Shown here one piece after another: positions 1-64,000 of a DNA stretch of 64,000 nt. A model generated the notes under the pieces. It had not been told where the DNA came from and searched no databases. It worked only from the letters and a program-made list of their open reading frames with translations. Origin of the DNA: Burkholderia cepacia ATCC 25416. GTDB lineage: Bacteria > Pseudomonadota > Gammaproteobacteria > Burkholderiales > Burkholderiaceae. The stretch is from positions 2,852,001-2,916,000 of the forward strand of contig NZ_CP012982.1 of NCBI RefSeq assembly GCF_001411495.1, given 5' to 3'. The stretch's first letter is position 1. Each line of letters begins with the position of its first letter. The translations under genes were made by a program, and so were the position numbers.

Positions 1-1
1 A

Positions 2-118
2 CGCTCCGGTGTCGTGGAACGTTCGGACGACGGTCGGGGATTGATCCGCTTGGCGGGTGGTGAGGTGCAAGTTTTTCGTGTACTAAAACGACAAGCGAGG
101 GTGCGCCTTGATGAGTGA
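2..118 (+). CDS. C-terminal end of an unidentified protein (partial, runs off the left edge)
   Basis: The frame is open from the first base to a TGA at 116-118 and encodes 38 residues ending in VRLDE. The composition (charged, with GC-rich third positions) looks like a real C-terminus, while the other two forward frames stop early. I cannot name the family from so little. It lies just upstream of the broken MFS gene on the same strand, so it may belong to the same siderophore-related transcription unit, but that is inference. Confidence 0.5.
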   Translation, partial: RSGVVERSDDGRGLIRLAGGEVQVFRVLKRQARVRLDE

Positions 119-193
119 TGCAAGGCGTACTGAAGCCTGGTGAAGCAGGCTCACCCGGGTGTGTCCTGATCATTCTCGCGGGGCATACGTTTG

Positions 194-653
194 ATGCGCA
201 TCGATCAGCCGGCCTTCTTGGGTTCCCTTTTTCTGTCGCGGCTCGCGGACCAGATGCTGCTCTTTCTGGTACCGCTCGTCGTCTTTCAGATCACGCATAA
301 AGCGACGTGGTTCGGGCTCGCATTTTTCATCGAAGCGTTGCCGTGATTCATCGCCTTTCCGGTCTGCGGTGCATTGAGCGACCGCGTGCCGCCCGTTCGC
401 GTGCTGCGAGCGAGCCGGATCAGTCGGGCCGTCGCCTGCATGATCGGCATCGCCGGCTATGTCGCCTGGAGCGGAATCGGGTGGCTGATCGCGTTGTCCG
501 CCGTCTGTGGCGCACTCACGAGTCAGGGGCTTGTCGCTCGCGAAGTGCTGCTGCCACAGATTTCTACGCGGCAGCGCTTCGAAAAAGTGCTGTCGTATAC
601 GCAGCTTGCAGAGCAGATGGGTGTCGTGCTCGGGCCGATCGTCGCGGCGGCAC
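194..653 (+). pseudogene. Truncated and stop-interrupted MFS exporter remnant
   Basis: From the ATG at 194 the frame reads as the first transmembrane helices of a major facilitator protein (LFLSRLADQMLLFLVPLVVF, then the helix 2-3 loop GALSDR). A TGA at 344-346 interrupts it just after EALP, and the reading resumes in the same frame (FIAFPVCGALSDR). Homology-like sequence continues to LGPIVAAAP near 650, roughly 150 codons of a family usually near 400, then ends exactly at the stop codon of the TonB receptor gene on the other strand. A CGA-to-TGA change would explain the internal stop. The abrupt loss of the rest suggests a deletion whose junction is the receptor's 3' end. In siderophore loci, MFS genes of this kind usually export the siderophore. 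Confidence 0.75.
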
Positions 654-2828
654 CTAGAAATCGGAACGCACGGTCAGCATCACGTTGCGCGCATCGCCGA
701 ATACGCTGTAATAGGTGCTGGGCGGACGAATGTAGTACCTGCGATTGAACACGTTATTCAATTGCAAGGACGCCGTCACGTGCTTGGTGAAACGATATCC
801 CGCTTGTGCGTCGAAAACCGCATAGCCGCCCTGTTCGACGCCACGCGAAATCCGCGTTTGAGCGAGCATGCCGCCCCCGATCGAGAATCCGCGTAACGGG
901 CCTTGCGAGAGCGTATATCGGGTCCACAGCTTGAACAAATGCTTCGGATCCGTGCCGTCGGTGAGATCGGGCGAGTCGTTCTCGTAGTGTGCGTTCAGAT
1001 ACGTGTAGCCGGCATAGAGATTCCAGTTTGGCGTCGGCTGGCCAGTGAGTTCGAGTTCGATACCCTGATTGCGTGCCTTGCCTGCTGATACGTAATAGAA
1101 CTGATGGGCAGGATCGGCAACGGCGCGGTTGTCGTCGTTGATGCGGAACAGCGCGGCGTTCGCATTCAGGCGGCCATCGAGCAGGCTGCTTTTTATGCCC
1201 ACTTCATACTGCTCTCCCGAGCGCGGCGGCAGGCCCGGCCCCGAGTACGTGCCTTGCGTTTGCGCATCGAGGAACCGCGCGTAGTTGGCGTAGGCCGTCA
1301 GCGACGGCACGATGTCCCACAGCAAGCCGGCGGACGGCAGGAAGCGATGATTGACCTGTGCGTTGGTCGTCCAGTCCGCGACGCTCGGCAACGTCGACTG
1401 CGTGCGGTCTTGCAGGAACGCCTCGCGGCCGCCGAGCACGAGCGTCAGCGGCGTGGCGAGCTTGATACGCGCCTGCGCATAGACGCCGTATTGCACGGTG
1501 CGGTGATTGGTGCCGAACGTGTACGGTACGTCCACGGCGGGTACCGCATTGGGATCGTAGAGACTGTAGGCGCCACCGTACGGGCCGCTCAACGCGCGAT
1601 AACCCGATTGCGCGCCCGATGTCATCACGGCGTAGTTCGCGCCGATGGTCAGCGTATGCGTCTGCCCCCAGAGGCGGACCGGGCCGGATACATTGGTGTC
1701 CGCGCCGAACCAGTCATAGCTCGTGCGCTGCCGCTGGTCTCCGAAGCGCGCGAGGCCGTTTGCGGTCGCGCCGGGGCCGGAGTACGCGTAGTAGGCCTTG
1801 GAGAGTTCGTGGCGGTAGAACAGCGTGGTCGAAGATTGCCACGCGTTTTCGAACCGATGCACGAGGTTGGCGTTGACCTCCTGCAACGAGGTGTACGCGT
1901 AGTTCCAGCTCGGACTGAAGTTCCGCGTATATTCGCTCGGCACGCGCCCGGTGAGCGCGGTACGCGTGCTGTTCAGCACGCCGCCCGCACCGTAATCGAT
2001 GCCGGAAATCGGCGAGACCTGATAGCCGCCCGAGAACGACAGCGTCGTGCGCGGCGTGAGGTCCCAATCGAGCGCACCATAGGCCATCACCTCCTTGCTG
2101 CGCGTGCGCTCGATGGATTGCATACCGGTGCTGCCCACGAGAACGGCGCGTCCGCGCAGCGTGCCGTCCTTGTTCAGCGGCCCGGTGACGTCGATCATCT
2201 GGCGCACGCTGCCGAACGAATCGACCTGTGTTTCCGTGCCGAGATGGAACTGATCCTGAGGGCGCTTGCGCACGAGATTGACGACGCCGCCCGGCTCGCC
2301 CATGCCATCGATCGAGCCTGCCGGGCCGCGCAGGATTTCGACGCGGTCGTACATCGCCAGATCGAATTGCAACTGATACTGCAGGCCGCTCAGCGTCGGG
2401 ACCCCATCGAATTCAATGCCGAGCTGCGAGCCGCGCGCGCGGAAGTACGCGGTACCGTCGCCGTAGTCGATCGAACTGACACCGGTCACGGAGCGCAACG
2501 CCTGCTGGATGGTCGTGATGTTCTGGTCGTCCATCCGCTCGCGCGTGAGCACCGAGACCGAGTTCGGCGTCTCCTTGATCGATTGCGCGACTTTTCCGCC
2601 GATGGTGGCCCACTTTGCAGCGTAGTTGCCGCTGCCTTCGGTTGTCGCATCGGCGTCCTTTGTGCCCACCACCGTCAAGGCGGGCAGCATGCCGCCGGCC
2701 GGGGCGGGCGAGCCTTGCGCGTTCGCCCACGAGGAGGCGAGGCACAGCGCCGAAAAGGCGAGCGGGGCACCGCTGCGTCGTCCCGTCGTCACGCGCCGCG
2801 CGCGCGGGTGGTCTATTCTCGTTGTCAT
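654..2828 (-). CDS. TonB-dependent siderophore receptor
   Basis: The 724-residue product is an outer-membrane, TonB-gated receptor for a ferric siderophore. A signal peptide ends near ASSWANA (about residue 37). A TonB-box-like stretch LTVVG follows, then a plug domain with the conserved run FDGVPTLSG...DRVEILRGPAGSIDGMGEPGGVVNLVRKRP (roughly residues 130-185), then a long aromatic-rich barrel ending in the outer-membrane signature C-terminal Phe (VRSDF). Length and plug sequence fit the FhuE/FpvA/FoxA siderophore-receptor family. It is the last gene of the minus-strand transport cluster, separated from the FhuB-like permease by 179 bp, so it may have its own promoter. The FhuBCD-type partners suggest a hydroxamate substrate; the exact siderophore cannot be read from the sequence. 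Confidence 0.93.
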   Translation of the reverse strand: MTTRIDHPRARRVTTGRRSGAPLAFSALCLASSWANAQGSPAPAGGMLPALTVVGTKDADATTEGSGNYAAKWATIGGKVAQSIKETPNSVSVLTRERMDDQNITTIQQALRSVTGVSSIDYGDGTAYFRARGSQLGIEFDGVPTLSGLQYQLQFDLAMYDRVEILRGPAGSIDGMGEPGGVVNLVRKRPQDQFHLGTETQVDSFGSVRQMIDVTGPLNKDGTLRGRAVLVGSTGMQSIERTRSKEVMAYGALDWDLTPRTTLSFSGGYQVSPISGIDYGAGGVLNSTRTALTGRVPSEYTRNFSPSWNYAYTSLQEVNANLVHRFENAWQSSTTLFYRHELSKAYYAYSGPGATANGLARFGDQRQRTSYDWFGADTNVSGPVRLWGQTHTLTIGANYAVMTSGAQSGYRALSGPYGGAYSLYDPNAVPAVDVPYTFGTNHRTVQYGVYAQARIKLATPLTLVLGGREAFLQDRTQSTLPSVADWTTNAQVNHRFLPSAGLLWDIVPSLTAYANYARFLDAQTQGTYSGPGLPPRSGEQYEVGIKSSLLDGRLNANAALFRINDDNRAVADPAHQFYYVSAGKARNQGIELELTGQPTPNWNLYAGYTYLNAHYENDSPDLTDGTDPKHLFKLWTRYTLSQGPLRGFSIGGGMLAQTRISRGVEQGGYAVFDAQAGYRFTKHVTASLQLNNVFNRRYYIRPPSTYYSVFGDARNVMLTVRSDF

Positions 2829-3007
2829 GGTTGATCATCCCGATGTTGAAAAATGTCGAACTGCTTCCTCCCGCCAGCGGCGGGTTGAAAAATGGGGGGG
2901 ACGATCTTTATCGACGGGCATCTGACGGCCTCGTCTGTCTTGAATCCATGCACTACCGAACAATCGCCGGACCGACATCGTGGTCGATCCCGCGACCCGT
3001 GACGCAA

Positions 3008-5053
3008 TTACCGCCGCAACCCGCGCAACATCACGAGCGCGACGAGCCACGGTCCGCCGAGCAGCGTGGCGACGAGGCCGGTCGCGATTTCCTGCGGAAA
3101 AACGATCTGCCGCCCGAGCCAGTCCGCCGTCACCATCAGCAGCGCGCCGAGGGTTGCGGCCAGATAAAGCTGCGGCACGGGGCGGCGCGCACCGGAAAAC
3201 CGTGCGATATGCGGCGCGATCAACCCGACGAACGACAACGGTCCGACAATCACGGTGGCCGCCGCCGTTGACATGGCCGCCAGCAGCAGCAATGCGAAGC
3301 GCGCGCGACCCACGGGCACGCCGACGCTCGCCGCGACGTCCGTGCCGAGCGCAAGAGCGGCGAGCCAGCGTCCGGTCAGCGGTGCAACGGCGAGCGTGAG
3401 GAGCGCCAGTGCCGCGACGCTCCATGCGATGTTGGGCGCGACGTAGTAGGTGGATCCGATCAGCAGATCGACGAGCACGCCCGCGCGCGGATCGCCGCTT
3501 GACATCAGCGCGCCGACTACCGCGTTGAACAGCGCACTGATCGACAGCCCGACGAGCAGCAGGCGCTCAGGCGCGAATCGCGCGCGCCGTCCGAACCAGA
3601 CGAGCAGCATCAACGTCGCGAACGTGCCGGCCACGCAGCCTGCCACCAGCGCGGCGGGAACGAGGCGGTGACCGAGAAACAGCACGGCGACCATGCCGAA
3701 CATGCCGCCGGAACCCACACCGAGCACGTCGGGACTCGCCATCGGATTCGCGCTCATGCGTTGCAGCAGTGTTCCCGCGACTGCCAGCAGAGCGCCCGCC
3801 GCCAGCGCCGCGACGAGGTGAGGGCCGCGCCAGAACAGCAGGCTCTCGATTTGCGTGAGCGTGGCGACGCTCGTGCCGGTGGGGCCGCGAGAGACCGCCA
3901 GCGACAGCAGGCATGCGAGCGGTAGCAGCATGGCCCATACCAGCGCCATCGCACGAGGCGCGCGGCGATCGTGCCGGGGGCCCGCTGCAGCATGCGCATC
4001 GGGCCGCGTGCGCAAACGCGGCAGTAACGCGACGAGCAGCGGCACGCCCACGATCGCGGTCGCGCTTCCGGTCGCGATCACGTGTGCGGAAAACAGGTCG
4101 GCCCGCGCGGCCGTGCGCACGATTTCATCGGTGAGCCACAGCAGCGCCGCGCCGGTGAGCGGTGACCACACGAGCCGCGCGCGCAATTGCCGCGCGCCGG
4201 CCAGGCGGGCCAGCAACGGTGCGGCCAGGCCGATGAAGCCGATGACGCCCACTTCGGCGACCACGAACGCCGTGAGCGCGACCGCGACGAACAACGCGGC
4301 GCCGCGCACCCATCCGACCGCGACACCGAGATGGCGCGCCGTCGTGTCGCCTGCGTCGAACAGACTCAGCGGACGATAGAGCAGTGCGGCGCCGCCCGCG
4401 CAGGCGGCGAGCTGCATGCCCAGATGCAGCGTCGGTTGCCAGCCGTTCTGGTCGAGCGCGCCGCCGCCCCAGATCTGCAAGCCCGCAAGCCTGTCGAAAT
4501 GCACCACCGAGATCGCGAGACTGATTGCGCCGCAGTACAGGTTCACCACCATGCCGCCGAGGATCACGCCGAGCGGCGACATACGTTGCGCCCATGCCAG
4601 CGCGAACACGACGAGCATCGCGGTCGCGCCGCCCGCCAGTGCCAGCGTGCTTCGACCCATGGCCAACCAGCCGGGCATCCAGATCGTCGCGACAGACAGC
4701 GTGAGATACGCGCCCGGGAACACCCCGAGCGTCATGGGTTCAGCGAGCGGATTGCGCAGCACCTGTTGCATCAGCGCGCCCGCGAGACCGAGTGCGGCGC
4801 CGCACAGCAGCGTCATCGCGACGCGTGGCAGCAGGCTGTAGTGGACGAGCAAGGCCCCCACGTCCTGCGTGTCGGCGGTGGCCGCGAGCGCGTGCCAAAA
4901 GGATGCGCCCGCCAATGCGCGATGCACGTCCGTGGCGGTGAGGCATGCGGCGAGTACGGCCATGGCGCCGACCAGCGCCAGGCGCCGATCGCTTGTCCGT
5001 GCGACGCGTCCGGCCAGCACGAGGTTACGCAAGGTCGCCTCCGCCGTGCTCAA
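3008..5053 (-). CDS. FhuB-like double-length ferric siderophore ABC permease
   Basis: The 681-residue protein is an inner-membrane permease made of two fused FecCD-type halves. Each half carries the family run of small-residue-rich helices and a conserved segment (LRNPLAEPMTLGV in the first, MSANPMASPDVLGVGSGG in the second). Double length is diagnostic of FhuB, which forms the whole channel for ferric hydroxamates, whereas most FecCD permeases are single-length pairs. Its start overlaps the end of the binding-protein gene by 29 bp, which indicates translational coupling. It should work with the ATPase and FhuD-like protein encoded immediately upstream. Confidence 0.92.
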   Translation of the reverse strand: MSTAEATLRNLVLAGRVARTSDRRLALVGAMAVLAACLTATDVHRALAGASFWHALAATADTQDVGALLVHYSLLPRVAMTLLCGAALGLAGALMQQVLRNPLAEPMTLGVFPGAYLTLSVATIWMPGWLAMGRSTLALAGGATAMLVVFALAWAQRMSPLGVILGGMVVNLYCGAISLAISVVHFDRLAGLQIWGGGALDQNGWQPTLHLGMQLAACAGGAALLYRPLSLFDAGDTTARHLGVAVGWVRGAALFVAVALTAFVVAEVGVIGFIGLAAPLLARLAGARQLRARLVWSPLTGAALLWLTDEIVRTAARADLFSAHVIATGSATAIVGVPLLVALLPRLRTRPDAHAAAGPRHDRRAPRAMALVWAMLLPLACLLSLAVSRGPTGTSVATLTQIESLLFWRGPHLVAALAAGALLAVAGTLLQRMSANPMASPDVLGVGSGGMFGMVAVLFLGHRLVPAALVAGCVAGTFATLMLLVWFGRRARFAPERLLLVGLSISALFNAVVGALMSSGDPRAGVLVDLLIGSTYYVAPNIAWSVAALALLTLAVAPLTGRWLAALALGTDVAASVGVPVGRARFALLLLAAMSTAAATVIVGPLSFVGLIAPHIARFSGARRPVPQLYLAATLGALLMVTADWLGRQIVFPQEIATGLVATLLGGPWLVALVMLRGLRR

Positions 5054-5999
5054 GTGTGGCGAGGGCGACCGAGACGGCCGCGGCGAAGCGGCGCATCGAC
5101 ACGAGTCCGCCGAAGGCCGCGATCACCGGCAGTACTGCGACGCGTTTCTCGCGCACGGCAGGCAGCGCACGCCACAACGGGCTCTGGTTCAGCGCGGCAC
5201 GCACGGCGGCGCGCAGCGGCCCGATCAGCAGAATGTCCGCGTGCGGGACATCGAACAGGCGTTCCAGCGCGACGGTGGCCGAGCCGGTTACGGAGGTGCG
5301 CCATGGCGTGGAGGCCGCGCGGCTCGCCGCGTCGCGAGGGTGGGCCGCATTGTCGACGCCGATGCGCGCGAGCACGTCGTCGAACAGGCTACCCGCGCCA
5401 TAGACGCGAAAATGTCGCTCGTCGAGTGCTTCGGCGACGATCACGGCTCGCGCCGGGTGAGCCCCGGTGCTCGCGATCCGGGTGGCCACCGACGCGAATT
5501 CCTGTTGCGCGGCGGCGATCAGCTCGGTGGCGGATAGCGGCGCCCCGATTGCGCGCCCCATCGCGGAGGTTTCATCGCAGAGCACTTCGAGAGGCCGTGC
5601 AGCGCTCATGTATGTGCCCAGCGTGAGCGTCGGCGCGATGCGTCGTAGCGGCGTCATCAACGCCGCATGCGCCGGCGTGACGATGATGAGATCCGGCGCG
5701 AGCGCGAGCAGCACCTCGAAATTCGGCTGATAGAGCAGGCCGACATCGGCGACGCCGGCCGGCAACGGCGGCGTCACGATGCCGCTCGCATACCAGTCGG
5801 GCAACGGAATGCCGACGGGCGCGCGCCCGAGCGCGAGCAGCGTTTCCGTCAGTTCCCAGTTGAGCACCACGATGCGGTGCGGGAACCGTGTGACCGCGGC
5901 AGCGACGCATGGCGCGGAGAACCGTGTGCCGGAGCCGGCGAGCACGGTGAGCGCGACGAGCAGTTGCCGGCGGCGCGGATTCGCAACGAGCAGGTTCAT
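5025..5999 (-). CDS. FhuD-like periplasmic iron-siderophore binding protein
   Basis: The 324-residue protein has a signal-like N-terminus after a basic NPRRRQ segment, then the FhuD/TroA-type fold signature: IVVLNWELTETLLALG, the WYASGIV segment, and DVGLLYQPNFEVLLALAPDLI followed by a second lobe. It captures the ferric siderophore in the periplasm and hands it to the FhuB-like permease. The ATG at 5999 overlaps the stop of the ATPase gene by 4 bp (ATGA), and the 3' end overlaps the permease start by 29 bp, so the three are one coupled unit. Confidence 0.9.
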   Translation of the reverse strand: MNLLVANPRRRQLLVALTVLAGSGTRFSAPCVAAAVTRFPHRIVVLNWELTETLLALGRAPVGIPLPDWYASGIVTPPLPAGVADVGLLYQPNFEVLLALAPDLIIVTPAHAALMTPLRRIAPTLTLGTYMSAARPLEVLCDETSAMGRAIGAPLSATELIAAAQQEFASVATRIASTGAHPARAVIVAEALDERHFRVYGAGSLFDDVLARIGVDNAAHPRDAASRAASTPWRTSVTGSATVALERLFDVPHADILLIGPLRAAVRAALNQSPLWRALPAVREKRVAVLPVIAAFGGLVSMRRFAAAVSVALATLEHGGGDLA

Positions 6000-6826
6000 G
6001 CCGGAAACCCCAGACGCCGCCCGCTGACCGGATCGGCGCTCACGCGCATCGGCACGCCGTAGATCGATTCGAGGTGGACCGGGTCCATGATGTCGGCGGC
6101 GCGCTCGCGCATCAGCAGACAGCCCTCGCGCAGCGCAACGATGCGGTCGCAGAACCGCGCGGCCATGTTCACGTCGTGCAGAACGACGACGGCGCTCATC
6201 GCCCTCGTCGCGCAGAGCGTGCGCACGAGTTCGAGCACGGAGAGCTGATGGTTGAGGTCGAGCGCCGACGTCGGTTCGTCGAGCAGCATGCAGCGGCAGT
6301 CCTGTGCGACCAGCATCGCCAGCCATGCACGCTGACGCTCGCCGCCCGACAGTACGTCGACGGGGCGATCGGCGTGACGGAGCACATCGGCTGCACGCAT
6401 CGCGCGCTCGACGTGCTCGGCGTCTTCGTCCCCGAAGCGTCCGAGCGCGCCATGCCACGGATAACGCCCGAGGGCGACCAGTTCGTGCACGGTCATGCCG
6501 TCGGTGGGCGGCGTCTGCTGCGGTAGATACGCGACCTGGCGCGCGAACTGGCGTGCGCCCCAGCCGGCGAGCGGCTTGCCCGCGTAGCGAATCGTGCCGG
6601 CAGTGGGGGCGAGCTGACGAGCGAGCAATTTGACGAGCGTGGATTTGCCCGAACCGTTGTGCCCGACCAGCCCGGTCACGCATGCGGGTTCGATCGCGAG
6701 AGTGATCGATTGCAGCAGGGGACGGCCGCTGGCGACGTACGACACGCGTTCGAGCGAGAACGTCGCGGCATTGCCGGTGTCGCCGCATGCGGAGCGGGCT
6801 GCTTCGTCGCGCACGATATGGCTCAT
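5996..6826 (-). CDS. FhuC-like ferric siderophore ABC transporter ATPase
   Basis: The 276-residue ATPase shows Walker A GHNGSGKST, a Q-loop in AYLPQQTPP, signature LSGGERQRAWLAM, Walker B CMLLDEPTSALD and the switch histidine in VVLHDVNMA. The sequence around DGMTVHELVALGRYPWHG is characteristic of the FhuC/FepC iron-siderophore subfamily. It energises the FhuB-like permease. The ATG at 6826 overlaps the exporter stop by 4 bp, so export and import genes are co-translated. Confidence 0.93.
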   Translation of the reverse strand: MSHIVRDEAARSACGDTGNAATFSLERVSYVASGRPLLQSITLAIEPACVTGLVGHNGSGKSTLVKLLARQLAPTAGTIRYAGKPLAGWGARQFARQVAYLPQQTPPTDGMTVHELVALGRYPWHGALGRFGDEDAEHVERAMRAADVLRHADRPVDVLSGGERQRAWLAMLVAQDCRCMLLDEPTSALDLNHQLSVLELVRTLCATRAMSAVVVLHDVNMAARFCDRIVALREGCLLMRERAADIMDPVHLESIYGVPMRVSADPVSGRRLGFPA

Positions 6827-8499
6827 GCCGCGCTCGCCATGTCGTTGCCGCCCGTACGCCGAGCATTGTCCGCGCCGGCCGTGTCCGCGGTAATCGCGGC
6901 GATGCGCCCGTTCTCGAGTTTGATGAGCCGGTCGGCGAGATCGAAGTAGCGATCGTCGTGCGTGATGACCAGCACGGTTTTGCCGTTCGCCTTCAGCGCG
7001 GGCAACAGCGTGCGATAGAACACGTCCTTGAAGGCCGGATCCTGATCGGCAGCCCATTCGTCGAAGACATAGAACGGTCGATCCTCCAGGAATGCGACCA
7101 GCAGCGCGAGGCGTTTGCGCTGACCTTGCGAAAGGGCGAGCGTGGAGAACGTGCCGCGCTCGATGCGCACCTTGTGGTCGAGTTGCAGCGCGACGAGCAA
7201 CGTACGCGCCATCCCTTCGCGTTCGCCGGTCAGGCCGAGCAGCGAATCGAACAGATGAAAATCGCTGAAGACCACCGAGAAACGCTGTCGATACGCGGCA
7301 CGCGTCGTGTCGTCCACGGCGACGCCATCGACGAGCAGACGGCCGCGCTCGGGCGCGTAAAGGCCGACGAGCAGCTTCGCGAGCGTGGTCTTGCCGCTGC
7401 CGTTGCCACCGACGAGATACACGAGCTCTCCGGCGTCGAACGTCAGATCGATGGGCCCGAGCGTGAACAGGCCGTCGTCGCTTTCGCGCACATAACGATG
7501 TTCGACACCTTCGAACGCGATGCGCGAGAATCCTTCGGCCGGGGCTGGGGCGGAATCGGCGTGATTGCCTGGTTCGGCAGGCAGCGCCGCTTCGAGCGCG
7601 CCGATGCGCTCGAACGCAACGCGTGCCGAGTTGAGCGACGGTAGCGCCGCGAGCAGCCCTTCGACGGGCATGATCAGATAGAGGAACACGAGCGCGTAAC
7701 CCGACATGACGTGTGCGTCGGCGCCGAACAGATGCGCGAGCACGAAAGTCGTCAGGCCGACGAAACCGAACAGCAGCAAATTGCCCCAGCTTGCCGCGAG
7801 CGCGTGCAGCACATAGCCGCGCGTGCGCTGCACGCGCACCGCTTCCACGTGCGGTGCGAGCTCGCTGCCGACGAACGCGTCCGCGCGGGCGCGATGCAGC
7901 TTGAGTTCCTTGGCGCCGTCGAACAACGCACGAAACTGGTTCAGCAGCGTGTCCTCGCGGTCGCGCGAGGCGCGCAGATGACGCAGCGCACGGGCGCTCA
8001 CCAGCTGCGTGCCGAGCGTGCCGGCCCCGAGCACGCCCAGCGCGACCGCAAGGATCGGCAGCGAGAGCATGCCGAGGTACGTGAGACAGCCGACGATCAC
8101 GGCGCCCTGCATCGCAATGGAGGGCAGGCTCACGAAGAACACGACGATGCTGTCGAGATCCTGGGTCAGCGCGCCCACCGCGCGGGCCGCGCCGCACCGC
8201 TCCAGATCGCGGAACGACGCGGCGGTAATGCGCCCGATCGTCTGCATGCGCAGTTGAGCCTTGACGCGCTGACCGAGATACATGAATAGCGCCTGCGAGC
8301 CGATGCGCGTCACGAGCACCAGCGCGGCGAGCAGTACGAAGCGCATGCCCAGGTGCATCAGCTGTGCGCCCGACGCTTGCAACGCCTGATTGATGAGTGC
8401 CACGAGCGCCGCATTCGCGAAGCCGCTCGCGAGACTCGCGAATAGCGCGACCGGCAGCAACCAGCGTGAGTAGCGGAGCAATGAGGCAATGAGAGGCAT
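6823..8499 (-). CDS. Cyclic-peptide/siderophore ABC exporter (PvdE/SyrD family)
   Basis: The 558-residue product fuses an N-terminal six-helix exporter domain to a C-terminal ATPase with Walker A GGNGSGKTT, signature LSQGQRKRLALL, Walker B-like FYVFDEWAADQDP and the switch region VITHDDRYF. The LSQGQ signature and FDEWAADQDP segment are typical of the cyclic-peptide exporter family that includes PvdE and OrbE, which move siderophores or their precursors across the inner membrane. An in-frame start 102 bp further upstream exists, but it would put the inverted repeat at 8543-8564 inside the gene; the ATG at 8499 places the membrane domain directly at the N-terminus and is preferred. It heads the operon and is divergent from the AraC-type gene. 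Confidence 0.88.
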   Translation of the reverse strand: MPLIASLLRYSRWLLPVALFASLASGFANAALVALINQALQASGAQLMHLGMRFVLLAALVLVTRIGSQALFMYLGQRVKAQLRMQTIGRITAASFRDLERCGAARAVGALTQDLDSIVVFFVSLPSIAMQGAVIVGCLTYLGMLSLPILAVALGVLGAGTLGTQLVSARALRHLRASRDREDTLLNQFRALFDGAKELKLHRARADAFVGSELAPHVEAVRVQRTRGYVLHALAASWGNLLLFGFVGLTTFVLAHLFGADAHVMSGYALVFLYLIMPVEGLLAALPSLNSARVAFERIGALEAALPAEPGNHADSAPAPAEGFSRIAFEGVEHRYVRESDDGLFTLGPIDLTFDAGELVYLVGGNGSGKTTLAKLLVGLYAPERGRLLVDGVAVDDTTRAAYRQRFSVVFSDFHLFDSLLGLTGEREGMARTLLVALQLDHKVRIERGTFSTLALSQGQRKRLALLVAFLEDRPFYVFDEWAADQDPAFKDVFYRTLLPALKANGKTVLVITHDDRYFDLADRLIKLENGRIAAITADTAGADNARRTGGNDMASAA

Positions 8500-8542
8500 A
8501 AGTCGTCGAAGGGCGTGCGGACGTGCTGGTTGCACGTGTTGT

Positions 8543-8564
8543 GTCTCATAAATAAGAATGAGAC
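8543..8564. promoter_or_regulatory. Inverted repeat in the exporter/AraC divergent promoter region (possible Fur or AraC site)
   Basis: GTCTCAT and ATGAGAC are perfect 7-bp inverted arms around an A/T-rich 8-bp spacer (AAATAAGA). The site lies 44 bp upstream of the exporter start. The AT-rich core with AAATAAGAATGAG loosely resembles Fur-box half sites, which would suit an iron-uptake operon, but the match is imperfect. An operator for the divergent regulator is equally possible. Confidence 0.45.
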
Positions 8565-8661
8565 GTATTAAACGTGGCGAGCGGGATTTGGCCGTAACCA
8601 TTGATGGGTAAGGAGATTAATGCCTCCCGCAGCCGAAAGGTAGACAGGCGATATCGATTTT

Positions 8662-8690
8662 TTGACAGAATTTGGTGAATTTGAAATATC
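8662..8690 (+). promoter_or_regulatory. Predicted sigma-70 promoter of the AraC-type gene
   Basis: TTGACA at 8662-8667 is followed after 17 bp by AATATC at 8685-8690. This puts transcription start roughly 20 bp before the ATG at 8719 and argues against a TTG start at 8662 for the same gene. The -10 is a weak match, so this is a prediction only. Confidence 0.4.
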
Positions 8691-8718
8691 ATGGCGCACT
8701 TCCTTTCGAACGTCTCCG

Positions 8719-9504
8719 ATGAAGGCCTTCCTGCTCAAGCGCTATCCGCTGGCGCGAGTGCCGCTGCCGCGCCAGGTGGCCGCGACTCTCGTGAACTACC
8801 GTCAAGGCGAACGCGTGGCTTGGCATCAGCATCGCCATGGCCAGCTGGTCTTTGCAGCGAAGGGCGTCGTCCGCGTGCTCACGCCGGCCCGCACATGGAC
8901 GCTCCCGCCGTCGCGGGCGGTGTGGCTGCCGTCGGACGTCGATCACGAACTGCACGCGGTGGGTGACACCGCGCTATGCAGCGTCTATGTGGAACCCGAA
9001 GTGTTTCCGTGGCCTTGGGAGGAGCCGGCGGTCATCGCCGTGTCGGCGTTGCTGCGGGAACTCGCGCTCACGGTGGTCGACGGGGCGGATACCTATACGG
9101 CCACGAGCCGTGCCGGGCTCGCCGCGTCGTTGCTGATGAAAGTGCTCGCGGAAACGCCGAGCCTCGCCGAGCCGGGTGTGCCCTTGCCGCGCGACGAGCG
9201 CCTGCTCAAGCTGTGCGAGCACATGATGAACGACCCCGCGAGCGATCTCACGCTGGACTTCTGGGGCGAGCAATTCGGCGCGAGCGGCCGTACGCTCGCG
9301 CGCCGGCTGCATGCCGAGACGGGGCTGACGTTCGTGGCCTGGCGGCAGCAGATGCGTGTCGCGGAAGCGATCACGCGCCTCGCGCTCGGCCAGTCGGTTG
9401 CGCAGGTGGCAAAAGATCTCGGGTATCGCAGCGCGAGCGCGTTCATCGTCATGTTCCGACGGATCACGGGCGAATCGCCGCAGCGATATCTCGCAGCGAG
9501 CTGA
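8719..9504 (+). CDS. AraC-family regulator with N-terminal cupin domain
   Basis: The 261-residue protein has an N-terminal cupin-like sensor (WHQHRHGQLVFAAKGVVRV, then PPSRAVWLPSDVDHEL) and a C-terminal pair of helix-turn-helix motifs (LDFWGEQFGASGRTLARRLHAETGLTF and QVAKDLGYRSASAFIVMFRRITGESPQRY). This is the NimR-like branch of AraC regulators rather than the PchR/PvdS type. It is transcribed away from the siderophore operon across about 220 bp and is its most likely regulator. ATG 8719 is chosen because an upstream TTG overlaps a -35 element. Confidence 0.88.
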   Translation: MKAFLLKRYPLARVPLPRQVAATLVNYRQGERVAWHQHRHGQLVFAAKGVVRVLTPARTWTLPPSRAVWLPSDVDHELHAVGDTALCSVYVEPEVFPWPWEEPAVIAVSALLRELALTVVDGADTYTATSRAGLAASLLMKVLAETPSLAEPGVPLPRDERLLKLCEHMMNDPASDLTLDFWGEQFGASGRTLARRLHAETGLTFVAWRQQMRVAEAITRLALGQSVAQVAKDLGYRSASAFIVMFRRITGESPQRYLAAS

Positions 9505-9584
9505 GCGCGCATGATTCGGGCCGGCCCGGCGATGCAGCGCCGCGGACGCAGGCGGCCCGAACGGGATTCGATGTCGCCGCGCGC

Positions 9585-10343
9585 TTATCCCCGCCCGACG
9601 AACGGCATGGCCGTCGCCATGATCGTCATGTTCAGGATGTTGGTATCCAGCGGCAGGTTCGCCATCTGGACGATCGCGTTCGCGACGTGCGTGACGTCCA
9701 TGCGCGCTTCGGGCGCGAGGCTGCCGTCGGCTTGCGGGACGCCTTGCGTCATTCGTTCCGTCAGCGACGTCGCGGCGTTGCCGATGTCGATCTGGCCGCA
9801 CGCGATGTTGTACCGGCGGCCGTCGAGCGCCAGCGCCTTGGTGATTCCGGTCACCGCATGCTTGGTGGCCGTGTACGCAATCGTATCGGGACGCGGCGCA
9901 TGCGCCGAGATCGAGCCGTTGTTGATGATTCGGCCGCCCTGCGGCGTTTGCGCTTTCATCACGCGCCATGCGGCCCGTGCGCACAGAAAGACGCCGGTCA
10001 GGTTCGTCGCGACGACGCTGTTCCACAGATCGAATTCATATTCGTCGAGGGAAACCGCGGGCGCGTTGCGGCCGGCATTGTTGAACAGCACGTCGAGCCG
10101 GCCGAACTGCCGCGCGATCTGCGCAAACGCGTGGTCGACCGATGCTTCGTCGGTGACGTCCACAGGAAACACGTGCGCGTCGCCGCCGGCGGCGCGGATT
10201 GCGTCCTGCGTTTCGCGCAACGAGGCCTCCGTGCGACCGAGCAGCGCGACGGTGAATCCCGCCTGGGCGAGCGCGACGGCCGCTGCGCGACCGATGCCGG
10301 AGCCGGCGCCCGTGACGGCTGCGAATTTCTTCGAGACAGACAT
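9585..10343 (-). CDS. Short-chain dehydrogenase/reductase
   Basis: The 252-residue enzyme shows the classical SDR cofactor motif TGAGSGIG near the N-terminus, NNAG at about residue 90, a catalytic Ser in NNGSISAH and the YTATK active site. It uses NAD(P)H to oxidise or reduce an unknown alcohol or ketone. Its stop lies 80 bp from the end of the convergent AraC gene. Upstream on the same strand is a LysR gene separated by 127 bp, so co-regulation is possible. The substrate cannot be inferred. Confidence 0.9.
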
Positions 10344-10470
10344 GGCTTGATTTCCTGCTGGTTGAAAGAAGGCGAGGCGGCCGATGACCGGGATCATCGC
10401 CGCATCCGGCAATGTAGTCGAAATGCGCGGTGCGCATGTCCGGGCGACATCGCAACGCACGTTCGGCTGA

Positions 10471-11415
10471 CTACTTCGTCCGGCCGGGCGCGGCCTTTCG
10501 TGCCCGCGTGCCGGTCTGCGCAAACAGATCGACCACCACGTCGCGCAGCCACCGGTTCCCCTCGTCCTGGTTGACCCGTGCATGCCAGAGCATGTGAATC
10601 GGCGTCCCCGGCAGCGCGACGGGCAGTGCGCGCCAGCCCAGCGAAAACGGTGCGGCGAGCTGCTGCGCGAGATGCTCGGGCACCGTCGCGATCAGGTCGG
10701 TGCGCTGCAGGATGTAGCCGACGCTCATGAAATGCGGCACCGTCAGCCGCACCTGGCGCGCCACGCGGCGGCGCTTCAGCCATTCGTCCACCTGCCCGTG
10801 ACCGGTGCCGGCCGACACCACGACCAGATGTTCGGCATTGCGCCACGCGTCGACCGTCAGCGGCGCGTCCTCGAGCGGATGCCCCCGCCGGAACAGGCAC
10901 ACATAACGCTGATCGAACAGCCGGCGCTGATAGAAGCCGCCCTTGAGCTGCGGCAGCAGGCCGATCGCGAGATCGACGCGGCCGTCGGCCATTTCGTCGC
11001 CGAGGTTGATGCTCGTGTTGCGCACGGTATTGAGCGCGATGCCCGGCGCCGCTTGCGACAGGTGTTCGAGCAGCGCGGGCAGGAACACGACTTCGCCGAT
11101 GTCGGTCATGCCGATCGTCAGCGTGCGCGTGGCGCGCAGCGGATCGAAACCGGTCTCGGGATTGAGCGCAGCGTGCAGGGTCGCGAGCGCGTGCGACACG
11201 GGTTCCGCCAGGCGCAGCGCGAACGGCGTCGGCACCACGCCGCCCGGCCCGCGCACGAACAGCGGATCGCCGAGCCGGCGGCGCAGCTTCGCGAGCGCGT
11301 TGCTCACGCCCGGCTGGCTCATGTTCATCTGCTCGGCGACGCTCGACACGCGCCGTTCCTGCATCAGCCGCTGGAAAAGCAGCAGCAGGTTGAGATCGAT
11401 ATCGCTCAGTTCCAT
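10471..11415 (-). CDS. LysR-type regulator, divergent from the FAD monooxygenase
   Basis: The 314-residue protein starts with a LysR helix-turn-helix ([47 protein letters not shown]), as in the NahR/NodD branch, followed by an effector-binding domain. Members of this branch often control aromatic degradation genes. It is divergent from a salicylate-hydroxylase-like gene with 166 bp between the two starts. An aromatic acid is therefore a reasonable inducer guess, by analogy with NahR and salicylate. Confidence 0.9.
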
Positions 11416-11581
11416 GGGTTTTGCCTCGCCATGTTCATTGCATCCAGTGATGATGCAGATTCATTTCATTTTATTGTGGAATGAAAGTCGGCTCCCGAGA
11501 ATACCGATACGGCCCATGCAATCGGCATGGCCGCTGCGCACGTCGCACACCCCACATCGGAATATCGGAGACACCTTCATC

Positions 11582-12796
11582 ATGCAGACGAACCTGAAGA
11601 TTGCGATCGTCGGCGCCGGAATCGGCGGGCTGACGCTCGCGCTCGCGCTGCGCGAGCACGGCATCGATGCGCAGATCTACGAACAGACGGAGGTGCTGCG
11701 CGAAGTCGGCGCGGCCGTCGCGCTGTCGGCCAATGCGACGCGCTTCTACGAACGCATGGGCCTGCGTGCGGCCTTCGACGCGGTGTGCGCGGACATTCCG
11801 GGGCTCGTCTATCGCGACGGCCGCAGCGGTGCGGTGATCGGCCATCACCGCGGCGAGCCCGACTATCGCCGGCAATTCGGCGGCGCGTACTGGGGCGTGC
11901 ATCGCGCGGATCTGCAGGCCCTGCTGTCGAAGGCGGTCGGCCTCGACAGCATCCATCTCGGCCACCGGTTGACCGATCTCGTGCAGCACGCCGATCGCGT
12001 CACGCTGGCATTCGACAACGGCGTGCGCATCGACGCCGATCTCGTGGTCGGCGCGGACGGCGCGCGCTCGATCACGCGGCGCTGGATGCTCGGCTACGAC
12101 GATGCGCTGTATTCGGGCTGTTCGGGGTTTCGCGGCGTGGTGCCGGCCGCGCGGCTGAGCCTGCTGCCCGATCCCGCAACGCTGCAGTACTGGATCGGGC
12201 CGCACGGGCACCTGCTGCACTATCCGATCGGCGACGGCGGCGACCAGAATTTCCTGCTGGTCGAGCGTCATCCGTCACCGTGGCCGTCGCGCGACTGGGT
12301 GATGCCGTCGGAAGAGGGCGAGCAACTGCGTGTATTCAGGGACTGGCATCCGGCGGTGGTGCAGATGATCACCGTGGTGCCGATCAGCCAGCGCTGGGGG
12401 TTGTTCCATCGGCCGCCGCTCGGCCGCTGGAGCCGCGGGCGCGTGACGCTGATCGGCGACGCCGCGCATGCGCTGGTGCCGCACCACGGGCAGGGCGCGA
12501 ACCAGTCGATCGAGGATGCGGTGGTGCTGGCGGCGCAACTGGCGAAGGCCGGGCCGGGCAACTGGCGAGAGGCGCAGGAAGCGTACGAGCGGCTGCGTCG
12601 CGGCCGCACGCGCAAGGTACAGTACGCATCGATTTCCGTGGCCGATGTGCTGCACCTGCCCGACGGGCCGGCCGCGCAGGCGCGCAATGCGCGTCTGGCC
12701 GAGCGCGACAGCGTGCTGCATCACCTGGACTGGATTCATGATTTCGATGCGCTCAGCGGGGAGCCGGACGAGCGGCAGGGCGGCACGTGGCTTTGA
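11582..12796 (+). CDS. FAD-dependent aromatic monooxygenase (salicylate hydroxylase-like)
   Basis: The 404-residue flavoprotein has the Rossmann FAD motif VGAGIGG at residues 10-16, the middle DG motif in VVGADGARS, and the second FAD motif GDAAHALVPHHGQGANQSIEDA. This is class A flavoprotein hydroxylase architecture, closest in style to salicylate 1-hydroxylase and 6-hydroxynicotinate 3-monooxygenase. It would use NAD(P)H and O2 to hydroxylate, possibly decarboxylate, an aromatic acid. ATG 11582 is the first codon matching family N-termini. No ring-cleavage gene is adjacent, so the pathway is not evident here. Confidence 0.9.
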   Translation: MQTNLKIAIVGAGIGGLTLALALREHGIDAQIYEQTEVLREVGAAVALSANATRFYERMGLRAAFDAVCADIPGLVYRDGRSGAVIGHHRGEPDYRRQFGGAYWGVHRADLQALLSKAVGLDSIHLGHRLTDLVQHADRVTLAFDNGVRIDADLVVGADGARSITRRWMLGYDDALYSGCSGFRGVVPAARLSLLPDPATLQYWIGPHGHLLHYPIGDGGDQNFLLVERHPSPWPSRDWVMPSEEGEQLRVFRDWHPAVVQMITVVPISQRWGLFHRPPLGRWSRGRVTLIGDAAHALVPHHGQGANQSIEDAVVLAAQLAKAGPGNWREAQEAYERLRRGRTRKVQYASISVADVLHLPDGPAAQARNARLAERDSVLHHLDWIHDFDALSGEPDERQGGTWL

Positions 12797-12919
12797 GCCC
12801 GCCGTCAGGCCCGGGCGCGCCGGGACGGCGTGCGCAGCGGATGGGACAGGGCGACGGCCTGCGGCCGGCCGGTCACCGTCGGGCCGGGTGAAGACGAGCG
12901 GGGTAGCGCCCGCCCGCGA

Positions 12920-13852
12920 TCACTTCACGCACTCGAGCGCGTACTTCAGTCCCGGCCCGAGCAGCCCGCGCCATACGTCCCACGTATGCCCGCCGTCGAC
13001 GATGCGCAGTTCGGCGGGGTTCTGCGCGCGGCGCAGGTGCGTGTACAGCACGCTCGATTCGGCCTGGATGGTCAGGTCGTCGTCGCCGGCCGCGATGAAC
13101 ATCGGGATGCGCCAGCTGCGCGCGAAATAGCCGCGCATCAGCGTCGGGTAGTTGAGTTCGTGCCACACGCGCGGGTCGAACTGCCGGTCGCCGAACACGC
13201 CGACGTAGCGCGCGGCGGAATTGAGCGGCGGTTCGTTCGCGTAGATCGCGGGGCTCAGCAGCATCGCGCCGCAGAACAGCCCCGGTTCGAGCAGCGAGAA
13301 GCGCAGCGCGCCGAACCCGCCCATCGACACGCCGCCTATCGCACGGCCCGCGCGCTGGTTCGACACCGCGAAGTGCGCTTCGACTTCGGGCAGCAGGTCG
13401 TTGAGGAACGCGCTCTGCATCTTCTCCTTGCGGTCGACGTACCAGTCGGTGCCGCCCTGCGGCATCACGATCACGACGGGCGGAATCTCGCGGCGCTCGA
13501 TCAGCGTGTCGGCGGTGGCCTGCAGCCGGCCCTGCGTGACCCAGTCGTTCGCGTTGCCGGCATTGCCGTGCAGCAGGTACATCACCGGGTAGCGCGCGCC
13601 TTCCGGGTTGTAGCCGGGCGGCAGGTAGACCGTGTACGACCAGTCGCGCTTCAGCGACGCCGACCGGAACGTGCGCAGCACGACGCTGCTGCCCGGATTG
13701 AGCGCGGGCTCCTGGGCGGCCGACGGGGTCGTCGCGGTCTGGACGGCGGGCGGCGGCGCGGGCGATACCGCCGGCGCGGGCGGCGTGGCGCGGGCGGCGG
13801 CGATGGAGCCGGCGATCAGGGCGAGGGCGAACGGAAGGGCGAGTCGGCGCAT
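12920..13852 (-). CDS. Secreted esterase, alpha/beta hydrolase of the esterase D/enterochelin esterase type
   Basis: The 310-residue protein has a signal peptide (ALPFALALIAGSIAAARA), an Ala/Pro-rich linker to about residue 50, then the hydrolase domain with the oxyanion region YLLHGNAGN, nucleophile motif GGVSMGGFGA, Asp in AAGDDD and His in DGGHTWDVW. It should hydrolyse an ester in the periplasm or outside the cell. It is 61 bp downstream of opgC on the same strand, so acyl groups on periplasmic glucans are an attractive but unproven substrate. Confidence 0.88.
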   Translation of the reverse strand: MRRLALPFALALIAGSIAAARATPPAPAVSPAPPPAVQTATTPSAAQEPALNPGSSVVLRTFRSASLKRDWSYTVYLPPGYNPEGARYPVMYLLHGNAGNANDWVTQGRLQATADTLIERREIPPVVIVMPQGGTDWYVDRKEKMQSAFLNDLLPEVEAHFAVSNQRAGRAIGGVSMGGFGALRFSLLEPGLFCGAMLLSPAIYANEPPLNSAARYVGVFGDRQFDPRVWHELNYPTLMRGYFARSWRIPMFIAAGDDDLTIQAESSVLYTHLRRAQNPAELRIVDGGHTWDVWRGLLGPGLKYALECVK

Positions 13853-13913
13853 GTCGAATCGTTTCAGGAGAGGCGCCGGCTATCGTAGCAGCGGCGCATG
13901 ACGGCGCGGCGCG

Positions 13914-15011
13914 TCATCGCCGCGATCGGAACGGCAGCCGCGCGACGAGCGGCCCGTAGAGTTTGGCGACGAGATACAGCAGGCCGATCGCGACGACGTC
14001 GGCGGTCAGCCCGAGTTTCACGTCGAGATAGCCCTCGGTCGCCTGGTAAAGCAGCGAATCGACCGCGAGCGAGATGCCGGTGCCCGCGACGAAGCACAGC
14101 AGCCCCTGCCGGCCGATCGTGCCGATCCACGGCATCGCGTGCGCGACCTTCTTCATCCAGCCGAGGTGGACGAGCTTGGCCGCGAGCCACGCGATCGCGA
14201 GGAAGTTCGCGAGCCGCAGCGCGCCGAGGTTCTGCTTGATCGACGGATCGGTCGGGAACGGTTCGATGCGCAGCCGGTAATACGCGCCGGCCGCGACGAT
14301 CGCGAGCGACACGGCCGTCAGCAGCCAGCCCTGCGGCTTGGGCGCGAGCGTCTGGTAGACGGGCTGGCAGCGCGCGATCACGCCGAGCACGAACAGGAAC
14401 TGCCACGCGAACGGGTTGAAGTCCCACGGCGCGCCTTCGACGGTCGGCAGGAAGCGCGCGACATGCGGCGCCGCGAACCACAGCGAGCCGCTGAACGCGA
14501 GCAGCAGCCACGGCTGCGTGCGTGCGAGCGGCAGCGTGAGCGGGACGAGCAGCGCGAAGAACGCGTACATCGGCAGCACCGACGCGAGGTACGGCTGGCG
14601 GCGGAACAGCAGGATGTCGCGCAGCGCGGCGAGCGGCTTGTGGAGCAGGCCGTCGAGGTCGTTGGTCGGCATGTTCGGGCCGTCGATCGCGAACGCGTTC
14701 AGCACGGCCGTGATCAGCAGCATCAGGCCGGCCGTCACGAGGAACGCACGGTAGATCTCGAACGCGCGCCGGATGAAGCGCTGGCGCGCGGCGGCTTCGT
14801 CGTGCCGCTCGGCGAGCGAGTTGTACGCGATCGCGGTCGCGAAGCCGCCGAGGAACACGAACACCTCGGCTGCGTCGCACAGCGCGTACGCGTGCAGCGT
14901 CACGCGCGACAGGATGCTGCCGCCGATGTGGTCGACGACGATGACGAGCAGCACGAGGCCGCGAAAGAAATCGAGCTCGGCGTAGCGGCCGGCCCGGGCC
15001 GGCGCGGTCAT
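13914..15011 (-). CDS. opgC: OpgC-type acyltransferase for osmoregulated periplasmic glucans
   Basis: The 365-residue integral membrane protein begins with the OpgC hallmark ELDFFRGLVLLVIVVDHIGGSIL and has about ten hydrophobic segments. OpgC proteins transfer succinyl or similar groups from the cytoplasm to periplasmic glucans. The ATG at 15011 is preferred over one 51 bp upstream because GGAAGG lies about 8 bp ahead of it and the family N-terminus starts close after. The downstream secreted esterase suggests a two-gene unit for glucan decoration. Confidence 0.88.
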   Translation of the reverse strand: MTAPARAGRYAELDFFRGLVLLVIVVDHIGGSILSRVTLHAYALCDAAEVFVFLGGFATAIAYNSLAERHDEAAARQRFIRRAFEIYRAFLVTAGLMLLITAVLNAFAIDGPNMPTNDLDGLLHKPLAALRDILLFRRQPYLASVLPMYAFFALLVPLTLPLARTQPWLLLAFSGSLWFAAPHVARFLPTVEGAPWDFNPFAWQFLFVLGVIARCQPVYQTLAPKPQGWLLTAVSLAIVAAGAYYRLRIEPFPTDPSIKQNLGALRLANFLAIAWLAAKLVHLGWMKKVAHAMPWIGTIGRQGLLCFVAGTGISLAVDSLLYQATEGYLDVKLGLTADVVAIGLLYLVAKLYGPLVARLPFRSRR

Positions 15012-15391
15012 CGGGCCGCCTTCCGGCGCGGGCCGCGTGCGCGGCCGGCACACGCCGCGCATGAATCGGGGTGAAGCATGAATTCGTGAAGAAATGACGA
15101 ACGGATGCGCATTGTGCCACCGATGCGCCAGGGCTCGGGTTTACGCGGATGGCGGCGCGTCCCGCCGCTGCCGATAAGCCGGGTCAGGCCGTCCGCGCGA
15201 CGGGGCAGTTGGACGAGCGCAACGTTTTGCGCAGGGTTCACATGCCCCGATGGACGGACGGTTTGCGACGTGACACCATTTTGTCCTCACGCGGCCGCAC
15301 ACCGCGTCGTCCGCCCTGCGGGCCACACCTACAACAGATCGAACATTCGCCGGGCGCGCGACGCGCCCGGCCCCGGCTCCCGAGATTCGTC
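15012..15391. other. Divergent intergenic region between opgC and the porin gene
   Basis: This 380-bp stretch separates two divergent envelope genes and must carry the promoters for both. No open frame here has convincing coding character. I see no riboswitch-like structure or clear operator. Confidence 0.5.
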
Positions 15392-16546
15392 ATGAAGAAG
15401 CACGTCATTTTTACCGCCGCGCTGGCTGCTTTCGCCGCGCCGGTCTTCGCCCAGAACAGCGTGACGCTGTACGGTGTGATCGACGAAGGCTTCAACTACA
15501 CGAACAACGTGAATGTGAATGGGGTCGGAAAGTCGAATTACCAGCTCGCGAGCGGCTATGCGCAGGGCAGCCGCTGGGGCCTGAAGGGCAGCGAGGATCT
15601 CGGCGGCGGGCTGAAGGCGATCTTCACGCTGGAAAACGGTTTTGACGTCAACAACGGCCGGCTCGGGCAGGGCGGCCGCATGTTCGGCCGCCAGGCGTTC
15701 GTCGGGCTCTCCGAGTCGCGTTTCGGCACGCTGACTTTCGGCCGCCAGTACGACTCGGTCGTCGATTATCTGGCGCCGCTCACGGCCAACGGCAACTGGG
15801 GCGGCACGCTGTTCTCGCACCCGTTCGACAACGACAACACGGACAACTCGTTCCGCGTCAACAACACGGTCAAGTATGCGAGCGCCGACTGGAACGGCCT
15901 GACGTTCGGCGGCACGTACAGCTTCAGCAACAGCACCGGCTTCTCGAACAACCGGCAGTACAGCCTCGGTGCGCAGTATTCGCTGGCCGGGCTGCAGGTC
16001 GCGGCTGCGTACCTGCAGGCGAACAACCCGGGTGTCGGCAGCGCGGGCGCGATCACCGCGGATGACGCGAACTTCGTCGCCGACCGCCTGCGGATCTTCG
16101 GCGGCGGCGTCAACTACACGTTCGGCCCGGCCACGGTCGGTTTCGTCTATACGAAGACGGACGTGAAGAATCCGGTATCGACGGTCTACCTGCCGGCTTC
16201 GACGTTCGCCGGCCTCGGGCTGACCGCGACGAAGTTCCAGAACTTCGAGATCAACGGCAAGTACCAGCTCACGCCGGATTTCTATCTCGGCGCGCAGTAC
16301 GTGTACACGGACGGCAAGTTCGACGCCGCGGCCGGATCGTTCAAGCCGAAGTACCACACGGTCGGCCTGATGGCCGACTACAGCCTGTCGAAACGCACCG
16401 ACGTTTACTTGCAGGGCGCATGGCAGAAGGTTGCCGGCGACAAGACCGGCACCGCGGCCGACGGCGGCTACGTGGTCGGGACGGACGGCCCGTCGGCGTC
16501 GTCGAACCAGTTCGCGGTGCGCGCCGCGATCCGCCACAAGTTCTGA
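15392..16546 (+). CDS. General outer-membrane porin
   Basis: The 384-residue product has a cleavable signal (MKKHVIFTAALAAFAAPVFA), then the beta-proteobacterial porin start QNSVTLYGVIDEGFNYTNN, the RWGLKGSEDLGGGLKAIFTLE turn, the GRQAFVGLS...GTLTFGRQYD constriction segment, and a C-terminal Phe in IRHKF. It is a trimeric diffusion porin of the Burkholderia OpcP/OmpC-like type. Stop-to-stop convergence with a LysR gene follows 43 bp later with a strong hairpin between. Confidence 0.95.
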   Translation: MKKHVIFTAALAAFAAPVFAQNSVTLYGVIDEGFNYTNNVNVNGVGKSNYQLASGYAQGSRWGLKGSEDLGGGLKAIFTLENGFDVNNGRLGQGGRMFGRQAFVGLSESRFGTLTFGRQYDSVVDYLAPLTANGNWGGTLFSHPFDNDNTDNSFRVNNTVKYASADWNGLTFGGTYSFSNSTGFSNNRQYSLGAQYSLAGLQVAAAYLQANNPGVGSAGAITADDANFVADRLRIFGGGVNYTFGPATVGFVYTKTDVKNPVSTVYLPASTFAGLGLTATKFQNFEINGKYQLTPDFYLGAQYVYTDGKFDAAAGSFKPKYHTVGLMADYSLSKRTDVYLQGAWQKVAGDKTGTAADGGYVVGTDGPSASSNQFAVRAAIRHKF

Positions 16547-16557
16547 GCGTTTCGACC

Positions 16558-16579
16558 GGCCGGGGCCGGTGCCCCGGCC
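16558..16579. terminator. Hairpin between convergent porin and LysR genes
   Basis: GGCCGGGG (16558-16565) pairs with CCCCGGCC (16572-16579) around a 6-nt loop. It starts 11 bp after the porin stop and ends 10 bp before the LysR stop. There is no clear T-run, so it could act as a hairpin barrier for both genes rather than a canonical terminator. Confidence 0.5.
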
Positions 16580-16589
16580 CCAGCCCGCG

Positions 16590-17501
16590 TCAGCCCGCCC
16601 GGTACGGGCCGCCGAGCGTCTCCGCGAGCCAGTCGACGAAGATCCGCACGCGCGGCGCGAGATGCCGCCCGGTCGGAAACACCACCGACACGGGCAGCGG
16701 CTCGGCATTCCATTCCGGCAGCACCTCGACCAGCGAGCCGTCCGCCAGCAGCGGCCCGAGCCCTTCGCGCGGCGCCTGGATCAGCCCGAGGCCCGCAAGA
16801 CAGCACGCGAGATACGCCTGCGAGCTGTTGACCGACACGACGCTGCGCATCTTGACCGCATGCAGTTCGCCCGTATCCATGTCCGCATACTCCCAGTCCA
16901 GCTCACGGCCCGTTCGGCTCGAGAAAAAGCCGACCGCGACGTGGTCCGGCAGCTCGTCCGGCGAGCGCGGCGTGCCGTGGCGCGCCAGATACGCGGGCGC
17001 CGCGCAGTTGATCTGCGCGAGCTCGCCGATGCGCCGCGCGACGAGCGACGTGTCGGACATCGTGCCGACCCGCACCGCGCAGTCGATGCCGTCGGCGACG
17101 AGATCGACGAAGCGGTCGGTCGTGCCGATCACGACGCGCAGGTCGGGGTAGCGGGCGTGGAAATCCGGTAGCGCCGGAATCATCTGGTTCACCGCGAAGC
17201 GCTCGGGCAGGTCGACGCGGATCGCGCCGCGCGGCGTCGCGCCGGCGTCCTCGAACAGCGTTTCCGCATCGTCGAGATCGGCCAGCAACCGCATGCAGCG
17301 CTCGTAGTAGGTCGCCCCCTCGGCCGTCAGCGCGACGCGCCGCGTCGTGCGCTGCAGCAGGCGGACCTTCAGGTGCTTTTCCAGATACTGGACGGCGTTG
17401 CTGACCGTCGGGCGCGGCAGTTGCAACTGCTCGGCCGCTTTCGTGAAGCTGCCGAGATGGGCGACGCGCGCAAAGATGCGCATTGCATGCAGATGATCCA
17501 T
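16590..17501 (-). CDS. LysR-type regulator, divergent from the aldo/keto reductase
   Basis: The 303-residue protein has the LysR winged helix (MRIFARVAHLGSFTKAAEQLQLPRPTVSNAVQYLEKHL) and the effector domain of the large group that pairs with oxidoreductases. An ATG at 17537 would add a proline-rich 12-residue extension; the ATG at 17501 gives a normal LysR N-terminus and is preferred. It is divergent from the aldo/keto reductase across about 138 bp and likely controls it. Confidence 0.9.
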   Translation of the reverse strand: MDHLHAMRIFARVAHLGSFTKAAEQLQLPRPTVSNAVQYLEKHLKVRLLQRTTRRVALTAEGATYYERCMRLLADLDDAETLFEDAGATPRGAIRVDLPERFAVNQMIPALPDFHARYPDLRVVIGTTDRFVDLVADGIDCAVRVGTMSDTSLVARRIGELAQINCAAPAYLARHGTPRSPDELPDHVAVGFFSSRTGRELDWEYADMDTGELHAVKMRSVVSVNSSQAYLACCLAGLGLIQAPREGLGPLLADGSLVEVLPEWNAEPLPVSVVFPTGRHLAPRVRIFVDWLAETLGGPYRAG

Positions 17502-17639
17502 GCGGGGCGGGGGTGTGGGCGGATGGACAGGCTCCATTGTTAATCAGCGTCGAATGGTTTGGTGGAGTGTTTCGCATTTATCGTGCGTCGCGATGCGCCC
17601 AGAATCCGGCCTGTTGATTCATCACTCGAGGAAACGGAC

Positions 17640-18656
17640 ATGGAGATGCGTGAACTGGGCCGGTCGGGCCCGCGGGTATCGGCGCTCGCGCTGGGCTGCA
17701 TGGGGATGTCGGACTTCTACGGGCCGGCCGATCGCGCCGAGAGCATCGCGACGCTGCACGCGGCGCTCGACCACGGCATCACGATGCTCGACACCGGCGA
17801 TTTCTACGGAATGGGCGACAACGAGATGCTGATCCGCGATGCGCTGCGCGGCCGGGCACGCGACCAGGTGCTGATCAGCGTGAAATTCGGCGCGCTGCGC
17901 GATCCGGCCGGCGGGTTTGCGGGCTACGACGCGCGGCCGGCGGCGATCCGCAACTTCGTCGCGTACTCGCTGAAACGGCTCGGCACCGACTACATCGACA
18001 TCTACCGGCCGGCGCGCGTCGATCCGGCGGTGCCGATCGAGGAGACGATCGGCGCGATCGCCGATCTCGTGAAGGCCGGGTACGTGCGCCATGTCGGCCT
18101 GTCGGAAGCCGGCGTCGACACGATCCGCCGCGCGGCGGCCGTCGCGCCGATCTCCGACCTGCAGATCGAACATTCGCTGCTGTCGCGCGGTATCGAGGCC
18201 GGGATCCTGCCCGCGTGCCGCGAACTCGGGATCGGCGTGACGGCCTACGGCGTGCTGTCGCGCGGGCTGCTCGGCGGGCGCTGGAGCACGGCGCGGCAGG
18301 GCGAGCGCGATTTCCGCGCGGCGAGCCCGCGCTTCCAGGGCGAGAACCTCGCGCACAACCTCGCGCTCGTCGACGCGCTGCGTGCCATCGCCGACGAGAA
18401 GGGCAGCAATCCCGCGCAGGTCGCGATCGCGTGGGTGCTGTCGCGCGGCGGCGATATCGTGCCGCTGATCGGCGCGCGCAAGCGCACGCAGCTTCAGGAC
18501 GCGCTGCAGGCGGTCGAGATGCAACTAACGGTCGATGACATCATGCGCATCGAAGCGGCGGTTCCCGCCGGGGCGGCTGCCGGTGAGCGTTATCCGGCCG
18601 CACAGATGGCTCACCTCGACAGCGAGCAGGGACGGGGGACATTTCACGGGGACTGA
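17640..18656 (+). CDS. Aldo/keto reductase lacking the catalytic histidine
   Basis: The 338-residue TIM-barrel oxidoreductase carries LGCMGMSDFYG, the catalytic Asp51 and Tyr56 (LDTGDFYG), Lys82 (SVKFG) and the NADPH-binding C-terminal segment LIGARKRTQLQDAL. The fourth member of the usual tetrad, His in the QHRVDP motif, is Ala125 (YRPARVDP). I recall a subgroup of bacterial reductases with this same YRPAR segment, so it may be a specialised clade rather than a dead enzyme. The start is backed by GAGGAAA at proper spacing. Confidence 0.9.
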   Translation: MEMRELGRSGPRVSALALGCMGMSDFYGPADRAESIATLHAALDHGITMLDTGDFYGMGDNEMLIRDALRGRARDQVLISVKFGALRDPAGGFAGYDARPAAIRNFVAYSLKRLGTDYIDIYRPARVDPAVPIEETIGAIADLVKAGYVRHVGLSEAGVDTIRRAAAVAPISDLQIEHSLLSRGIEAGILPACRELGIGVTAYGVLSRGLLGGRWSTARQGERDFRAASPRFQGENLAHNLALVDALRAIADEKGSNPAQVAIAWVLSRGGDIVPLIGARKRTQLQDALQAVEMQLTVDDIMRIEAAVPAGAAAGERYPAAQMAHLDSEQGRGTFHGD

Positions 18657-18867
18657 TCGGCCGGGCCGGTAGCCGGCGCACGCGACCTGCGTTGAACGAA
18701 GGCAGGTGTGTGCCGGGCGGCGGCGGCGCGGTGTGCGAATGTGCGCGCGCGCCGGCCGCGCCGGCGCCGCGCGGCAGGCCCGAGCCAGCCTCAGGCAAAG
18801 CCAGATGGCGGGCGGCGCGATCGGGGTTCACCATCGGCGCCGTACTCATCCGGACGGAATGCCTTTC

Positions 18868-19608
18868 ATGCACATTCATACGCTGACGATCGTCGCGGTG
18901 GTTTTCCTGCTGGCCGGCGCGGTCAAGGGAATGATCGGGCTCGGCCTGCCGACCATCGCGATGGGCTTGCTGACGCTCGCGATGCCGCCGTCGGCCGCCG
19001 CGAGCCTGCTGCTCGTGCCGTCGTTCATCACCAACGTGTGGCAGTTGTGGCTCGGCCCGTCGTTCGGGCCGCTGCTGCGCCGGCTGTGGCCGCTGCTCGC
19101 CGGTCTGACGATCGGCACGCTGACGGGCGGGCTGCCCGCGCTCGCGGCCGGCAGCACCTGGACGCATGCGGCGCTCGGCGTGGTGCTGATCCTCTACGGG
19201 CTGTGGGGGCTCGCCGCCGCGCGGCTGCCCGCGCCGGGGCGCCACGAAAAATGGCTGTCGGCCGTGGTCGGCTACCTGACGGGTGTCGTGACGGCCTCGA
19301 CCGGCGTGTTCGTCGTGCCGGCCGTGCCGTACCTGCAGGCGCTGCGGCTGTCGAAGGACGACCTGATCCAGGCGCTCGGGCTGTCGTTCACCGCGTCGAC
19401 GATCGTGCTCGGCCTGCAGTTGCGCGTGACGGGTGCGCTGGAGACGGTCGATCTCGGCGTGTCGGCGCTCGCGCTCGTGCCGGCGCTGGCGGGTATGGCC
19501 GGCGGGCAGTATGCGCGGCGCGTGATGAGCGAGAAGGTCTTCAAGCGCTGCTTCTTCGTCGGGCTGATCGCGCTCGGCGCGTACATGGCGGCTTCGGGGT
19601 GGCGGTGA
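18868..19608 (+). CDS. TauE/SafE-family membrane permease
   Basis: The 246-residue protein has about eight hydrophobic segments and the TauE/SafE repeat pattern: FLLAGAVKGMIGLGLPTIAMGLL in the first half and VVGYLTGVVTASTGVFVVPAVPYLQAL in the second. The family exports sulfite, sulfonates or other small anions. An ATG 9 bp upstream (18859) is equally possible; neither start has a strong ribosome site. It is followed by a perfect hairpin and stands alone. Confidence 0.85.
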   Translation: MHIHTLTIVAVVFLLAGAVKGMIGLGLPTIAMGLLTLAMPPSAAASLLLVPSFITNVWQLWLGPSFGPLLRRLWPLLAGLTIGTLTGGLPALAAGSTWTHAALGVVLILYGLWGLAAARLPAPGRHEKWLSAVVGYLTGVVTASTGVFVVPAVPYLQALRLSKDDLIQALGLSFTASTIVLGLQLRVTGALETVDLGVSALALVPALAGMAGGQYARRVMSEKVFKRCFFVGLIALGAYMAASGWR

Positions 19609-19631
19609 GCGGGCCCGCTGTCCGTGACGAT

Positions 19632-19662
19632 CCCGAAGCCGGTTGTCGAAACCGGCTTCGGG
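19632..19662. terminator. Bidirectional hairpin between TauE/SafE and lipoprotein genes
   Basis: CCCGAAGCCGGTT (19632-19644) pairs perfectly with AACCGGCTTCGGG (19650-19662) around a 5-nt loop. It lies between two convergent genes, 23 bp after one stop and 28 bp from the other. Confidence 0.7.
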
Positions 19663-19690
19663 CGCATTCACAGGGCGCGGGTCACACCGC

Positions 19691-21889
19691 TCAGGCAGGA
19701 TCGGCGTACTTCAGCGTCCACCCGAACGTCCGGGTCGCGCCCGCGCCGAGTGCGAACGGCTTCGTCGTGCACGCGAAGTTCGAATGCAACTGGCCGATCG
19801 GCGTCGTCGACAGCGGATTCGTCGTGCCGTTCACCGTATCGAAGGCGGACAGCGCGCAGTTGTCGAACCCGGTCGCCGCATAGCCGGTCGCGGGGCTGTT
19901 CGCGTACGTGACCGACACGCCGTCGCCGTTGGCCTGCGTCGAGGCGAAATCCGCGAACGACGTGAAGTCCGTTTCGACCGACAGGTTGCCGGTGAGCGTG
20001 CCGGTGCTCAGCGTGTCGCTGCGCGCCACCGAGCCGTGCGCGAACGTCAGCACCGTATGCACCTGGAGATCGAGATCCGTCGTGTACGCCGCGTTCTTCG
20101 ATGCGAGCCGGAACTTCGCGGTATCGAACGACACGATCACCTGCCCGTTGCCTTGCTGGACATTCAGGTTCCTGTAGTACGTGACGGGAATGTAGGTCTT
20201 GCCGTTGTACGACACCTGCGGAATCAGCAACGCGTAGCCGAGATCGGTCGTGCCGTAGGTCAGCTTGTCGGAGGACGGCACCGGGTAGTACGGCGTGAAC
20301 GAGTTGTAGTCGGGCGCCTGGCTGAGGTTCAGGTTGATCACGCGCCGGCCGTCGCGCACGGTCACCAGCGCCGCGCTGTACGGATGCGCGGGGTCGTTCG
20401 GCCGGTTGTACCAGGTGAGCGTGTAGCGCGGGAGCGCGTCGAGCCATGCGTTGTAGTCGGCGTCGGCCATCGGTGCCTTGCCGCCGAAGCCGAGCTTGTT
20501 CCACCACGCGTTCACGTACAGGTACTGGTGCAGCAGGCTGAAGTTCTCGCCCATCACGCGCGGCTTGCCGCGATACGCGTCTGTGCCGCGACCCTTGACC
20601 CACATGTTCACCGAGGGCGTCGGCAGCGACGGGTCGTACCAGAACGTGTCGAAGCGATGCGCCGCCTTCGTGATGAACGCGTATGCGACCTGCTTCTCCT
20701 GGTCGGACAGCACGCCGGCGTTGGCCGCGGCCGTCAGCACTTCCATGAACGCGGAATCGCCGTACGGGCCGATCGAGCGGCCGTAGTTGAAGCCTTCGCC
20801 GTCGCCGTTCAGCTGCGGCAGGATCAGGTCGACGGACTTGCGCAGATACCCCTTCAGTTCCGGCGTGAAATTCGCTTCGTTGCCCATCTCGAACGTGCGC
20901 TCGGTCACTTCGCCGATCAGCAGCGTGCTGTAGCGGTCGAAGCGCGCCTGGTCGTAGTAGGTCGTGTGCGTGTTCGACGCTTCGTCCGAGAACCCGCCCG
21001 ACGAGTCGTTGCGGATATGGTTCGTGAGCGTGTACAGCAGCGCGTCGCGCGCGCCCATCGTCGCGACCGACGGATCGGTCTTCGACGCGAACGACGGGCT
21101 GCCCCAGCCGAGCTTCTGGCGCAGCCCGGCGATTCCGTAGGACACCGCATAGTAGTTCTGCGCGGTGTTGAGCGACGCGATGTCGATCGGCGTGCCGGCG
21201 GCCGGGCACGTATCGACCTTGCCGCTCGCGTCGGGGCCGAACATGTCGCAGAACCGCAGCCGCTGCTGCAGCGTCGCGAGCATCGCGTCGCTGAATACTT
21301 CGTTGAGCATCCCGTGCGCCTGCAGGTTGTTCAGCGCGACGAGATAGTAGTACTCGCCCCACGACGTGTTCGCATACGTATAGTTGCCGCCCGACTGCGC
21401 CATCATCGCGGTCGTGATCTTCTGGTAGGTCGCGAGGTAGCTCGCGTATTGCGGATCGTTCTTCGACTTCATGTCGATCAGGATGTACGACAGGCCGAGC
21501 GCGAGCTTGCCGGGCAGGAATTTGTCGCCGGTGTTCGTGTCGAGCACGTGGACGGGCGTGCCGTCACCGAGATCCATCACGACCTGCGTGAAGTCGGGCG
21601 ACTTCCGGATCAGGTCGAACAGCGCGCGCATCTGGCCCATCATCGTGATCGGCGTATCCGTGCCGGCCGGCACGCGCGTGTCGGCCGCGCCGTAGACGAG
21701 CGCCTGCAGCGAGTTCGCCGCGAGCGCGGAGGCGGGCGGCGACGTCGGCGTCGAGTTCGACGGCGGGGACGACGGCGGGGACGACGAAGACGGCGGATCG
21801 GTGATGTCGTTGCCGCCGCAGGCACTGACGAACAGGACGGAAAGGGCGCTGAGCGCGGCGCCGAGCGCGAATCTGCTGCGCGGATGCAT
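19691..21889 (-). CDS. Large secreted lipoprotein of unrecognised family
   Basis: The 732-residue product has a lipoprotein signal ending at Cys24 (LSVLFVSACGG) and a Ser/Pro/Thr linker to about residue 55. A long helix-rich domain rich in aromatic residues follows (YANTSWGEYYYLVALNNL, YGRSIGPYGDSAFMEVL, and NMWVKGRGTDAYRGKPR), then a beta-rich C-terminal part (about 530-732). The order of an alpha/alpha-toroid-like domain followed by a beta domain recalls polysaccharide lyases and hydrolases, but I do not recognise the family and assign no reaction. ATG 21889 is chosen for its GGAGA 6 bp upstream. It has an unusually complete promoter with a LacI-type operator, implying sugar-responsive control. 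Confidence 0.75.
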   Translation of the reverse strand: MHPRSRFALGAALSALSVLFVSACGGNDITDPPSSSSPPSSPPSNSTPTSPPASALAANSLQALVYGAADTRVPAGTDTPITMMGQMRALFDLIRKSPDFTQVVMDLGDGTPVHVLDTNTGDKFLPGKLALGLSYILIDMKSKNDPQYASYLATYQKITTAMMAQSGGNYTYANTSWGEYYYLVALNNLQAHGMLNEVFSDAMLATLQQRLRFCDMFGPDASGKVDTCPAAGTPIDIASLNTAQNYYAVSYGIAGLRQKLGWGSPSFASKTDPSVATMGARDALLYTLTNHIRNDSSGGFSDEASNTHTTYYDQARFDRYSTLLIGEVTERTFEMGNEANFTPELKGYLRKSVDLILPQLNGDGEGFNYGRSIGPYGDSAFMEVLTAAANAGVLSDQEKQVAYAFITKAAHRFDTFWYDPSLPTPSVNMWVKGRGTDAYRGKPRVMGENFSLLHQYLYVNAWWNKLGFGGKAPMADADYNAWLDALPRYTLTWYNRPNDPAHPYSAALVTVRDGRRVINLNLSQAPDYNSFTPYYPVPSSDKLTYGTTDLGYALLIPQVSYNGKTYIPVTYYRNLNVQQGNGQVIVSFDTAKFRLASKNAAYTTDLDLQVHTVLTFAHGSVARSDTLSTGTLTGNLSVETDFTSFADFASTQANGDGVSVTYANSPATGYAATGFDNCALSAFDTVNGTTNPLSTTPIGQLHSNFACTTKPFALGAGATRTFGWTLKYADPA

Positions 21890-22066
21890 TGTGTCTCCAG
21901 TCTTGAATAGTGATGAGGGACGGGCGGGGGTGGCCGTCGCCGCGCTCGATGCCCGTGCCTGGCGCCGCCTTGCAACCCTGATCCCTGAAGACGGACGGCC
22001 TGAATCACCACTCGAGCGGGCAAGCGTTCTCCCTGCGCGGGCCGTGGCCGGCGTCGCGCGGATGCA

Positions 22067-22084
22067 TTGGAAAACGTTTTCCAA
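22067..22084. promoter_or_regulatory. LacI-type operator O1 for the lipoprotein gene
   Basis: TTGGAAAACGTTTTCCAA is a perfect 18-bp palindrome with the central CG typical of LacI/GalR-family operators. It begins at the -10 hexamer and covers the expected transcription start, so a bound repressor would block initiation. No LacI-family gene lies in the window. Confidence 0.75.
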
Positions 22085-22112
22085 ATTTAGGCATCGAGCG
22101 GCGTGATGTCAA
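22084..22112 (-). promoter_or_regulatory. Sigma-70 promoter of the lipoprotein gene
   Basis: On the minus strand TTGACA (22107-22112) and TAAATT (22084-22089) are separated by exactly 17 bp. This would give a leader of roughly 185 nt before the ATG at 21889. Confidence 0.7.
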
Positions 22113-22301
22113 TGAACTTTCACGTCGAACGCGCCGGGAAAAACCCGGATGGCGGGGTACGAGGAAATGGAGCGACAGATTGGAATGCCGCAAAAATTAC
22201 GGGGATTTCTTTCGGTCGTGACGAGGTGAAGCGCGGGAGGTCGATGCGGACGCGGCGAGCAGAGAGACTATCCGGCGACATATGCGCGCCGGATTTCGAG
22301 A

Positions 22302-22313
22302 GAAAACGTTATC
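22302..22313. promoter_or_regulatory. Possible second LacI-type operator O2
   Basis: GAAAACGTTATC matches the core of O1 (GAAAACGTTTTC) at 11 of 12 positions. Its central CG is 232 bp from that of O1, close to 22 helical turns at 10.5 bp per turn, which would suit repression by looping. Confidence 0.45.
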
Positions 22314-22370
22314 CATAAGGATCGAAGCGAATCGTGCATACATCGCGGCATCGACCGCGATCGACGCGCG

Positions 22371-23267
22371 TCACCTTGGCGCGGTTTCGCCGGACAGGAA
22401 CGCGACGAATTCGCGCGTGTACTTCGGCAGCGCGTCGAACGACCGCGCGCACAGCTTCAGGCGGCGGTGGCTCCATGGATCGGACAGCTCGACGAGCCGC
22501 ACGTCCATTGTCTGCATCGCCCGTTCGGCCGCATGGCGCGACACGATGCCGATGCCCACGCCGCTGGCGATCACGCGGCAGATCGCATCGAAGCTCTTCA
22601 ACTGCACGCGGTAGCGGATCCGCTTGCCGAGCGCGCGTGCCTGGTCGGCGAGATGCACCTGCAGTGCGCTGCCGTCGGTGAGGCCGATGAAGTCGGCGTC
22701 GGCGATCGTGTCGAATGCGACCTTGTCGTGTGACGCGAGCGGGTGCGCGGCCGGCACGACGACGATCAGCCAGTCCTCGCGGAACGGCTTCTGTTCGAGC
22801 CCGCCGAGGCCGACCGAATCGGCGACGATGCCGACCTCGGCCGTCTTGTTGCGGATCGCATGCACGATCTCCTGGCTCGAGCGCTCCTCGACGCTGATCG
22901 ACAGCTTCGGATGATGCGGCAGGTAGTCGGCCAGCGCGTCGGGCAGGTATTCGCTCAGCGACGCCGTGTTGCACAGCAGCCGGATATGCCCGCGCAGCCC
23001 CTGGCCGTATTGCTGCAGTTCGCCGCGCATGTGGTCGATCTGCTGCAGCACGGTGCGCGCGTGGTGTTCGAGCGCGCGGCCTGCGTCGGTGGCCTGCGCG
23101 CCCGACTTGGTCCGGTGCAGCAGCGGTACGCCGAGCTCGTCCTCCATGCCGCGGATGCGCTCGCTCGCGGCCTGCAGCGTGATGTGGGTCCGCTCGGCGC
23201 CGCTCGTGATCGTGCCGGCCTCGCAGATGTTCAGGAAGAGCCGCAGGTCGGTCAGGTCGAAGCGCAT
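22371..23267 (-). CDS. LysR-type regulator
   Basis: The 298-residue protein begins MRFDLTDLRLFLNICEAGTITSGAERTHITLQAASERIRGMEDELGVPLLHR, a LysR helix-turn-helix with Ala-Ala in place of the common Ala-Val, as in the group including CbbR-like orphan regulators. Its effector domain spans about 95-295. It is divergent from a 36-residue membrane peptide gene, and a 17-bp palindrome lies between them. The target is unknown. Confidence 0.88.
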   Translation of the reverse strand: MRFDLTDLRLFLNICEAGTITSGAERTHITLQAASERIRGMEDELGVPLLHRTKSGAQATDAGRALEHHARTVLQQIDHMRGELQQYGQGLRGHIRLLCNTASLSEYLPDALADYLPHHPKLSISVEERSSQEIVHAIRNKTAEVGIVADSVGLGGLEQKPFREDWLIVVVPAAHPLASHDKVAFDTIADADFIGLTDGSALQVHLADQARALGKRIRYRVQLKSFDAICRVIASGVGIGIVSRHAAERAMQTMDVRLVELSDPWSHRRLKLCARSFDALPKYTREFVAFLSGETAPR

Positions 23268-23328
23268 GATGGGTGGGGGCGATCGCATTGGAATGGCCGA
23301 TAAGTTAGCAGGGAACCGCGGCCGGGGT

Positions 23329-23345
23329 CTCAGGCTTAGCCTGAG
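23329..23345. promoter_or_regulatory. 17-bp palindrome between LysR and the small membrane peptide gene
   Basis: CTCAGGCT and AGCCTGAG are perfect 8-bp inverted arms around a single T. It lies 61 bp upstream of the LysR start and 78 bp upstream of the small gene, the usual position of a LysR-type binding site. The function is inferred from position. Confidence 0.45.
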
Positions 23346-23423
23346 GCCCGATTCGCCGGTTCCGTATTTTCGGGGCGCGATCGATGACGGATCATGGCCG
23401 CACATCAACCGGGGGAGCCTGTC

Positions 23424-23534
23424 ATGCGGATCGATCCGTCGTGGGGAGTGTCGTTCAAGATCGCGCTGCACGTGCTGTTCCTGTGCATCGGCATCGCGTG
23501 GGCCTGTTCCGAACTCGCCGCGTGGCTGCGTTGA
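23424..23534 (+). CDS. 36-residue single-span membrane peptide
   Basis: The small frame starts at ATG 23424 behind GGGGGAG and ends at TGA 23534. It encodes a short polar N-terminus (MRIDPSWGVSFK), one hydrophobic helix (IALHVLFLCIGIAWACSELAAW) and a terminal Arg. The strong ribosome site and clean transmembrane profile support expression. The function is unknown; placement opposite the LysR gene suggests it is that regulator's target. Confidence 0.55.
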   Translation: MRIDPSWGVSFKIALHVLFLCIGIAWACSELAAWLR

Positions 23535-23789
23535 GCGTCGCGGCGCGCAGCAGTGGCACGCTGCGACACCTATCAAAACGAGCTCGTCATAGTTTTACGA
23601 AACGAAAATTCTTCCGTTTCCGCGCGAAAAAACCATCAAGTTTTTCCGAATCGGACCGTATTACCGGTAGCGAATGCCGGCCGGCATCCGGTTCGTGATC
23701 GTTTGTCATCATTGTTTTCATCCGGTTACACGTCGGCCGTTCCGTTTTTGAGATGCTTGAAAGATTGTCAAACCGGAGTCGGATCGTCC

Positions 23790-24650
23790 ATGAAATCGCA
23801 CGAGATTCACCGTCACGCGGCGTGGCTGCCGGGCCTGGCCGCCGTGCTCGTCATGGCCGGTTGTGCAAGCACGCAGTCCGTTCCGCCGAGCGACACGCTG
23901 GCGGCACAGTCGTTACCGTCGAGCCCGCCGGCCGTTGCGCCGGCGGCTGCCACCCCGCCTCCCGCGCCGATTCTCGTCGCGCAGAAGTACGTCGTGAAGC
24001 GCGGTGACACGCTGACGGGCATCGCGTCCGCGAACGGCTGCAGCATTGCCGACCTGCGCACCTGGAACAAGCTCGGCGCGAACGGCAGGCTGCGCATGGG
24101 GCAGGTGCTGCGCATCGTCAGGCAGCAGCCGTTGCCGCCGCCGGGCGCGGCCGGCGTGCAGGTGGCCGCCTCGTCGGCTGCGAGCAATGGCGCGGGGAGC
24201 AGCCCGGCATCGGCGCAGGCCACCGCGTCGACCGCGAGCGACCGTCAGGTCGTCAAGGAAACGAAGCGGCATGCAGGCGGTGTCGCGCTCAAGTGGCCCG
24301 CCAACGGCAAGATCGTCGACGGGTTCCGGCCGGGGCAGAACCGCGGCATCCAGATCGCCGGCCGGCCGGGCGACCCGGTCCGCGCCGCGGCCGACGGCCG
24401 CGTGATGTACGCCGGCACCGGCCTGAACGATTACGGCAGCCTGATCATCGTCCAGCACAACGCGGATTTCCTGACCGCCTATGCGCACAACCGCAAGCTG
24501 CTCGTGAAGACGGGCGACATCGTGCGCCAGGGCGACGAGATAGCCGAGATGGGCGACCTCGACAACTCGCGCGTCGCGTTGCTGTTCGAAGTGCGGCGCG
24601 ACGGCAAGCCGGTCAATCCGATGCCGTACCTGCCTTCGTCGCAAGGGTGA
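23790..24650 (+). CDS. NlpD-like LysM/LytM lipoprotein with degenerate metal site
   Basis: The 286-residue lipoprotein has a signal ending VLVMAGC (Cys at about residue 23), a Pro/Ala-rich spacer, a LysM peptidoglycan-binding repeat (YVVKRGDTLTGIASANGCSIADLRTWNKL, about 68-96) and a C-terminal LytM/M23 domain. The zinc ligands of active M23 peptidases are missing: the first motif reads GIQIAG instead of HxxxD, and the last reads ALLFEV instead of HxHFE. This matches NlpD/EnvC-type proteins that activate cell-wall amidases without cutting peptidoglycan. A beta-lactamase homologue follows 219 bp downstream, echoing the nlpD1-penA arrangement known from B. pseudomallei. Confidence 0.88.
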   Translation: MKSHEIHRHAAWLPGLAAVLVMAGCASTQSVPPSDTLAAQSLPSSPPAVAPAAATPPPAPILVAQKYVVKRGDTLTGIASANGCSIADLRTWNKLGANGRLRMGQVLRIVRQQPLPPPGAAGVQVAASSAASNGAGSSPASAQATASTASDRQVVKETKRHAGGVALKWPANGKIVDGFRPGQNRGIQIAGRPGDPVRAAADGRVMYAGTGLNDYGSLIIVQHNADFLTAYAHNRKLLVKTGDIVRQGDEIAEMGDLDNSRVALLFEVRRDGKPVNPMPYLPSSQG

Positions 24651-24694
24651 GGCCGGGTCGTTTCGCTGGAACGTGGCGGCGGTCGCTGCTACGC

Positions 24695-24710
24695 TAGGGC
24701 CTGTTCATGC
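24695..24710. repeat. Left copy of an inverted repeat bracketing the beta-lactamase-like gene
   Basis: TAGGGCCTGTTCATGC here matches the reverse complement of 25792-25807 at 15 of 16 positions. It lies between the NlpD-like stop and the beta-lactamase-like start. Confidence 0.6.
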
Positions 24711-24869
24711 GAGTCCCGTGCTTCGCGCGGGGCCGACGGCCGTCTTTCGGGGATGCGCGGTGAATGCCGCCGCGGGCCGGCCGCCGGCGCGAACGGGGGC
24801 GCTTCGTCAAGGCGTGCCCGCGTCGCTTCGTGCCACCGTTTCCGACAGAAGACAGAACACACCTCATCC

Positions 24870-25769
24870 ATGGAACACTCTCCGACACGCCGCTCGCTGT
24901 TGCTTGCCGCCGTGGCCGCGCCGTTCGTGGCCGCGTGCACTTCCGCGCCGGTCGCCGACCAGGGGCGCGCCCACGCCGCCCAGGCCGAATTGACCGCGCT
25001 CGAGAAGGCGTCGAATGGCCGGCTCGGTGTCGCCGCGCTCGATACGTCGAACGGCGTGCGCATCGCGCACCACGCGCGCGAACGCTTCCCGCTGTGCGGC
25101 ACGTATGCGGTCGTCGCGGCCGCCGCGATGCTCGCGCGCGGCTCGCTCGACGCGTCGCTGCTGCCGCGCCGGATTCTTTACCGCCGCTATGAAATCGTGT
25201 CGGGCTCGCCGGTCACGGAAAGCCACGTCGACACGGGCATGACGATCGAGCAGCTGTGCGTGGCGATGCTGCAGTCGGGCGACAAGGGGGCCGGCAACCT
25301 GCTGATGGGCGTGCTGGGCGGCCCGCAGGCCGTCACGTCGTTCGCGCGCGCGAGCGGCGACACGTCGTTCCGCCTCGATCACTGGGAACCCGAACTGACT
25401 CACGCGGCGCCCGGCGACGAGCGGGACACGTCGACACCGGTCGCGATGATCGACACGCTGCAGCGGCTGGTGCTCGGCAATACGCTGCCCGAACCGCAGC
25501 GCGCGCAACTGACGGAATGGATGGTCGGCGGCGCGCGCGGCGCGACCGGCATCGCGGCGGGCGTGCCGCCCGGCTGGCGCATCGCGGACAAGGCCGGCAC
25601 GGGCGGTTACGGCACGACGACCGACGTCGCGGTGCTGTGGCCGCCGTCGCGTGCGCCGATCGTGATGGCCGTGTCGTTCACGCAGCCGCAAGCCGCGGCG
25701 GCGGCCCGCGCGGACGTCGTCGCGTCGGCGGCGCGCATCGTGGCGGGCGCGCTCACCGCGACGGCCTAG
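24870..25769 (+). CDS. Class A beta-lactamase homologue with lost catalytic residues (pseudoenzyme)
   Basis: The 299-residue frame is intact and clearly PenA-like: twin-arginine lipoprotein signal (TRRSLL...VAAC, lipidated Cys23), HWEPEL, PGDERDTSTP and the C-terminal GGYGTT.DVAVLWPP strand. With a constant offset of 7 from Ambler numbering, the active site is changed at almost every step: Ser70 is Gly77, Lys73 is Ala80, Ser130 is Gly137, Asn132 is Lys139, Asn170 is Thr177 and Thr235 is Ala242. Glu166 (Glu173), Lys234 (Lys241) and Gly236 remain. Without the nucleophile it cannot form an acyl-enzyme and should not hydrolyse beta-lactams. There is no frameshift or stop. It could be a ligand-binding relic, a muropeptide sensor, or an early pseudogene. 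It lies within an inverted-repeat pair. Confidence 0.9.
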   Translation: MEHSPTRRSLLLAAVAAPFVAACTSAPVADQGRAHAAQAELTALEKASNGRLGVAALDTSNGVRIAHHARERFPLCGTYAVVAAAAMLARGSLDASLLPRRILYRRYEIVSGSPVTESHVDTGMTIEQLCVAMLQSGDKGAGNLLMGVLGGPQAVTSFARASGDTSFRLDHWEPELTHAAPGDERDTSTPVAMIDTLQRLVLGNTLPEPQRAQLTEWMVGGARGATGIAAGVPPGWRIADKAGTGGYGTTTDVAVLWPPSRAPIVMAVSFTQPQAAAAARADVVASAARIVAGALTATA

Positions 25770-25791
25770 GGCCAGCGCAAGCCCGTTATTA

Positions 25792-25807
25792 GCGTGAACA
25801 GGCCCTA
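25792..25807. repeat. Right copy of the inverted repeat; also the 3' arm of a possible hairpin
   Basis: GCGTGAACAGGCCCTA is the inverted counterpart of 24695-24710, with one mismatch. Its last seven bases (GGCCCTA, 25801-25807) can also pair with TAGGGCC at 25767-25773, which includes the stop codon of the beta-lactamase-like gene, so the repeat may also serve as a transcript end. Confidence 0.55.
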
Positions 25808-25913
25808 ACGCCTCGCGCCTCGCGCAAAACCGGCGTTTGGCTTATCGTGTCGGACAGCGCGCGCCGGAGCCGGCGCGCGGCCCTTTCGCGCCGTTTTTGC
25901 GTTTGCCTTCTTC

Positions 25914-26786
25914 ATGCACCGACTTCCGCCCCTGCACGCACTGCAGATCTTCTCGACGGTGGCCCGCCACCGCAGCTTCACCCGCGCGGCCGAGCAGCTG
26001 TGCGTCACGCAAGGGGCGGTGAGCCGGCAGATCCAGACGCTCGAGGCGCATTACGGCTTTCCGCTGTTCAAGCGGCATGCGAAGGGCCTCACGCTGACGG
26101 CGGAAGGCGAGCAGTTGCTGCCGGTCGTCAACGAGAGCTTTGCGCGGATCGAGGACATCTCGATGAAGCTCACGCGGCAGCGCACCGATCTCGCGCTGAA
26201 AGTGCCGACCTGCGTGATGCGCTGGATGCTGCCGCGCATCATGCGCTTCCAGGACGAGCATCCCGATCTCCACGTGCAGATCACGACCGCGTGGCAGCAC
26301 GTCGTCGATTTCTCGACCGAGCCGTTCGACGCGGCGATCGTCTACGGCACGTCGCCGGGCGCGGGCGTGTTCGCGCTGCCGCTGTTCGACGAGCGGCTGA
26401 CGCCCGTCTGCGCGCCCGAATTGCGGCAGACGTCGCCGCTCGACTCGGTCGGCGACCTGGTGCGTCACACGTTGCTGCATCCGACCCGCGACCATCGCGA
26501 CTGGCGCGCCTGGCTCGATTACGCGGGCGAGCGCGGCGTCGATCCCGCGCGCGGGCCGACGTTCGACACGCTCGATCTCGCGACGAACGCGGCGATGCAG
26601 GGCTTGGGCGTCGCGGTCGGCGACGTGACGCTCGTCGACGACGACGTCAGCGCGCGCCGGCTCGAACGACCGTTCGACCTCGTGCTCGAGACGGGCGCGC
26701 GCTACTTCTTCGTCTATCCCGAGAACATCGGCAACCAGCAGAAGATCCGCGCGTTCAGCGACTGGATCGCGCGCCACCGCGACTGA
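25914..26786 (+). CDS. LysR-type regulator of the GcvA/AmpR group
   Basis: The 290-residue protein starts MHRLPPLHALQIFSTVARHRSFTRAAEQLCVTQGAVSRQIQTLEAHYG, the N-terminus typical of GcvA, AmpR and PenR relatives, with effector domain features such as VPTCVMRWMLPRIMRFQDEHPDL. AmpR/PenR proteins sense muropeptides and control beta-lactamase. Here the gene lies downstream of, not divergent from, the beta-lactamase homologue, so direct control is not implied by layout. It is 144 bp after that gene. Confidence 0.88.
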   Translation: MHRLPPLHALQIFSTVARHRSFTRAAEQLCVTQGAVSRQIQTLEAHYGFPLFKRHAKGLTLTAEGEQLLPVVNESFARIEDISMKLTRQRTDLALKVPTCVMRWMLPRIMRFQDEHPDLHVQITTAWQHVVDFSTEPFDAAIVYGTSPGAGVFALPLFDERLTPVCAPELRQTSPLDSVGDLVRHTLLHPTRDHRDWRAWLDYAGERGVDPARGPTFDTLDLATNAAMQGLGVAVGDVTLVDDDVSARRLERPFDLVLETGARYFFVYPENIGNQQKIRAFSDWIARHRD

Positions 26787-26852
26787 GCGGCGCCGCGCGC
26801 GTTCACCGAACCGGCGTGCGGAACCCGCCGGGCGTCGCGCCGGCGAGCGGCT

Positions 26853-27188
26853 TCACTGGTATGTCACGACCGCGATCATCGGTGCGTGATTGTTGCCGGG
26901 ACGGCTCGGTAAAACGATTGCGCGCGAGGCCTGAGTAAAGGTCGTGGTCTTGATCGCCTGCTGGCTCGCCGCGTCGACGAACGCGATCTGGCCGGTTGCC
27001 GGGCGCGGACAGTCGGCGCGTACGCGCCCATTGGCGAGATCGGGCGTATCGAGCGCGAACGAGCAGGGCGGCTCGACGATCATGCCGGAGAAGTGGATGA
27101 TGCCGGACGCGCCGGCGGCGAAGGACGAGGAAGTGGCCAGAAGCGAGGCAGCCAGGGCGAACGAGGCGGCGATATGGCGGTGCTTCAT
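26853..27188 (-). CDS. Small type 1 fimbrial-like subunit (orphan)
   Basis: The 111-residue protein has a signal peptide (HIAASFALAASLLATSSSFA) and a short domain starting GIIHFSGMIVEPPCSFAL, the N-terminal pattern of FimA-type pilins, with a second Cys in RADCPRP. It is shorter than a normal pilin (about 150-180 residues) and has no chaperone, usher or other pilus gene nearby. GGAG precedes the ATG at 27188. It may be a free-standing periplasmic relative of fimbrial subunits, common as orphans in Burkholderia by recollection. Confidence 0.75.
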   Translation of the reverse strand: MKHRHIAASFALAASLLATSSSFAAGASGIIHFSGMIVEPPCSFALDTPDLANGRVRADCPRPATGQIAFVDAASQQAIKTTTFTQASRAIVLPSRPGNNHAPMIAVVTYQ

Positions 27189-27514
27189 GACAGGCTCCAT
27201 ATAGGAAGCGCGTCGCAGCGGGGCCGCTCGGGTGGCAGTCCGTCAACGCCGCGATGCTGTATGCGTAAACGGCAAAACCATTGGGCCTCTTGAATGAAAA
27301 AATCGAAATAATGACTATAGGCAAACGATTGCGAATTGCTTGAATCAATGTAGGCCGAATCTGCGCAATCGCAAGTCAGGGAAAAGCCGGGGGGATAAGA
27401 TCGAACGGCGAACGGTCGTCGCGACCGTTGTGCGGGCAACGGCCTTGCGCCGTCCGGAAAGCAAAACGCCGCTCGTCTCGAGCGGCGTTTTGCGTTGGGG
27501 CGAAGATGCGCCGT
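27189..27514. other. Intergenic region with AT-rich promoter zone
   Basis: About 27290-27360 is distinctly AT-rich relative to its surroundings and lies upstream of the fimbrial-like gene, as expected for its promoter. The rest contains the terminator hairpin of the GlsB-type gene. I see no further gene. Confidence 0.45.
27461..27493 (-). terminator. Rho-independent terminator of the GlsB-type gene
   Basis: A perfect 15-bp stem (arms 27461-27475 and 27479-27493) with a 3-nt loop is flanked by AAAA/TTTT in the arms and followed on the minus strand by GCTTTCC. It begins 22 bp after the stop at 27515. The symmetrical A/T ends may let it work on both strands. Confidence 0.85.
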
Positions 27515-27769
27515 TCAGTTCATGCGCTTGCGTACCGCGCCGACGATCACGAGCAGCACGATCGCGCCGACGATCGACGCGATCCAGCCCGCGCCCTGGC
27601 CCGGCGAGTACCAGCCGGCGGCGCGGCCGACGTAGCCGGCGATCAGCGAGCCGACGATGCCGAGCACGGCGGTCATCAGGATGCCCATCTTGTCGTCGCC
27701 GGGCTTGAGCGCGCGGGCGAGGAGGCCGACGATGAGCCCGACGACCAGGGTTTCGATGAATTGCAGCAT
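27515..27769 (-). CDS. GlsB/YeaQ/YmgE-family stress-associated membrane protein
   Basis: The 84-residue protein has three hydrophobic segments with the family pattern FIETLVVGLIVGLLARALKPGDDKMG, TAVLGIVGSLIAGYVGRAAGW and GWIASIVGAIVLLVIVGAV. Such proteins are also annotated as transglycosylase-associated and are often stress-induced; their molecular role is not settled. GGGAGG lies ahead of the ATG. It is monocistronic, ending in a strong terminator. Confidence 0.9.
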   Translation of the reverse strand: MLQFIETLVVGLIVGLLARALKPGDDKMGILMTAVLGIVGSLIAGYVGRAAGWYSPGQGAGWIASIVGAIVLLVIVGAVRKRMN

Positions 27770-27898
27770 GAACGCCTCCCTATTGCGGTTGAGCTGTTGA
27801 CGAAACGAAGTTGACCCGTGCGGCGCACAAGGGTTCCATGCGGCGGCAAGCCGGCGCGTGGCGTGCCGAGTATCGCATGGCGGCGCGACGTGCGGATG

Positions 27899-28675
27899 TC
27901 ACGCGGCCGGCGCGCCCGGCGCAGGCTCGAGACGACGATAGCCTTCGGTTGCATTCAGCAGCGTGCGCGTATAGTCGCGCGCCACCTGCCCGGCGCGCAC
28001 GTCCTCGATCCGGAGCTGCTCGACGATCTCGCCCTGCTGCATCACGGCGACGCGCTGGCACAGGAAGCCGATCACCGCGAGGTTGTGGCTGACGAGGATC
28101 ATCGTCAGGTTGCGTTCGCGATGCAGGCGGCGCAGCAGGTTCAGGATCTCGGCCTGCACCGACACGTCGAGCGCGGACGTCGGTTCGTCGAGCAGCAGCA
28201 CGCGCGGCTCGACGATCAGCGCGCGCGCGATCGCGACGCGCTGCCGCTGGCCGCCCGACAACTGGTGCGGATAACGAAACCGGAACGCGGGGCCGAGGCC
28301 GACCTCGGACAGCGCGCGGGCGATGCGCGCATCGGTGTCGCTCATGCCGTGGATCGACAGCGGTTCGCGCAGCGTCTGGTCGACCGTGAAGCGCGGATGC
28401 AGCGACGCGTACGGGTCCTGGAACACCATCTGGACGTGGCGGCGAAACGCACGATCGGGCGTGCCGCCGACCGGCCGGCCGTCGATCGACAGGCTGCCGG
28501 ACGCGAGCGGCACGAGGCCCGTCAGCGCGCGCAGCAGCGTCGACTTGCCGGAACCCGATTCGCCGACGAGCCCGAACACCTCGCCGTCGCGCACCGCGAA
28601 GCTCGCGTCGCGCACGGCGTCGACGTGACCCGTGCGGGTCGGGAAACGGATCGATGCGTGATCGACGTCGATCAT
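27899..28675 (-). CDS. ddpF: Dipeptide ABC transporter ATPase, DppF/DdpF type
   Basis: The 258-residue ATPase shows Walker A GESGSGKST, Q-loop FQDPYASLHPR, signature LSGGQRQRVAIARAL, Walker B VLLLDEPTSALD and switch His in LVSHNLAV. It is the second ATPase of a peptide importer and shares a 4-bp ATGA overlap with the DdpD-type gene. As the last gene of the operon that starts with RpiR and the D-Ala-D-Ala dipeptidase, it should energise uptake of D-alanyl dipeptides. Confidence 0.92.
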   Translation of the reverse strand: MIDVDHASIRFPTRTGHVDAVRDASFAVRDGEVFGLVGESGSGKSTLLRALTGLVPLASGSLSIDGRPVGGTPDRAFRRHVQMVFQDPYASLHPRFTVDQTLREPLSIHGMSDTDARIARALSEVGLGPAFRFRYPHQLSGGQRQRVAIARALIVEPRVLLLDEPTSALDVSVQAEILNLLRRLHRERNLTMILVSHNLAVIGFLCQRVAVMQQGEIVEQLRIEDVRAGQVARDYTRTLLNATEGYRRLEPAPGAPAA

Positions 28676-29586
28676 CGTGCGGCCTCCTGTCGATCGGCGG
28701 GCGTGCCGGCGGGCGGCGCGGGTTCGAGCCACGCCGGATCGCGCCGCAGCACGGGCAGTTCGTCCGGCGGGTTCGCGAGCGGCGGGTTCGCCGCGAGCAG
28801 CCCGCGCGTATAGGGATGGGAAGCGTTGCGCAGGTCGCGCGCGGCGCAGGTTTCGACCACGCGGCCCGCGTACATCACCGCGACGCGATCGCAGAACGAC
28901 ATCACGAGCGGCAGGTCGTGGCTGATGAACATCAGGCCCGTGTCGTGGCGCGCGATCATCGCGTCGAGCACCGCGAGCACCTGCATCGACACGGCGACGT
29001 CGAGCGCGGAGGTCGGCTCGTCGGCGATCAGCAGGCGCGGGCCGGTCGACACCATCATCGCGATCATCACGCGCTGGCCCATGCCGCCCGACAGCTCGTG
29101 CGGATACGCATCGGCGACGCGCGCCGGGTCGCGGATCTGCACGGCCGCGAGTGCATCGACGATCCGCTCGCGCAGCGCGCGGCCGCGCAGCCCGGGTTCG
29201 TGCAGCCGGAACGCTTCGCCCATCTGCTTGGCGACCGTCATCACCGGGTTCAGCGAATATTTCGGGTCCTGCAGGATCATGCCCATCTGGCTGCCGCACA
29301 GCCGCCGGCGTTCGCGCGGCGACATCGCGAGCAGGTCGTGGCCCGCGAAGCGCATCGTGCGCGCCGACCAGCGCGCGGCGTCGGGCAGCAGGCCGAGCAG
29401 CGCGCGGCCCGTCAGCGATTTGCCGGAGCCCGATTCGCCGACGATGCCGAGGCGTTCGCCGGGCGCGAGCGTCAGCGACAGGTCGCGCACGGCATCGGTG
29501 ACGGTGCCGTCGTGCCCGCGAAAGCCGATCTTCAGGCCGTCGATCTCGCACAGCGGCGCGGGCGTGGGGGCGGGGTTCATCGGCAT
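28672..29586 (-). CDS. ddpD: Dipeptide ABC transporter ATPase, DppD/DdpD type
   Basis: The 304-residue ATPase has Walker A GESGSGKSL, FQDP-like ILQDPKYSLNPV, signature LSGGMGQRVMIAMM, Walker B LLIADEPTSALD and the C-terminal oligopeptide-transporter extension (HPYTRGLLAANPPLANPPDELP). The ATG at 29586 follows GGAGCG and lies just past the stop of the permease gene at 29588. A start 30 bp upstream inside the permease gene is less likely. Confidence 0.92.
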   Translation of the reverse strand: MPMNPAPTPAPLCEIDGLKIGFRGHDGTVTDAVRDLSLTLAPGERLGIVGESGSGKSLTGRALLGLLPDAARWSARTMRFAGHDLLAMSPRERRRLCGSQMGMILQDPKYSLNPVMTVAKQMGEAFRLHEPGLRGRALRERIVDALAAVQIRDPARVADAYPHELSGGMGQRVMIAMMVSTGPRLLIADEPTSALDVAVSMQVLAVLDAMIARHDTGLMFISHDLPLVMSFCDRVAVMYAGRVVETCAARDLRNASHPYTRGLLAANPPLANPPDELPVLRRDPAWLEPAPPAGTPADRQEAAR

Positions 29587-29587
29587 G

Positions 29588-30502
29588 TCACGCTCCATGG
29601 CGGGGATCGAAGACATCGCGCAGCCCGTCGCCGAGCAGGTTGAACGCGAGGCTCACGAGCAGGATCGCGCAGCCGGGCAGCGTCGCGACCCACCACGCGT
29701 CGAGCAGCACGTTGCGGCCCGACGCGACCATGAAGCCCCACTCGGGGCTCGGCGGCTGTGCGCCGAGGCCGAGGAAGCCGAGGCCCGCGACGGTCAGGAT
29801 GATGCCGGCCATGTCGAGCGTCGCGCGCACGATCACCGACGACATGCACAGCGGCACGATGTAGCGCAGCAGGATGCGCGGGCCCGACGCGCCCTGCAGG
29901 CGGGCGGCGTGGATGAAGTCGGCCTGCGCGATGCGGATCGTCTCCGCGCGCGCGAGCCGCGCATATGCGGGCCACGCGGTGATCGAGATCGCGACGACCG
30001 CGTTGATCACGCCGGGCCCGAGCGCGGCCGCGAATGCGAGCGCGAGCACGATCTTCGGGAACGCGAGCGCGATGTCGGTGATGCGCATCAGCACGCTGTC
30101 GACGAAGCCGCCGCAATAGCCGGCCGTCGTGCCGATCGCGAGGCCGATCGGCACGACGATCACGACGACGAGCAGCGCAATGCCGAGCGTGAGGCGCGAA
30201 CCGGCGATCAGCCGCGAAAGGATGTCGCGGCCGAGCTGGTCGGTGCCGAGCCAGTGCGACGGCGAGCCGGGCGGCAGCAGCCGGTCGGACAGCACCTGGC
30301 GCAGCGGATCGTGCGGCATGATCAGCGGGCCGACGATCGCGACGACGATCAGCGCGACGAGGATCGCGAGCCCGAACAGGTTGAGCGGGTTGCCGGCGAA
30401 ACGGCGCCAGCGGCGATACGCGAGGCCGAGTGCGGCCTGCGAACGCGAGGCGGGTGCGTCGGACAGCAGCCACGCGCGCAGCGTGAGACGCTCGGCGTTC
30501 AT
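29588..30502 (-). CDS. ddpC: Dipeptide ABC transporter permease, DppC/DdpC type
   Basis: The 304-residue permease contains the family N-terminal cytoplasmic segment and first helix, then HWLGTDQLGRDILSRLIAGSRLTL and the EAA-loop region AARLQGASGPRILLRYIVPLC. DppC-type proteins pair with a DppB-type partner, here the next gene upstream. ATG 30502 gives the standard N-terminus. The 67-bp gap to the DdpB stop is short enough for one transcript. Confidence 0.92.
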   Translation of the reverse strand: MNAERLTLRAWLLSDAPASRSQAALGLAYRRWRRFAGNPLNLFGLAILVALIVVAIVGPLIMPHDPLRQVLSDRLLPPGSPSHWLGTDQLGRDILSRLIAGSRLTLGIALLVVVIVVPIGLAIGTTAGYCGGFVDSVLMRITDIALAFPKIVLALAFAAALGPGVINAVVAISITAWPAYARLARAETIRIAQADFIHAARLQGASGPRILLRYIVPLCMSSVIVRATLDMAGIILTVAGLGFLGLGAQPPSPEWGFMVASGRNVLLDAWWVATLPGCAILLVSLAFNLLGDGLRDVFDPRHGA

Positions 30503-30569
30503 GGTTGGACGACCTTCGGCATGGGCGATGAAAGAAGCAGGGTGGAAGCGGTCATGTCGTGTCGGCGCC

Positions 30570-31640
30570 TCAGCGCGCACGCGGATCGAACACGCGGTAC
30601 AGCGCGTCGGTCAGCAGGTTGACGGTGATGAACATCGCGCCGATCACGAGCGTCGCGCCGAGCACCGCGTTCATGTCGGCGTTCAGCAGCGCGCCGGTCA
30701 GGTACGAGCCGAGCCCCGGCCACGCGAACACGATCTCGGTCAGCACCGAGCCTTCGAGCAGGTTGCTGTACGTGAGCGCGATCACGGTGAGCAGCGGCAC
30801 CGCGATGTTGCCGAACGCATGCCGCCAGATCACGCGGCGCTCCGGCAAGCCCTTCGCGCGCGCGGTGACGATGTATTCCTGGCTCAACTGGTCGAGCATG
30901 AACGAGCGCGTCATGCGGCTGAGATACGCGACCGAGTAGTAGCCGAGGATCGCGGCCGGCAGCGCGATGTGCGACACCGCGTTGCGGAACACGTCCCATT
31001 CGCCCGCGAGCGCCGCGTCGATCAGCAGGCTGCCGGTGCGCGGATCGACCATCCCGTCGTACACGGGATCGAGCCGGCCCGGCCCGCCGACCCAGTGCAG
31101 CCGCGCATAGAACAGCAGCAGCCCCATCAGCCCGAGCCAGAACACCGGCACCGAATTGCCGATCAGCCCGACGAAGCGCGCGATATGATCGATCGGACGG
31201 TTGTGCTTCACGGCAGCCGCGACGCCGAGCGGCACGCCGATCGCGATGCCGATCAGCGTCGCGATCGTCGCCAGTTCGAGCGTGGCCGGGAATACGCGCT
31301 TGATGTCGTCGAGCACGGGGTTTGCGGTCAGCAGCGACATGCCGAGATGGCCGTGCAGTACATCGCGCGCATAGATCAGGAATTGCGTGACGAGCGGCTT
31401 GTCGAGCCCGAGCGCGATGCGTTCGGCCGCATATGCCTCGGCCGACGCACGATCGCCGAGGATCGCGAGCACGGGGTCGATCGGCACCTTGCGGCCGATC
31501 ACGAACGTCAGCGCGAGCAGCCCCGCGAACGTGACGGCGAGCGTGAGCGTCCAGCGCAGCACGCGCAGTGCCCAGCGCACGGCCGGGCGCCGCGCGGGCA
31601 GCGTGCGCAGGGCTTCGAGGGAGGAGGCGGGAGTCGACAT
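30570..31640 (-). CDS. ddpB: Dipeptide ABC transporter permease, DppB/DdpB type
   Basis: The 356-residue permease has the DppB pattern: an N-terminal helix, a periplasmic region (VPIDPVLAILGDRAS), LGMSLLTANPVLDDIKRVFPATLELA, and the EAA loop in TARAKGLPERRVIWRHAFGNIAVPLLTVIAL. It begins 10 bp after the binding-protein stop and forms the channel with the DdpC-type protein. Confidence 0.92.
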   Translation of the reverse strand: MSTPASSLEALRTLPARRPAVRWALRVLRWTLTLAVTFAGLLALTFVIGRKVPIDPVLAILGDRASAEAYAAERIALGLDKPLVTQFLIYARDVLHGHLGMSLLTANPVLDDIKRVFPATLELATIATLIGIAIGVPLGVAAAVKHNRPIDHIARFVGLIGNSVPVFWLGLMGLLLFYARLHWVGGPGRLDPVYDGMVDPRTGSLLIDAALAGEWDVFRNAVSHIALPAAILGYYSVAYLSRMTRSFMLDQLSQEYIVTARAKGLPERRVIWRHAFGNIAVPLLTVIALTYSNLLEGSVLTEIVFAWPGLGSYLTGALLNADMNAVLGATLVIGAMFITVNLLTDALYRVFDPRAR

Positions 31641-31650
31641 GCGGTGAATC

Positions 31651-33252
31651 TTATTGCTTCTTCAGGTTGCGGTACGACACGAGATCGTTGATCGGTCCGA
31701 CTTCGAGCCCGCTCACGCCGGGCCGCGTCGCGACCTGCGCGACTTTCTCGAACATGATCACGAACGGCGAGCGCGCGAGCATCTCCTTCTGCATCGCCTG
31801 ATACCGTTGCGCGCGTTTCGCGGCGGTCGGCTCGGCGAGCGCGGCGTCGGTTTCCTTCGTCAGTTGCGGAATGTCCCAGCTGTTGCGCCAGGCCAGCATT
31901 TTATAGCTCGACTTGTCGGAATTGTCGGGGTTCCACGCAAAACCCTGCGCGTTGCTGTGCGGATCGATGTAGTCGGCCGACCATTCGCCGATGTAGATGT
32001 CGTGCTGGCGCGCGCGGTATTTCGCGAGCGTCTGCTTGTTGTCGCCGGGGATCAGCTGCACCTTGATGCCCGCCTGCGCGAAGTTCGCCTGCACGGCCTG
32101 CGCGATTTCGGTGTACGGATAATCGTTGCGCACGTCCATCGTCACCGAGAACCCGTTCGGCACGCCGGCCTTCGCGAGCAGCGCCTTCGCCTTCGCGACG
32201 TCGAGCCGGTACGGGTTCGCGTTCAGCGTGCCGAGGAAACCTTCGGGCAGGAAGGTCTGGTGGACCTTGTAGGTCGTCTTCACCACGTTGCCCTGGATGC
32301 CCGCATAGTCGACGAGCCACTTCAGCGCTTCCTGCACGTCGGGCTTCGCGAGCGTCGCATTCTTCGTGTTCAGGCCGAGATACAGCAGCGTCGCCTGCGG
32401 CGATGCCGACACCTTCGCCTTGCCGGATTTCACGACCGACGCCAGATCGTCGGGGCTCAGGTCGCGTGCCGCATCGACGTCGCCGTTCTCCAGCAGCAGG
32501 CGCTGGCTCGCGGCTTCGGGCACGTGGCGCAGCACGATGCGCTTCATCGCGAGCGGCAGCCGGTAGCCGTCGAAGCGCTGCAGCACGACGCTGTCGCCGG
32601 CGGTCCACTTGACCAGCCTGTACGCGCCGGAGCCGGCCTCGTTGGTCTTCAGCCACGCGTTGCCGAAGTCGCTGCCCTGCTGGTGCGACAGCAGCAGCTT
32701 CCTGTCGAGCACCGAGGCGGGCCAGGAGCCCAGCACGTTCAGGACGAAGGTCGGCGCGTACTTCTGGTCGGTCGTGACCGACACCGTCAGGTCGTCGAGC
32801 TTCTTCACGTTGGCGACGACGTTCGCCTTCGTGAGCCCGATGCCGGTCAGCACGGCCGCGGGCCCCTTGTCGAGCAGCACCGCGCGCTGGATCGACCACG
32901 CGACGTCGTCGGCCGTCAGCGGGTTGCCCGAGTGGAACTTGAGGCCGGGGCGCAGCTTGAACGTATAGGTCAGCCCGTCGGTGCTCACCGTCCACGACTG
33001 CGCGACGTCGCCGTTGAATTTCGACGGATCGCGCAGGTCGACGCGCACGAGCCGGTCGTACGTGTTCGCGACGTATTCCTCCGGCACCAGCTCGTAGACC
33101 TCGCCCGGGTCCAGCGTCGTGAATTCGTCGAGCAGCGTGGCCATCACGAACATGTCCTTCGGCGTCTCCGCATGCGCGGCGGACAGCGGAACGGCGGCGA
33201 GAACGGATGCGGCGGCCAGCGCCGCGACGAGCCGGGATGTCAGGGGTTTCAT
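31651..33252 (-). CDS. ddpA: Periplasmic dipeptide-binding protein, DdpA type
   Basis: The 533-residue protein has a signal peptide (LVAALAAASVLAAVPLSAAHA) and the family 5 binding-protein fold: FTTLDPGEVYELVPEEYVANTYDRLVR, a LRPGLKFHSGNPLTADDVAWSI cluster and a C-terminal AFAWNPDNSDKSSYKMLAWRN region. It selects the peptide substrate for DdpBCDF. A close paralogue is encoded about 10 kb away at 41726-43315. D-Ala-D-Ala or similar is inferred from the adjacent dipeptidase. Confidence 0.92.
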   Translation of the reverse strand: MKPLTSRLVAALAAASVLAAVPLSAAHAETPKDMFVMATLLDEFTTLDPGEVYELVPEEYVANTYDRLVRVDLRDPSKFNGDVAQSWTVSTDGLTYTFKLRPGLKFHSGNPLTADDVAWSIQRAVLLDKGPAAVLTGIGLTKANVVANVKKLDDLTVSVTTDQKYAPTFVLNVLGSWPASVLDRKLLLSHQQGSDFGNAWLKTNEAGSGAYRLVKWTAGDSVVLQRFDGYRLPLAMKRIVLRHVPEAASQRLLLENGDVDAARDLSPDDLASVVKSGKAKVSASPQATLLYLGLNTKNATLAKPDVQEALKWLVDYAGIQGNVVKTTYKVHQTFLPEGFLGTLNANPYRLDVAKAKALLAKAGVPNGFSVTMDVRNDYPYTEIAQAVQANFAQAGIKVQLIPGDNKQTLAKYRARQHDIYIGEWSADYIDPHSNAQGFAWNPDNSDKSSYKMLAWRNSWDIPQLTKETDAALAEPTAAKRAQRYQAMQKEMLARSPFVIMFEKVAQVATRPGVSGLEVGPINDLVSYRNLKKQ

Positions 33253-33313
33253 CTGCGCTCCATGTGTCGTTGAAGTCGTTGAACGTGAACGGTGGGGAGA
33301 ATGCGTCGGGCCG

Positions 33314-33877
33314 TCACATCAGGCGCCACGGGCCGCTTGCCGCATTGTCGATCTGGGGCAGCGCATGCGAGCCGGGCAGTTCGTAGTGCCACCATTCGCT
33401 GTCGATGTGCGCGAAGCCGGCCGCGTGCATCACGCCGAGCAGCAGCAGGCGGTTGCGCTGCACGGCTTCGGGCAGCCCCGCGTGGAAGTGGCCGGATGCG
33501 GCGACCATCTCGTCGAAGCCGGTGCCCATGTCGAGCGGCTCGCCATCCGCGCCGACGAGCGTCAGGTCGAGCGCGGTGCCGCGGCTGTGATTCGAGCCGC
33601 GGCCGAGATCGGCGACGAAGTTCGGGTCGGGCAGGAAATCCCACAGCACCTGCTGCGCCTGCGGCGGCCGGTACGCATCGTAGATGCGCAGCGTGAAGCC
33701 GGCCTGCGCGGCGACGTTCACCGCGCGGCGCAACGCGGCCTCGGCCGGCGCCAGCAGCAGGCAGTGCGCGCGGCGGTAGATCGGCTTGCCGGTCAGGTTG
33801 CGGTCGGTCGCGTAGACGAGGTCGATGTCGACGCGATGGGTGGCGGGCGTGATTTCGACGAGGCGGTGGTCGTTCAT
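33314..33877 (-). CDS. ddpX: D-Ala-D-Ala dipeptidase, DdpX/VanX family
   Basis: The 187-residue enzyme has the VanX zinc site: His97 and Asp104 in SNHSRGTALD, Glu161 as catalytic base and His164 in SEWWHYE, plus Arg70 in YDAYRPP. The family is a zinc D,D-dipeptidase cleaving D-Ala-D-Ala to free D-alanine. There is no signal peptide, so it acts in the cytoplasm on imported dipeptide, as in the E. coli ddp operon. It lies between the RpiR gene (27 bp upstream) and ddpA (61 bp downstream). No vanH/vanA partners are present, so it is nutritional rather than a glycopeptide resistance gene. Confidence 0.93.
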   Translation of the reverse strand: MNDHRLVEITPATHRVDIDLVYATDRNLTGKPIYRRAHCLLLAPAEAALRRAVNVAAQAGFTLRIYDAYRPPQAQQVLWDFLPDPNFVADLGRGSNHSRGTALDLTLVGADGEPLDMGTGFDEMVAASGHFHAGLPEAVQRNRLLLLGVMHAAGFAHIDSEWWHYELPGSHALPQIDNAASGPWRLM

Positions 33878-33904
33878 TGGCGGTTCGGGTTCGGTCGGGC
33901 TCGC

Positions 33905-34792
33905 TCAGGATTCGAATTGGTCGAACGTGTGCTGCAGTTCGCGGTTGCGCGCGACGCGCCGGTCGATCGCGGGGCCGAGGCGGTCGACCACGGCCGTGAT
34001 CAGCAGGTTGAACAGGCAGGTGAGCGGTGCGAGCGAATCCCAGAACTGGCCGACGTCGGTCTTCACCTGCAGCAGGTCGGCCGGCCAGTCGCGCGCCCAC
34101 GGGCACGAGAGGTCGGTGACCAGCGCGAACGGCTGCCCGCGCTCGGCGGCCGCCTGGCAATAGCGGCGCGCGCTGCGGGAATACGCGCGGGTGTCGGTGA
34201 CGATGCAGTACGGCCGCTCGAATTCGGAGTTCAGCGAATCGACGTACGAGCCCGACTGGCCGTCGGAATAGAACACGCGCGGGCGCAGGTACTCGAGGTA
34301 GCTGCTGAACGCGTTGCTGATCCCGCGCGTCGACTGGATGCCGAGGATGAATACCGCGTCCGCATGCGCGATCCGGTCAGCGACCTGCGCGAACACCGGG
34401 CCTTCGGCGAGGCGGTACACGTGGCGGATCGCGTCGAGCTCGCGCTCGAGCGACGATGCGAGCGGGCTGTTGCCGGCATCGCCGTTGCCGTTTCCGTGGG
34501 CCGGTTGCGTACCCGCGATGCGGCGGTATTCGTCGAGCCGGTCGGTGATCATCCACGGGCGATCGCCTCCGCCGCGCAGCTCGCGTTTCAGGTCGTCGAG
34601 ATTGCGGTAGCCGACGCTGCGCAGGAAGCGCCCGACCGAGATGCCGCTCGTGCCGGCCTGCTGCGCGATCTGGTCGGCCGTTTCGAGCCCGAGCCGGTCG
34701 AGGTTCGCGAGCATGTAGCTCGCGATGCGCTTCGCGGTCGGCGTGAGCTCGGCGTAGCGGGATTCGACGGTACGGGCGAACGCGCAGGTCAT
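33905..34792 (-). CDS. RpiR/MurR-family regulator
   Basis: The 295-residue protein has an N-terminal RpiR helix-turn-helix (LTPTAKRIASYMLANLDRLGLETADQIAQQAGTSGISVGRFLRSVGY) and a C-terminal SIS domain (about 125-275) that in relatives binds phosphosugars or amino sugars. Being first in the ddp operon it is the likely local regulator; MurR-type regulators responding to cell-wall sugars make an interesting precedent. An acidic Gly/Asn linker (GNGNGDAGN) separates the domains. Confidence 0.9.
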   Translation of the reverse strand: MTCAFARTVESRYAELTPTAKRIASYMLANLDRLGLETADQIAQQAGTSGISVGRFLRSVGYRNLDDLKRELRGGGDRPWMITDRLDEYRRIAGTQPAHGNGNGDAGNSPLASSLERELDAIRHVYRLAEGPVFAQVADRIAHADAVFILGIQSTRGISNAFSSYLEYLRPRVFYSDGQSGSYVDSLNSEFERPYCIVTDTRAYSRSARRYCQAAAERGQPFALVTDLSCPWARDWPADLLQVKTDVGQFWDSLAPLTCLFNLLITAVVDRLGPAIDRRVARNRELQHTFDQFES

Positions 34793-34954
34793 CGGCTGTT
34801 AGATCGTTGTCGTCTGATGATCGAATGTCATCTATCTAACGAAGCCAAAATCATTCGCGCCAGCGGATAAAAACTATGGTGTGAGGATAGGTGATAGGGT
34901 CGGAAGTGCGTTCGACGGTGGGGCGGTCCGCGCCGGAAGGGGCTTGATTTTATC

Positions 34955-35032
34955 TCTGCCAGGAATAATTTGCGTTTATGTCTGATGGAGATAATTTGCG
35001 TTTATGTCTGTCAGGCATATACTGCATTTATT
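34955..35032 (+). repeat. Three tandem 26-bp repeats upstream of hipBA (operator array)
   Basis: Units run 34955-34980, 34981-35006 and 35007-35032. The first two share ATAATTTGCGTTTATG exactly; all begin TCTG and end TTTAT(G/T), and the third is more diverged. The array spans both promoter hexamers and ends 19 bp before the GTG start of hipB. A 26-bp period is close to 2.5 helical turns. HipB proteins autoregulate by binding repeated operators, so this is probably the HipB binding array. Confidence 0.7.
34996..35023 (+). promoter_or_regulatory. Predicted sigma-70 promoter of hipBA
   Basis: TTGCGT (34996-35001) and TATACT (35018-35023) are separated by 16 bp inside the repeat array. This gives a leader of about 20 nt to the GTG at 35052 and excludes the ATG at 35004 as start. 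Confidence 0.6.
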
Positions 35033-35051
35033 GTCTTCGGGGATCCGTGCC

Positions 35052-35300
35052 GTGAACTTCATCGTCAATACGTCCGCGCAACTGGGCGAAATCCTGTCTT
35101 CCGCGCGTCAGGCAAAGGGCCTGACGCAAGCGGAAGCGGCCGGGAGAATCGGCGTGGGCCAGTCGCGCCTGTCGTCGCTCGAAACCACGCGTACCGAAAG
35201 CCTGTCGCTTAGCCAGTTGCTCGAGTTGACCGCGCTGTACGGTCTCGAACTCAGCATCCGTACGAAGGACGGGCACGACGCAGCCGACGTCGAGTGGTAA
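35052..35300 (+). CDS. hipB: HipB-like antitoxin
   Basis: The 82-residue protein is mostly a Cro/C1-type helix-turn-helix (LGEILSSARQAKGLTQAEAAGRIGVGQSRLSSLET) with a short beta-like tail (YGLELSIRTK). It should bind the operator array upstream and neutralise HipA. A GTG start at 35052 is chosen over ATG 35004 because the latter lies inside the promoter and repeats. The stop is 3 bp from the hipA ATG, a typical coupled antitoxin-toxin layout. Confidence 0.85.
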   Translation: MNFIVNTSAQLGEILSSARQAKGLTQAEAAGRIGVGQSRLSSLETTRTESLSLSQLLELTALYGLELSIRTKDGHDAADVEW

Positions 35301-35303
35301 GCG

Positions 35304-36638
35304 ATGGGACGCAGAACGCACACGCGCGCATTGTCGATCTGGACGAACGGCCAGCGGGTCGGCACGTGGCGGATTCCCGCGCGCGGCGACATGGAACTCC
35401 TGTACGACGCTGACTGGAAACAATCGGCCGTCGGCCGCCCGTTGTCGCTGTCGCTGCCGTTCGGTGTCGGCGAAGCACCGCTGCGCGGCGAACGCGTGAA
35501 TCACTTCTTCGACAACCTGCTGCCGGACAGCGATGCCATTCGGCGCCGCCTGGCCGCCCGGTTCGGCACGGCGACGACCGAGCCGTTCGATCTGCTCGCC
35601 GCGCTCGGCCGCGACTGCATCGGCGCGGTGCAATTGCTCGGCGAGGACGATGCGCCGACCGGCCTGAATCGCATCGACGGTACGCCGCTGTCGGACGACG
35701 ACGTGGCACGCGTGCTCGATCAGGCGAGCGGGGTGGCGACGGCAGGCGGGGACGACGACGATTTCCGGCTGTCGCTGGCCGGCGCGCAGGAAAAGACCGC
35801 ACTGCTGTTTCATGACGGACGCTGGATGCGCCCGCATGGCGCGACGCCGACGACGCATATTCTGAAATTGCCGCTCGGGCTGGTCGGCAACAAGCGGGCC
35901 GACCTGACGGCCTCCGTCGAGAACGAGTGGCTGTGCCTCGCGATCCTGCGCGCGTTCGGCCTGTCGGTCGCGCAGGCGGAAATCGTGCGTTTCGGCGCGC
36001 ACAAGGTTCTGTCCGTCGCACGCTTCGATCGTGCGCTGCATCGCGATGGCGGGTGGCTGTTGCGCATGCCGCAGGAGGACTTCTGCCAGGCGCTCGGCGT
36101 GCCGCCTCATCTGAAGTACGAGTCGCACGGCGGCCCCGGTGTGCCCGATCTCGCAGGCCTCCTGCGCCGCTCCGAAACGTCGCGGGAAGATCTCGACACG
36201 TTGTTCGCCGCCCTGATCGTGTTCTGGATGCTTGCTGCACCGGACGGGCATGCGAAGAACTTCAGCCTGCGCCTGCTGGCGGGCGGCCGTTTCCGGCTGA
36301 CGCCGCTTTACGACGTGATGTCGATCTGGCCGGTCGAAGGCGACGGCGCGAACCAGTGGTCGTGGCACAAGGCGAAGCTCGCGATGGCCGTGCACGGCAA
36401 GCGCAAGCACTATGCGATGCGCGACATCACGCGACGGCACTTTAGCGCGATGGCCGAGCACTGCCTGCTCGGCGATATCGCGACGCCGATCGTCGAACGG
36501 CTCGTCGCGATGACGCCGCATGTGATCGAATCGGTCGCCGCGGCGTTGCCGCCCGGCTTTCCGGCACGGGTCGCGGAACGGATTCTGGGCGGCTTGAGGT
36601 TTGCCGCGCAACGGCTCGACGCGATGCCGCGAGAGTGA
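35304..36638 (+). CDS. hipA: HipA-like serine/threonine kinase toxin
   Basis: The 444-residue protein has the HipA fold: N-subdomain 1 (VGRPLSLSLPFGVGEAPLRGERVNHFFDNLLPDSDAIRRRLA), the phosphorylatable loop SLAGAQEK with Ser157 matching E. coli Ser150, the catalytic Asp314 in PDGHAKNF and metal-binding Asp337 in YDVMS. HipA kinases phosphorylate an aminoacyl-tRNA synthetase (GltX in E. coli) and induce dormancy. All key residues are present, so the toxin looks active. Confidence 0.93.
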   Translation: MGRRTHTRALSIWTNGQRVGTWRIPARGDMELLYDADWKQSAVGRPLSLSLPFGVGEAPLRGERVNHFFDNLLPDSDAIRRRLAARFGTATTEPFDLLAALGRDCIGAVQLLGEDDAPTGLNRIDGTPLSDDDVARVLDQASGVATAGGDDDDFRLSLAGAQEKTALLFHDGRWMRPHGATPTTHILKLPLGLVGNKRADLTASVENEWLCLAILRAFGLSVAQAEIVRFGAHKVLSVARFDRALHRDGGWLLRMPQEDFCQALGVPPHLKYESHGGPGVPDLAGLLRRSETSREDLDTLFAALIVFWMLAAPDGHAKNFSLRLLAGGRFRLTPLYDVMSIWPVEGDGANQWSWHKAKLAMAVHGKRKHYAMRDITRRHFSAMAEHCLLGDIATPIVERLVAMTPHVIESVAAALPPGFPARVAERILGGLRFAAQRLDAMPRE

Positions 36639-37018
36639 ACCGCTTCCGGTCGCGGCGCAGGTCGCCGGGATCCGGCGTATTCGCATCCGCACGGGCCGGC
36701 TCGAAACGATCGGTGATTCGAGTCGACCGCATCGTATCCCGATCTCGTGTTGTCGCCATGCAGGGTCGTCACGACCGGGCGCAATCGTCTCCCCTCATTC
36801 ACCGAAATCCGTTCCCTTCCCGCCATCCCGCTGCACCGCAATAATTACAAAATTAAAGTCGATCAGCTTAATTCATTAATTCAGGTTAATAATTCATTTA
36901 ATTTATTCGTCGAATTGTATTTAACTTGCGTGACGGGATGTTCGATTTTCGATAATCCGAAAAACGGCATGTGTTCCGTAATGGGAATTCACTTGATCGC
37001 AAGAATGAAGGAGAAGTC
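36639..37018. other. AT-rich intergenic region upstream of the oxalate decarboxylase gene
   Basis: About 36840-36965 is strikingly AT-rich for this genome (runs such as AATTCATTAATTCAGG) and must hold the oxdC promoter. A short inverted repeat TTTTCG/CGAAAA (36946-36963) lies some 55 bp before the start. No gene is convincing here. Confidence 0.5.
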
Positions 37019-38275
37019 ATGACGAATCTTTCTCGACGCAGGATGCTGGCGAATACGGCCGGCGCCATTGCCGCCGCCGGTATTGCGGTATCGGCCAAGG
37101 CCGCCTCGTTCGGCAATCCGGACAGTCCGCCGGAAGGCGCGGTCAATGCGCGCAACCGCCAGAGCCTGACCGATCCGGGGCCCAAAAATCCGGCTATCGC
37201 CAACCAGTTTCCGTCCTTTCAGGATCCGCCGGCCACCGATATCAACGGCATGCCGTTATTCTGGGCCTCGTTCAATAATTCGCATAAAAGAATTCAAAAT
37301 GGCGGATGGGCGCGTGAAGTCACTCAGGACGATTTTGCGATTTCCGAAACCATTTCCGGCGTCAACATGCGCCTGACGCGCGGCGGCATTCGCGAGATGC
37401 ACTGGCACCAGCAGGCCGAGTGGGCCATCATGCTCGACGGCCGGTGCCGGATCACGGTGCTCGACGAACTCGGGCGGCCATCGGTGCAGGACGTGAAAAC
37501 CGGCGATCTCTGGTATTTCCCGCCCGGCCTGCCGCATTCGCTGCAGGGCCTCGGCACCGACGGCGCCGAATTCCTGCTCGCGTTCGATAACGGCCGCGCA
37601 TCCGAATTCAACACGCTGCTGCTGACCGACTGGGTCGCGCACACGCCGCCCGACGTGCTCGCGCTCAACTTCGGCGTGCCGGCCGACGCATTCCGGAACA
37701 TCCCGCTCGACAACCTGTGGATCTTCCAGGGCGACGAACCGGGCCCGCTCGCGGAAGCCCAGCGCGCATCGGCGTCGGCGGCAGGGGCGCCGCCGCATCC
37801 GTTCATCTTCTCGCTCGGCGACATGAAACCGGTCAGGAAGACCCGCGGCGGCGAAGTGCGGATCGCGGACAGCACGAACTTCAACGTGTCGACGACCGTC
37901 GCGGCGGCGCTCGTCACCGTGCATCCGGGCGGCATGCGGGAACTGCACTGGCACCCGAACGCGGATGAATGGCAGTACTACCTGCAGGGCGAGGCACGGA
38001 TGACCGTGTTCGACACGGGGCCGAAGGCGCAGACGGCCGACTTCCGCGCGGGCGACGTCGGCTACGTGAAGAAAAGCCTCGGGCACTACGTGCAGAACAC
38101 CGGCAACACCGATCTGGTGTTCCTCGAGATCTTCAAGACCGACCGCTATGCGGAAGTGTCGCTGTCCGACTGGCTCGCGCATACGCCGCCGAAGCTCGTC
38201 GAAGCGCACCTGAACGTCGCGCCGGACGTGATCGCGCAGTTTCCGCGCAACCGTCCCGACGTCGTGCCGCTGTAA
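37019..38275 (+). CDS. oxdC: Tat-exported bicupin oxalate decarboxylase
   Basis: The 418-residue enzyme has a twin-arginine signal (LSRRRMLANTAGAIAAAGIAVSAKA) and two cupin domains. Manganese ligands are visible in both: His128, His130, Glu134, His173 in the first and His310, His312, Glu317, His356 in the second, with a further Glu370. The flexible lid that decides decarboxylase versus oxidase activity reads SEFNT (195-199), keeping the Glu of the SENST motif of B. subtilis OxdC. It converts oxalate to formate and CO2, probably in the periplasm. AGGAGA precedes the ATG. A manganese transporter follows 90 bp downstream. Confidence 0.92.
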   Translation: MTNLSRRRMLANTAGAIAAAGIAVSAKAASFGNPDSPPEGAVNARNRQSLTDPGPKNPAIANQFPSFQDPPATDINGMPLFWASFNNSHKRIQNGGWAREVTQDDFAISETISGVNMRLTRGGIREMHWHQQAEWAIMLDGRCRITVLDELGRPSVQDVKTGDLWYFPPGLPHSLQGLGTDGAEFLLAFDNGRASEFNTLLLTDWVAHTPPDVLALNFGVPADAFRNIPLDNLWIFQGDEPGPLAEAQRASASAAGAPPHPFIFSLGDMKPVRKTRGGEVRIADSTNFNVSTTVAAALVTVHPGGMRELHWHPNADEWQYYLQGEARMTVFDTGPKAQTADFRAGDVGYVKKSLGHYVQNTGNTDLVFLEIFKTDRYAEVSLSDWLAHTPPKLVEAHLNVAPDVIAQFPRNRPDVVPL

Positions 38276-38365
38276 CGCCGCCGCTGCCGCCGCGGCCGGC
38301 AGCCGACATGCCGGCCGCGGCGCCCGACCTTCAGGAATCCTGCTTCATTCGAACGGAACACCACC

Positions 38366-39691
38366 ATGATTCCCGTCACGAACAAACCTGCCGGCAGCTT
38401 CGCGCTGCCGAGTCTGCCTGCCGGCCATACCGGCCACACCGGCCACCCCGACGGCGCGGCGCGTGCCGCGCTGGAAGGGCGCCGCACCGGCGTCGCCGCG
38501 CTGCTGCCGTTCGTCGGCCCGGCCGTGATCGCGTCGATCGGCTATATGGACCCCGGCAACTTCGCGACCAACATCCAGGCCGGTGCCGCGTACGGCTACC
38601 GGCTGCTGTGGGTCGTGCTGGCCGCGAACGCGATCGCGATGCTGTTCCAGGCAATGTCGGCGAAGCTCGGCATCGTGACCGGCCGCAATCTCGCGGAGCT
38701 GTGCCGTGACCGGTTTCCCGCGCCGGTCGTATGGGGCATGTGGGTCGCGTCCGAGATTGCCGCGATGGCGACCGATCTCGCCGAATTCCTCGGCGGCGCG
38801 CTCGCATTCGGGCTGTTGTGCCACCTGTCGCTGTTCGCGGGGATGATCGCGACGGCGTTCGCGACCTGCGCGATCCTCGCGCTCGAAAAGCGCGGCTTCC
38901 GGCCGCTGGAAGCCGCGATCGCGGCGCTGGTCGGCGTGATCGGCGCGTGCTATCTCGGCGAACTGCTGATCGCGCCGCAGGACTGGCATGCGGCCGCGTT
39001 CCACCTGGTCGTCCCGCAGATTCCGGATCGCGCGGCGCTGACGATCGCGGTCGGGATCGTCGGCGCGACGATCATGCCGCACACGCTGTATCTGCATTCG
39101 GGGCTCACGCAGGATCGCACCGCGCCGCGCGACGATACGGAGCGGCGGCGGCTCGTGCGCTTCTCGAATCGCGAGGTGGTCGTCGCGCTCGGGCTGGCCG
39201 GGTTCGTGAATCTCGCGATGGTGATGATGGCGTCGTCGGCGTTTCACGCGAGCGCGCCGGGCATGACCGACATCGGCGACGCGTATCACACGCTGATCCC
39301 GGTGCTCGGGCCGGCGGCCGGCGCGCTGTTTCTCGTCGCGCTGCTGACCTCGGGCGTGTCGAGTTCGGTGGTCGGCACGATGGCCGGGCAGGTCGTGATG
39401 CAGGGCTTCATCCACCGCCGCATGCCGGTCTGGGTGCGGCGCGCGGTGACGGTCGTGCCCGCGTTCGCGGTGGTCGCGCTCGGCTGCGACGTCACGCGCG
39501 CGATGGTCGCGAGCCAGGTGGTGCTGAGTTTCGTGCTGCCGATGCCGATGATCGCGCTGCTGATGCTGTCGGCGCGCGCGGACGTGATGGGCGCTTACGC
39601 GATGCGGATGCCGCTGCGGATCGTCGCCGGCGCGGCGACGGTCGTGATCGTCGGGTTGAATGCGTACCTGGTGTGGGCGGCATTCAATTGA
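38366..39691 (+). CDS. mntH: NRAMP-family manganese/iron transporter, MntH type
   Basis: The 441-residue transporter has the metal-binding DPGN motif in helix 1 (GYMDPGNFATNIQAGAAYGY), the MPH motif in helix 6 (IMPHTLYLHSG) and about 11 hydrophobic segments. NRAMP proteins import Mn2+ or Fe2+ with protons. A short N-terminal GHTGHTGHP repeat (about residues 20-28) adds three histidines. Position just after an Mn-dependent oxalate decarboxylase suggests it supplies the cofactor. Confidence 0.93.
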   Translation: MIPVTNKPAGSFALPSLPAGHTGHTGHPDGAARAALEGRRTGVAALLPFVGPAVIASIGYMDPGNFATNIQAGAAYGYRLLWVVLAANAIAMLFQAMSAKLGIVTGRNLAELCRDRFPAPVVWGMWVASEIAAMATDLAEFLGGALAFGLLCHLSLFAGMIATAFATCAILALEKRGFRPLEAAIAALVGVIGACYLGELLIAPQDWHAAAFHLVVPQIPDRAALTIAVGIVGATIMPHTLYLHSGLTQDRTAPRDDTERRRLVRFSNREVVVALGLAGFVNLAMVMMASSAFHASAPGMTDIGDAYHTLIPVLGPAAGALFLVALLTSGVSSSVVGTMAGQVVMQGFIHRRMPVWVRRAVTVVPAFAVVALGCDVTRAMVASQVVLSFVLPMPMIALLMLSARADVMGAYAMRMPLRIVAGAATVVIVGLNAYLVWAAFN

Positions 39692-39723
39692 CCGGCGGCG
39701 GGCCGCCGCCTGCTGCCCGCTGC

Positions 39724-40977
39724 CTACTGCTGCATGTCCGGCGCCTCGCGCAGCCGCCAGATCGCATTGCACTGCTGGCCGCCGAGGCTCGTCGAGCGCA
39801 GCGTGACGACGGTGCCGGGCGCGATCCGGTACGTGAAATGCGCCGTCAGCTCGGTGCCTTTCCGCTGCGGCTGCCCGTCGACCAGCACTTCGCACAGCAG
39901 CGGCGACGGCGACCCGGACGGGTGCGTGACATAGACGTTCAGCCGCGCGATGTCGCGTGTCGCGGTGAACACGACTTCGTGGTTCCCGCTGCCGATCAGC
40001 ATCGTGCCGCCGGGTTCGTCGATCGCCTGCAGGTAGGCGCCCGCGCTTGTCTCGATCGTTGCGGCCGCAACGGTCAGCCCGGCCGAGCGCACGTAGTCGG
40101 TTGCCGCGATGCGCGCGGCGACCGCGTCGGACTGTGCCGGCGTGCCGTCCGACAACGCGAATGGCACGCCGTCGCGCAGCGCGGCGTCGACGTGGTTCGC
40201 GTAGTAGCGCCAGCGGTCGAGGAAGCGGATGTCGCCGGTCATGTGCAGCGCGCGGATCGGCTCGCCGTGATACCGGAGCGTCGTCGTGCCGGTGCCGGCA
40301 TCGAACGCTTCGTGAATGCCGTACTTGCTGACGAAGTTCTGGACCGGATCGAGCAGCGCCGTTTCGCCCTGGGCGCTCCACAGGTGCAGGAACGTCGTAT
40401 CGATCCCGAAGCATTCCTGGAAATCGGTGCCGATGCGGGCGGTGCAGTCGCGCAGGTGGCCGGCGTAGCGTGCCCACGCGTCGGCGGTCCCGGCAACGAG
40501 CCCGGCCTGCAAGGCGCTGCCGTGGCGTGCGGAGACTTCGTCGACGACGAGGCGCCAGTGATGGTCGCGCCGCTCGCCGATCAGCGGCGTGACGACGAAC
40601 GTGCAGAACAGCGGGTCGGGGCACGCGTGGAGCCGGTCGTCGCCGATCTGCGAGAACAGGTCGAACGGCGGCGCGCAGAACCAGATGTCGGCGTCGTACA
40701 GCGCGAGCTTGCGGATCTGCGGGTTGCGTGCGCAATACTCGGCTGCCTCGATGAAGCGGCCGACCGGCAGCGCATACGCGCTCGACGCGTCGATCACGTC
40801 GACCGACTGGCTCGCGAGGATCTGCCGCTTGCGGTCGGACAGCCCGTAGCCGATCACCGCGATCCGGCCGTCGTAGCCGGTGTGCCGCAGCGACAGCAGG
40901 AACGGCACGAGCATCTCGTACCACGCGCGGTTGTTGTCGTTGATCGCCACGCAGACCGCGTGTTCGCTCGATTGCAT
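39724..40977 (-). CDS. Glycosyltransferase-like protein of unknown substrate
   Basis: The 417-residue protein starts with a GT-A-like region (CVAINDNNRAWYEMLVPFLLSLRHTGYDGRIAVIGYG) and a DxD motif in KLALYDADIWFCAPP, the nucleotide-sugar-binding pattern of GT8-like enzymes. The C-terminal 140 residues look like a separate beta domain (ETSAGAYLQAIDEPGGTMLIGSGNHEVVF). There is no signal or membrane helix. It follows a methyltransferase gene on the same strand by 27 bp. The acceptor is unknown. Confidence 0.7.
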   Translation of the reverse strand: MQSSEHAVCVAINDNNRAWYEMLVPFLLSLRHTGYDGRIAVIGYGLSDRKRQILASQSVDVIDASSAYALPVGRFIEAAEYCARNPQIRKLALYDADIWFCAPPFDLFSQIGDDRLHACPDPLFCTFVVTPLIGERRDHHWRLVVDEVSARHGSALQAGLVAGTADAWARYAGHLRDCTARIGTDFQECFGIDTTFLHLWSAQGETALLDPVQNFVSKYGIHEAFDAGTGTTTLRYHGEPIRALHMTGDIRFLDRWRYYANHVDAALRDGVPFALSDGTPAQSDAVAARIAATDYVRSAGLTVAAATIETSAGAYLQAIDEPGGTMLIGSGNHEVVFTATRDIARLNVYVTHPSGSPSPLLCEVLVDGQPQRKGTELTAHFTYRIAPGTVVTLRSTSLGGQQCNAIWRLREAPDMQQ

Positions 40978-41004
40978 GTTCGCCCCCCGTTGCGCGCGCC
41001 CGGC

Positions 41005-41547
41005 TCAGTAGCCGACGTGGCGCTCGCAGACGACCGCGCCGCAACCGCGGCTGTCGTGATACGTAATATGAAACTGCTTGTTGTCCCACAGCCACTGGAA
41101 CACCGCCTGGTACACGCCGGCCACGGTCATGTCGTGCAGCACGATCTTCTTGCGCGCCAGCGGGCCGAAACGGTTCAGTTCGGCGAGCGTCTGCTCGTAC
41201 GTATGGGTGGTGTCGATGAACAGCAGGTCGGCGGCGAGCGGCTCCATCGCGAGATCGTCGGCGATCCGGAATTCGAAGTCGATCGACAGGTCTTTCGCCG
41301 CCTGCTCCAGTTCGGGCCGGATCTGGAAATACTCGTCGGAGATGTCGACCGACACGAGGCGCTTCGGCTGCGCGAGCAGGAAGGCCGTCGTGGTCAGCCC
41401 GGTGAACACGCCGAGCTCCAGGATGGTGTCGCATCCGGCGGCCGTTTGCGTATAGAAATCGAAGCGGGAGGGGCTGTCGCCGAGCCAGCCGATCGGCTCG
41501 ATCTTGTACTGAAGGAACTCCATTCGCAGTTGTTGTAGCGTGCGCAT
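41005..41547 (-). CDS. Class I SAM-dependent methyltransferase
   Basis: The 180-residue protein has the SAM motif ILELGVFTGLTTTAFLLA, the acidic motif VSVDISDEYF and the LLFIDTTHTYEQTLAEL segment seen in small O-methyltransferases and cephalosporin-hydroxylase-like sugar methylases. ATG 41547 is preceded by AAGGAAA. It pairs with the downstream glycosyltransferase-like gene, so methylation of a glycan is plausible but not shown. Confidence 0.8.
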   Translation of the reverse strand: MRTLQQLRMEFLQYKIEPIGWLGDSPSRFDFYTQTAAGCDTILELGVFTGLTTTAFLLAQPKRLVSVDISDEYFQIRPELEQAAKDLSIDFEFRIADDLAMEPLAADLLFIDTTHTYEQTLAELNRFGPLARKKIVLHDMTVAGVYQAVFQWLWDNKQFHITYHDSRGCGAVVCERHVGY

Positions 41548-41725
41548 CCTGTTTTCCTTGGCGAAGCGGATTGGCGGATTCGATGGTCCCGATCGTCGCC
41601 GGTCGCGGCCGGCGTCCGTGGCGTCGCGCATTGTAGATCGCCCGCGCCGCACGGCATAGCACCGCCACGGCGGCTCGCGGCGATTACCCGCGCGCCGGCA
41701 GGGCCGGGCGCGCGGGCGGGCGCCA

Positions 41726-43315
41726 TTATTTCGCGAGCGTGCGGTATGACACGAGGTCGTTGATCGGCCCGATTTCCGGCCCGGTCACGCCGGGGCGCGT
41801 CGCGACCTGCACGACCTTCTCGAACATGATGATGAACGGCGAGTTCGCGAGCACGGCCTTCTGCAGCGCTTCGTAACGCTGCGCGCGTTTCGCGGGCGAC
41901 GGCTCGACGAGCGCGGCCTCGGTGTCCTTCGTCAGTTGCGGAATGTCCCAGCTGTTGCGCCACGCGAGCATCTTCGTCGGCGACTGGTCGGAGTTGTCCG
42001 GATTCCACGCGAAGCCGCGCGCATTGCTGTTCGGGTCCATGTAGTCGGGCGACCATTCGCCGACGAAGATGTCGTGCTGGCGCGCGCGATACTTGCCGAT
42101 CGCCTGCTTCGCATCGCCCGGAATCAGCTTCACGCGGATGCCGCCCAGCGCGAAGTTCGCCTGCAGCGCCTGCGCGATCTCGAGGTACGGATAGTCGTTC
42201 GGCATGTCCATCGTCACGTCGAAGCCGTTCGGCAGGCCGGCCTTGGCGAGCAGCGCCTTCGCCTTCGCGACGTCCTGCTTGTACGGCCGCGCGTTCGACG
42301 CGCCGAGGAAGCCTTCGGGCAGGAAGGTTTCATGCACCTTGTACGTCGTGCTGACGATGTTGCGCTGGATGCCGTCATAGTCGACCAGCCATTTCATCGC
42401 CTGCTGCACCTCGGGTTTCGCGAGGTTCGGGTTCTTCGTGTTCAGGCTCAGGTACAGCAGCGCGGACACCGGCCACGATGCGACCTTGATCTTGCCGGCC
42501 TTCGTCAGCGCGGCGAGGCTGTCGGGGCTCAGGTTGCGCGCGGCGTCGGCGTCGCCGTTCTCCAGCAGCAACCGTTGCGCGGACGCTTCGGGCACGTGGC
42601 GCAGGACGACGCGTTTCATCGGGTACGGCGTGCGGTATTTCTCGAAGCGCTGCAGCACGATGGTCTCGTTGGGCGTCCACTTGACGAGCTGGTACGGGCC
42701 CGAGCCAGCGTCGTTGGTCCGGAGCCAGCCGCTGCCGAAATCGTTGCCCTGCTGGTGCGACAGCAGCAGCTTCTTGTCGAAGACCGATGCCGGGCATGCG
42801 CTCAGCACGTTGAGCACGAAGCTCGGTGCGTACTTGCGGTCGGTTTCGAGCACGACGGTCTGCGGATCGACCACGCGCACCTTCTGCGCCACGTTCGCCT
42901 TCGTGAGGCCGAGGTCGGCGAGCACGCCGGCCGGGCCCTTGTCGAGCAGGATGGTGCGCTGCAGCGACCACGCGACGTCGTCGGCGGTGACCGGGTTGCC
43001 GGAATGGAACGTGAGGCCGGGGCGCAGCTTGAACGTGTAGGTCACGCCGTCGGCGCCGACCGTCCACGATTGCGCGATCTGCCCGTCGAAGCGCGTCGGG
43101 TCCTTCAGGTCGACGCGCACGAGCCGTTCGTAGGTATTCGCGACGTACTCCGACGGCACCAGTTCGTAAATCCCGCTCGGGTCGAGGGTCGTGAATTCGC
43201 CGAGCTGCGTGGCGACGACGAAGATGCCGGGCGGCGTGGCCGCCTGCGCCGGCAGCGCCGGAACAAGCGCGACGAGCGCGGCGCTGACGAACAGCCGGGA
43301 CAGCAGGTGCTTCAT
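41726..43315 (-). CDS. Orphan dipeptide-binding protein, paralogue of the ddpA product
   Basis: The 529-residue protein has a signal peptide (LFVSAALVALVPALPAQAA) and matches the DdpA-type protein at 31651-33252 along its full length. About 30 of the last 38 residues are identical (MFEKV.QVATRPGV.G.E.GPINDLVSYR). No permease or ATPase gene is adjacent, so it probably feeds the ddp permease or another importer with a different peptide. ATG 43315 follows GGAG. Confidence 0.92.
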   Translation of the reverse strand: MKHLLSRLFVSAALVALVPALPAQAATPPGIFVVATQLGEFTTLDPSGIYELVPSEYVANTYERLVRVDLKDPTRFDGQIAQSWTVGADGVTYTFKLRPGLTFHSGNPVTADDVAWSLQRTILLDKGPAGVLADLGLTKANVAQKVRVVDPQTVVLETDRKYAPSFVLNVLSACPASVFDKKLLLSHQQGNDFGSGWLRTNDAGSGPYQLVKWTPNETIVLQRFEKYRTPYPMKRVVLRHVPEASAQRLLLENGDADAARNLSPDSLAALTKAGKIKVASWPVSALLYLSLNTKNPNLAKPEVQQAMKWLVDYDGIQRNIVSTTYKVHETFLPEGFLGASNARPYKQDVAKAKALLAKAGLPNGFDVTMDMPNDYPYLEIAQALQANFALGGIRVKLIPGDAKQAIGKYRARQHDIFVGEWSPDYMDPNSNARGFAWNPDNSDQSPTKMLAWRNSWDIPQLTKDTEAALVEPSPAKRAQRYEALQKAVLANSPFIIMFEKVVQVATRPGVTGPEIGPINDLVSYRTLAK

Positions 43316-43452
43316 GCGGGCTCCGTTGAAAGGGAATCGTGGGTGCGATTCTCTCATCGACGGCCACCCGGATGAAAATATTCAGCGTGCGCGCCGACGG
43401 GCCGGCGCGCAGGCGCGAGCCGGGCGGGCGCCCGGCGTCGGCGGGGTTCGGA

Positions 43453-43788
43453 TCAGATCAGGCAGCGTGCGAGCGCGAAGCGCATCGTTTCCTCGGGCGG
43501 CTCGCTGCCCGAGCCGCGCACGACCTTGACGACCGAACCGTTGCCCGACGGCGTCAGCGTGACGAAGTACGAGTTCGAGCCGACGGCGATGTCGGTCACG
43601 CCGTTGTGCTGCGATTGCTCGGTGCCCGGCAGGCGGCTGTCGAGGCAGTTGGCGATCGCGTAGGCCGGACGTTGCGACGACACGTACATCATCGGCGCCG
43701 CGCCGGACGAGGCGGCCGAGTCGGACGACGGCGCGGAACCGCAGGCGGCGAGCAGGGCGGCGGGAAGGAGCAGCAGGAATCGTTTCAT
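43453..43788 (-). CDS. Small putative lipoprotein
   Basis: The 111-residue product has a lipobox (LLLPAALLAACGS, Cys16), a Ser/Ala-rich linker, and a compact domain with two Cys (IANCLDSRLPG and ALARCLI at the very end) that could form a disulfide. I do not recognise the family. It stands alone between the binding-protein gene and the 109-residue protein gene. Confidence 0.75.
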   Translation of the reverse strand: MKRFLLLLPAALLAACGSAPSSDSAASSGAAPMMYVSSQRPAYAIANCLDSRLPGTEQSQHNGVTDIAVGSNSYFVTLTPSGNGSVVKVVRGSGSEPPEETMRFALARCLI

Positions 43789-43976
43789 GGTGGGTCGTCG
43801 TGGGTCTCGTATCGAGGCTGGGGCGCGGGGTAGGCGAAACGCGAAGCTTCGCGACGAAACCGCCCGGAATCGGGCCATGTTTGACGGACGACGATGCGGC
43901 AGGCGGCTGACGACGGAGTATACCCGCAGCATTTGACGCCGTTGACGCGTTGAAACGATTCGATACACAACAAGCA

Positions 43977-44001
43977 CCCGCTGCCGCGCGGCGGCAGCGG
44001 G
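43977..44001 (-). terminator. Hairpin after the 109-residue periplasmic protein gene
   Basis: CCCGCTGCCGC (43977-43987) pairs with GCGGCAGCGGG (43991-44001) around a 3-nt loop, 44 bp past the stop at 44046 on the minus strand. The following tract is only moderately T-rich (TGCTTGTTGTG). Confidence 0.65.
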
Positions 44002-44045
44002 CGTTTCAGGGGGTGGCGAATGGGCACCTGCCGGTGTTGTCGATC

Positions 44046-44375
44046 TTATTGGCCGATCTGGTGGCTGACCGCATTTTCCTGCTGGTTCAGCACGTGCTTT
44101 TCGCTCTTCGTGATGTGGCTGCGATCCTGCGCAGCCATGTCCCGCTCTTCCCGGCGGATCTTGCGGTCGTCACGGTGCAGGCGCGCGGCCTGTGCGTGCG
44201 ACATCTCGCCTTCCTTCACTTCGTGACGGATCCGGCGATTCTGGTTTGCGAGGCGCTGGTTGACCGCTTCGCGGCGCGGATGCGCCTGTTGCCACGATGT
44301 GTCGGCGAACGCGGTGCCGGTCAGTACCGACATCAGGGCGGCGGCAATCGCGAGATGGCGGGTCAGGGCTCGCAT
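44046..44375 (-). CDS. Small periplasmic highly charged helical protein
   Basis: The 109-residue product has a signal peptide (HLAIAAALMSVLTGTAFA) and a mature part rich in Arg, Glu, Gln and His with a regular helical pattern (QRLANQNRRIRHEVKEGEMSHAQAARLHRDDRKIRREERDM). It ends VLNQQENAVSHQIGQ. The composition predicts a long amphipathic helix or coiled coil. Similar short proteins are common in Burkholderia, but I know of no defined function. Confidence 0.8.
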   Translation of the reverse strand: MRALTRHLAIAAALMSVLTGTAFADTSWQQAHPRREAVNQRLANQNRRIRHEVKEGEMSHAQAARLHRDDRKIRREERDMAAQDRSHITKSEKHVLNQQENAVSHQIGQ

Positions 44376-44529
44376 GGTGTTTTCTCCTGTCGTTGCGCGC
44401 TCGAATCGTGGGCGCTTGTCCAGAAAACGCGGCGCGGGCACCGGCTGTTGACGTTTCCGCCTGTATCGATTGCAAGTCTTTATTACGTCGGCGCGTGGCG
44501 GCGCGGGCTCCGGCCGCCGCGCACGCGGA

Positions 44530-46089
44530 TCAATGCGCGCCGGCCGCCGCCGCGTCGGCATCGCCGCCGCCCGAGCGCGACGGTTTCGTGATCCAGATCA
44601 GCGGAATGATCGCGACGAAGATGATCGCCGATACATAGAAGATGTCGTTCAGCCCCATCACGGCCGCTTGCGAATCGACCGACGAGTTGAAGAGCGCGAG
44701 CGCCGAATCGGGGCTCAGGTGCAGCAGCGAGCGCGTCGTGTCGACGTGTTGCGCGAAGGTCGGGTTGTCGATGCTCGCCTGTTCGGTGAGCCGCGCGTGA
44801 TGCAGGATCGTGCGGTCGTTCCAGGCGTTGCTGATCAGCGACGTGCCGACGGCGCCGCAGAACGTGCGGCCGAAATTCGACAGGCCGGCGGCGGCCGGAA
44901 TCTTTTCCGGCGGCAGCCCGGACAGGATGATCGACGTCAGCGGCACGAAGAACATCGCCATCGGGATGCCTTGCAGCAGCGTCGGCAGCACGAGGTCCCA
45001 GCGCGACACGTCGGTATAGAAGGTCGTGCGCATCATGAACACGACCGCGAAGCCGACGAACGCGAGCGTCGCGATGTAGCGCGGATCGGTGCGCGGCAGC
45101 AGGCGCCCCATGACCGGCGTGAGCAGGATCGCGAACACCCCGAGCGGCGCGGTGGCGAGCCCCGAATCGACCGCGCGGTAGCCGAGATAGCCCTGCATCC
45201 ACTGCGGCAGCAGCACGAGCGTGCCGAAGAACATCCCGTAGGCGACCGAGATCGCGATCGTGCCGCCTGCGAAATTGCGCTGCGTGAAGAGCCGCAGGTC
45301 GACGATCGGGTTGGCCTCGTGCAGCTCCCACACGAGGAAGAACGCGAAGCCGATCAGCGCGACGATGCCGAGCGCGACGACGACGGGCGAGTTGAACCAG
45401 TCGAGATCCTTGCCCTTGTCGAGCATGATCTGCAGCGACGCGACCCACAGCACGAGCAGCAGCAGGCCGACCGTATCGATCGGCAGGCGGCGCGTGGCCG
45501 ATTCGCGATCCCGGAACACGATCCACGTGACGGCGGCCGCGAAGAAGCCCACCGGGATGTTGATGTAGAAGATCCACGACCAGTTGTAGTCGTACGTGAT
45601 CCAGCCGCCGAGCGACGGCCCGGCGATCGGGCCGACGAGCGCCGTCATCGACCACAGCGCCAGCGCGCTCGACGATTTCTGCCGCGGCCACGCGCCGAGC
45701 AGCAGCGCCTGCGACAGCGGCGCGAGCGGCCCGGCGACCGCGCCCTGCAGGATTCGCGCGGCGAGCAGCGTCGGCAGGTTCGGCGCGATCCCGCACAGCC
45801 ACGACGCGAACACGAACAGCAGGATCGACGTGACGAACAGGCGTACCTGGCCGAAGCGCTGCGTGAGCCAGCCCGTCAACGGAATCGACACCGCGTTCGC
45901 GGCCGCAAAGATCGTGATGACCCACGTGCCTTCGTCGACCGACACGCCGAGGTCGCCCGAGATGGTCGGAATGGCGACGTTCGCGATCGACGAGTCGAGC
46001 ACGTTCATGAACATCGCGAGCGATACCGCGATCGTGCCGATCGCGAGCTTGCCGCCCGACAGCGGGGCTGGAGATGACGGAGTGGACAT
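44530..46089 (-). CDS. DHA2-family MFS multidrug transporter (EmrB-like)
   Basis: The 519-residue protein has 14 hydrophobic segments and the DHA2 motifs LDSSIANVAIPTI (helix 1), GWLTQRFGQVRLF, and the antiporter motif GPSLGGWITYDYNWSWIFYINIPVG. EmrB-type pumps expel hydrophobic drugs with protons, usually with an EmrA adaptor and outer-membrane channel; no EmrA gene is adjacent. A LysR gene lies upstream on the same strand after 403 bp. Confidence 0.9.
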   Translation of the reverse strand: MSTPSSPAPLSGGKLAIGTIAVSLAMFMNVLDSSIANVAIPTISGDLGVSVDEGTWVITIFAAANAVSIPLTGWLTQRFGQVRLFVTSILLFVFASWLCGIAPNLPTLLAARILQGAVAGPLAPLSQALLLGAWPRQKSSSALALWSMTALVGPIAGPSLGGWITYDYNWSWIFYINIPVGFFAAAVTWIVFRDRESATRRLPIDTVGLLLLVLWVASLQIMLDKGKDLDWFNSPVVVALGIVALIGFAFFLVWELHEANPIVDLRLFTQRNFAGGTIAISVAYGMFFGTLVLLPQWMQGYLGYRAVDSGLATAPLGVFAILLTPVMGRLLPRTDPRYIATLAFVGFAVVFMMRTTFYTDVSRWDLVLPTLLQGIPMAMFFVPLTSIILSGLPPEKIPAAAGLSNFGRTFCGAVGTSLISNAWNDRTILHHARLTEQASIDNPTFAQHVDTTRSLLHLSPDSALALFNSSVDSQAAVMGLNDIFYVSAIIFVAIIPLIWITKPSRSGGGDADAAAAGAH

Positions 46090-46492
46090 GGGTTTCCTGC
46101 GTAAGAAGCGTAAGGTGCTTGACGGCTGCGGCCCGTCGCGGCGGGCACGCGCCGCCGCGCACGCACGCGCGGGAAGGCGACGCAGGCGCGGCGCGGCTGC
46201 TGAACGGAAGGGCGCACGGCGCGCGATGCGGCCCGGTAGCCGGGGCCGACGCGTGCGATGTGCGGCTCGATCGGATGCACGAAGCCGTGACGGGCTTCGG
46301 AAGGCGGGATGCTGCCGGTCAGGAAGGCGGGACGCGCGTGATGCGTCTGCGGGCAGCGGTCAGGCGGCTGGCGTCGCCGGTGGAGTCGTTGTGCATCGCG
46401 ACAGGCTAACGATGCGGCGAGCCGCCATCAACACGGGCCGGCTCATTAATCGATTTCGCGCCGCGCAATAATCGGTGTGCGAACCGAGCCGG
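46090..46492. other. Intergenic region between the EmrB-like and LysR genes
   Basis: This 403-bp stretch should contain the transporter promoter. No frame has convincing coding character, and I recognise no operator or structured RNA. Confidence 0.45.
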
Positions 46493-47395
46493 TTACGGTG
46501 CGGTTCGCCATGCGGTGAACAGTTCCGCGAGGAAATCGACGAACGCGCGCACCTTGCTGTCGAGCGTCGCGCGCCGCGGGTACAGCACGTGCAGTTCGAC
46601 GTCGTCGGCCCGGTGCCAGTCGGGCAGCACGATTTCGAGTTCGTTCCGTTCGAGCCGGCGGGCCGTGTAGTGCGTCGAGGCCAGCGCGATGCCGCCGCCG
46701 CTCGCGGCCTGGCGCAGCACCGTCACCGATTCGTTGGTGATCAGCACCGGCCGCACCGGCACGTCGGCGACTTCGCCGGCCGCATTGGTGAGCCGCAGCG
46801 TCAGGCCGGGCGCGTCGCGGCCGACGAGCAGCAGGTCGTGCCGCGCAAGGTCCTGCGGCGTGGCGGGCCGGCCGACGCGGTCGAGATAGGCGGGGCTCGC
46901 CGCGAGCTTCGCCTGCGACCAGCCGAGCGAGCGTGCGATGTAGCTGGAGTCGGTCAGCAAGCCCGCGCGCAGCGCGACGTCGAAGCCGTGCTCGACGAGA
47001 TCGAGCGGGTTGTTGTCGTAGATCAGCACGAGCTGGACGAGCGGGTAGCGCCGGCGAAACTCGGCGAGCGCCGGCTCCAGTTCGAACAGGCCGATCGAGT
47101 AGGGCACCAGCACGCGCAGCGTGCCTTCCGGCGCCATGCGCAGCGCGCGGGCCTGGCGGTCCGCGTCGAGCAGGATGTCCTCGGCGCGCAGGCAGCGCTC
47201 GTAGTAGTCGCGTCCGGCCTCGGTGACGGACACGCGGCGCGTGGTCCGGTACAGCAGCTGGACGCCGAGATCGTCCTCGAGCTGCTTGACCTTGCGGCTC
47301 ACGCGGCTGAGCGGCATGTCGAGTTGCGTGGCGGCGGCGGTGAAGTTGCCGCGCTCGACCACGCGCAGGAATATGCGGATGCTTTCGAAGTTCAT
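46493..47395 (-). CDS. LysR-type regulator, divergent from the FUSC efflux gene
   Basis: The 300-residue protein starts MNFESIRIFLRVVERGNFTAAATQLDMPLSRVSRKVKQLEDDLG, typical of the AaeR-like LysR group. It is divergent from the FUSC/AaeB-type gene with 145 bp between starts, the same layout as aaeR/aaeXAB, although the small AaeX and AaeA genes are absent here. Confidence 0.9.
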   Translation of the reverse strand: MNFESIRIFLRVVERGNFTAAATQLDMPLSRVSRKVKQLEDDLGVQLLYRTTRRVSVTEAGRDYYERCLRAEDILLDADRQARALRMAPEGTLRVLVPYSIGLFELEPALAEFRRRYPLVQLVLIYDNNPLDLVEHGFDVALRAGLLTDSSYIARSLGWSQAKLAASPAYLDRVGRPATPQDLARHDLLLVGRDAPGLTLRLTNAAGEVADVPVRPVLITNESVTVLRQAASGGGIALASTHYTARRLERNELEIVLPDWHRADDVELHVLYPRRATLDSKVRAFVDFLAELFTAWRTAP

Positions 47396-47540
47396 ACGGG
47401 GTGCTTCCGTGTTCGACCTGCGCGCATCTTACCTTCGCCGGCCGGATCGCTCCGTGCGGCGGCGATTATCCTGCCCGGTGCAATAACGCATCCTGTCCGC
47501 GCCTCTTAGTGGCGGCGGCGCGCCCCCGTATGCTCGCCGC

Positions 47541-49571
47541 ATGAAATTCGCCTTGCCCGATCTGCCGCCGCGCGCGGCCTTCCGCACCGTGCTGCGCGAC
47601 GCACGGCCCACGCTGCCGCCCGGTGCGCTCGCCTTCGCGTTGCGCAATACGGCCGCGTCGCTGCTCGCGCTCTACATTGCCTTCCGGATGAATCTCGACG
47701 ACCCGAAATGGGCCGCATCGACGGTGTGGATCGTCGCGCAGGGCAGCCGCGGGATGGGCTTGTCGAAGAGCCAGTACCGGATTCTCGGCACCGCGATCGG
47801 CGCGGTCGTCGCGCTCGTGCTGACCGGTGCATTCGCGCAGACCCCCGAACTGTTCCTGCCGGCGCTCGCCGCCTGGATCGGCCTGTGCGCGGGCGTCGCG
47901 ACGTTCCAGCGGAATTTCCGCGCCTATGCGGCGGTGCTCGCCGGCTACACGGCCGCGATCGTCGCGATGGATGCGGTATCCGCGCCGTTGCACGCGTTCG
48001 ACATCGCGGTCGCGCGGTTCCTCTACGTGGTGGTCGGCATCCTGTGCGGCGCGCTGTTCGATACGGTCTTCGCGCCGGGCGCGCCGCTGGACGATGTCCG
48101 TACGCGGCTCAGGCGCTATCTCGACCGCGCGGCGGCGGTCGGCGCGGGTGCGCTGCGCCGCGAGCCGAACGTCGCTGCCGTGCACCGGCTGTTCGCGGAT
48201 GCGCTCGAACTCGACACGGCGGCCGAATATGCGGCCACCGGCGCGCCGCCGGTGCGTAACGCGATCGGTCATCTGCGCACGGCGGTGCTGGGCGTGCTGT
48301 CCGCGCAGGCCGCGGGGCAGGCGTTGCACGATCACGCGGCGCGCAGCGGCGGCACGCCGGACCCGCTGGTCGCCGATGCCGCGCAGGTGCTCGACGGCGT
48401 GGCGGCGTCGGGCGAAGCGGGCGCCGCGCTCACCGCATTGCGGGCGCGCGTGGACGACGCGGTGCGCGCCGAGGCCGCGGAGCCGGCCGGCTCGGACCCG
48501 TCGCGCCTGCTCACGCTCGACCGGCTGGCGGCGCTGCTTGCCGGGTTCGACGCCGCCTTTGCGGGCAAGGCGTGGCTGGACCTGCCGAATCCGCCGGCGT
48601 CGCGGGTGCGCTATGCGTTCCACCACGATCCGGTGCTCGCGTGGCACAACGGGATGCGCGCGTTCATCGCGGTGCTGATCGCCGCGGCGTTCTGGATCGT
48701 GACGGCGTGGCCGTCGGGCGCCGGGTTCGTCGCGATCACGGGGGTGGTCTGCGCGCTGTTCTCGACGCGCCCGAACTCGGTGGGCGCCACCGTCGGCTTC
48801 CTGAAAGGAGCCGCCTGCGCGGCGGTCGCGGGCGCCCTTTGCAACTTCGTGCTGCTGCCGGCGGTGTCGGGCTTCGAGATGCTCGCATACATCCTCGGCG
48901 TGTTCACGATCGGCGCGGGCATCGCAATGCGTCATCCACGCGCGGCCGGCATCGGTAGCGGCTTCTCGATCTTCTTCTGGAATTTCACGTCGCCGGACAA
49001 TACGGCGCGCATCGGCGACGCCGCCTTTCTCAATTCGGCGCTTGCCACGCTGCTCGGCATCGCGTTCGGCGCGATGGTGTTCGCGCTCGTGTTCCCCGGC
49101 GATCCCGGCGCGAGCCGGCGGCGCCTGCATTGCGCGGTGCGCGCCGACCTCGCACGCATCGCACGCAATCCACGGGCGTGGCCGGCGAGCGCGTGGCTGA
49201 GCCGCACGGCCGACCGTCTCGGGCGCGAGCTCGGCTTCGCGGGCCGTCTGCCAGCCACCCTCATCGAGCGCGACCTGCGCGACTTGCTCGCGGCCTGGAC
49301 GATCGGCGACAGCCTGTTGGCGCTGGCCGAACTGGCGGCGCGCGAGCCGGCGGCGCGCCGTGCGGTCGCGTTGGTGCGGGGGCGGGTCGGGCTCGCGGAT
49401 TTCGCCCGGCTCGAGCGGGCTTGCGGCGCGGCGGCCCGCGTGCTGCTGCGGCGCGTGACCGAGGTCGACAGCGACGACGGGCGCGCGCTGCTGCGCGGTG
49501 TCGTGCTGCTGCGGACGATCGCGGAGACGGCGGCCGCGCATGACGGCTTCCTGCGCGGCCGTCGGGATTGA
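47541..49571 (+). CDS. FUSC-family membrane protein (AaeB-like aromatic acid efflux)
   Basis: The 676-residue protein has two clusters of transmembrane helices (about 30-170 and 365-515) joined and followed by cytoplasmic helical regions, the FUSC/AaeB architecture. Recognisable segments include WAASTVWIVAQGSRGMGLSKSQYRILGTAIGAVVAL and FVAITGVVCALFSTRPNSVGAT. AaeB exports hydroxylated aromatic acids with a membrane-fusion partner; none is adjacent here. Confidence 0.88.
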   Translation: MKFALPDLPPRAAFRTVLRDARPTLPPGALAFALRNTAASLLALYIAFRMNLDDPKWAASTVWIVAQGSRGMGLSKSQYRILGTAIGAVVALVLTGAFAQTPELFLPALAAWIGLCAGVATFQRNFRAYAAVLAGYTAAIVAMDAVSAPLHAFDIAVARFLYVVVGILCGALFDTVFAPGAPLDDVRTRLRRYLDRAAAVGAGALRREPNVAAVHRLFADALELDTAAEYAATGAPPVRNAIGHLRTAVLGVLSAQAAGQALHDHAARSGGTPDPLVADAAQVLDGVAASGEAGAALTALRARVDDAVRAEAAEPAGSDPSRLLTLDRLAALLAGFDAAFAGKAWLDLPNPPASRVRYAFHHDPVLAWHNGMRAFIAVLIAAAFWIVTAWPSGAGFVAITGVVCALFSTRPNSVGATVGFLKGAACAAVAGALCNFVLLPAVSGFEMLAYILGVFTIGAGIAMRHPRAAGIGSGFSIFFWNFTSPDNTARIGDAAFLNSALATLLGIAFGAMVFALVFPGDPGASRRRLHCAVRADLARIARNPRAWPASAWLSRTADRLGRELGFAGRLPATLIERDLRDLLAAWTIGDSLLALAELAAREPAARRAVALVRGRVGLADFARLERACGAAARVLLRRVTEVDSDDGRALLRGVVLLRTIAETAAAHDGFLRGRRD

Positions 49572-49620
49572 CGGGCAGACGGCGGCGGGGCGGCGGGGCG
49601 CGCGAGCGGCGGCCCGCGCG

Positions 49621-50541
49621 TCAACTGAGGCGATAGGCCTTGCCGGGCGTCACTTCCGCCGGTAGCGGCTCGCGGTTCAGTTCGAGCAGCGTGCGCTCGA
49701 TCGTCCGCGTCATGGCATCGAGCGCGAGATGGTTCGGCCCGTCGCCGAACGGTTCGGCGATCGCATGGGCGATCGCGTCGAGCGCGATCAGCGTATAGGC
49801 GACGAACACGGTGACGAACGGCGTTGCCGCGCCGATCGAATCGACGAGGCCGAACGGCAGCAGCACGCAGTACGCATAGATGGTCCGGTGCAGCAGCACG
49901 TCATACGAGAACGGGATCGGCGTCGACGCGATGCGCTCGCAGCCGCTCACCATCGCGACGAGATCGTCGAGGCGTGCGTCGAGCATCCACAGTCGCGTAT
50001 CGGCGAGGCGCCCGGCGTCGGCGCGCGCGGCGAATGCTTCGCGCAGTTCGTGAACGATCGCGACCGGCGCATACCGGGCGGCGGCGATACGCGTACAGGC
50101 GGCGCCGTCGAGCAGCGTGCGCAGGTCGGCCGCCGGATCGGTGCCGCGCAGCTGATGCTTCAGCGCATAGACGAACGCGACGACCTTGCGCACGAACGCC
50201 TGCCGTGACGCGTCGTCATCGTCGATCGCGCCGTAGCAGAGCGCCTGCGATACCAGCGTGCGCGTGGCGGTCAGCACGCCGCCCCACAGCTGACGGCCCT
50301 CGCGGTAGCGTTCGTAGCTCGCATTGTTGCGAAACCCCGCGAAGATCGCGAGCGTGAGGCCGATCAGCGTGAACGGCGTCGGGTTCAGCGGCACCTTCTC
50401 GCCGAGCACGCGGCCGCCGCCCCACACCGCGACGACGCTGATCGCGAGCGTCAGCACGAGTTGCGGCAGGATGGTCGGCAGCACCGATCCGTTCCAGACG
50501 AGCAGCATCCGCAGCCAGTGCTCGCGCGGACGAACGATCAT
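49621..50541 (-). CDS. Bestrophin-family (YneE-like) channel protein
   Basis: The 306-residue protein begins MIVRPREHWLRMLLVWNGSVLPTILPQLVLTL and contains the family segments NPTPFTLIGLTLAIFAGFRNNASYERYREGRQLWGGVL and YAYCVLLPFGLVDSIGAATPFVTVFVAYTLIALDAIAHAIAEPFG. Bacterial bestrophins form pentameric ion channels. It starts 12 bp after the stop of the FdhF/YdeP-type gene, so the two share a transcript. Confidence 0.9.
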   Translation of the reverse strand: MIVRPREHWLRMLLVWNGSVLPTILPQLVLTLAISVVAVWGGGRVLGEKVPLNPTPFTLIGLTLAIFAGFRNNASYERYREGRQLWGGVLTATRTLVSQALCYGAIDDDDASRQAFVRKVVAFVYALKHQLRGTDPAADLRTLLDGAACTRIAAARYAPVAIVHELREAFAARADAGRLADTRLWMLDARLDDLVAMVSGCERIASTPIPFSYDVLLHRTIYAYCVLLPFGLVDSIGAATPFVTVFVAYTLIALDAIAHAIAEPFGDGPNHLALDAMTRTIERTLLELNREPLPAEVTPGKAYRLS

Positions 50542-50553
50542 CGCCGTGCTCCG

Positions 50554-52878
50554 TCAGGCGGCGATCGATGCCGGCGCGGCCGCGCGATGCAGCAGCACGG
50601 GTACCGACTTCGACGTCGGCGTGTTGCACACGTCGCCGACGCTGTCGAGCGGCACCAGCGGGTTGGTTTCCGGGTAGTACGCGCCGATGCAGCCGCGCGG
50701 GATGTCGTACTCGACGAGCAGGAAGCCGTCCGCGCGCCGCTCGATGCCGTCGTGCCACACGGTTTCCATGTCGACCCATTCGCCGGCCTTCAGGCCGAGC
50801 ATCGCGAGATCGTCGCGGTTGGCGAACACCACGCGGCGCTGGCCGAACACGCCGCGATAGCGGTCGTCGAGCCCGTAGACGGTCGTGTTGTACTGGTCGT
50901 GCGAGCGCGTCGTCATCAGCGTCATCAGGCGTTCGCCGTGCAGCGCGCGGGCGCGCTGGATCGGCGTGTCGGCGGGCAGCGGGTGCGCGATGAAGTTCGC
51001 CTTGCCCGTCGGCGTGAGCCATTCGCGGTCGCGCGACGCGACGCGCAGGTGGAAGCCGCCCGGCCGCGCGATGCGCGTGTTGTAGTCGTAGAAGCCGTCG
51101 AGGGTGGCCTCGATCGCGTCGCGGATCTTCGCGTAATCGTCCTTGTAGGCGAGCCAGTCGACCTTGCCGCTGCCGAACAGCGCATGACCGATGTGCGCGA
51201 CGATCGCGGGCTCCGACATCAGGTTCGGCGAGGCCGGCTTGTTCATCCCGTACGACACGTGGACCATGCTCATCGAATCCTCGACCGTCACGCCTTGCGC
51301 GACGTTGTCCTGCAGGTCGATCTCGGTGCGGCCGAGCGTCGGCAGGATCAGCGCGTCGCGGCCGTGGATCAGGTGGCTGCGGTTCAGCTTCGTCGTGATG
51401 TGCACGGAAAGATCGCAGCGGCGCATGCCTTCCCACGTGCGCGGCGTGTCGGGCGTCGCCATCGCGAAGTTGCCGCCGAGGCCGATCAGCACCTTCACGT
51501 GGCCTTCGAGCATGCCTTCGATCGTCTCGACGACGTCGTAGCCGTGGTGGCGCGGCGGTTCGAAATCGAACACGTGGCCGAGCCGGTCGAGGAACGCCTG
51601 CGACGGCTTTTCCTCGATCCCGACCGTGCGGTTGCCCTGCACGTTCGAGTGGCCGCGCACCGGGCACAGGCCGGCGCCGGGACGGCCGATGTTGCCGCGC
51701 ATCAGCATCAGGTTCGTCAGCATCTGCACGGTCGCGACCGAATGCTTGTGCTGCGTGATGCCCATCCCCCACGTCGCGATCACGCGTTCGCTGCGCGCGT
51801 AGAGCTGCCCGAGGCTGTCGATCTGTTCGTACGGCACGCCGCTTTCGGCGGTCAGCGCGGACCAGCTTTCGTTGCGAAGATCGTCGGCAAACGCGTCGAA
51901 TCCGGCCGTGTGCTCGCCGATGAACGCGGTGTCGAGCACGCGCGGCGTACCGGCGGCGCGCGCGGCGTCGTCGAGTTCGAGCACGCGCTTCGCGATCCCC
52001 TTGATCAGCGCGAAATCGCCGCCGATCGTCGGCTGGATGAACGTCGATGCGATCTTCGTGCCCGACATCGTCAGCATCTCGATCGGGCTTTGCGGATCGG
52101 CGAAGCGTTCGAGGCCGCGCTCCTTGAGCGGGTTGATCGACACGATCGTCGCGCCGCGCTTCGCGCATTCGCGCAGCTCGCCCATCATCCGCGGGTGGTT
52201 GGTGGCCGGGTTCTGGCCGAAGATCAGCAGCGTGTCGGCGTGCTCGAAATCGTCGAGCGTGACGGTGCCCTTGCCGACGCCGACCGACGGCGGCAGCCCG
52301 CGGCTCGTCGCCTCGTGGCACATGTTCGAGCAGTCGGGGAAGTTGTTCGTGCCGTACAGCCGCACGAGCAGCTGGTACAGGAACGCCGCTTCGTTGCTCG
52401 CGCGCCCGGACGTGTAGAACGCGGCCTGGTTCGGATCGGGCAGCGCGCGCAGGTGGCGCGCGATCAGCTCGAACGCGTCGTCCCATGCGATCGGCACGTA
52501 GCGGTCGGTCTGCGCGTCGTACACCATCGGGTCGGTGAGCCGGCCGTGCTGCTCGAGTTCGAAGTCCGTCTGTTCGAGCAGCTCGGTGACCGTGTGCGCG
52601 GCGAAGAATTCGGGCGTCACGCGCTTGCTGGTCGCTTCGGCGGCCACGGCCTTCACGCCGTTTTCGCAGAATTCGAACGTCGATGCGTGCTGGCGGTCGG
52701 GCCATGCGCAGCCGGGGCAGTCGAAGCCGTCCGGCTGGTTCTGGCGCAGCAGCGTGCGGTAGTTGCCGCCGGTGACCTTTTCCTTGATCAGGTTGATCGT
52801 GACGGCCTTCAGCGCCCCCCAGCCGGCGGCCGGGTGGGTGTACGGTTCGATGCGCGCGGTAGCGGATTTCTTTTTCAT
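50554..52878 (-). CDS. FdhF/YdeP-type molybdopterin oxidoreductase
   Basis: The 774-residue enzyme has an early Cys pair (DCPGCAWPDRQ), the molybdopterin oxidoreductase core with FYTSGRASNEAAFLYQ, the probable metal-ligand Cys in SNMCHEATSRGL, LIFGQNPATNHPRMM and GMGITQHKHSVATVQMLTNLMLMRGNIGRPGAG, and a C-terminal molydopterin dinucleotide-binding domain (MTLMTTRSHDQYNTTVYGLDDRYRG). It resembles YdeP, linked to acid resistance in E. coli, more than the respiratory formate dehydrogenases. ATG 52878 is the first codon matching family starts. Confidence 0.9.
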   Translation of the reverse strand: MKKKSATARIEPYTHPAAGWGALKAVTINLIKEKVTGGNYRTLLRQNQPDGFDCPGCAWPDRQHASTFEFCENGVKAVAAEATSKRVTPEFFAAHTVTELLEQTDFELEQHGRLTDPMVYDAQTDRYVPIAWDDAFELIARHLRALPDPNQAAFYTSGRASNEAAFLYQLLVRLYGTNNFPDCSNMCHEATSRGLPPSVGVGKGTVTLDDFEHADTLLIFGQNPATNHPRMMGELRECAKRGATIVSINPLKERGLERFADPQSPIEMLTMSGTKIASTFIQPTIGGDFALIKGIAKRVLELDDAARAAGTPRVLDTAFIGEHTAGFDAFADDLRNESWSALTAESGVPYEQIDSLGQLYARSERVIATWGMGITQHKHSVATVQMLTNLMLMRGNIGRPGAGLCPVRGHSNVQGNRTVGIEEKPSQAFLDRLGHVFDFEPPRHHGYDVVETIEGMLEGHVKVLIGLGGNFAMATPDTPRTWEGMRRCDLSVHITTKLNRSHLIHGRDALILPTLGRTEIDLQDNVAQGVTVEDSMSMVHVSYGMNKPASPNLMSEPAIVAHIGHALFGSGKVDWLAYKDDYAKIRDAIEATLDGFYDYNTRIARPGGFHLRVASRDREWLTPTGKANFIAHPLPADTPIQRARALHGERLMTLMTTRSHDQYNTTVYGLDDRYRGVFGQRRVVFANRDDLAMLGLKAGEWVDMETVWHDGIERRADGFLLVEYDIPRGCIGAYYPETNPLVPLDSVGDVCNTPTSKSVPVLLHRAAAPASIAA

Positions 52879-52936
52879 GATGCAACGGGTGTCGGGGTCG
52901 ATGGCCGCAGAGTACGCGCGGGCCTTGTTCGGCTGT

Positions 52937-52968
52937 GTGTACACCTCTTCGCTTCAAAAAAGAGTACA
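52937..52968. promoter_or_regulatory. Paired GTACA elements in the molybdoenzyme/MocR divergent promoter
   Basis: The palindrome GTGTACAC (52937-52944) and a second GTACA (52964-52968) lie 25 bp apart in the 155-bp region between two divergent genes. MocR regulators often bind spaced direct repeats of this kind, so this is a candidate operator. Confidence 0.35.
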
Positions 52969-53033
52969 GTTTCGGCCATTCAGGCAGTGCGGATCGCAAC
53001 TGTGTTGTTGAAGGGAAGTTGAAAGGGAGGCGC

Positions 53034-54455
53034 GTGAAGCGTTACGAACAACTGGCCGACGATCTCCAGGCGCAGATCGAGCGTGGCGTATACCGGCCCG
53101 GCGAGCGGATTCCGTCGGTGCGGCAGGCGAGCCGGCAGCAGCAGCTCAGCGTCACGACCGTGCTGCGCGCGTACCTCGTGCTGGAAAGCCGCGGCCTGAT
53201 CGAGAGCCGGCCGCAATCGGGCTACTTCGTCCGTGCGCGCGCGTCGGCGCCCGCCGAGGCCGAGCTGCACATGTCGGCGCCGACCGCGGAACCGTCGGCC
53301 GTGGACGTGAGCCGGCTCGTGCTGTCGACGCTGCGTTCGATCGCGCGCGACGACGCGGTGCCGCTCGGCTCGCCGTATCCCGATGCGTCGCAGTTTCCGG
53401 TGCAGCGTCTCGCGCGCTATGCGCAGACGATCGGCCGCCGCCGCACCCGCTGGGGCGTGATCGACGATCTGCCGCCCGGCAACCAGGAGCTGATCCGCCA
53501 GATCGCGCGGCGCTACGCGGAGCGCGGGATCGCGGTCGAACCCGGCGAGATCGTGGTGACGATCGGCGCGACCGAGGCGATCAACCTGTGCCTGCAGGCC
53601 GTCGCGCGGCCGGGCGACACGATCGCGGTGGAGTCGCCGACGTTCTACGCGATGCTGCACGCGATCGAGCGGATGGGCATGCGTGCGCTGGAAGTCGCGA
53701 CGCACCCGGGTGACGGCATCGATCTCGACGCGCTCGAGCGAATCCTCGAACGCGAGCGCATCGCCGCGTGCATGGTGATGCCGAATTTCCAGAATCCGCT
53801 CGGCTTCCAGATGCCCAACGCGCGCAAGCGCGCGCTCGTCGAGCTGCTGGCGAAGCACGACGTGCCGGCGATCGAGAGCGATGTCTATCACGAGCTGCAC
53901 TTCGGCGACACGACACCGAGCGCACTGAAGTCGTTCGACCGCGACGGGCTCGTGCTGCATTGCGCGTCGTTCACGAAGAGCCTGTCGCCGCGCTACCGGA
54001 TCGGCTGGGCGATGCCGGGCCGCTACCGCGACCAGGTCGAGAAGCTGAAATTCCTGAACACGCTCGCGACGCCCGCGATCGAGCAGCTCGCGATCGCCGA
54101 GTACCTGAAGCACGACGGCTACGACTTTCACCTGCGGCGCATGCGCAAGCTGTATGCGCAGCAGGCGAGCCTGATGAGCGCGATGGTGCGGCGCTTCTTT
54201 CCGGAGGGCACGCGGCTGTCGCAGCCGCAGGGCGGGTATGTGCTGTGGGTCGAGCTGCCGAAGCAGGTCGACGCGATGAAGCTGTATGCGCTGGCCCTCG
54301 CGGAGCGGATCACGGTCGGGCCCGGGCACATGTTCTCGGCCGGCACCGATTACCGGCATTTCATCCGGCTCAACTACAGCTATCCGTGGTCGCGGCAGAT
54401 CGAGGATGCGCTGAAGGTGCTCGGGCGGCTCGCGTCGGAGTGCGCGGCGCGGTGA
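53034..54455 (+). CDS. MocR-type GntR/aminotransferase regulator
   Basis: The 473-residue protein joins a GntR winged helix (GERIPSVRQASRQQQLSVTTVLRAYLVLESRGLIESRPQSGYFV) to a fold-type I aminotransferase domain with the PLP lysine in CASFTKSLSPRYRIGW and the NPLGFQMP segment. MocR proteins use PLP as an effector to control neighbouring genes. A GTG start is chosen because GGGAGG lies just upstream. It is divergent from the molybdoenzyme operon. Confidence 0.9.
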   Translation: MKRYEQLADDLQAQIERGVYRPGERIPSVRQASRQQQLSVTTVLRAYLVLESRGLIESRPQSGYFVRARASAPAEAELHMSAPTAEPSAVDVSRLVLSTLRSIARDDAVPLGSPYPDASQFPVQRLARYAQTIGRRRTRWGVIDDLPPGNQELIRQIARRYAERGIAVEPGEIVVTIGATEAINLCLQAVARPGDTIAVESPTFYAMLHAIERMGMRALEVATHPGDGIDLDALERILERERIAACMVMPNFQNPLGFQMPNARKRALVELLAKHDVPAIESDVYHELHFGDTTPSALKSFDRDGLVLHCASFTKSLSPRYRIGWAMPGRYRDQVEKLKFLNTLATPAIEQLAIAEYLKHDGYDFHLRRMRKLYAQQASLMSAMVRRFFPEGTRLSQPQGGYVLWVELPKQVDAMKLYALALAERITVGPGHMFSAGTDYRHFIRLNYSYPWSRQIEDALKVLGRLASECAAR

Positions 54456-54476
54456 GTGCCGCCATGCCCGGCGGCA

Positions 54477-54497
54477 GGCGGCCGATGGCCGGCCGCC
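54477..54497. terminator. Hairpin between convergent MocR and MscS genes
   Basis: GGCGGCC (54477-54483) pairs with GGCCGCC (54491-54497) around a 7-nt loop, between the stops at 54455 and 54508. No T-run is evident. Confidence 0.4.
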
Positions 54498-54507
54498 GTG
54501 TCGCGCG

Positions 54508-55758
54508 TCATCCCGCGTGCGGCGCCTGCAGCCCGGCTTGCCCGGCTTGCACGACGCCGGCCATCTGCCGCATGTCGAAGCCCGACGGGTGCTGGTACAC
54601 GCGCAGCCCGAATTCCGGCAGCACCGCGATCAGGTGATCGAACAGGTCGGACTGGATGGCTTCATAGTCGACCCAGGTCGTCGTGTCGGTGAAGCAGTAC
54701 AGTTCGAGCGGAATGCCTTCGGCCGTGAGCGGCAGTTGCCGCGCCATGCAGGTCATGTCGCGGCGGATGCGCGGATGGCCCTTCAGGTAGTTCGCGACAT
54801 ACGCGCGGAACGTGCCGAGATTCGTCAGCTGGCGGCGGTTCGCCGGGCAGTCGCCGGCTGCGCCGAGCGTGCCGTTCCATTGCTCGATCGCGTCGACCTT
54901 GTCCTCGAGATAGTCCTTCAGCAGCGTCAGGCGTTCGAGCCGTTCGATCTCGTCGTTCGAAAGAAAACGCACGCTCGTCGCGTCGACGAACAGCGCGCGC
55001 TTGATGCGGCGCCCGCCTGCCTCGGTCATCCCGCGCCAGTTCTGGTAGCTCTCGGTGATCAGTTTCCACGTGGGCACCGTGATGATCGTGTGATCGAAGT
55101 TCGCGACCTTGACGGTATTCAGCGTGATGTCGATGACCGTGCCGTCCGCGCCGGCCGACGGCATCGTGATCCAGTCGCCGATCCGCAGCATGTCGTTCGA
55201 CGACAGCTGCACGCCCGCGACGAGGCCGAGCAGCGTGTCCTTGAAGATCAGCATCAGCACCGCCGACATCGCACCGATGCCGGACAGCAGCAGGCCGATC
55301 TGCTTGCCGGTTGCGTCGCCGATCACGACGAGCGCGGCCGTGATGAACATCACGAGCTTGACGAGCTGCATCGCGCCTTTCAGCGACAGGCGCGGCTGGT
55401 CGCGCTGGTACGTGCGATGCGCGTGTTCGAGCGCCGAAAGCGTCGCGCTCACGGTCATCGTCACGAGGAACACGATCAGCGCGAACAGCACCTTGTCGGC
55501 GACCTGCGCGGCCGTATCGGGAATGCCGGGCACCGCGCCGAGCCCGAGCTTGATCACGACGAACGGGACGATGCGGTTCAGCCACTTGAATGCGCCGAAC
55601 TCGAACAGCGCGTCGTCGACGCGCGTGGCGGAAAGCCGCGCGAGCCGCGCGACCACGCGGAACAGCAGGAAATGGACGACGGCGGTGATCGCGCCGGCGG
55701 CGGCGAGCAGGATGAGGATGCCGACGAGCGGCGCAAACCAGGATTCGTTCAGGGTCAT
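54508..55758 (-). CDS. MscS-family mechanosensitive channel (YbdG-like)
   Basis: The 416-residue protein has several N-terminal helices and the MscS pore and beta domain: AVLMLIFKDTLLGLVAGVQLSSNDMLRIGDWITMPSAGADGTVIDITLNTVKVANFDHTIITVPTWKLI. The extended GIPLELYCFTDTTTWVDYEAIQSDLFDHLIAVLPEFGLRVYQHPSGFD tail is characteristic of the YbdG subgroup. It releases solutes under hypo-osmotic stress. ATG 55758 gives the family N-terminus. Confidence 0.9.
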   Translation of the reverse strand: MTLNESWFAPLVGILILLAAAGAITAVVHFLLFRVVARLARLSATRVDDALFEFGAFKWLNRIVPFVVIKLGLGAVPGIPDTAAQVADKVLFALIVFLVTMTVSATLSALEHAHRTYQRDQPRLSLKGAMQLVKLVMFITAALVVIGDATGKQIGLLLSGIGAMSAVLMLIFKDTLLGLVAGVQLSSNDMLRIGDWITMPSAGADGTVIDITLNTVKVANFDHTIITVPTWKLITESYQNWRGMTEAGGRRIKRALFVDATSVRFLSNDEIERLERLTLLKDYLEDKVDAIEQWNGTLGAAGDCPANRRQLTNLGTFRAYVANYLKGHPRIRRDMTCMARQLPLTAEGIPLELYCFTDTTTWVDYEAIQSDLFDHLIAVLPEFGLRVYQHPSGFDMRQMAGVVQAGQAGLQAPHAG

Positions 55759-56251
55759 AGGGGCAAACAGGGGCCTTCTCGTGCGTTGAATCGGCGCCGC
55801 GACGCGGCGCGCGCCCGGTGAAGGGCGCATGAAAGGGACCGTGATTGTGCCATCGGGTTCCGGGCACGTCGCCGTGAACGCGCGACGCGCGGCTCCCGGA
55901 TCGGCTCACCATTGCGCAGGTCTCCTCTGCAATCGGGTGAGGGCGGATGACGAAAGCGGGTCACCGCAAGCCGGTGCGCGCGCGGCGTGCCGGATGTGCC
56001 GCCGGTTCGTCCGGAATCGGCGCGACGCCGCTGCGGCGGGCCTGCGCGCTTCAATGCGCGTGCACGGCGATCCATGCAATCATGCGGGCGTCGCAGGGTT
56101 GTCGGCGTGCCGTTCGCCGTTGCGCGCGGGCCATCCGTCGACGGTGAGCGACACGTGCCGCCTTCGCGCACTTGCCATGCGATGCCTGCCGGGGGCACGA
56201 TGCGCGAACGACTTCGCGAACCACGCCACCCCGTATTCACGCACTTCACGC
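55759..56251. other. 493-bp divergent intergenic region between MscS and SulP genes
   Basis: No coding frame is convincing. The region holds an imperfect stem-loop at 55905-55941 and a small CACCG/CGGTG hairpin after it; otherwise I recognise nothing. Confidence 0.5.
55905..55941. other. Imperfect 37-nt stem-loop upstream of the MscS gene
   Basis: CTCACC (55905-55910) pairs with GGTGAG (55936-55941), then ATTG with CAAT and CAG with CTG inside, leaving two small bulges and a 7-nt loop. It lies about 150 bp upstream of the MscS start and 310 bp upstream of the SulP start. It could be a structured leader element or a factor site; no known riboswitch class is recognised. Confidence 0.35.
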
Positions 56252-57970
56252 ATGCAAGATTCCAACGAAAGCCGCCCGTCAGGCGTGCGGCTGCTGAAAG
56301 GCATCCTCCCGATCCGCCGTGGCGGGGCCGTCCGCGACATTCTCGCGGGCATTTCGCTCGCGTCGATGGACATCCCGCAGGTGCTCGGCTACGCGCGCAT
56401 CGCCGGCATGCCGGCCGTCACGGGCCTCTACACGGTGTGCCTGCCGCTCGTCGCGTTCGCGATCTTCGGCGCGTCGCGGCATCTGGTGGTGGCCGCCGAT
56501 TCCGCGACCGCGACGATCTTCGCGAGCCGGCTGTCGTCGATGGCGCCGGCCGGCAGCGCCGAATACGCGGCGCTGGCCGGCATGGTCGCGCTGCTGACCG
56601 CCGCGATGCTGCTGCTCGCGCGCATCTTCAAGCTCGGTTTTCTCGCCGATTTCCTGTCGCGCACGGTGCTGGTCGGCTTTCTCGCCGGCGTCGGCGTGCA
56701 GGTGTCGATCGCGATGCTCGGCGACATGCTCGGGCTGGCCGTACCGCACCCGGCGTCGCGCAGCCTGGCGCAGCTCGACTACGTCGTCACGCATCTCGTC
56801 CACACGAACCGGCCGACGTTCGCGCTCGCGGCGCTCGTCGTCGTCGCGATTCTCGCCGGCAAGCGGTTCCTGCCGCGCGTGCCGATGCCGATGATCGCGG
56901 TCGCGGGCAGCATCGCGGCGAGCGGCACGTTCGGATTCGCCGCGCACGGCATCGCGGTGCTCGGGCCGGTCGCGGGCGGGCTGCCGCCGCTGCGCTGGCC
57001 GTCCGTCACGTGGCAGCAGTTCCTCGATCTCGTGCCGGTCGCCGCGTCGTGTTTCGTGATGATCATTGCGCAGAGCGCGGCCGCCGCGCGCGTGTTCGCG
57101 CAGCAGTATCGCGAGGACGTCGATACCAATGCCGACATCCTCGGCCTCGCGGCCGCGAACGCCGCGGCGGCGGTGGGCGGCGCGTTTGTCGTCAACGGCA
57201 GCCCGACGCAGACGGCGATGGCCGACGGCGCGGGCGTGCGCAGCCAGATCGGGCATCTCGCGTTTGCGGCCGTGGTGGCGGTGGTCCTGCTGTTCTTCAG
57301 CACGACGCTGCAGTATCTGCCGCATGCGGTGCTGGCCGGCATCGTGTTCACGATCGCGCTCGGGTTGATCAACGTGCGCAGCCTCGCCGCGATCCGCAGG
57401 GAAAGCCCCGGCGAGTTCACGCTTGCGCTGGTCACGGCCGTGGCCGTCGTGACGGTCGGCGTCGAGCACGGCATCCTGCTGGCCGTCGCGCTGTCGCTGA
57501 TGCGGCACGTGCGCCACAGCTACCAGCCGCACACGATGGTGCTCGAACCGGTCGAAGGGAACGGCAGGTGGCAGCCGGTGCCCACGCGGCGGGGCGCGAT
57601 GACGGCGCCGGGGCTGATCGTCTACCGGTTCGGCTCCGACCTGTTTTTCGCGAACGATCACCTGTTCGCCGCCGAAGTGACCGAGCTCGTCGATGCGGCG
57701 CCGGTGCCGGCGCGCTGGTTCGTCATCGATGCGGGGGCGGTCACCGACATCGATTATTCGGCCGCGCGCACGCTGACCGATCTCGTCAGGATGCTGCACG
57801 CGCGCGGGATCGGCGTGCTGTTCGGGCGTGTCAACCGCTACCTGCGCGCGGACATGGATCGTCACCGGATCACGGAGATCGTCGGCGCGTCGTGCATCTT
57901 CCCGACGCTGCACCAGGCGCTCGAGGCCGCCGGCACGACGCCGGCGCCGCAGGAGCCGGGCACCGTGTAG
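56252..57970 (+). CDS. SulP-family anion transporter with STAS domain
   Basis: The 572-residue protein has the SulP membrane domain (DILAGISLASMDIPQVLGYARIAGMPAVTGLYTVCLPL; ADSATATIFASRL; GGAFVVNGSPTQTAMADGAGVRSQ) and a C-terminal STAS domain (about 445-560; YRFGSDLFFANDHLFAAEVTELV, then VIDAGAVTDIDYSAARTL). SulP proteins carry sulfate, bicarbonate or dicarboxylates. The ATG at 56252 places the first helix at the right distance. Confidence 0.9.
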   Translation: MQDSNESRPSGVRLLKGILPIRRGGAVRDILAGISLASMDIPQVLGYARIAGMPAVTGLYTVCLPLVAFAIFGASRHLVVAADSATATIFASRLSSMAPAGSAEYAALAGMVALLTAAMLLLARIFKLGFLADFLSRTVLVGFLAGVGVQVSIAMLGDMLGLAVPHPASRSLAQLDYVVTHLVHTNRPTFALAALVVVAILAGKRFLPRVPMPMIAVAGSIAASGTFGFAAHGIAVLGPVAGGLPPLRWPSVTWQQFLDLVPVAASCFVMIIAQSAAAARVFAQQYREDVDTNADILGLAAANAAAAVGGAFVVNGSPTQTAMADGAGVRSQIGHLAFAAVVAVVLLFFSTTLQYLPHAVLAGIVFTIALGLINVRSLAAIRRESPGEFTLALVTAVAVVTVGVEHGILLAVALSLMRHVRHSYQPHTMVLEPVEGNGRWQPVPTRRGAMTAPGLIVYRFGSDLFFANDHLFAAEVTELVDAAPVPARWFVIDAGAVTDIDYSAARTLTDLVRMLHARGIGVLFGRVNRYLRADMDRHRITEIVGASCIFPTLHQALEAAGTTPAPQEPGTV

Positions 57971-57982
57971 CGTCGGCCCGCG

Positions 57983-58849
57983 CTAGGCGGCCGCGCGCAG
58001 GCGCGCGAAGCCGTTGCGCAGGTGGCGGGCGAGTTCCGTCGCGGCCGGCGTGTGCTGGCCGCGCGGCAGATGAAGGTTGATCGCGAAGTTCGGCAGCGCG
58101 GGCAGGCCGCTGCCGGCCGGCAGGATGTCGAGGTCGGCCGGCACGGTCGACGCGAGCCACGCGGTGACGGCGAGGTCGGAGCGCACGGTCGCGGTGGTGG
58201 CGTCGATGCTGCCGTTCTCGAACACGGTGCGCCACGCGCGATCGCAGCCGCGCAGCGCGTCGAGCACCGTCGGGCGGAACGCGCAGGTCGGCGCGACCAT
58301 CGATACGGGCAGCGGCGTGTTCCGGTACGCGGTGCCGCCTTTCGCACCGACCCAGACCAGGCGGTCGACGGCGATGCACTCGCCGCGTGACGGCCCGACC
58401 GGCGCCTCGATCAGCGCGACGTCGAGTTCGCCCTGCGCGAGCCCCCGGTGCAGCTCCGGCGACGCCTCACACACGAGCGTGAGCGCGACCTGCGGATGCG
58501 CCTGCGCATAGCCCTTCAGGATCGGCGCGAGACAGGTGCCGACGAGATCCTGCGGCGCGCCGAGGCGCACGGTGCCGTCGACCGCGCCGGCCGTCATGTC
58601 GGCCAGCAGCGCATCGTGCACGGCGAGCAGCCGGCGTGCCTGCCCGAGCAGCCGCTCGCCGTCCGCCGTGAGCAGCAGGTTGCGGTGCTCGCGGACGAAC
58701 AGCGGGCCGGACAGCGTTTCGAGCCGCGCAACCTGCTGGCTGATCGCGCCTTGCGTCAGGTGCAGCGCGCGGCTGGCCGCCGTCATGCTGCGATGATCGG
58801 CGACCGTGACGAAGGCGCGCAGCAGCGCGATGTCGAGATGACGTGCCAT
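57983..58849 (-). CDS. LysR-type regulator, divergent from the LysE-family exporter
   Basis: The 288-residue protein starts MARHLDIALLRAFVTVADHRSMTAASRALHLTQGAISQQVARLE and has a normal effector domain. An ATG 9 bp upstream is also possible. The gene is divergent from a LysE-type exporter with about 104 bp between starts, the same layout as argP(lysG)/lysE, so it probably controls that exporter. Confidence 0.9.
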   Translation of the reverse strand: MARHLDIALLRAFVTVADHRSMTAASRALHLTQGAISQQVARLETLSGPLFVREHRNLLLTADGERLLGQARRLLAVHDALLADMTAGAVDGTVRLGAPQDLVGTCLAPILKGYAQAHPQVALTLVCEASPELHRGLAQGELDVALIEAPVGPSRGECIAVDRLVWVGAKGGTAYRNTPLPVSMVAPTCAFRPTVLDALRGCDRAWRTVFENGSIDATTATVRSDLAVTAWLASTVPADLDILPAGSGLPALPNFAINLHLPRGQHTPAATELARHLRNGFARLRAAA

Positions 58850-58953
58850 GCGGCGCATTATGAACGCTAATGACAGGCATAAAAAGCTTTCGCTGTCGTA
58901 ATGGCGGGATCGCGCGTAAAACAGGGCTTCGACGACGCCAACCGGGAGCTTCC

Positions 58954-59553
58954 GTGCCGTTCCGAGACTACCTGCCGCTGATGCTGTTCGTGATCGTGTC
59001 CACCGTGACGCCGGGCGGCGCGACGACGCTCGCCACTGCGTCGGGCGCGCATTTCGGCTATCGGCGTTCGCTGCCGATGATGGCCGGCATCGCGGCCGGC
59101 CTGGCGTCGATGGCCGCGGCGGCCGCGGCCGGGCTCGGCGGCGTGCTGCTTGCGCTGCCCGCGTTGCAACTCGTGATGAAGGCGGTCGGTTCGGTGTACC
59201 TCGTGTGGCTGGCCGTGCGCATCGGGCGCGGCGGCAAGCCGCGGCTGGATGCCGAGGTGCACCGGCCGCAGGGTTTCATCAGCGGCGTCTGGATGCTCTG
59301 GCACAACCCGAAAGGCTGGGCGATGACACTCGGCGCGGCCGCGTCGTTCGCCGCGCTCGCGTCCGGCCCGGCCCGGCTCGGCATATTGCTCGGGCTGGCG
59401 TTCGGCGTGGCCGCGATGGCGTCGCTGTCGCTCTGGTGTTTCGCCGGGCTGCTGTTCGCGCGGGTGTTGCGCACGGAGCGGCAGTGGCACTGCCTGAATG
59501 CGGCGCTCGGCGTGCTGCTCGTGATCTCGATCGTGCCGATGTGGCTGCCGTAG
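58954..59553 (+). CDS. LysE/RhtB-family amino-acid exporter
   Basis: The 199-residue protein has six hydrophobic segments and the family pattern LPLMLFVIVSTVTPGGATTLATASGAHFGYRRSLPMMAGIAAG and GFISGVWMLWHNPKGWAMTLG. The usual PGP of helix 1 is PGG here. A GTG start at 58954 is used because GGGAG lies 7 bp upstream and it gives the standard N-terminus. Confidence 0.88.
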   Translation: MPFRDYLPLMLFVIVSTVTPGGATTLATASGAHFGYRRSLPMMAGIAAGLASMAAAAAAGLGGVLLALPALQLVMKAVGSVYLVWLAVRIGRGGKPRLDAEVHRPQGFISGVWMLWHNPKGWAMTLGAAASFAALASGPARLGILLGLAFGVAAMASLSLWCFAGLLFARVLRTERQWHCLNAALGVLLVISIVPMWLP

Positions 59554-59555
59554 CG

Positions 59556-59584
59556 GGTCGGCCGCACGTGTCGTGCGGCCGACC
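59556..59584. terminator. Bidirectional terminator hairpin between LysE and MFS genes
   Basis: A perfect 13-bp stem (59556-59568 with 59572-59584) and 3-nt loop sits between stops at 59553 and 59590 of convergent genes. Confidence 0.75.
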
Positions 59585-59589
59585 GAAGG

Positions 59590-61044
59590 TCAGCGCGAAC
59601 CGGCGCGCGCGGTGCCGGCCGGCTGCCCGCCCGCACCGGCCGACCACAACGGCAGGCGCAGCGTCGTGACGACGCTTGCCGCGTGCAGCACGCAAAGCAG
59701 GCCGAACGCCCACGCATACGCGTTTGCCGGCGTGCCGCCGCCCGCCGCCGATTCGACCTGCAGCCGCCATGCGAGGAACAGCGTGCACACGGTGGTGAAC
59801 GTCGGGCCGCCGAGACGCTGCACGATATTGAGCGAGGTCGTCGCCATCGGCAGGTTGCGGCGCTCGACCGACGCATACGCGGCGGCGATCGACGGCGCGC
59901 CGATCGCGCTCTGGCCCATGCCGCGCAGGAACAGCGCCGGCACGAGCAGGTAAGGGTCGTAGCCGGTCAGCGCGAGGAACACGAACGGCAGCGTCGCGAG
60001 GAGTGCGAGCAACGCGCCGGCCGAGGCCAGCCGGCGCACGCCGAACCGGCTCGTCAGTGCGCCCATCGACGGATACGTGACGAGCATGCCGAGGCCCATC
60101 GGCGCGAGCAGCCAGCCCATTTCGCCGGGCGTGCGCCCGCACGCCTGGATCAGGAACACAGGAATCAGCATCTGGCCCGCGAACAGCGCGCCGTTCGACA
60201 GGAACTGCGTCGACGCGGCCGCGCCGAACACCTTGCCGCGAAACAGCGCAAGGTCGATCAGCGCATCGTCGCCGTTGCGCGTCTCGACCCGCAGGAACGC
60301 GGCGAGCAACAGCGCCGACACGACGATCGCCGCGATGCCGGGCGCTTCGTTGATCCGCTCGATGCCGTACAGGAACAGCACGAGCCCCGGCGACAGCAGC
60401 GCGAGGCCGACCCAGTCGAGCGTGCGCCGTTGCGCGTCGTCGCGGTCGGCGGGCAGGAACCGCGCGGCCAGCGCGAGCGCCAGCACGCCGACGGGCAGGT
60501 TCACGAGAAACAGCCAGCGCCACGACGCGTGTTGCAGGATCGCGCCGGCCACGACCGGGCCGAGGATCGGCGCGAGCAGCACGGGCACGGCCGCATAGCC
60601 GATCACGCGCGCCATCTGCTGGCCGGCGACACGCGCGATCATCATCTGCGCCATCGGCGCGAGCAGCCCGCCGCTGACCCCTTGCAGCACGCGGAAGGCG
60701 ATCAGCGACGGCGCGGACCATGCGAGCCCGCACAGGGCCGACGTGAGCGTGAACGCCGAGAAGCACCACAGATACAGCGCCTTTGCGCCGATCCGGTCGA
60801 CGAGCCAGCCGTTCAGCGGCAGCACCAGCGTCAGCGCGAGCAGGTAGCCGCTCGTCACCCACTGGATCGTCGCGAGGCTCGCGTGCAGGTCGGTCGCGAG
60901 GCTCGACAGCGACACGTTGACGATCGTCGCGTCGAGCTGCGACAGCAGCGAGCCGAGCGTGGCGACCGCGCCGACCTTCCAGATCGACGGATCGAGCCGG
61001 CCGGCCGCGCGGCCCGGCGCCGGCTGCGCGCGCCCGCCGCTCAC
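59590..61044 (-). CDS. DHA2-family MFS efflux transporter
   Basis: The 484-residue protein has about 14 hydrophobic segments and the motifs LDATIVNVSLSSLA, GWLVDRIGAKALYLW and GPVVAGAILQHASWRWLFLVNLPVG. It is a drug:proton antiporter of the EmrB/QacA group. Its start overlaps the isochorismatase stop by 4 bp, and the upstream MarR gene completes a typical drug-inducible efflux operon. Confidence 0.92.
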   Translation of the reverse strand: MSGGRAQPAPGRAAGRLDPSIWKVGAVATLGSLLSQLDATIVNVSLSSLATDLHASLATIQWVTSGYLLALTLVLPLNGWLVDRIGAKALYLWCFSAFTLTSALCGLAWSAPSLIAFRVLQGVSGGLLAPMAQMMIARVAGQQMARVIGYAAVPVLLAPILGPVVAGAILQHASWRWLFLVNLPVGVLALALAARFLPADRDDAQRRTLDWVGLALLSPGLVLFLYGIERINEAPGIAAIVVSALLLAAFLRVETRNGDDALIDLALFRGKVFGAAASTQFLSNGALFAGQMLIPVFLIQACGRTPGEMGWLLAPMGLGMLVTYPSMGALTSRFGVRRLASAGALLALLATLPFVFLALTGYDPYLLVPALFLRGMGQSAIGAPSIAAAYASVERRNLPMATTSLNIVQRLGGPTFTTVCTLFLAWRLQVESAAGGGTPANAYAWAFGLLCVLHAASVVTTLRLPLWSAGAGGQPAGTARAGSR

Positions 61045-61604
61045 GCGCCGCGCCGGTCGAGCAGCGCGACGATGTCCTGCGTCGTGCCCGTCTCGCCGAG
61101 GCGCGGGAACAGGCGCTCGACGCTGTTCGCATGCGCGTCCGCGTTGAGGTCGGTCATCGCGTCGATGGCGAGCGTGACGTTGTAGCCGAGTTCGTGCGCC
61201 TGCCGTGCGGTCGACTCGACGCCGATGCTCGTCGCGACGCCGGCCAGCACGATCTGCGTGACGCCGGCCGCCTTCAGGTGCGCGTCGAGGCCGGTGCCGG
61301 TAAACGCGCCCCAGGTCTTTTTCGTCACGACGTGGTCGCCGGGCTGGCGGTTCAGTTCGGGGACGAGCTCGGTCCAGTCGGGGGGCAGCGCACCGGTGCG
61401 CGCCTGCTGCTGCGTGCGGCCCGGCGCAACGCCGGCGACGTTGACGAGCACCACCGGCAGGCCGCGGCTGCGGAATGCGTCGAGCAGCGCGCGGCTGTGT
61501 GCGACCACCGGCTCGACCGGGTGCGCGGTGGGGAGGGCGACGATGCCTTTCTGCAGGTCGATGACGACGAGTGCCGTGTTCGTGTCGAGACGGGTTGCGC
61601 TCAT
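61041..61604 (-). CDS. Isochorismatase-family hydrolase
   Basis: The 187-residue protein has the catalytic Asp16 (VVIDLQKG) and Lys95 (VVTKKTWGAF) of the family. The Cys of cysteine-hydrolase members is Gly128 (GVATSIGVESTARQA), as in PhzD- and EntB-type isochorismatases that cleave a vinyl ether without a Cys nucleophile. The substrate is unknown. It is 68 bp after the MarR stop and coupled by ATGA overlap to the MFS gene. Confidence 0.88.
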   Translation of the reverse strand: MSATRLDTNTALVVIDLQKGIVALPTAHPVEPVVAHSRALLDAFRSRGLPVVLVNVAGVAPGRTQQQARTGALPPDWTELVPELNRQPGDHVVTKKTWGAFTGTGLDAHLKAAGVTQIVLAGVATSIGVESTARQAHELGYNVTLAIDAMTDLNADAHANSVERLFPRLGETGTTQDIVALLDRRGA

Positions 61605-61672
61605 GATGGGGGCTCCGTGGAAGGGACGAGAAAAGCCGTGCGCGCGAATGCTGCGGGGCGCGCGGGCCGGGT

Positions 61673-62116
61673 TCACTGCTCGCCGATGCGGCGGATCAGC
61701 GGGATCGCGGCGGCGAGCGTGTCGATGTCTGCGGGGTCGAGCTGCTCGATCGCGGCGCCGAGCCACTTGTGTTTGGCGGCGTTGCGCTTGAGCCGTGCGT
61801 CGAGGCCGGCCGCGGTCAGCCGGAACAGGATCTGGCGGCCGTCGGTCGGATGCGGTTCGCGCTCGACGAGACCGTCTTCCTCGAGGCTCGCGAGAATCGC
61901 CTTCATCGATTGAGGCTTCATCGCTTCGGCGCGCGCGAGATCGGCGGTCGTCATCGGCCCGTGCCGCTGGAGTCGCGCGAGCGCGCTCGTCTGGGACATG
62001 CCGAGCCCGTCGGATTCGATCTCGGAGCGGAGCCGGCGGACCAGCTGGCCGACCGCGAGGGTCAGGTCGGCAGCGACGATATCGGCGGAAACGCCGGATT
62101 TGCGTGGAGGGTTCAT
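61673..62116 (-). CDS. MarR-family repressor
   Basis: The 147-residue protein has the MarR winged-helix domain (LGMSQTSALARLQRHGPMTTADLARAEAMKPQSMKAILASLEEDGLVEREPHPTDGRQILFRLTAAG). It should autoregulate through the 28-bp palindrome just upstream and control the isochorismatase and efflux genes. The ATG at 62116 falls almost at the predicted transcription start, suggesting a leaderless message; an upstream ATG at 62128 would lie inside the -10 and is rejected. Confidence 0.9.
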   Translation of the reverse strand: MNPPRKSGVSADIVAADLTLAVGQLVRRLRSEIESDGLGMSQTSALARLQRHGPMTTADLARAEAMKPQSMKAILASLEEDGLVEREPHPTDGRQILFRLTAAGLDARLKRNAAKHKWLGAAIEQLDPADIDTLAAAIPLIRRIGEQ

Positions 62117-62123
62117 GCGGCGG

Positions 62124-62152
62124 ATCATAGAACACGACAGCTAAACTTGCAA
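62124..62152 (-). promoter_or_regulatory. Sigma-70 promoter of the MarR operon
   Basis: On the minus strand TTGCAA (62147-62152) and TATGAT (62124-62129) are 17 bp apart. Transcription should start about 7 bp beyond the -10, at or next to the ATG at 62114-62116. Confidence 0.7.
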
Positions 62153-62163
62153 GTTTAGCTGTC
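62136..62163. promoter_or_regulatory. Perfect 28-bp palindromic operator for MarR
   Basis: GACAGCTAAACTTG (62136-62149) is followed immediately by its exact reverse complement (62150-62163). The centre is the -35 hexamer and the arms fill the spacer, so a bound MarR dimer would occlude RNA polymerase. Confidence 0.85.
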
Positions 62164-62201
62164 GAATTGACCGCCGGTTCGAGGTACGGCCGGGTGTGCG
62201 G

Positions 62202-62435
62202 TTACGCGCGGCGGAGCGGGACCGGTACGACCTCGTTGTATCTCGGGGTCGCGCTCTCGTGCAGCAGGTCGCCGAGGTATTGCGCGAGTTCGTCGGCGGC
62301 GAGCGCGGACGGAATGTGCAGGTTGGCCGCGCGTCGCTTGCCTTCGGTGCCGAGATCGAACACGGCCCAGCGGTCGTCCTTGCGCACGACGGCGAGTAGA
62401 CGGCCAAATGCGTTGAAGCGGTATTCGTCCTGCAT
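62202..62435 (-). CDS. Small DUF7661-like protein
   Basis: The 77-residue protein (MQDEYRFNAFGRLLAVV... KDDRWAVFDLGTEGKRR) matches my recollection of a conserved small family without known function, found in beta- and gamma-proteobacteria. GGGAGC lies ahead of the ATG. It is 41 bp downstream of the D,D-carboxypeptidase gene on the same strand and may be co-transcribed. Confidence 0.75.
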   Translation of the reverse strand: MQDEYRFNAFGRLLAVVRKDDRWAVFDLGTEGKRRAANLHIPSALAADELAQYLGDLLHESATPRYNEVVPVPLRRA

Positions 62436-62476
62436 GGCTGCGCTCCCGTAGGTGAATGCGCCGGCCGCCCGCGCGC

Positions 62477-63559
62477 TCACTGGATCGAGCAGGACAGCCA
62501 GCGATGGATCTTGATGGCATCGCTCGAGACACCCGCACGCGTCGGTGCGCCGAGCAGCACGACCGTTTCGCGGCGGCCCTTCACACGCATGCGCATCACG
62601 ACGCCGTGCCCCGACTCGTTGATGAAGCCGGTTTTCTGCAGCCGGATCGGCAGGCGGCGGTAGCGGACGAGCGGGTCGGAATTCACGTACACCAGCTCGC
62701 CGTCGCCCGGGCGCACGGTGGTGGACGTATCCGTCGAGAAATAGCGGATCAGCGGGTCCTGCGCCGCCGCGCCGACGAGCTTCGCGAGATCCTCGGCCGT
62801 CGACACGTTGTGCGGCGACAGGCCGGTCGGCTCGCGGAAGTGCGTATGGCGCATGCCGAGCCGGCGCGCTTCGCGATTCATCGCGTTGACGAACGCGGTG
62901 CGCCCGCCCGGATAGTCGCGGCTCAGCGCGGCGGCCGCGCGGTTTTCCGACGACATCAGCGCGATATGGAACATCTCGCGGCGCGACAGTTCCGAACCCA
63001 CCTGCAGGCGCGAGCCGGTGAACTTGATCGTGTCGCGGTCGCGCGCGGTGACGCGCAGCACGCCGTTCAGCGGACGGTCGGCGTCGCGCGCGACGACGGC
63101 CGTCATCAGCTTCGAGATCGACGCGATCGGCCGCACCGAACGTGCGTTGCGCGCCAGCAGCGACGTGCCGGAGTCGACGTCGAGCACGTAGGCCGCACGC
63201 GAATGCAGGGCATTGACCGCGCGCGGGGTGTAGCCGCAGCTTGCCATCAGGCGCGGTTTCGCGGCAGTCGGGCGCGGGCGGACGGTGGTCGTGCGCTTCG
63301 CGCGGCGATGCGGGGCCGGGGCGGCGTGACGCTTGATCGTCTGATGCCTCGCACTCGGGCGACGATGCTTGACCGCCTTGTGCTTGCGGTGGGGTTTCTT
63401 CTTGACGGCTTTCTTGTGCGGATGCGCGTGGGCCTGCGCGGTGCGATGCGGCTGCGCGCGCTGCGCGGACGCGTTCGCGGCGAACGCGAGCAGCAGGAAC
63501 GAGAGAGCGAGGATCAGCGTGGTCCGGGCGCGAGGCACGCGCGCGATGAGGCCGGTCAA
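62477..63559 (-). CDS. D-alanyl-D-alanine carboxypeptidase/endopeptidase (PbpG-like) with basic linker
   Basis: The 360-residue protein has a signal peptide (ARTTLILALSFLLLAFAANASA), then about 75 residues extremely rich in Lys, Arg and His (KKAVKKKPHRKHKAVKHRR), then the S11 domain with SISK (Ser nucleophile), SSEN and QKTGF motifs. It trims peptidoglycan stem peptides in the periplasm. A TTG start at 63559 is preferred over ATG 63604 because AAGGAGA lies 7 bp upstream and the signal peptide then follows directly. The basic region may bind anionic wall polymers or DNA. Confidence 0.88.
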   Translation of the reverse strand: MTGLIARVPRARTTLILALSFLLLAFAANASAQRAQPHRTAQAHAHPHKKAVKKKPHRKHKAVKHRRPSARHQTIKRHAAPAPHRRAKRTTTVRPRPTAAKPRLMASCGYTPRAVNALHSRAAYVLDVDSGTSLLARNARSVRPIASISKLMTAVVARDADRPLNGVLRVTARDRDTIKFTGSRLQVGSELSRREMFHIALMSSENRAAAALSRDYPGGRTAFVNAMNREARRLGMRHTHFREPTGLSPHNVSTAEDLAKLVGAAAQDPLIRYFSTDTSTTVRPGDGELVYVNSDPLVRYRRLPIRLQKTGFINESGHGVVMRMRVKGRRETVVLLGAPTRAGVSSDAIKIHRWLSCSIQ

Positions 63560-63789
63560 GCGAAAGTCTCCTTTCCACGCGCGAGGTGGCGGCGCGGAAT
63601 GCATGGGCGGTCAGCGGGTGCGGGAAATTATAAGGTCGATCGCGGGAGGATGACGATAGCAGCCGGCCGTCGGCGCGCTGTTTTGCCGGCTGCCGTTGCG
63701 GTGTGCCGCGTTTTGCGTCGATATGTCGCGCCGGCGTGACAAACGATGGTACGGCCGGCAAGATGGCGAGCCCATCGTCAGGAGAACCC

Positions 63790-64000
63790 ATGTCCCGCCA
63801 ACCGCACGCGCTGCCCGTGCTGCTGCTTGCATCGATCGGCAGCCTGTCCGCGACAGGTGAACTGGTTGCCTTCAACGTCGGCGCGGACGATGCGTTGTAC
63901 ACGGCATTTGCACTGGAATCGCTCGACGACCGGACACGCTCCGACGGCGCTTCGTTCGCGATCACGACACCGTCGGCTGCGCGGCGCTATCGCTTGATTG
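63790..64000 (+). CDS. Start of a secreted protein of unknown function (partial, runs off the right edge)
   Basis: Seventy codons are visible from ATG 63790, behind AGGAGAA. The start looks like a signal peptide (ALPVLLLASIGSLSATG), followed by a mixed sequence (VAFNVGADDALYTAFALESLDDR). The family is not recognised. Confidence 0.65.
   Translation, partial: MSRQPHALPVLLLASIGSLSATGELVAFNVGADDALYTAFALESLDDRTRSDGASFAITTPSAARRYRLI

Follow-up and report, generated by a model that had tools for sequence, protein, structure and literature searches.

The window, meaning the whole 64,000-nucleotide stretch of DNA that was analysed, carries penA*, a full-length class A β-lactamase homologue without catalytic residues, directly behind nlpD1. 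The genes of the locus and the features of penA* (residues in Ambler numbering where stated) are as follows.

22371–23288, minus strand: a further LysR regulator, lying upstream of nlpD1 (present at 47 of 55 loci; start codon picked by eye)
23790–24650, plus strand: nlpD1, a LysM and degenerate LytM/M23 protein of the amidase-activator type, directly upstream of penA* (start codon chosen by eye)
24870–25769, plus strand: penA* (P0001), 299 residues, from sequence and orthologue comparison
24870–24938, plus strand: signal peptide region with twin arginines R7 and R8 and a lipobox ending at Cys23, from sequence
25098–25109, plus strand: the former SxxK, now GTYA, Ambler 70–73, from motif reading and 53 orthologues
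25203–25205, plus strand: Gly112, Ambler 105, from 53 orthologues compared with 64 active-type genes
25278–25286, plus strand: the former SDN, now GDK, Ambler 130–132, from motif reading and 53 orthologues
25386–25400, plus strand: omega-loop EPELT, Ambler 166–170, with Glu166 retained and Thr170 private to the window genome among 53 orthologues
25548–25550, plus strand: Gly227, Ambler 220 (Arg in active-type paralogues), from 53 orthologues compared with 64 active-type genes
25590–25598, plus strand: the former KTG, now KAG, Ambler 234–236, from motif reading and 53 orthologues
25914–26786, plus strand: a GcvA-like LysR regulator, the downstream neighbour of penA* (55 of 55 loci), which is not PenR
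26853–27200, minus strand: a small protein adjacent to penA* and its neighbours at all 55 loci, faintly similar to fimbrial subunits (top score 19.5 bits, cut-off 203)

The PenA* protein of the window has the class A fold, belongs to this sequence family and passes a curated NCBIfam cut-off. It departs from the active class A motifs at Ser70-x-x-Lys73, Ser130-Asp-Asn132, Glu166-x-x-Leu-Asn170 and Lys234-Thr-Gly, and it also lacks Tyr105 and Arg220. The first-pass annotation of this DNA had described a full-length frame that keeps the scaffold and has Ser70, Lys73, Ser130 and Asn132 replaced, with Asn170 changed to Thr, Thr235 changed to Ala, and Glu166 and Lys234 retained; our comparison confirmed an intact homologue of 299 residues, in which EPELT and KAG are read directly. 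Residues M1, R7, R8 and C23 were invariant across 15 aligned sequences, and based on these signal motifs PenA* is predicted to be exported by the Tat route as an outer-membrane lipoprotein. We considered whether the downstream LysR protein could be PenR and rejected this assignment, as it scored 171.4 bits with the PenR model NF041130 against a cut-off of 625.

For the orthologue comparison, we surveyed 65 Burkholderia genomes, one per species, and identified a PenA* orthologue in 53 of these (63–100% identity), none of which is interrupted. Residues S70, K73, S130, N132 and R220 are absent from all 53. Position 70 is occupied by Gly in 51 and Ala in two, position 73 by Ala in 52 and Thr in one, position 130 by Gly in 50, Asp in two and Asn in one, and position 132 by Lys in 50, Arg in two and Gln in one, with Asp131 present throughout. 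Position 105 is Gly in 51 orthologues, Glu in one and Asp in one, compared with Tyr in 59, Trp in three and Ser in two of the 64 active-type genes; position 220 is Gly in 53/53 PenA* and Arg in 64/64 active-type genes. E166 is retained in 53/53 orthologues, N170 in 52/53, K234 in 47/53 and T235 in 7/53. Position 235 is otherwise Ala (38), Ser (2), Arg (2), Gly (2), Ile (1) or Tyr (1) and, along with position 216, is loosely held. All nine residues (S70, K73, S130, N132, E166, N170, R220, K234 and T235) are kept in each of the 64 other PenA/PenB-type genes, a set that includes neither a partial match in G057 nor six more remotely related class A genes. Each of the 53 PenA* genomes also contains a second class A gene in which none of the nine catalytic-motif residues is lost. 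Like PenA* elsewhere, the gene in the window lies directly behind nlpD1, in a genome that has a separate PenB-type class A gene. A loss confined to this strain, with SxxK, SDN and KTG intact in close relatives, was one outcome that the first-pass annotation named as fatal to its reading. We rejected strain-specific loss because the same losses occur in 53/53 orthologues and none retains these motifs; the exception is Thr170, which is found in the window genome, the other 52 orthologues having Asn170.

Gene order was compared at 55 loci, some of which come from the same genome. penA* is followed by the downstream LysR gene in all 55 and has nlpD1 before it in 53; the remaining two represent a single contig end that was sampled two times. 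Of the eight loci at which the upstream LysR gene was missed, four are contig ends and four come from B. guangdongensis and Burkholderia sp. lig30, each of which is represented twice. Counted by genome, NlpD1 is at the locus in 52 and the downstream LysR in 53 of the 53 PenA* genomes. Across the 65 genomes, the slot behind nlpD1 holds PenA* in 53, an active-type PenA in nine (G013, G014, G016, G020, G027, G035, G038, G042 and G050) and no gene in two, which leaves G057, an assembly 82% complete. The nine catalytic-motif residues are intact in all nine slot PenA proteins. The downstream LysR was confirmed in six of these nine genomes; it was not found in the available flanking DNA of G042 and G050, and G038 was not covered. 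In the two empty slots (G024, locus L206, and G052, locus L205), nlpD1 is followed by ∼120 bases and then the LysR gene, so the PenA* protein is dispensable there. Elsewhere, both genomes have an active-type class A gene that branches deeply and is accompanied by a divergent LysR. A LysR with 36–38% identity to the LysR of the window stands divergently next to the second class A gene at 11 of the 12 loci with enough flanking sequence.

The gap between nlpD1 and penA* contains a block, TCGCTGCTACGCTA (24683–24696), that ranks with the best-conserved intergenic bases across 53 loci and is possibly a promoter. Inverted repeats are present in this gap; in a search for an attenuator hairpin as in B. 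pseudomallei, neither a T-run terminator nor a sigma-70 consensus was found there. A 12-mer, AGGGCCTGTTCA, lies at 24696–24707 on the plus strand, ∼170 bases before penA*, with an inverted copy at 25795–25806 on the minus strand just behind the stop codon. The upstream copy is exact in 8 of 53 loci (window counted) and has one mismatch in 19. Behind penA*, a search of 170 bases at the 53 loci, allowing up to three mismatches, found the element in the window genome only, on a stretch that is not common to the other loci. Seven exact copies occur in the genome.

Selection on penA* was estimated with the Nei–Gojobori method on the mature part of the protein in the same 53 genomes, a simple counting method for which synonymous sites in GC-rich genes may themselves be constrained. 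The median dN/dS of PenA* was 0.237 (1,378 pairs), compared with 0.332 for the second class A gene (53 genomes), 0.334 for NlpD1 (52 genomes) and 0.106 for the downstream LysR. The value for PenA* was below that of the second class A gene in 1,064 of the 1,378 matched pairs. Because these pairs are non-independent, we also used 26 disjoint pairs, in which the summed ratio was 0.241 for PenA* and 0.300 for the second gene, PenA* being lower in 18. The difference is modest, and PenA* is far less constrained than the downstream LysR. A whole-gene first pass had given 0.226 for the 53 PenA* against 0.372 for 61 of the 64 active-type genes, slot PenA included. PenA* is under purifying selection and is maintained intact, showing none of the stops, frameshifts or relaxed selection of a pseudogene. 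The proposal of a maintained pseudoenzyme, which the first-pass annotation had set against random decay and had tied to dN/dS and to shared substitutions across species, is therefore upheld on both counts, and random decay is rejected by the absence of interrupted copies among 53, the losses shared by 53/53 and the median of 0.237. That PenA* has been correctly identified, is catalytically inactive and is maintained we regard as close to certain.

Two further explanations concern why the frame stays open. In one, PenA* is a redundant copy drifting slowly since the arrival of PenB; the two empty slots and the loose positions 235 and 216 would fit this, but the intact frames in 53/53 genomes, a dN/dS below that of the second gene and replacements that are near identical across species make it very improbable. 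In the other, the frame is held open by an antisense frame or by co-translation within an operon rather than by the protein. A 275-residue antisense frame does span penA*, but such long frames are common in high-GC DNA, its translation matched no Pfam family and the amino acids of the sense frame are constrained, and we find this explanation scarcely credible.

To place PenA* among its relatives, we scored 7,997 database candidates and examined the best 120 of 1,297 homologues. With the window this gave 121 rows, of which 28 are clade members without S70, K73, S130 and N132 and 93 have S70, K73 and S130, P0038 among the latter having Ser at 132. No intermediate keeping only some of the motifs was seen among these best 120 and the window, the motif check having left out 43 more distant loci (L161–L203). 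In 299 genomes of the family, 39 matches reached E ≤ 1e-97, 38 of them in the genus. The sole match outside it, G317 (57%), has intact motifs. A tree was built from 73 hand-picked rows (26 of 53 PenA*, 9 of 9 slot PenA, 20 of 55 other PenA/PenB-type, 16 of 93 other-genus and 2 of 6 further class A sequences). PenA*, including the protein of the window and the named Bcc orthologues, forms one clade with support of 100/100 and a stem of 0.39 changes per column. This clade groups beside slot PenA with moderate support (92/66), and the second-gene type stands apart at 88/92. The tree requires catalysis to have been lost, apparently, only once, on the branch leading to the PenA* clade, and the simplest history is one origin and a burst followed by slower change. 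The most divergent PenA* relatives (L057, L058 and P0023–P0027) vary at positions 73, 132, 220 and 234, with examples such as Thr73 with Gln132, Ser73 and Asp220, and are the most informative members on how the pocket changed.

The upstream neighbour also has a degenerate active site. At four canonical places of the M23 active site, NlpD1 is substituted in 52/52 orthologues (Asn; Gln in 51 and Glu in one; Ala; Leu in 51 and Ser in one), and the His of a third motif is kept in all 52. Loss of M23 residues is expected of an amidase activator. Together with the losses in PenA*, these substitutions mean that the operon pairs two dead enzyme folds. In the portions of PMC6045580 available, B. pseudomallei NlpD1 is described as lacking the residues that bind zinc and as probably activating an amidase, and nlpD1 and penA as co-transcribed in that species; in B. 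thailandensis, according to the accessible part of PMC9426598, penL is driven by a separate promoter under BesR control and the response of nlpD1 differs. Evolutionary rates of PenA* and NlpD1 are correlated (partial r 0.53, 0 of 500 permutations as high). This correlation is not specific, because it is matched by NlpD1 and LysR (0.51, 0/500) and in part by PenA* and PenB (0.32, 0/500). A tie between PenA* and NlpD1 is suggested by gene order.

Of the 265 alignment cells for the former side chains at positions 70, 73, 105, 130 and 220, 260 hold Gly, Ala, Ser or Thr, so the cavity has been emptied in the same way nearly everywhere. The idea of the pocket as the conserved core of PenA* is not supported, as its 26 columns show no more conservation than columns drawn at random (2,288 of 5,000 draws as low); eight core columns are weakly more conserved than random (394 of 5,000). 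Residues that are fixed in PenA* and variable in active-type genes cluster at Ambler 86–100 (L86, D87, L96, R98, R99 and Y100), with 415 of 20,000 random draws as clustered for a segment length of 15 chosen after the list was seen. The neighbouring loop is the docking site of inhibitor proteins on class A enzymes. The conservation pattern weakly favours a surface rather than the pocket.

PenA* structures have been public since 2016: PDB entries 5ihv and 5hx9, titled β-lactamase, are PenA* orthologues without the catalytic serine. The B. ambifaria structure 5IHV (E 1.8e-149) has the same GTYA, GDK and KAG as the protein of the window. The accessible sections of a 2025 structure survey (PMC12073871) describe 5IHV at 1.10 Å, with the conformation of the catalytic core kept and the pocket formed; a bound ethanediol supplies the contacts that disappeared with Lys73, and the substitution that gives Lys132 has very little effect. 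These observations weaken the idea that Lys132 stands in for Lys73.

The pocket bears on two alternative roles. The first-pass annotation had suggested a pseudoenzyme that perhaps binds wall fragments or β-lactams; the pseudoenzyme stands, and the evidence on binding is divided. PenA* might hold β-lactams, stem peptides or another small ligand uncleaved and act as a sink or sensor, for which the intact fold and omega loop, the nearly always small side chains and PDB entries whose titles describe S70G class A mutants with bound lactams can be cited. In active enzymes, β-lactams are held by Ser130, Asn132, Arg220 and Thr235, of which the first three are gone from 53/53 PenA* and Thr235 from 46/53, and the pocket columns behave like random ones. 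Moreover, Somprasong et al (2020; PMC7157819), in the text available, report that PenA* was not induced by meropenem, imipenem or ceftazidime and that penA* deletion in B. ubonensis had no effect on amoxicillin susceptibility. The open pocket of 5IHV with its bound diol leaves room for such a role and led us to raise our estimate slightly, although we still consider it unlikely. Alternatively, PenA* could be a different enzyme, in which a water at Glu166/Asn170 and the charge of Lys132 act on another substrate with no serine nucleophile. In its favour, Glu166 and Asp131 occur in 53/53 orthologues, Asn170 and Lys or Arg at 132 in 52/53, and the long stem with slow change after it would suit a newly gained role. 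However, the window has Thr in place of Asn170, one clade member has Gln at 132, Lys234 varies, and Glu166 and Asn170 may persist for the omega loop alone. Since ethanediol, and not Lys132, makes the Lys73 contacts in 5IHV (PMC12073871, as far as its accessible text goes), we lowered our estimate of this already improbable reading.

As a whole, we favour with moderate confidence the explanation that the gene is the Bcc penA* and that its product acts without catalysis at the envelope together with NlpD1; the partnership with NlpD1, taken alone, we put forward only tentatively. penA* is the Bcc positional counterpart of the active PenA that occupies the nlpD1 slot in the B. pseudomallei group and in certain other species. 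A PenB-type gene would have taken over the antibiotic work, and the copy in the nlpD1 slot would then have kept only a non-catalytic envelope job that the folded lipoprotein already did. Most likely, the protein would serve the NlpD1 amidase-activating pathway as a partner that binds or scaffolds, through its surface and not through catalysis. A bolder version, which we find doubtful, would make nlpD1-penA* an operon of two dead enzymes, a zinc-less LytM and a serine-less class A protein, that jointly steer an amidase as outer-membrane lipoproteins; PenA of the B. pseudomallei group would do the same job in addition to hydrolysis, and in the cepacia lineage each of the two jobs would have gone to a separate protein, PenA* or PenB. 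If the favoured explanation is true, a resistance enzyme has a second, non-catalytic envelope role that outlived its chemistry, and PenB, PenA and PenA* form a natural set separating catalytic and non-catalytic roles.

The discovery of PenA* is not new, as it was named by Somprasong et al (2020). The available text of PMC7157819 lists the lost motifs in five species, credits the first note of them to a B. multivorans study, describes the conserved nlpD1 order and states that why bacteria maintain PenA* is not yet known to its authors. It also reports that B. ubonensis PenA* expressed in E. coli allowed no growth on ampicillin and did not hydrolyse nitrocefin. Judged by titles, no paper on PenA* function appeared among those naming the 2020 study. 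The 27 database clade members among the best 120 of 1,297 homologues are named "class A beta-lactamase" (20), "beta-lactamase class C" (3) or are unnamed (4); with the NCBIfam pass, these names mean that Burkholderia β-lactamase counts can be inflated by this protein. Our additions are the genus-wide count, the comparison of selection with a paralogue in the same genomes, the three slot states, the apparent single origin, NlpD1 as a dead peptidase fold, the Thr170 of the window genome and the loss of Arg220.

In comparison with the PenA* of the 2020 study, as far as its accessible text describes it, the copy in the window has the same slot behind nlpD1, the same losses of SXXK, SDN and Y/W105, the same K(T/R/A)G, the same Tat and lipobox signals and a PenB elsewhere in the genome; among the 53 loci, it differs by Thr170 and its own stretch behind the stop codon. 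Arg220 is named there, in the same text, for active enzymes only, whereas its loss from PenA* was counted here. The structure survey (PMC12073871) places 5IHV in an inactive group of two structures (GKN subgroup) unable to perform catalysis and, in the sections available, is structural, without genome context or function; 5IHV keeps Asn170, whereas the window has Thr170. PenA/PenL/PenI of the B. pseudomallei group differ in keeping all nine residues (9/9 slot genes). The window genome's second class A gene (PEN Bcc type, C2:2480066–2480992) shares the class A scaffold at 52% identity but has intact motifs and falls in its separate clade; it scores 602.7 bits with NF000320 blaPEN-Bcc, above the cut-off of 540, and 635.6 with NF041138 blaPenB, below the cut-off of 685. 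Amidase activators of the NlpD/EnvC type have a fold unrelated to PenA*, and NlpD1, as a dead fold with a predicted use as an activator, would offer a parallel for the role that we propose for PenA*.
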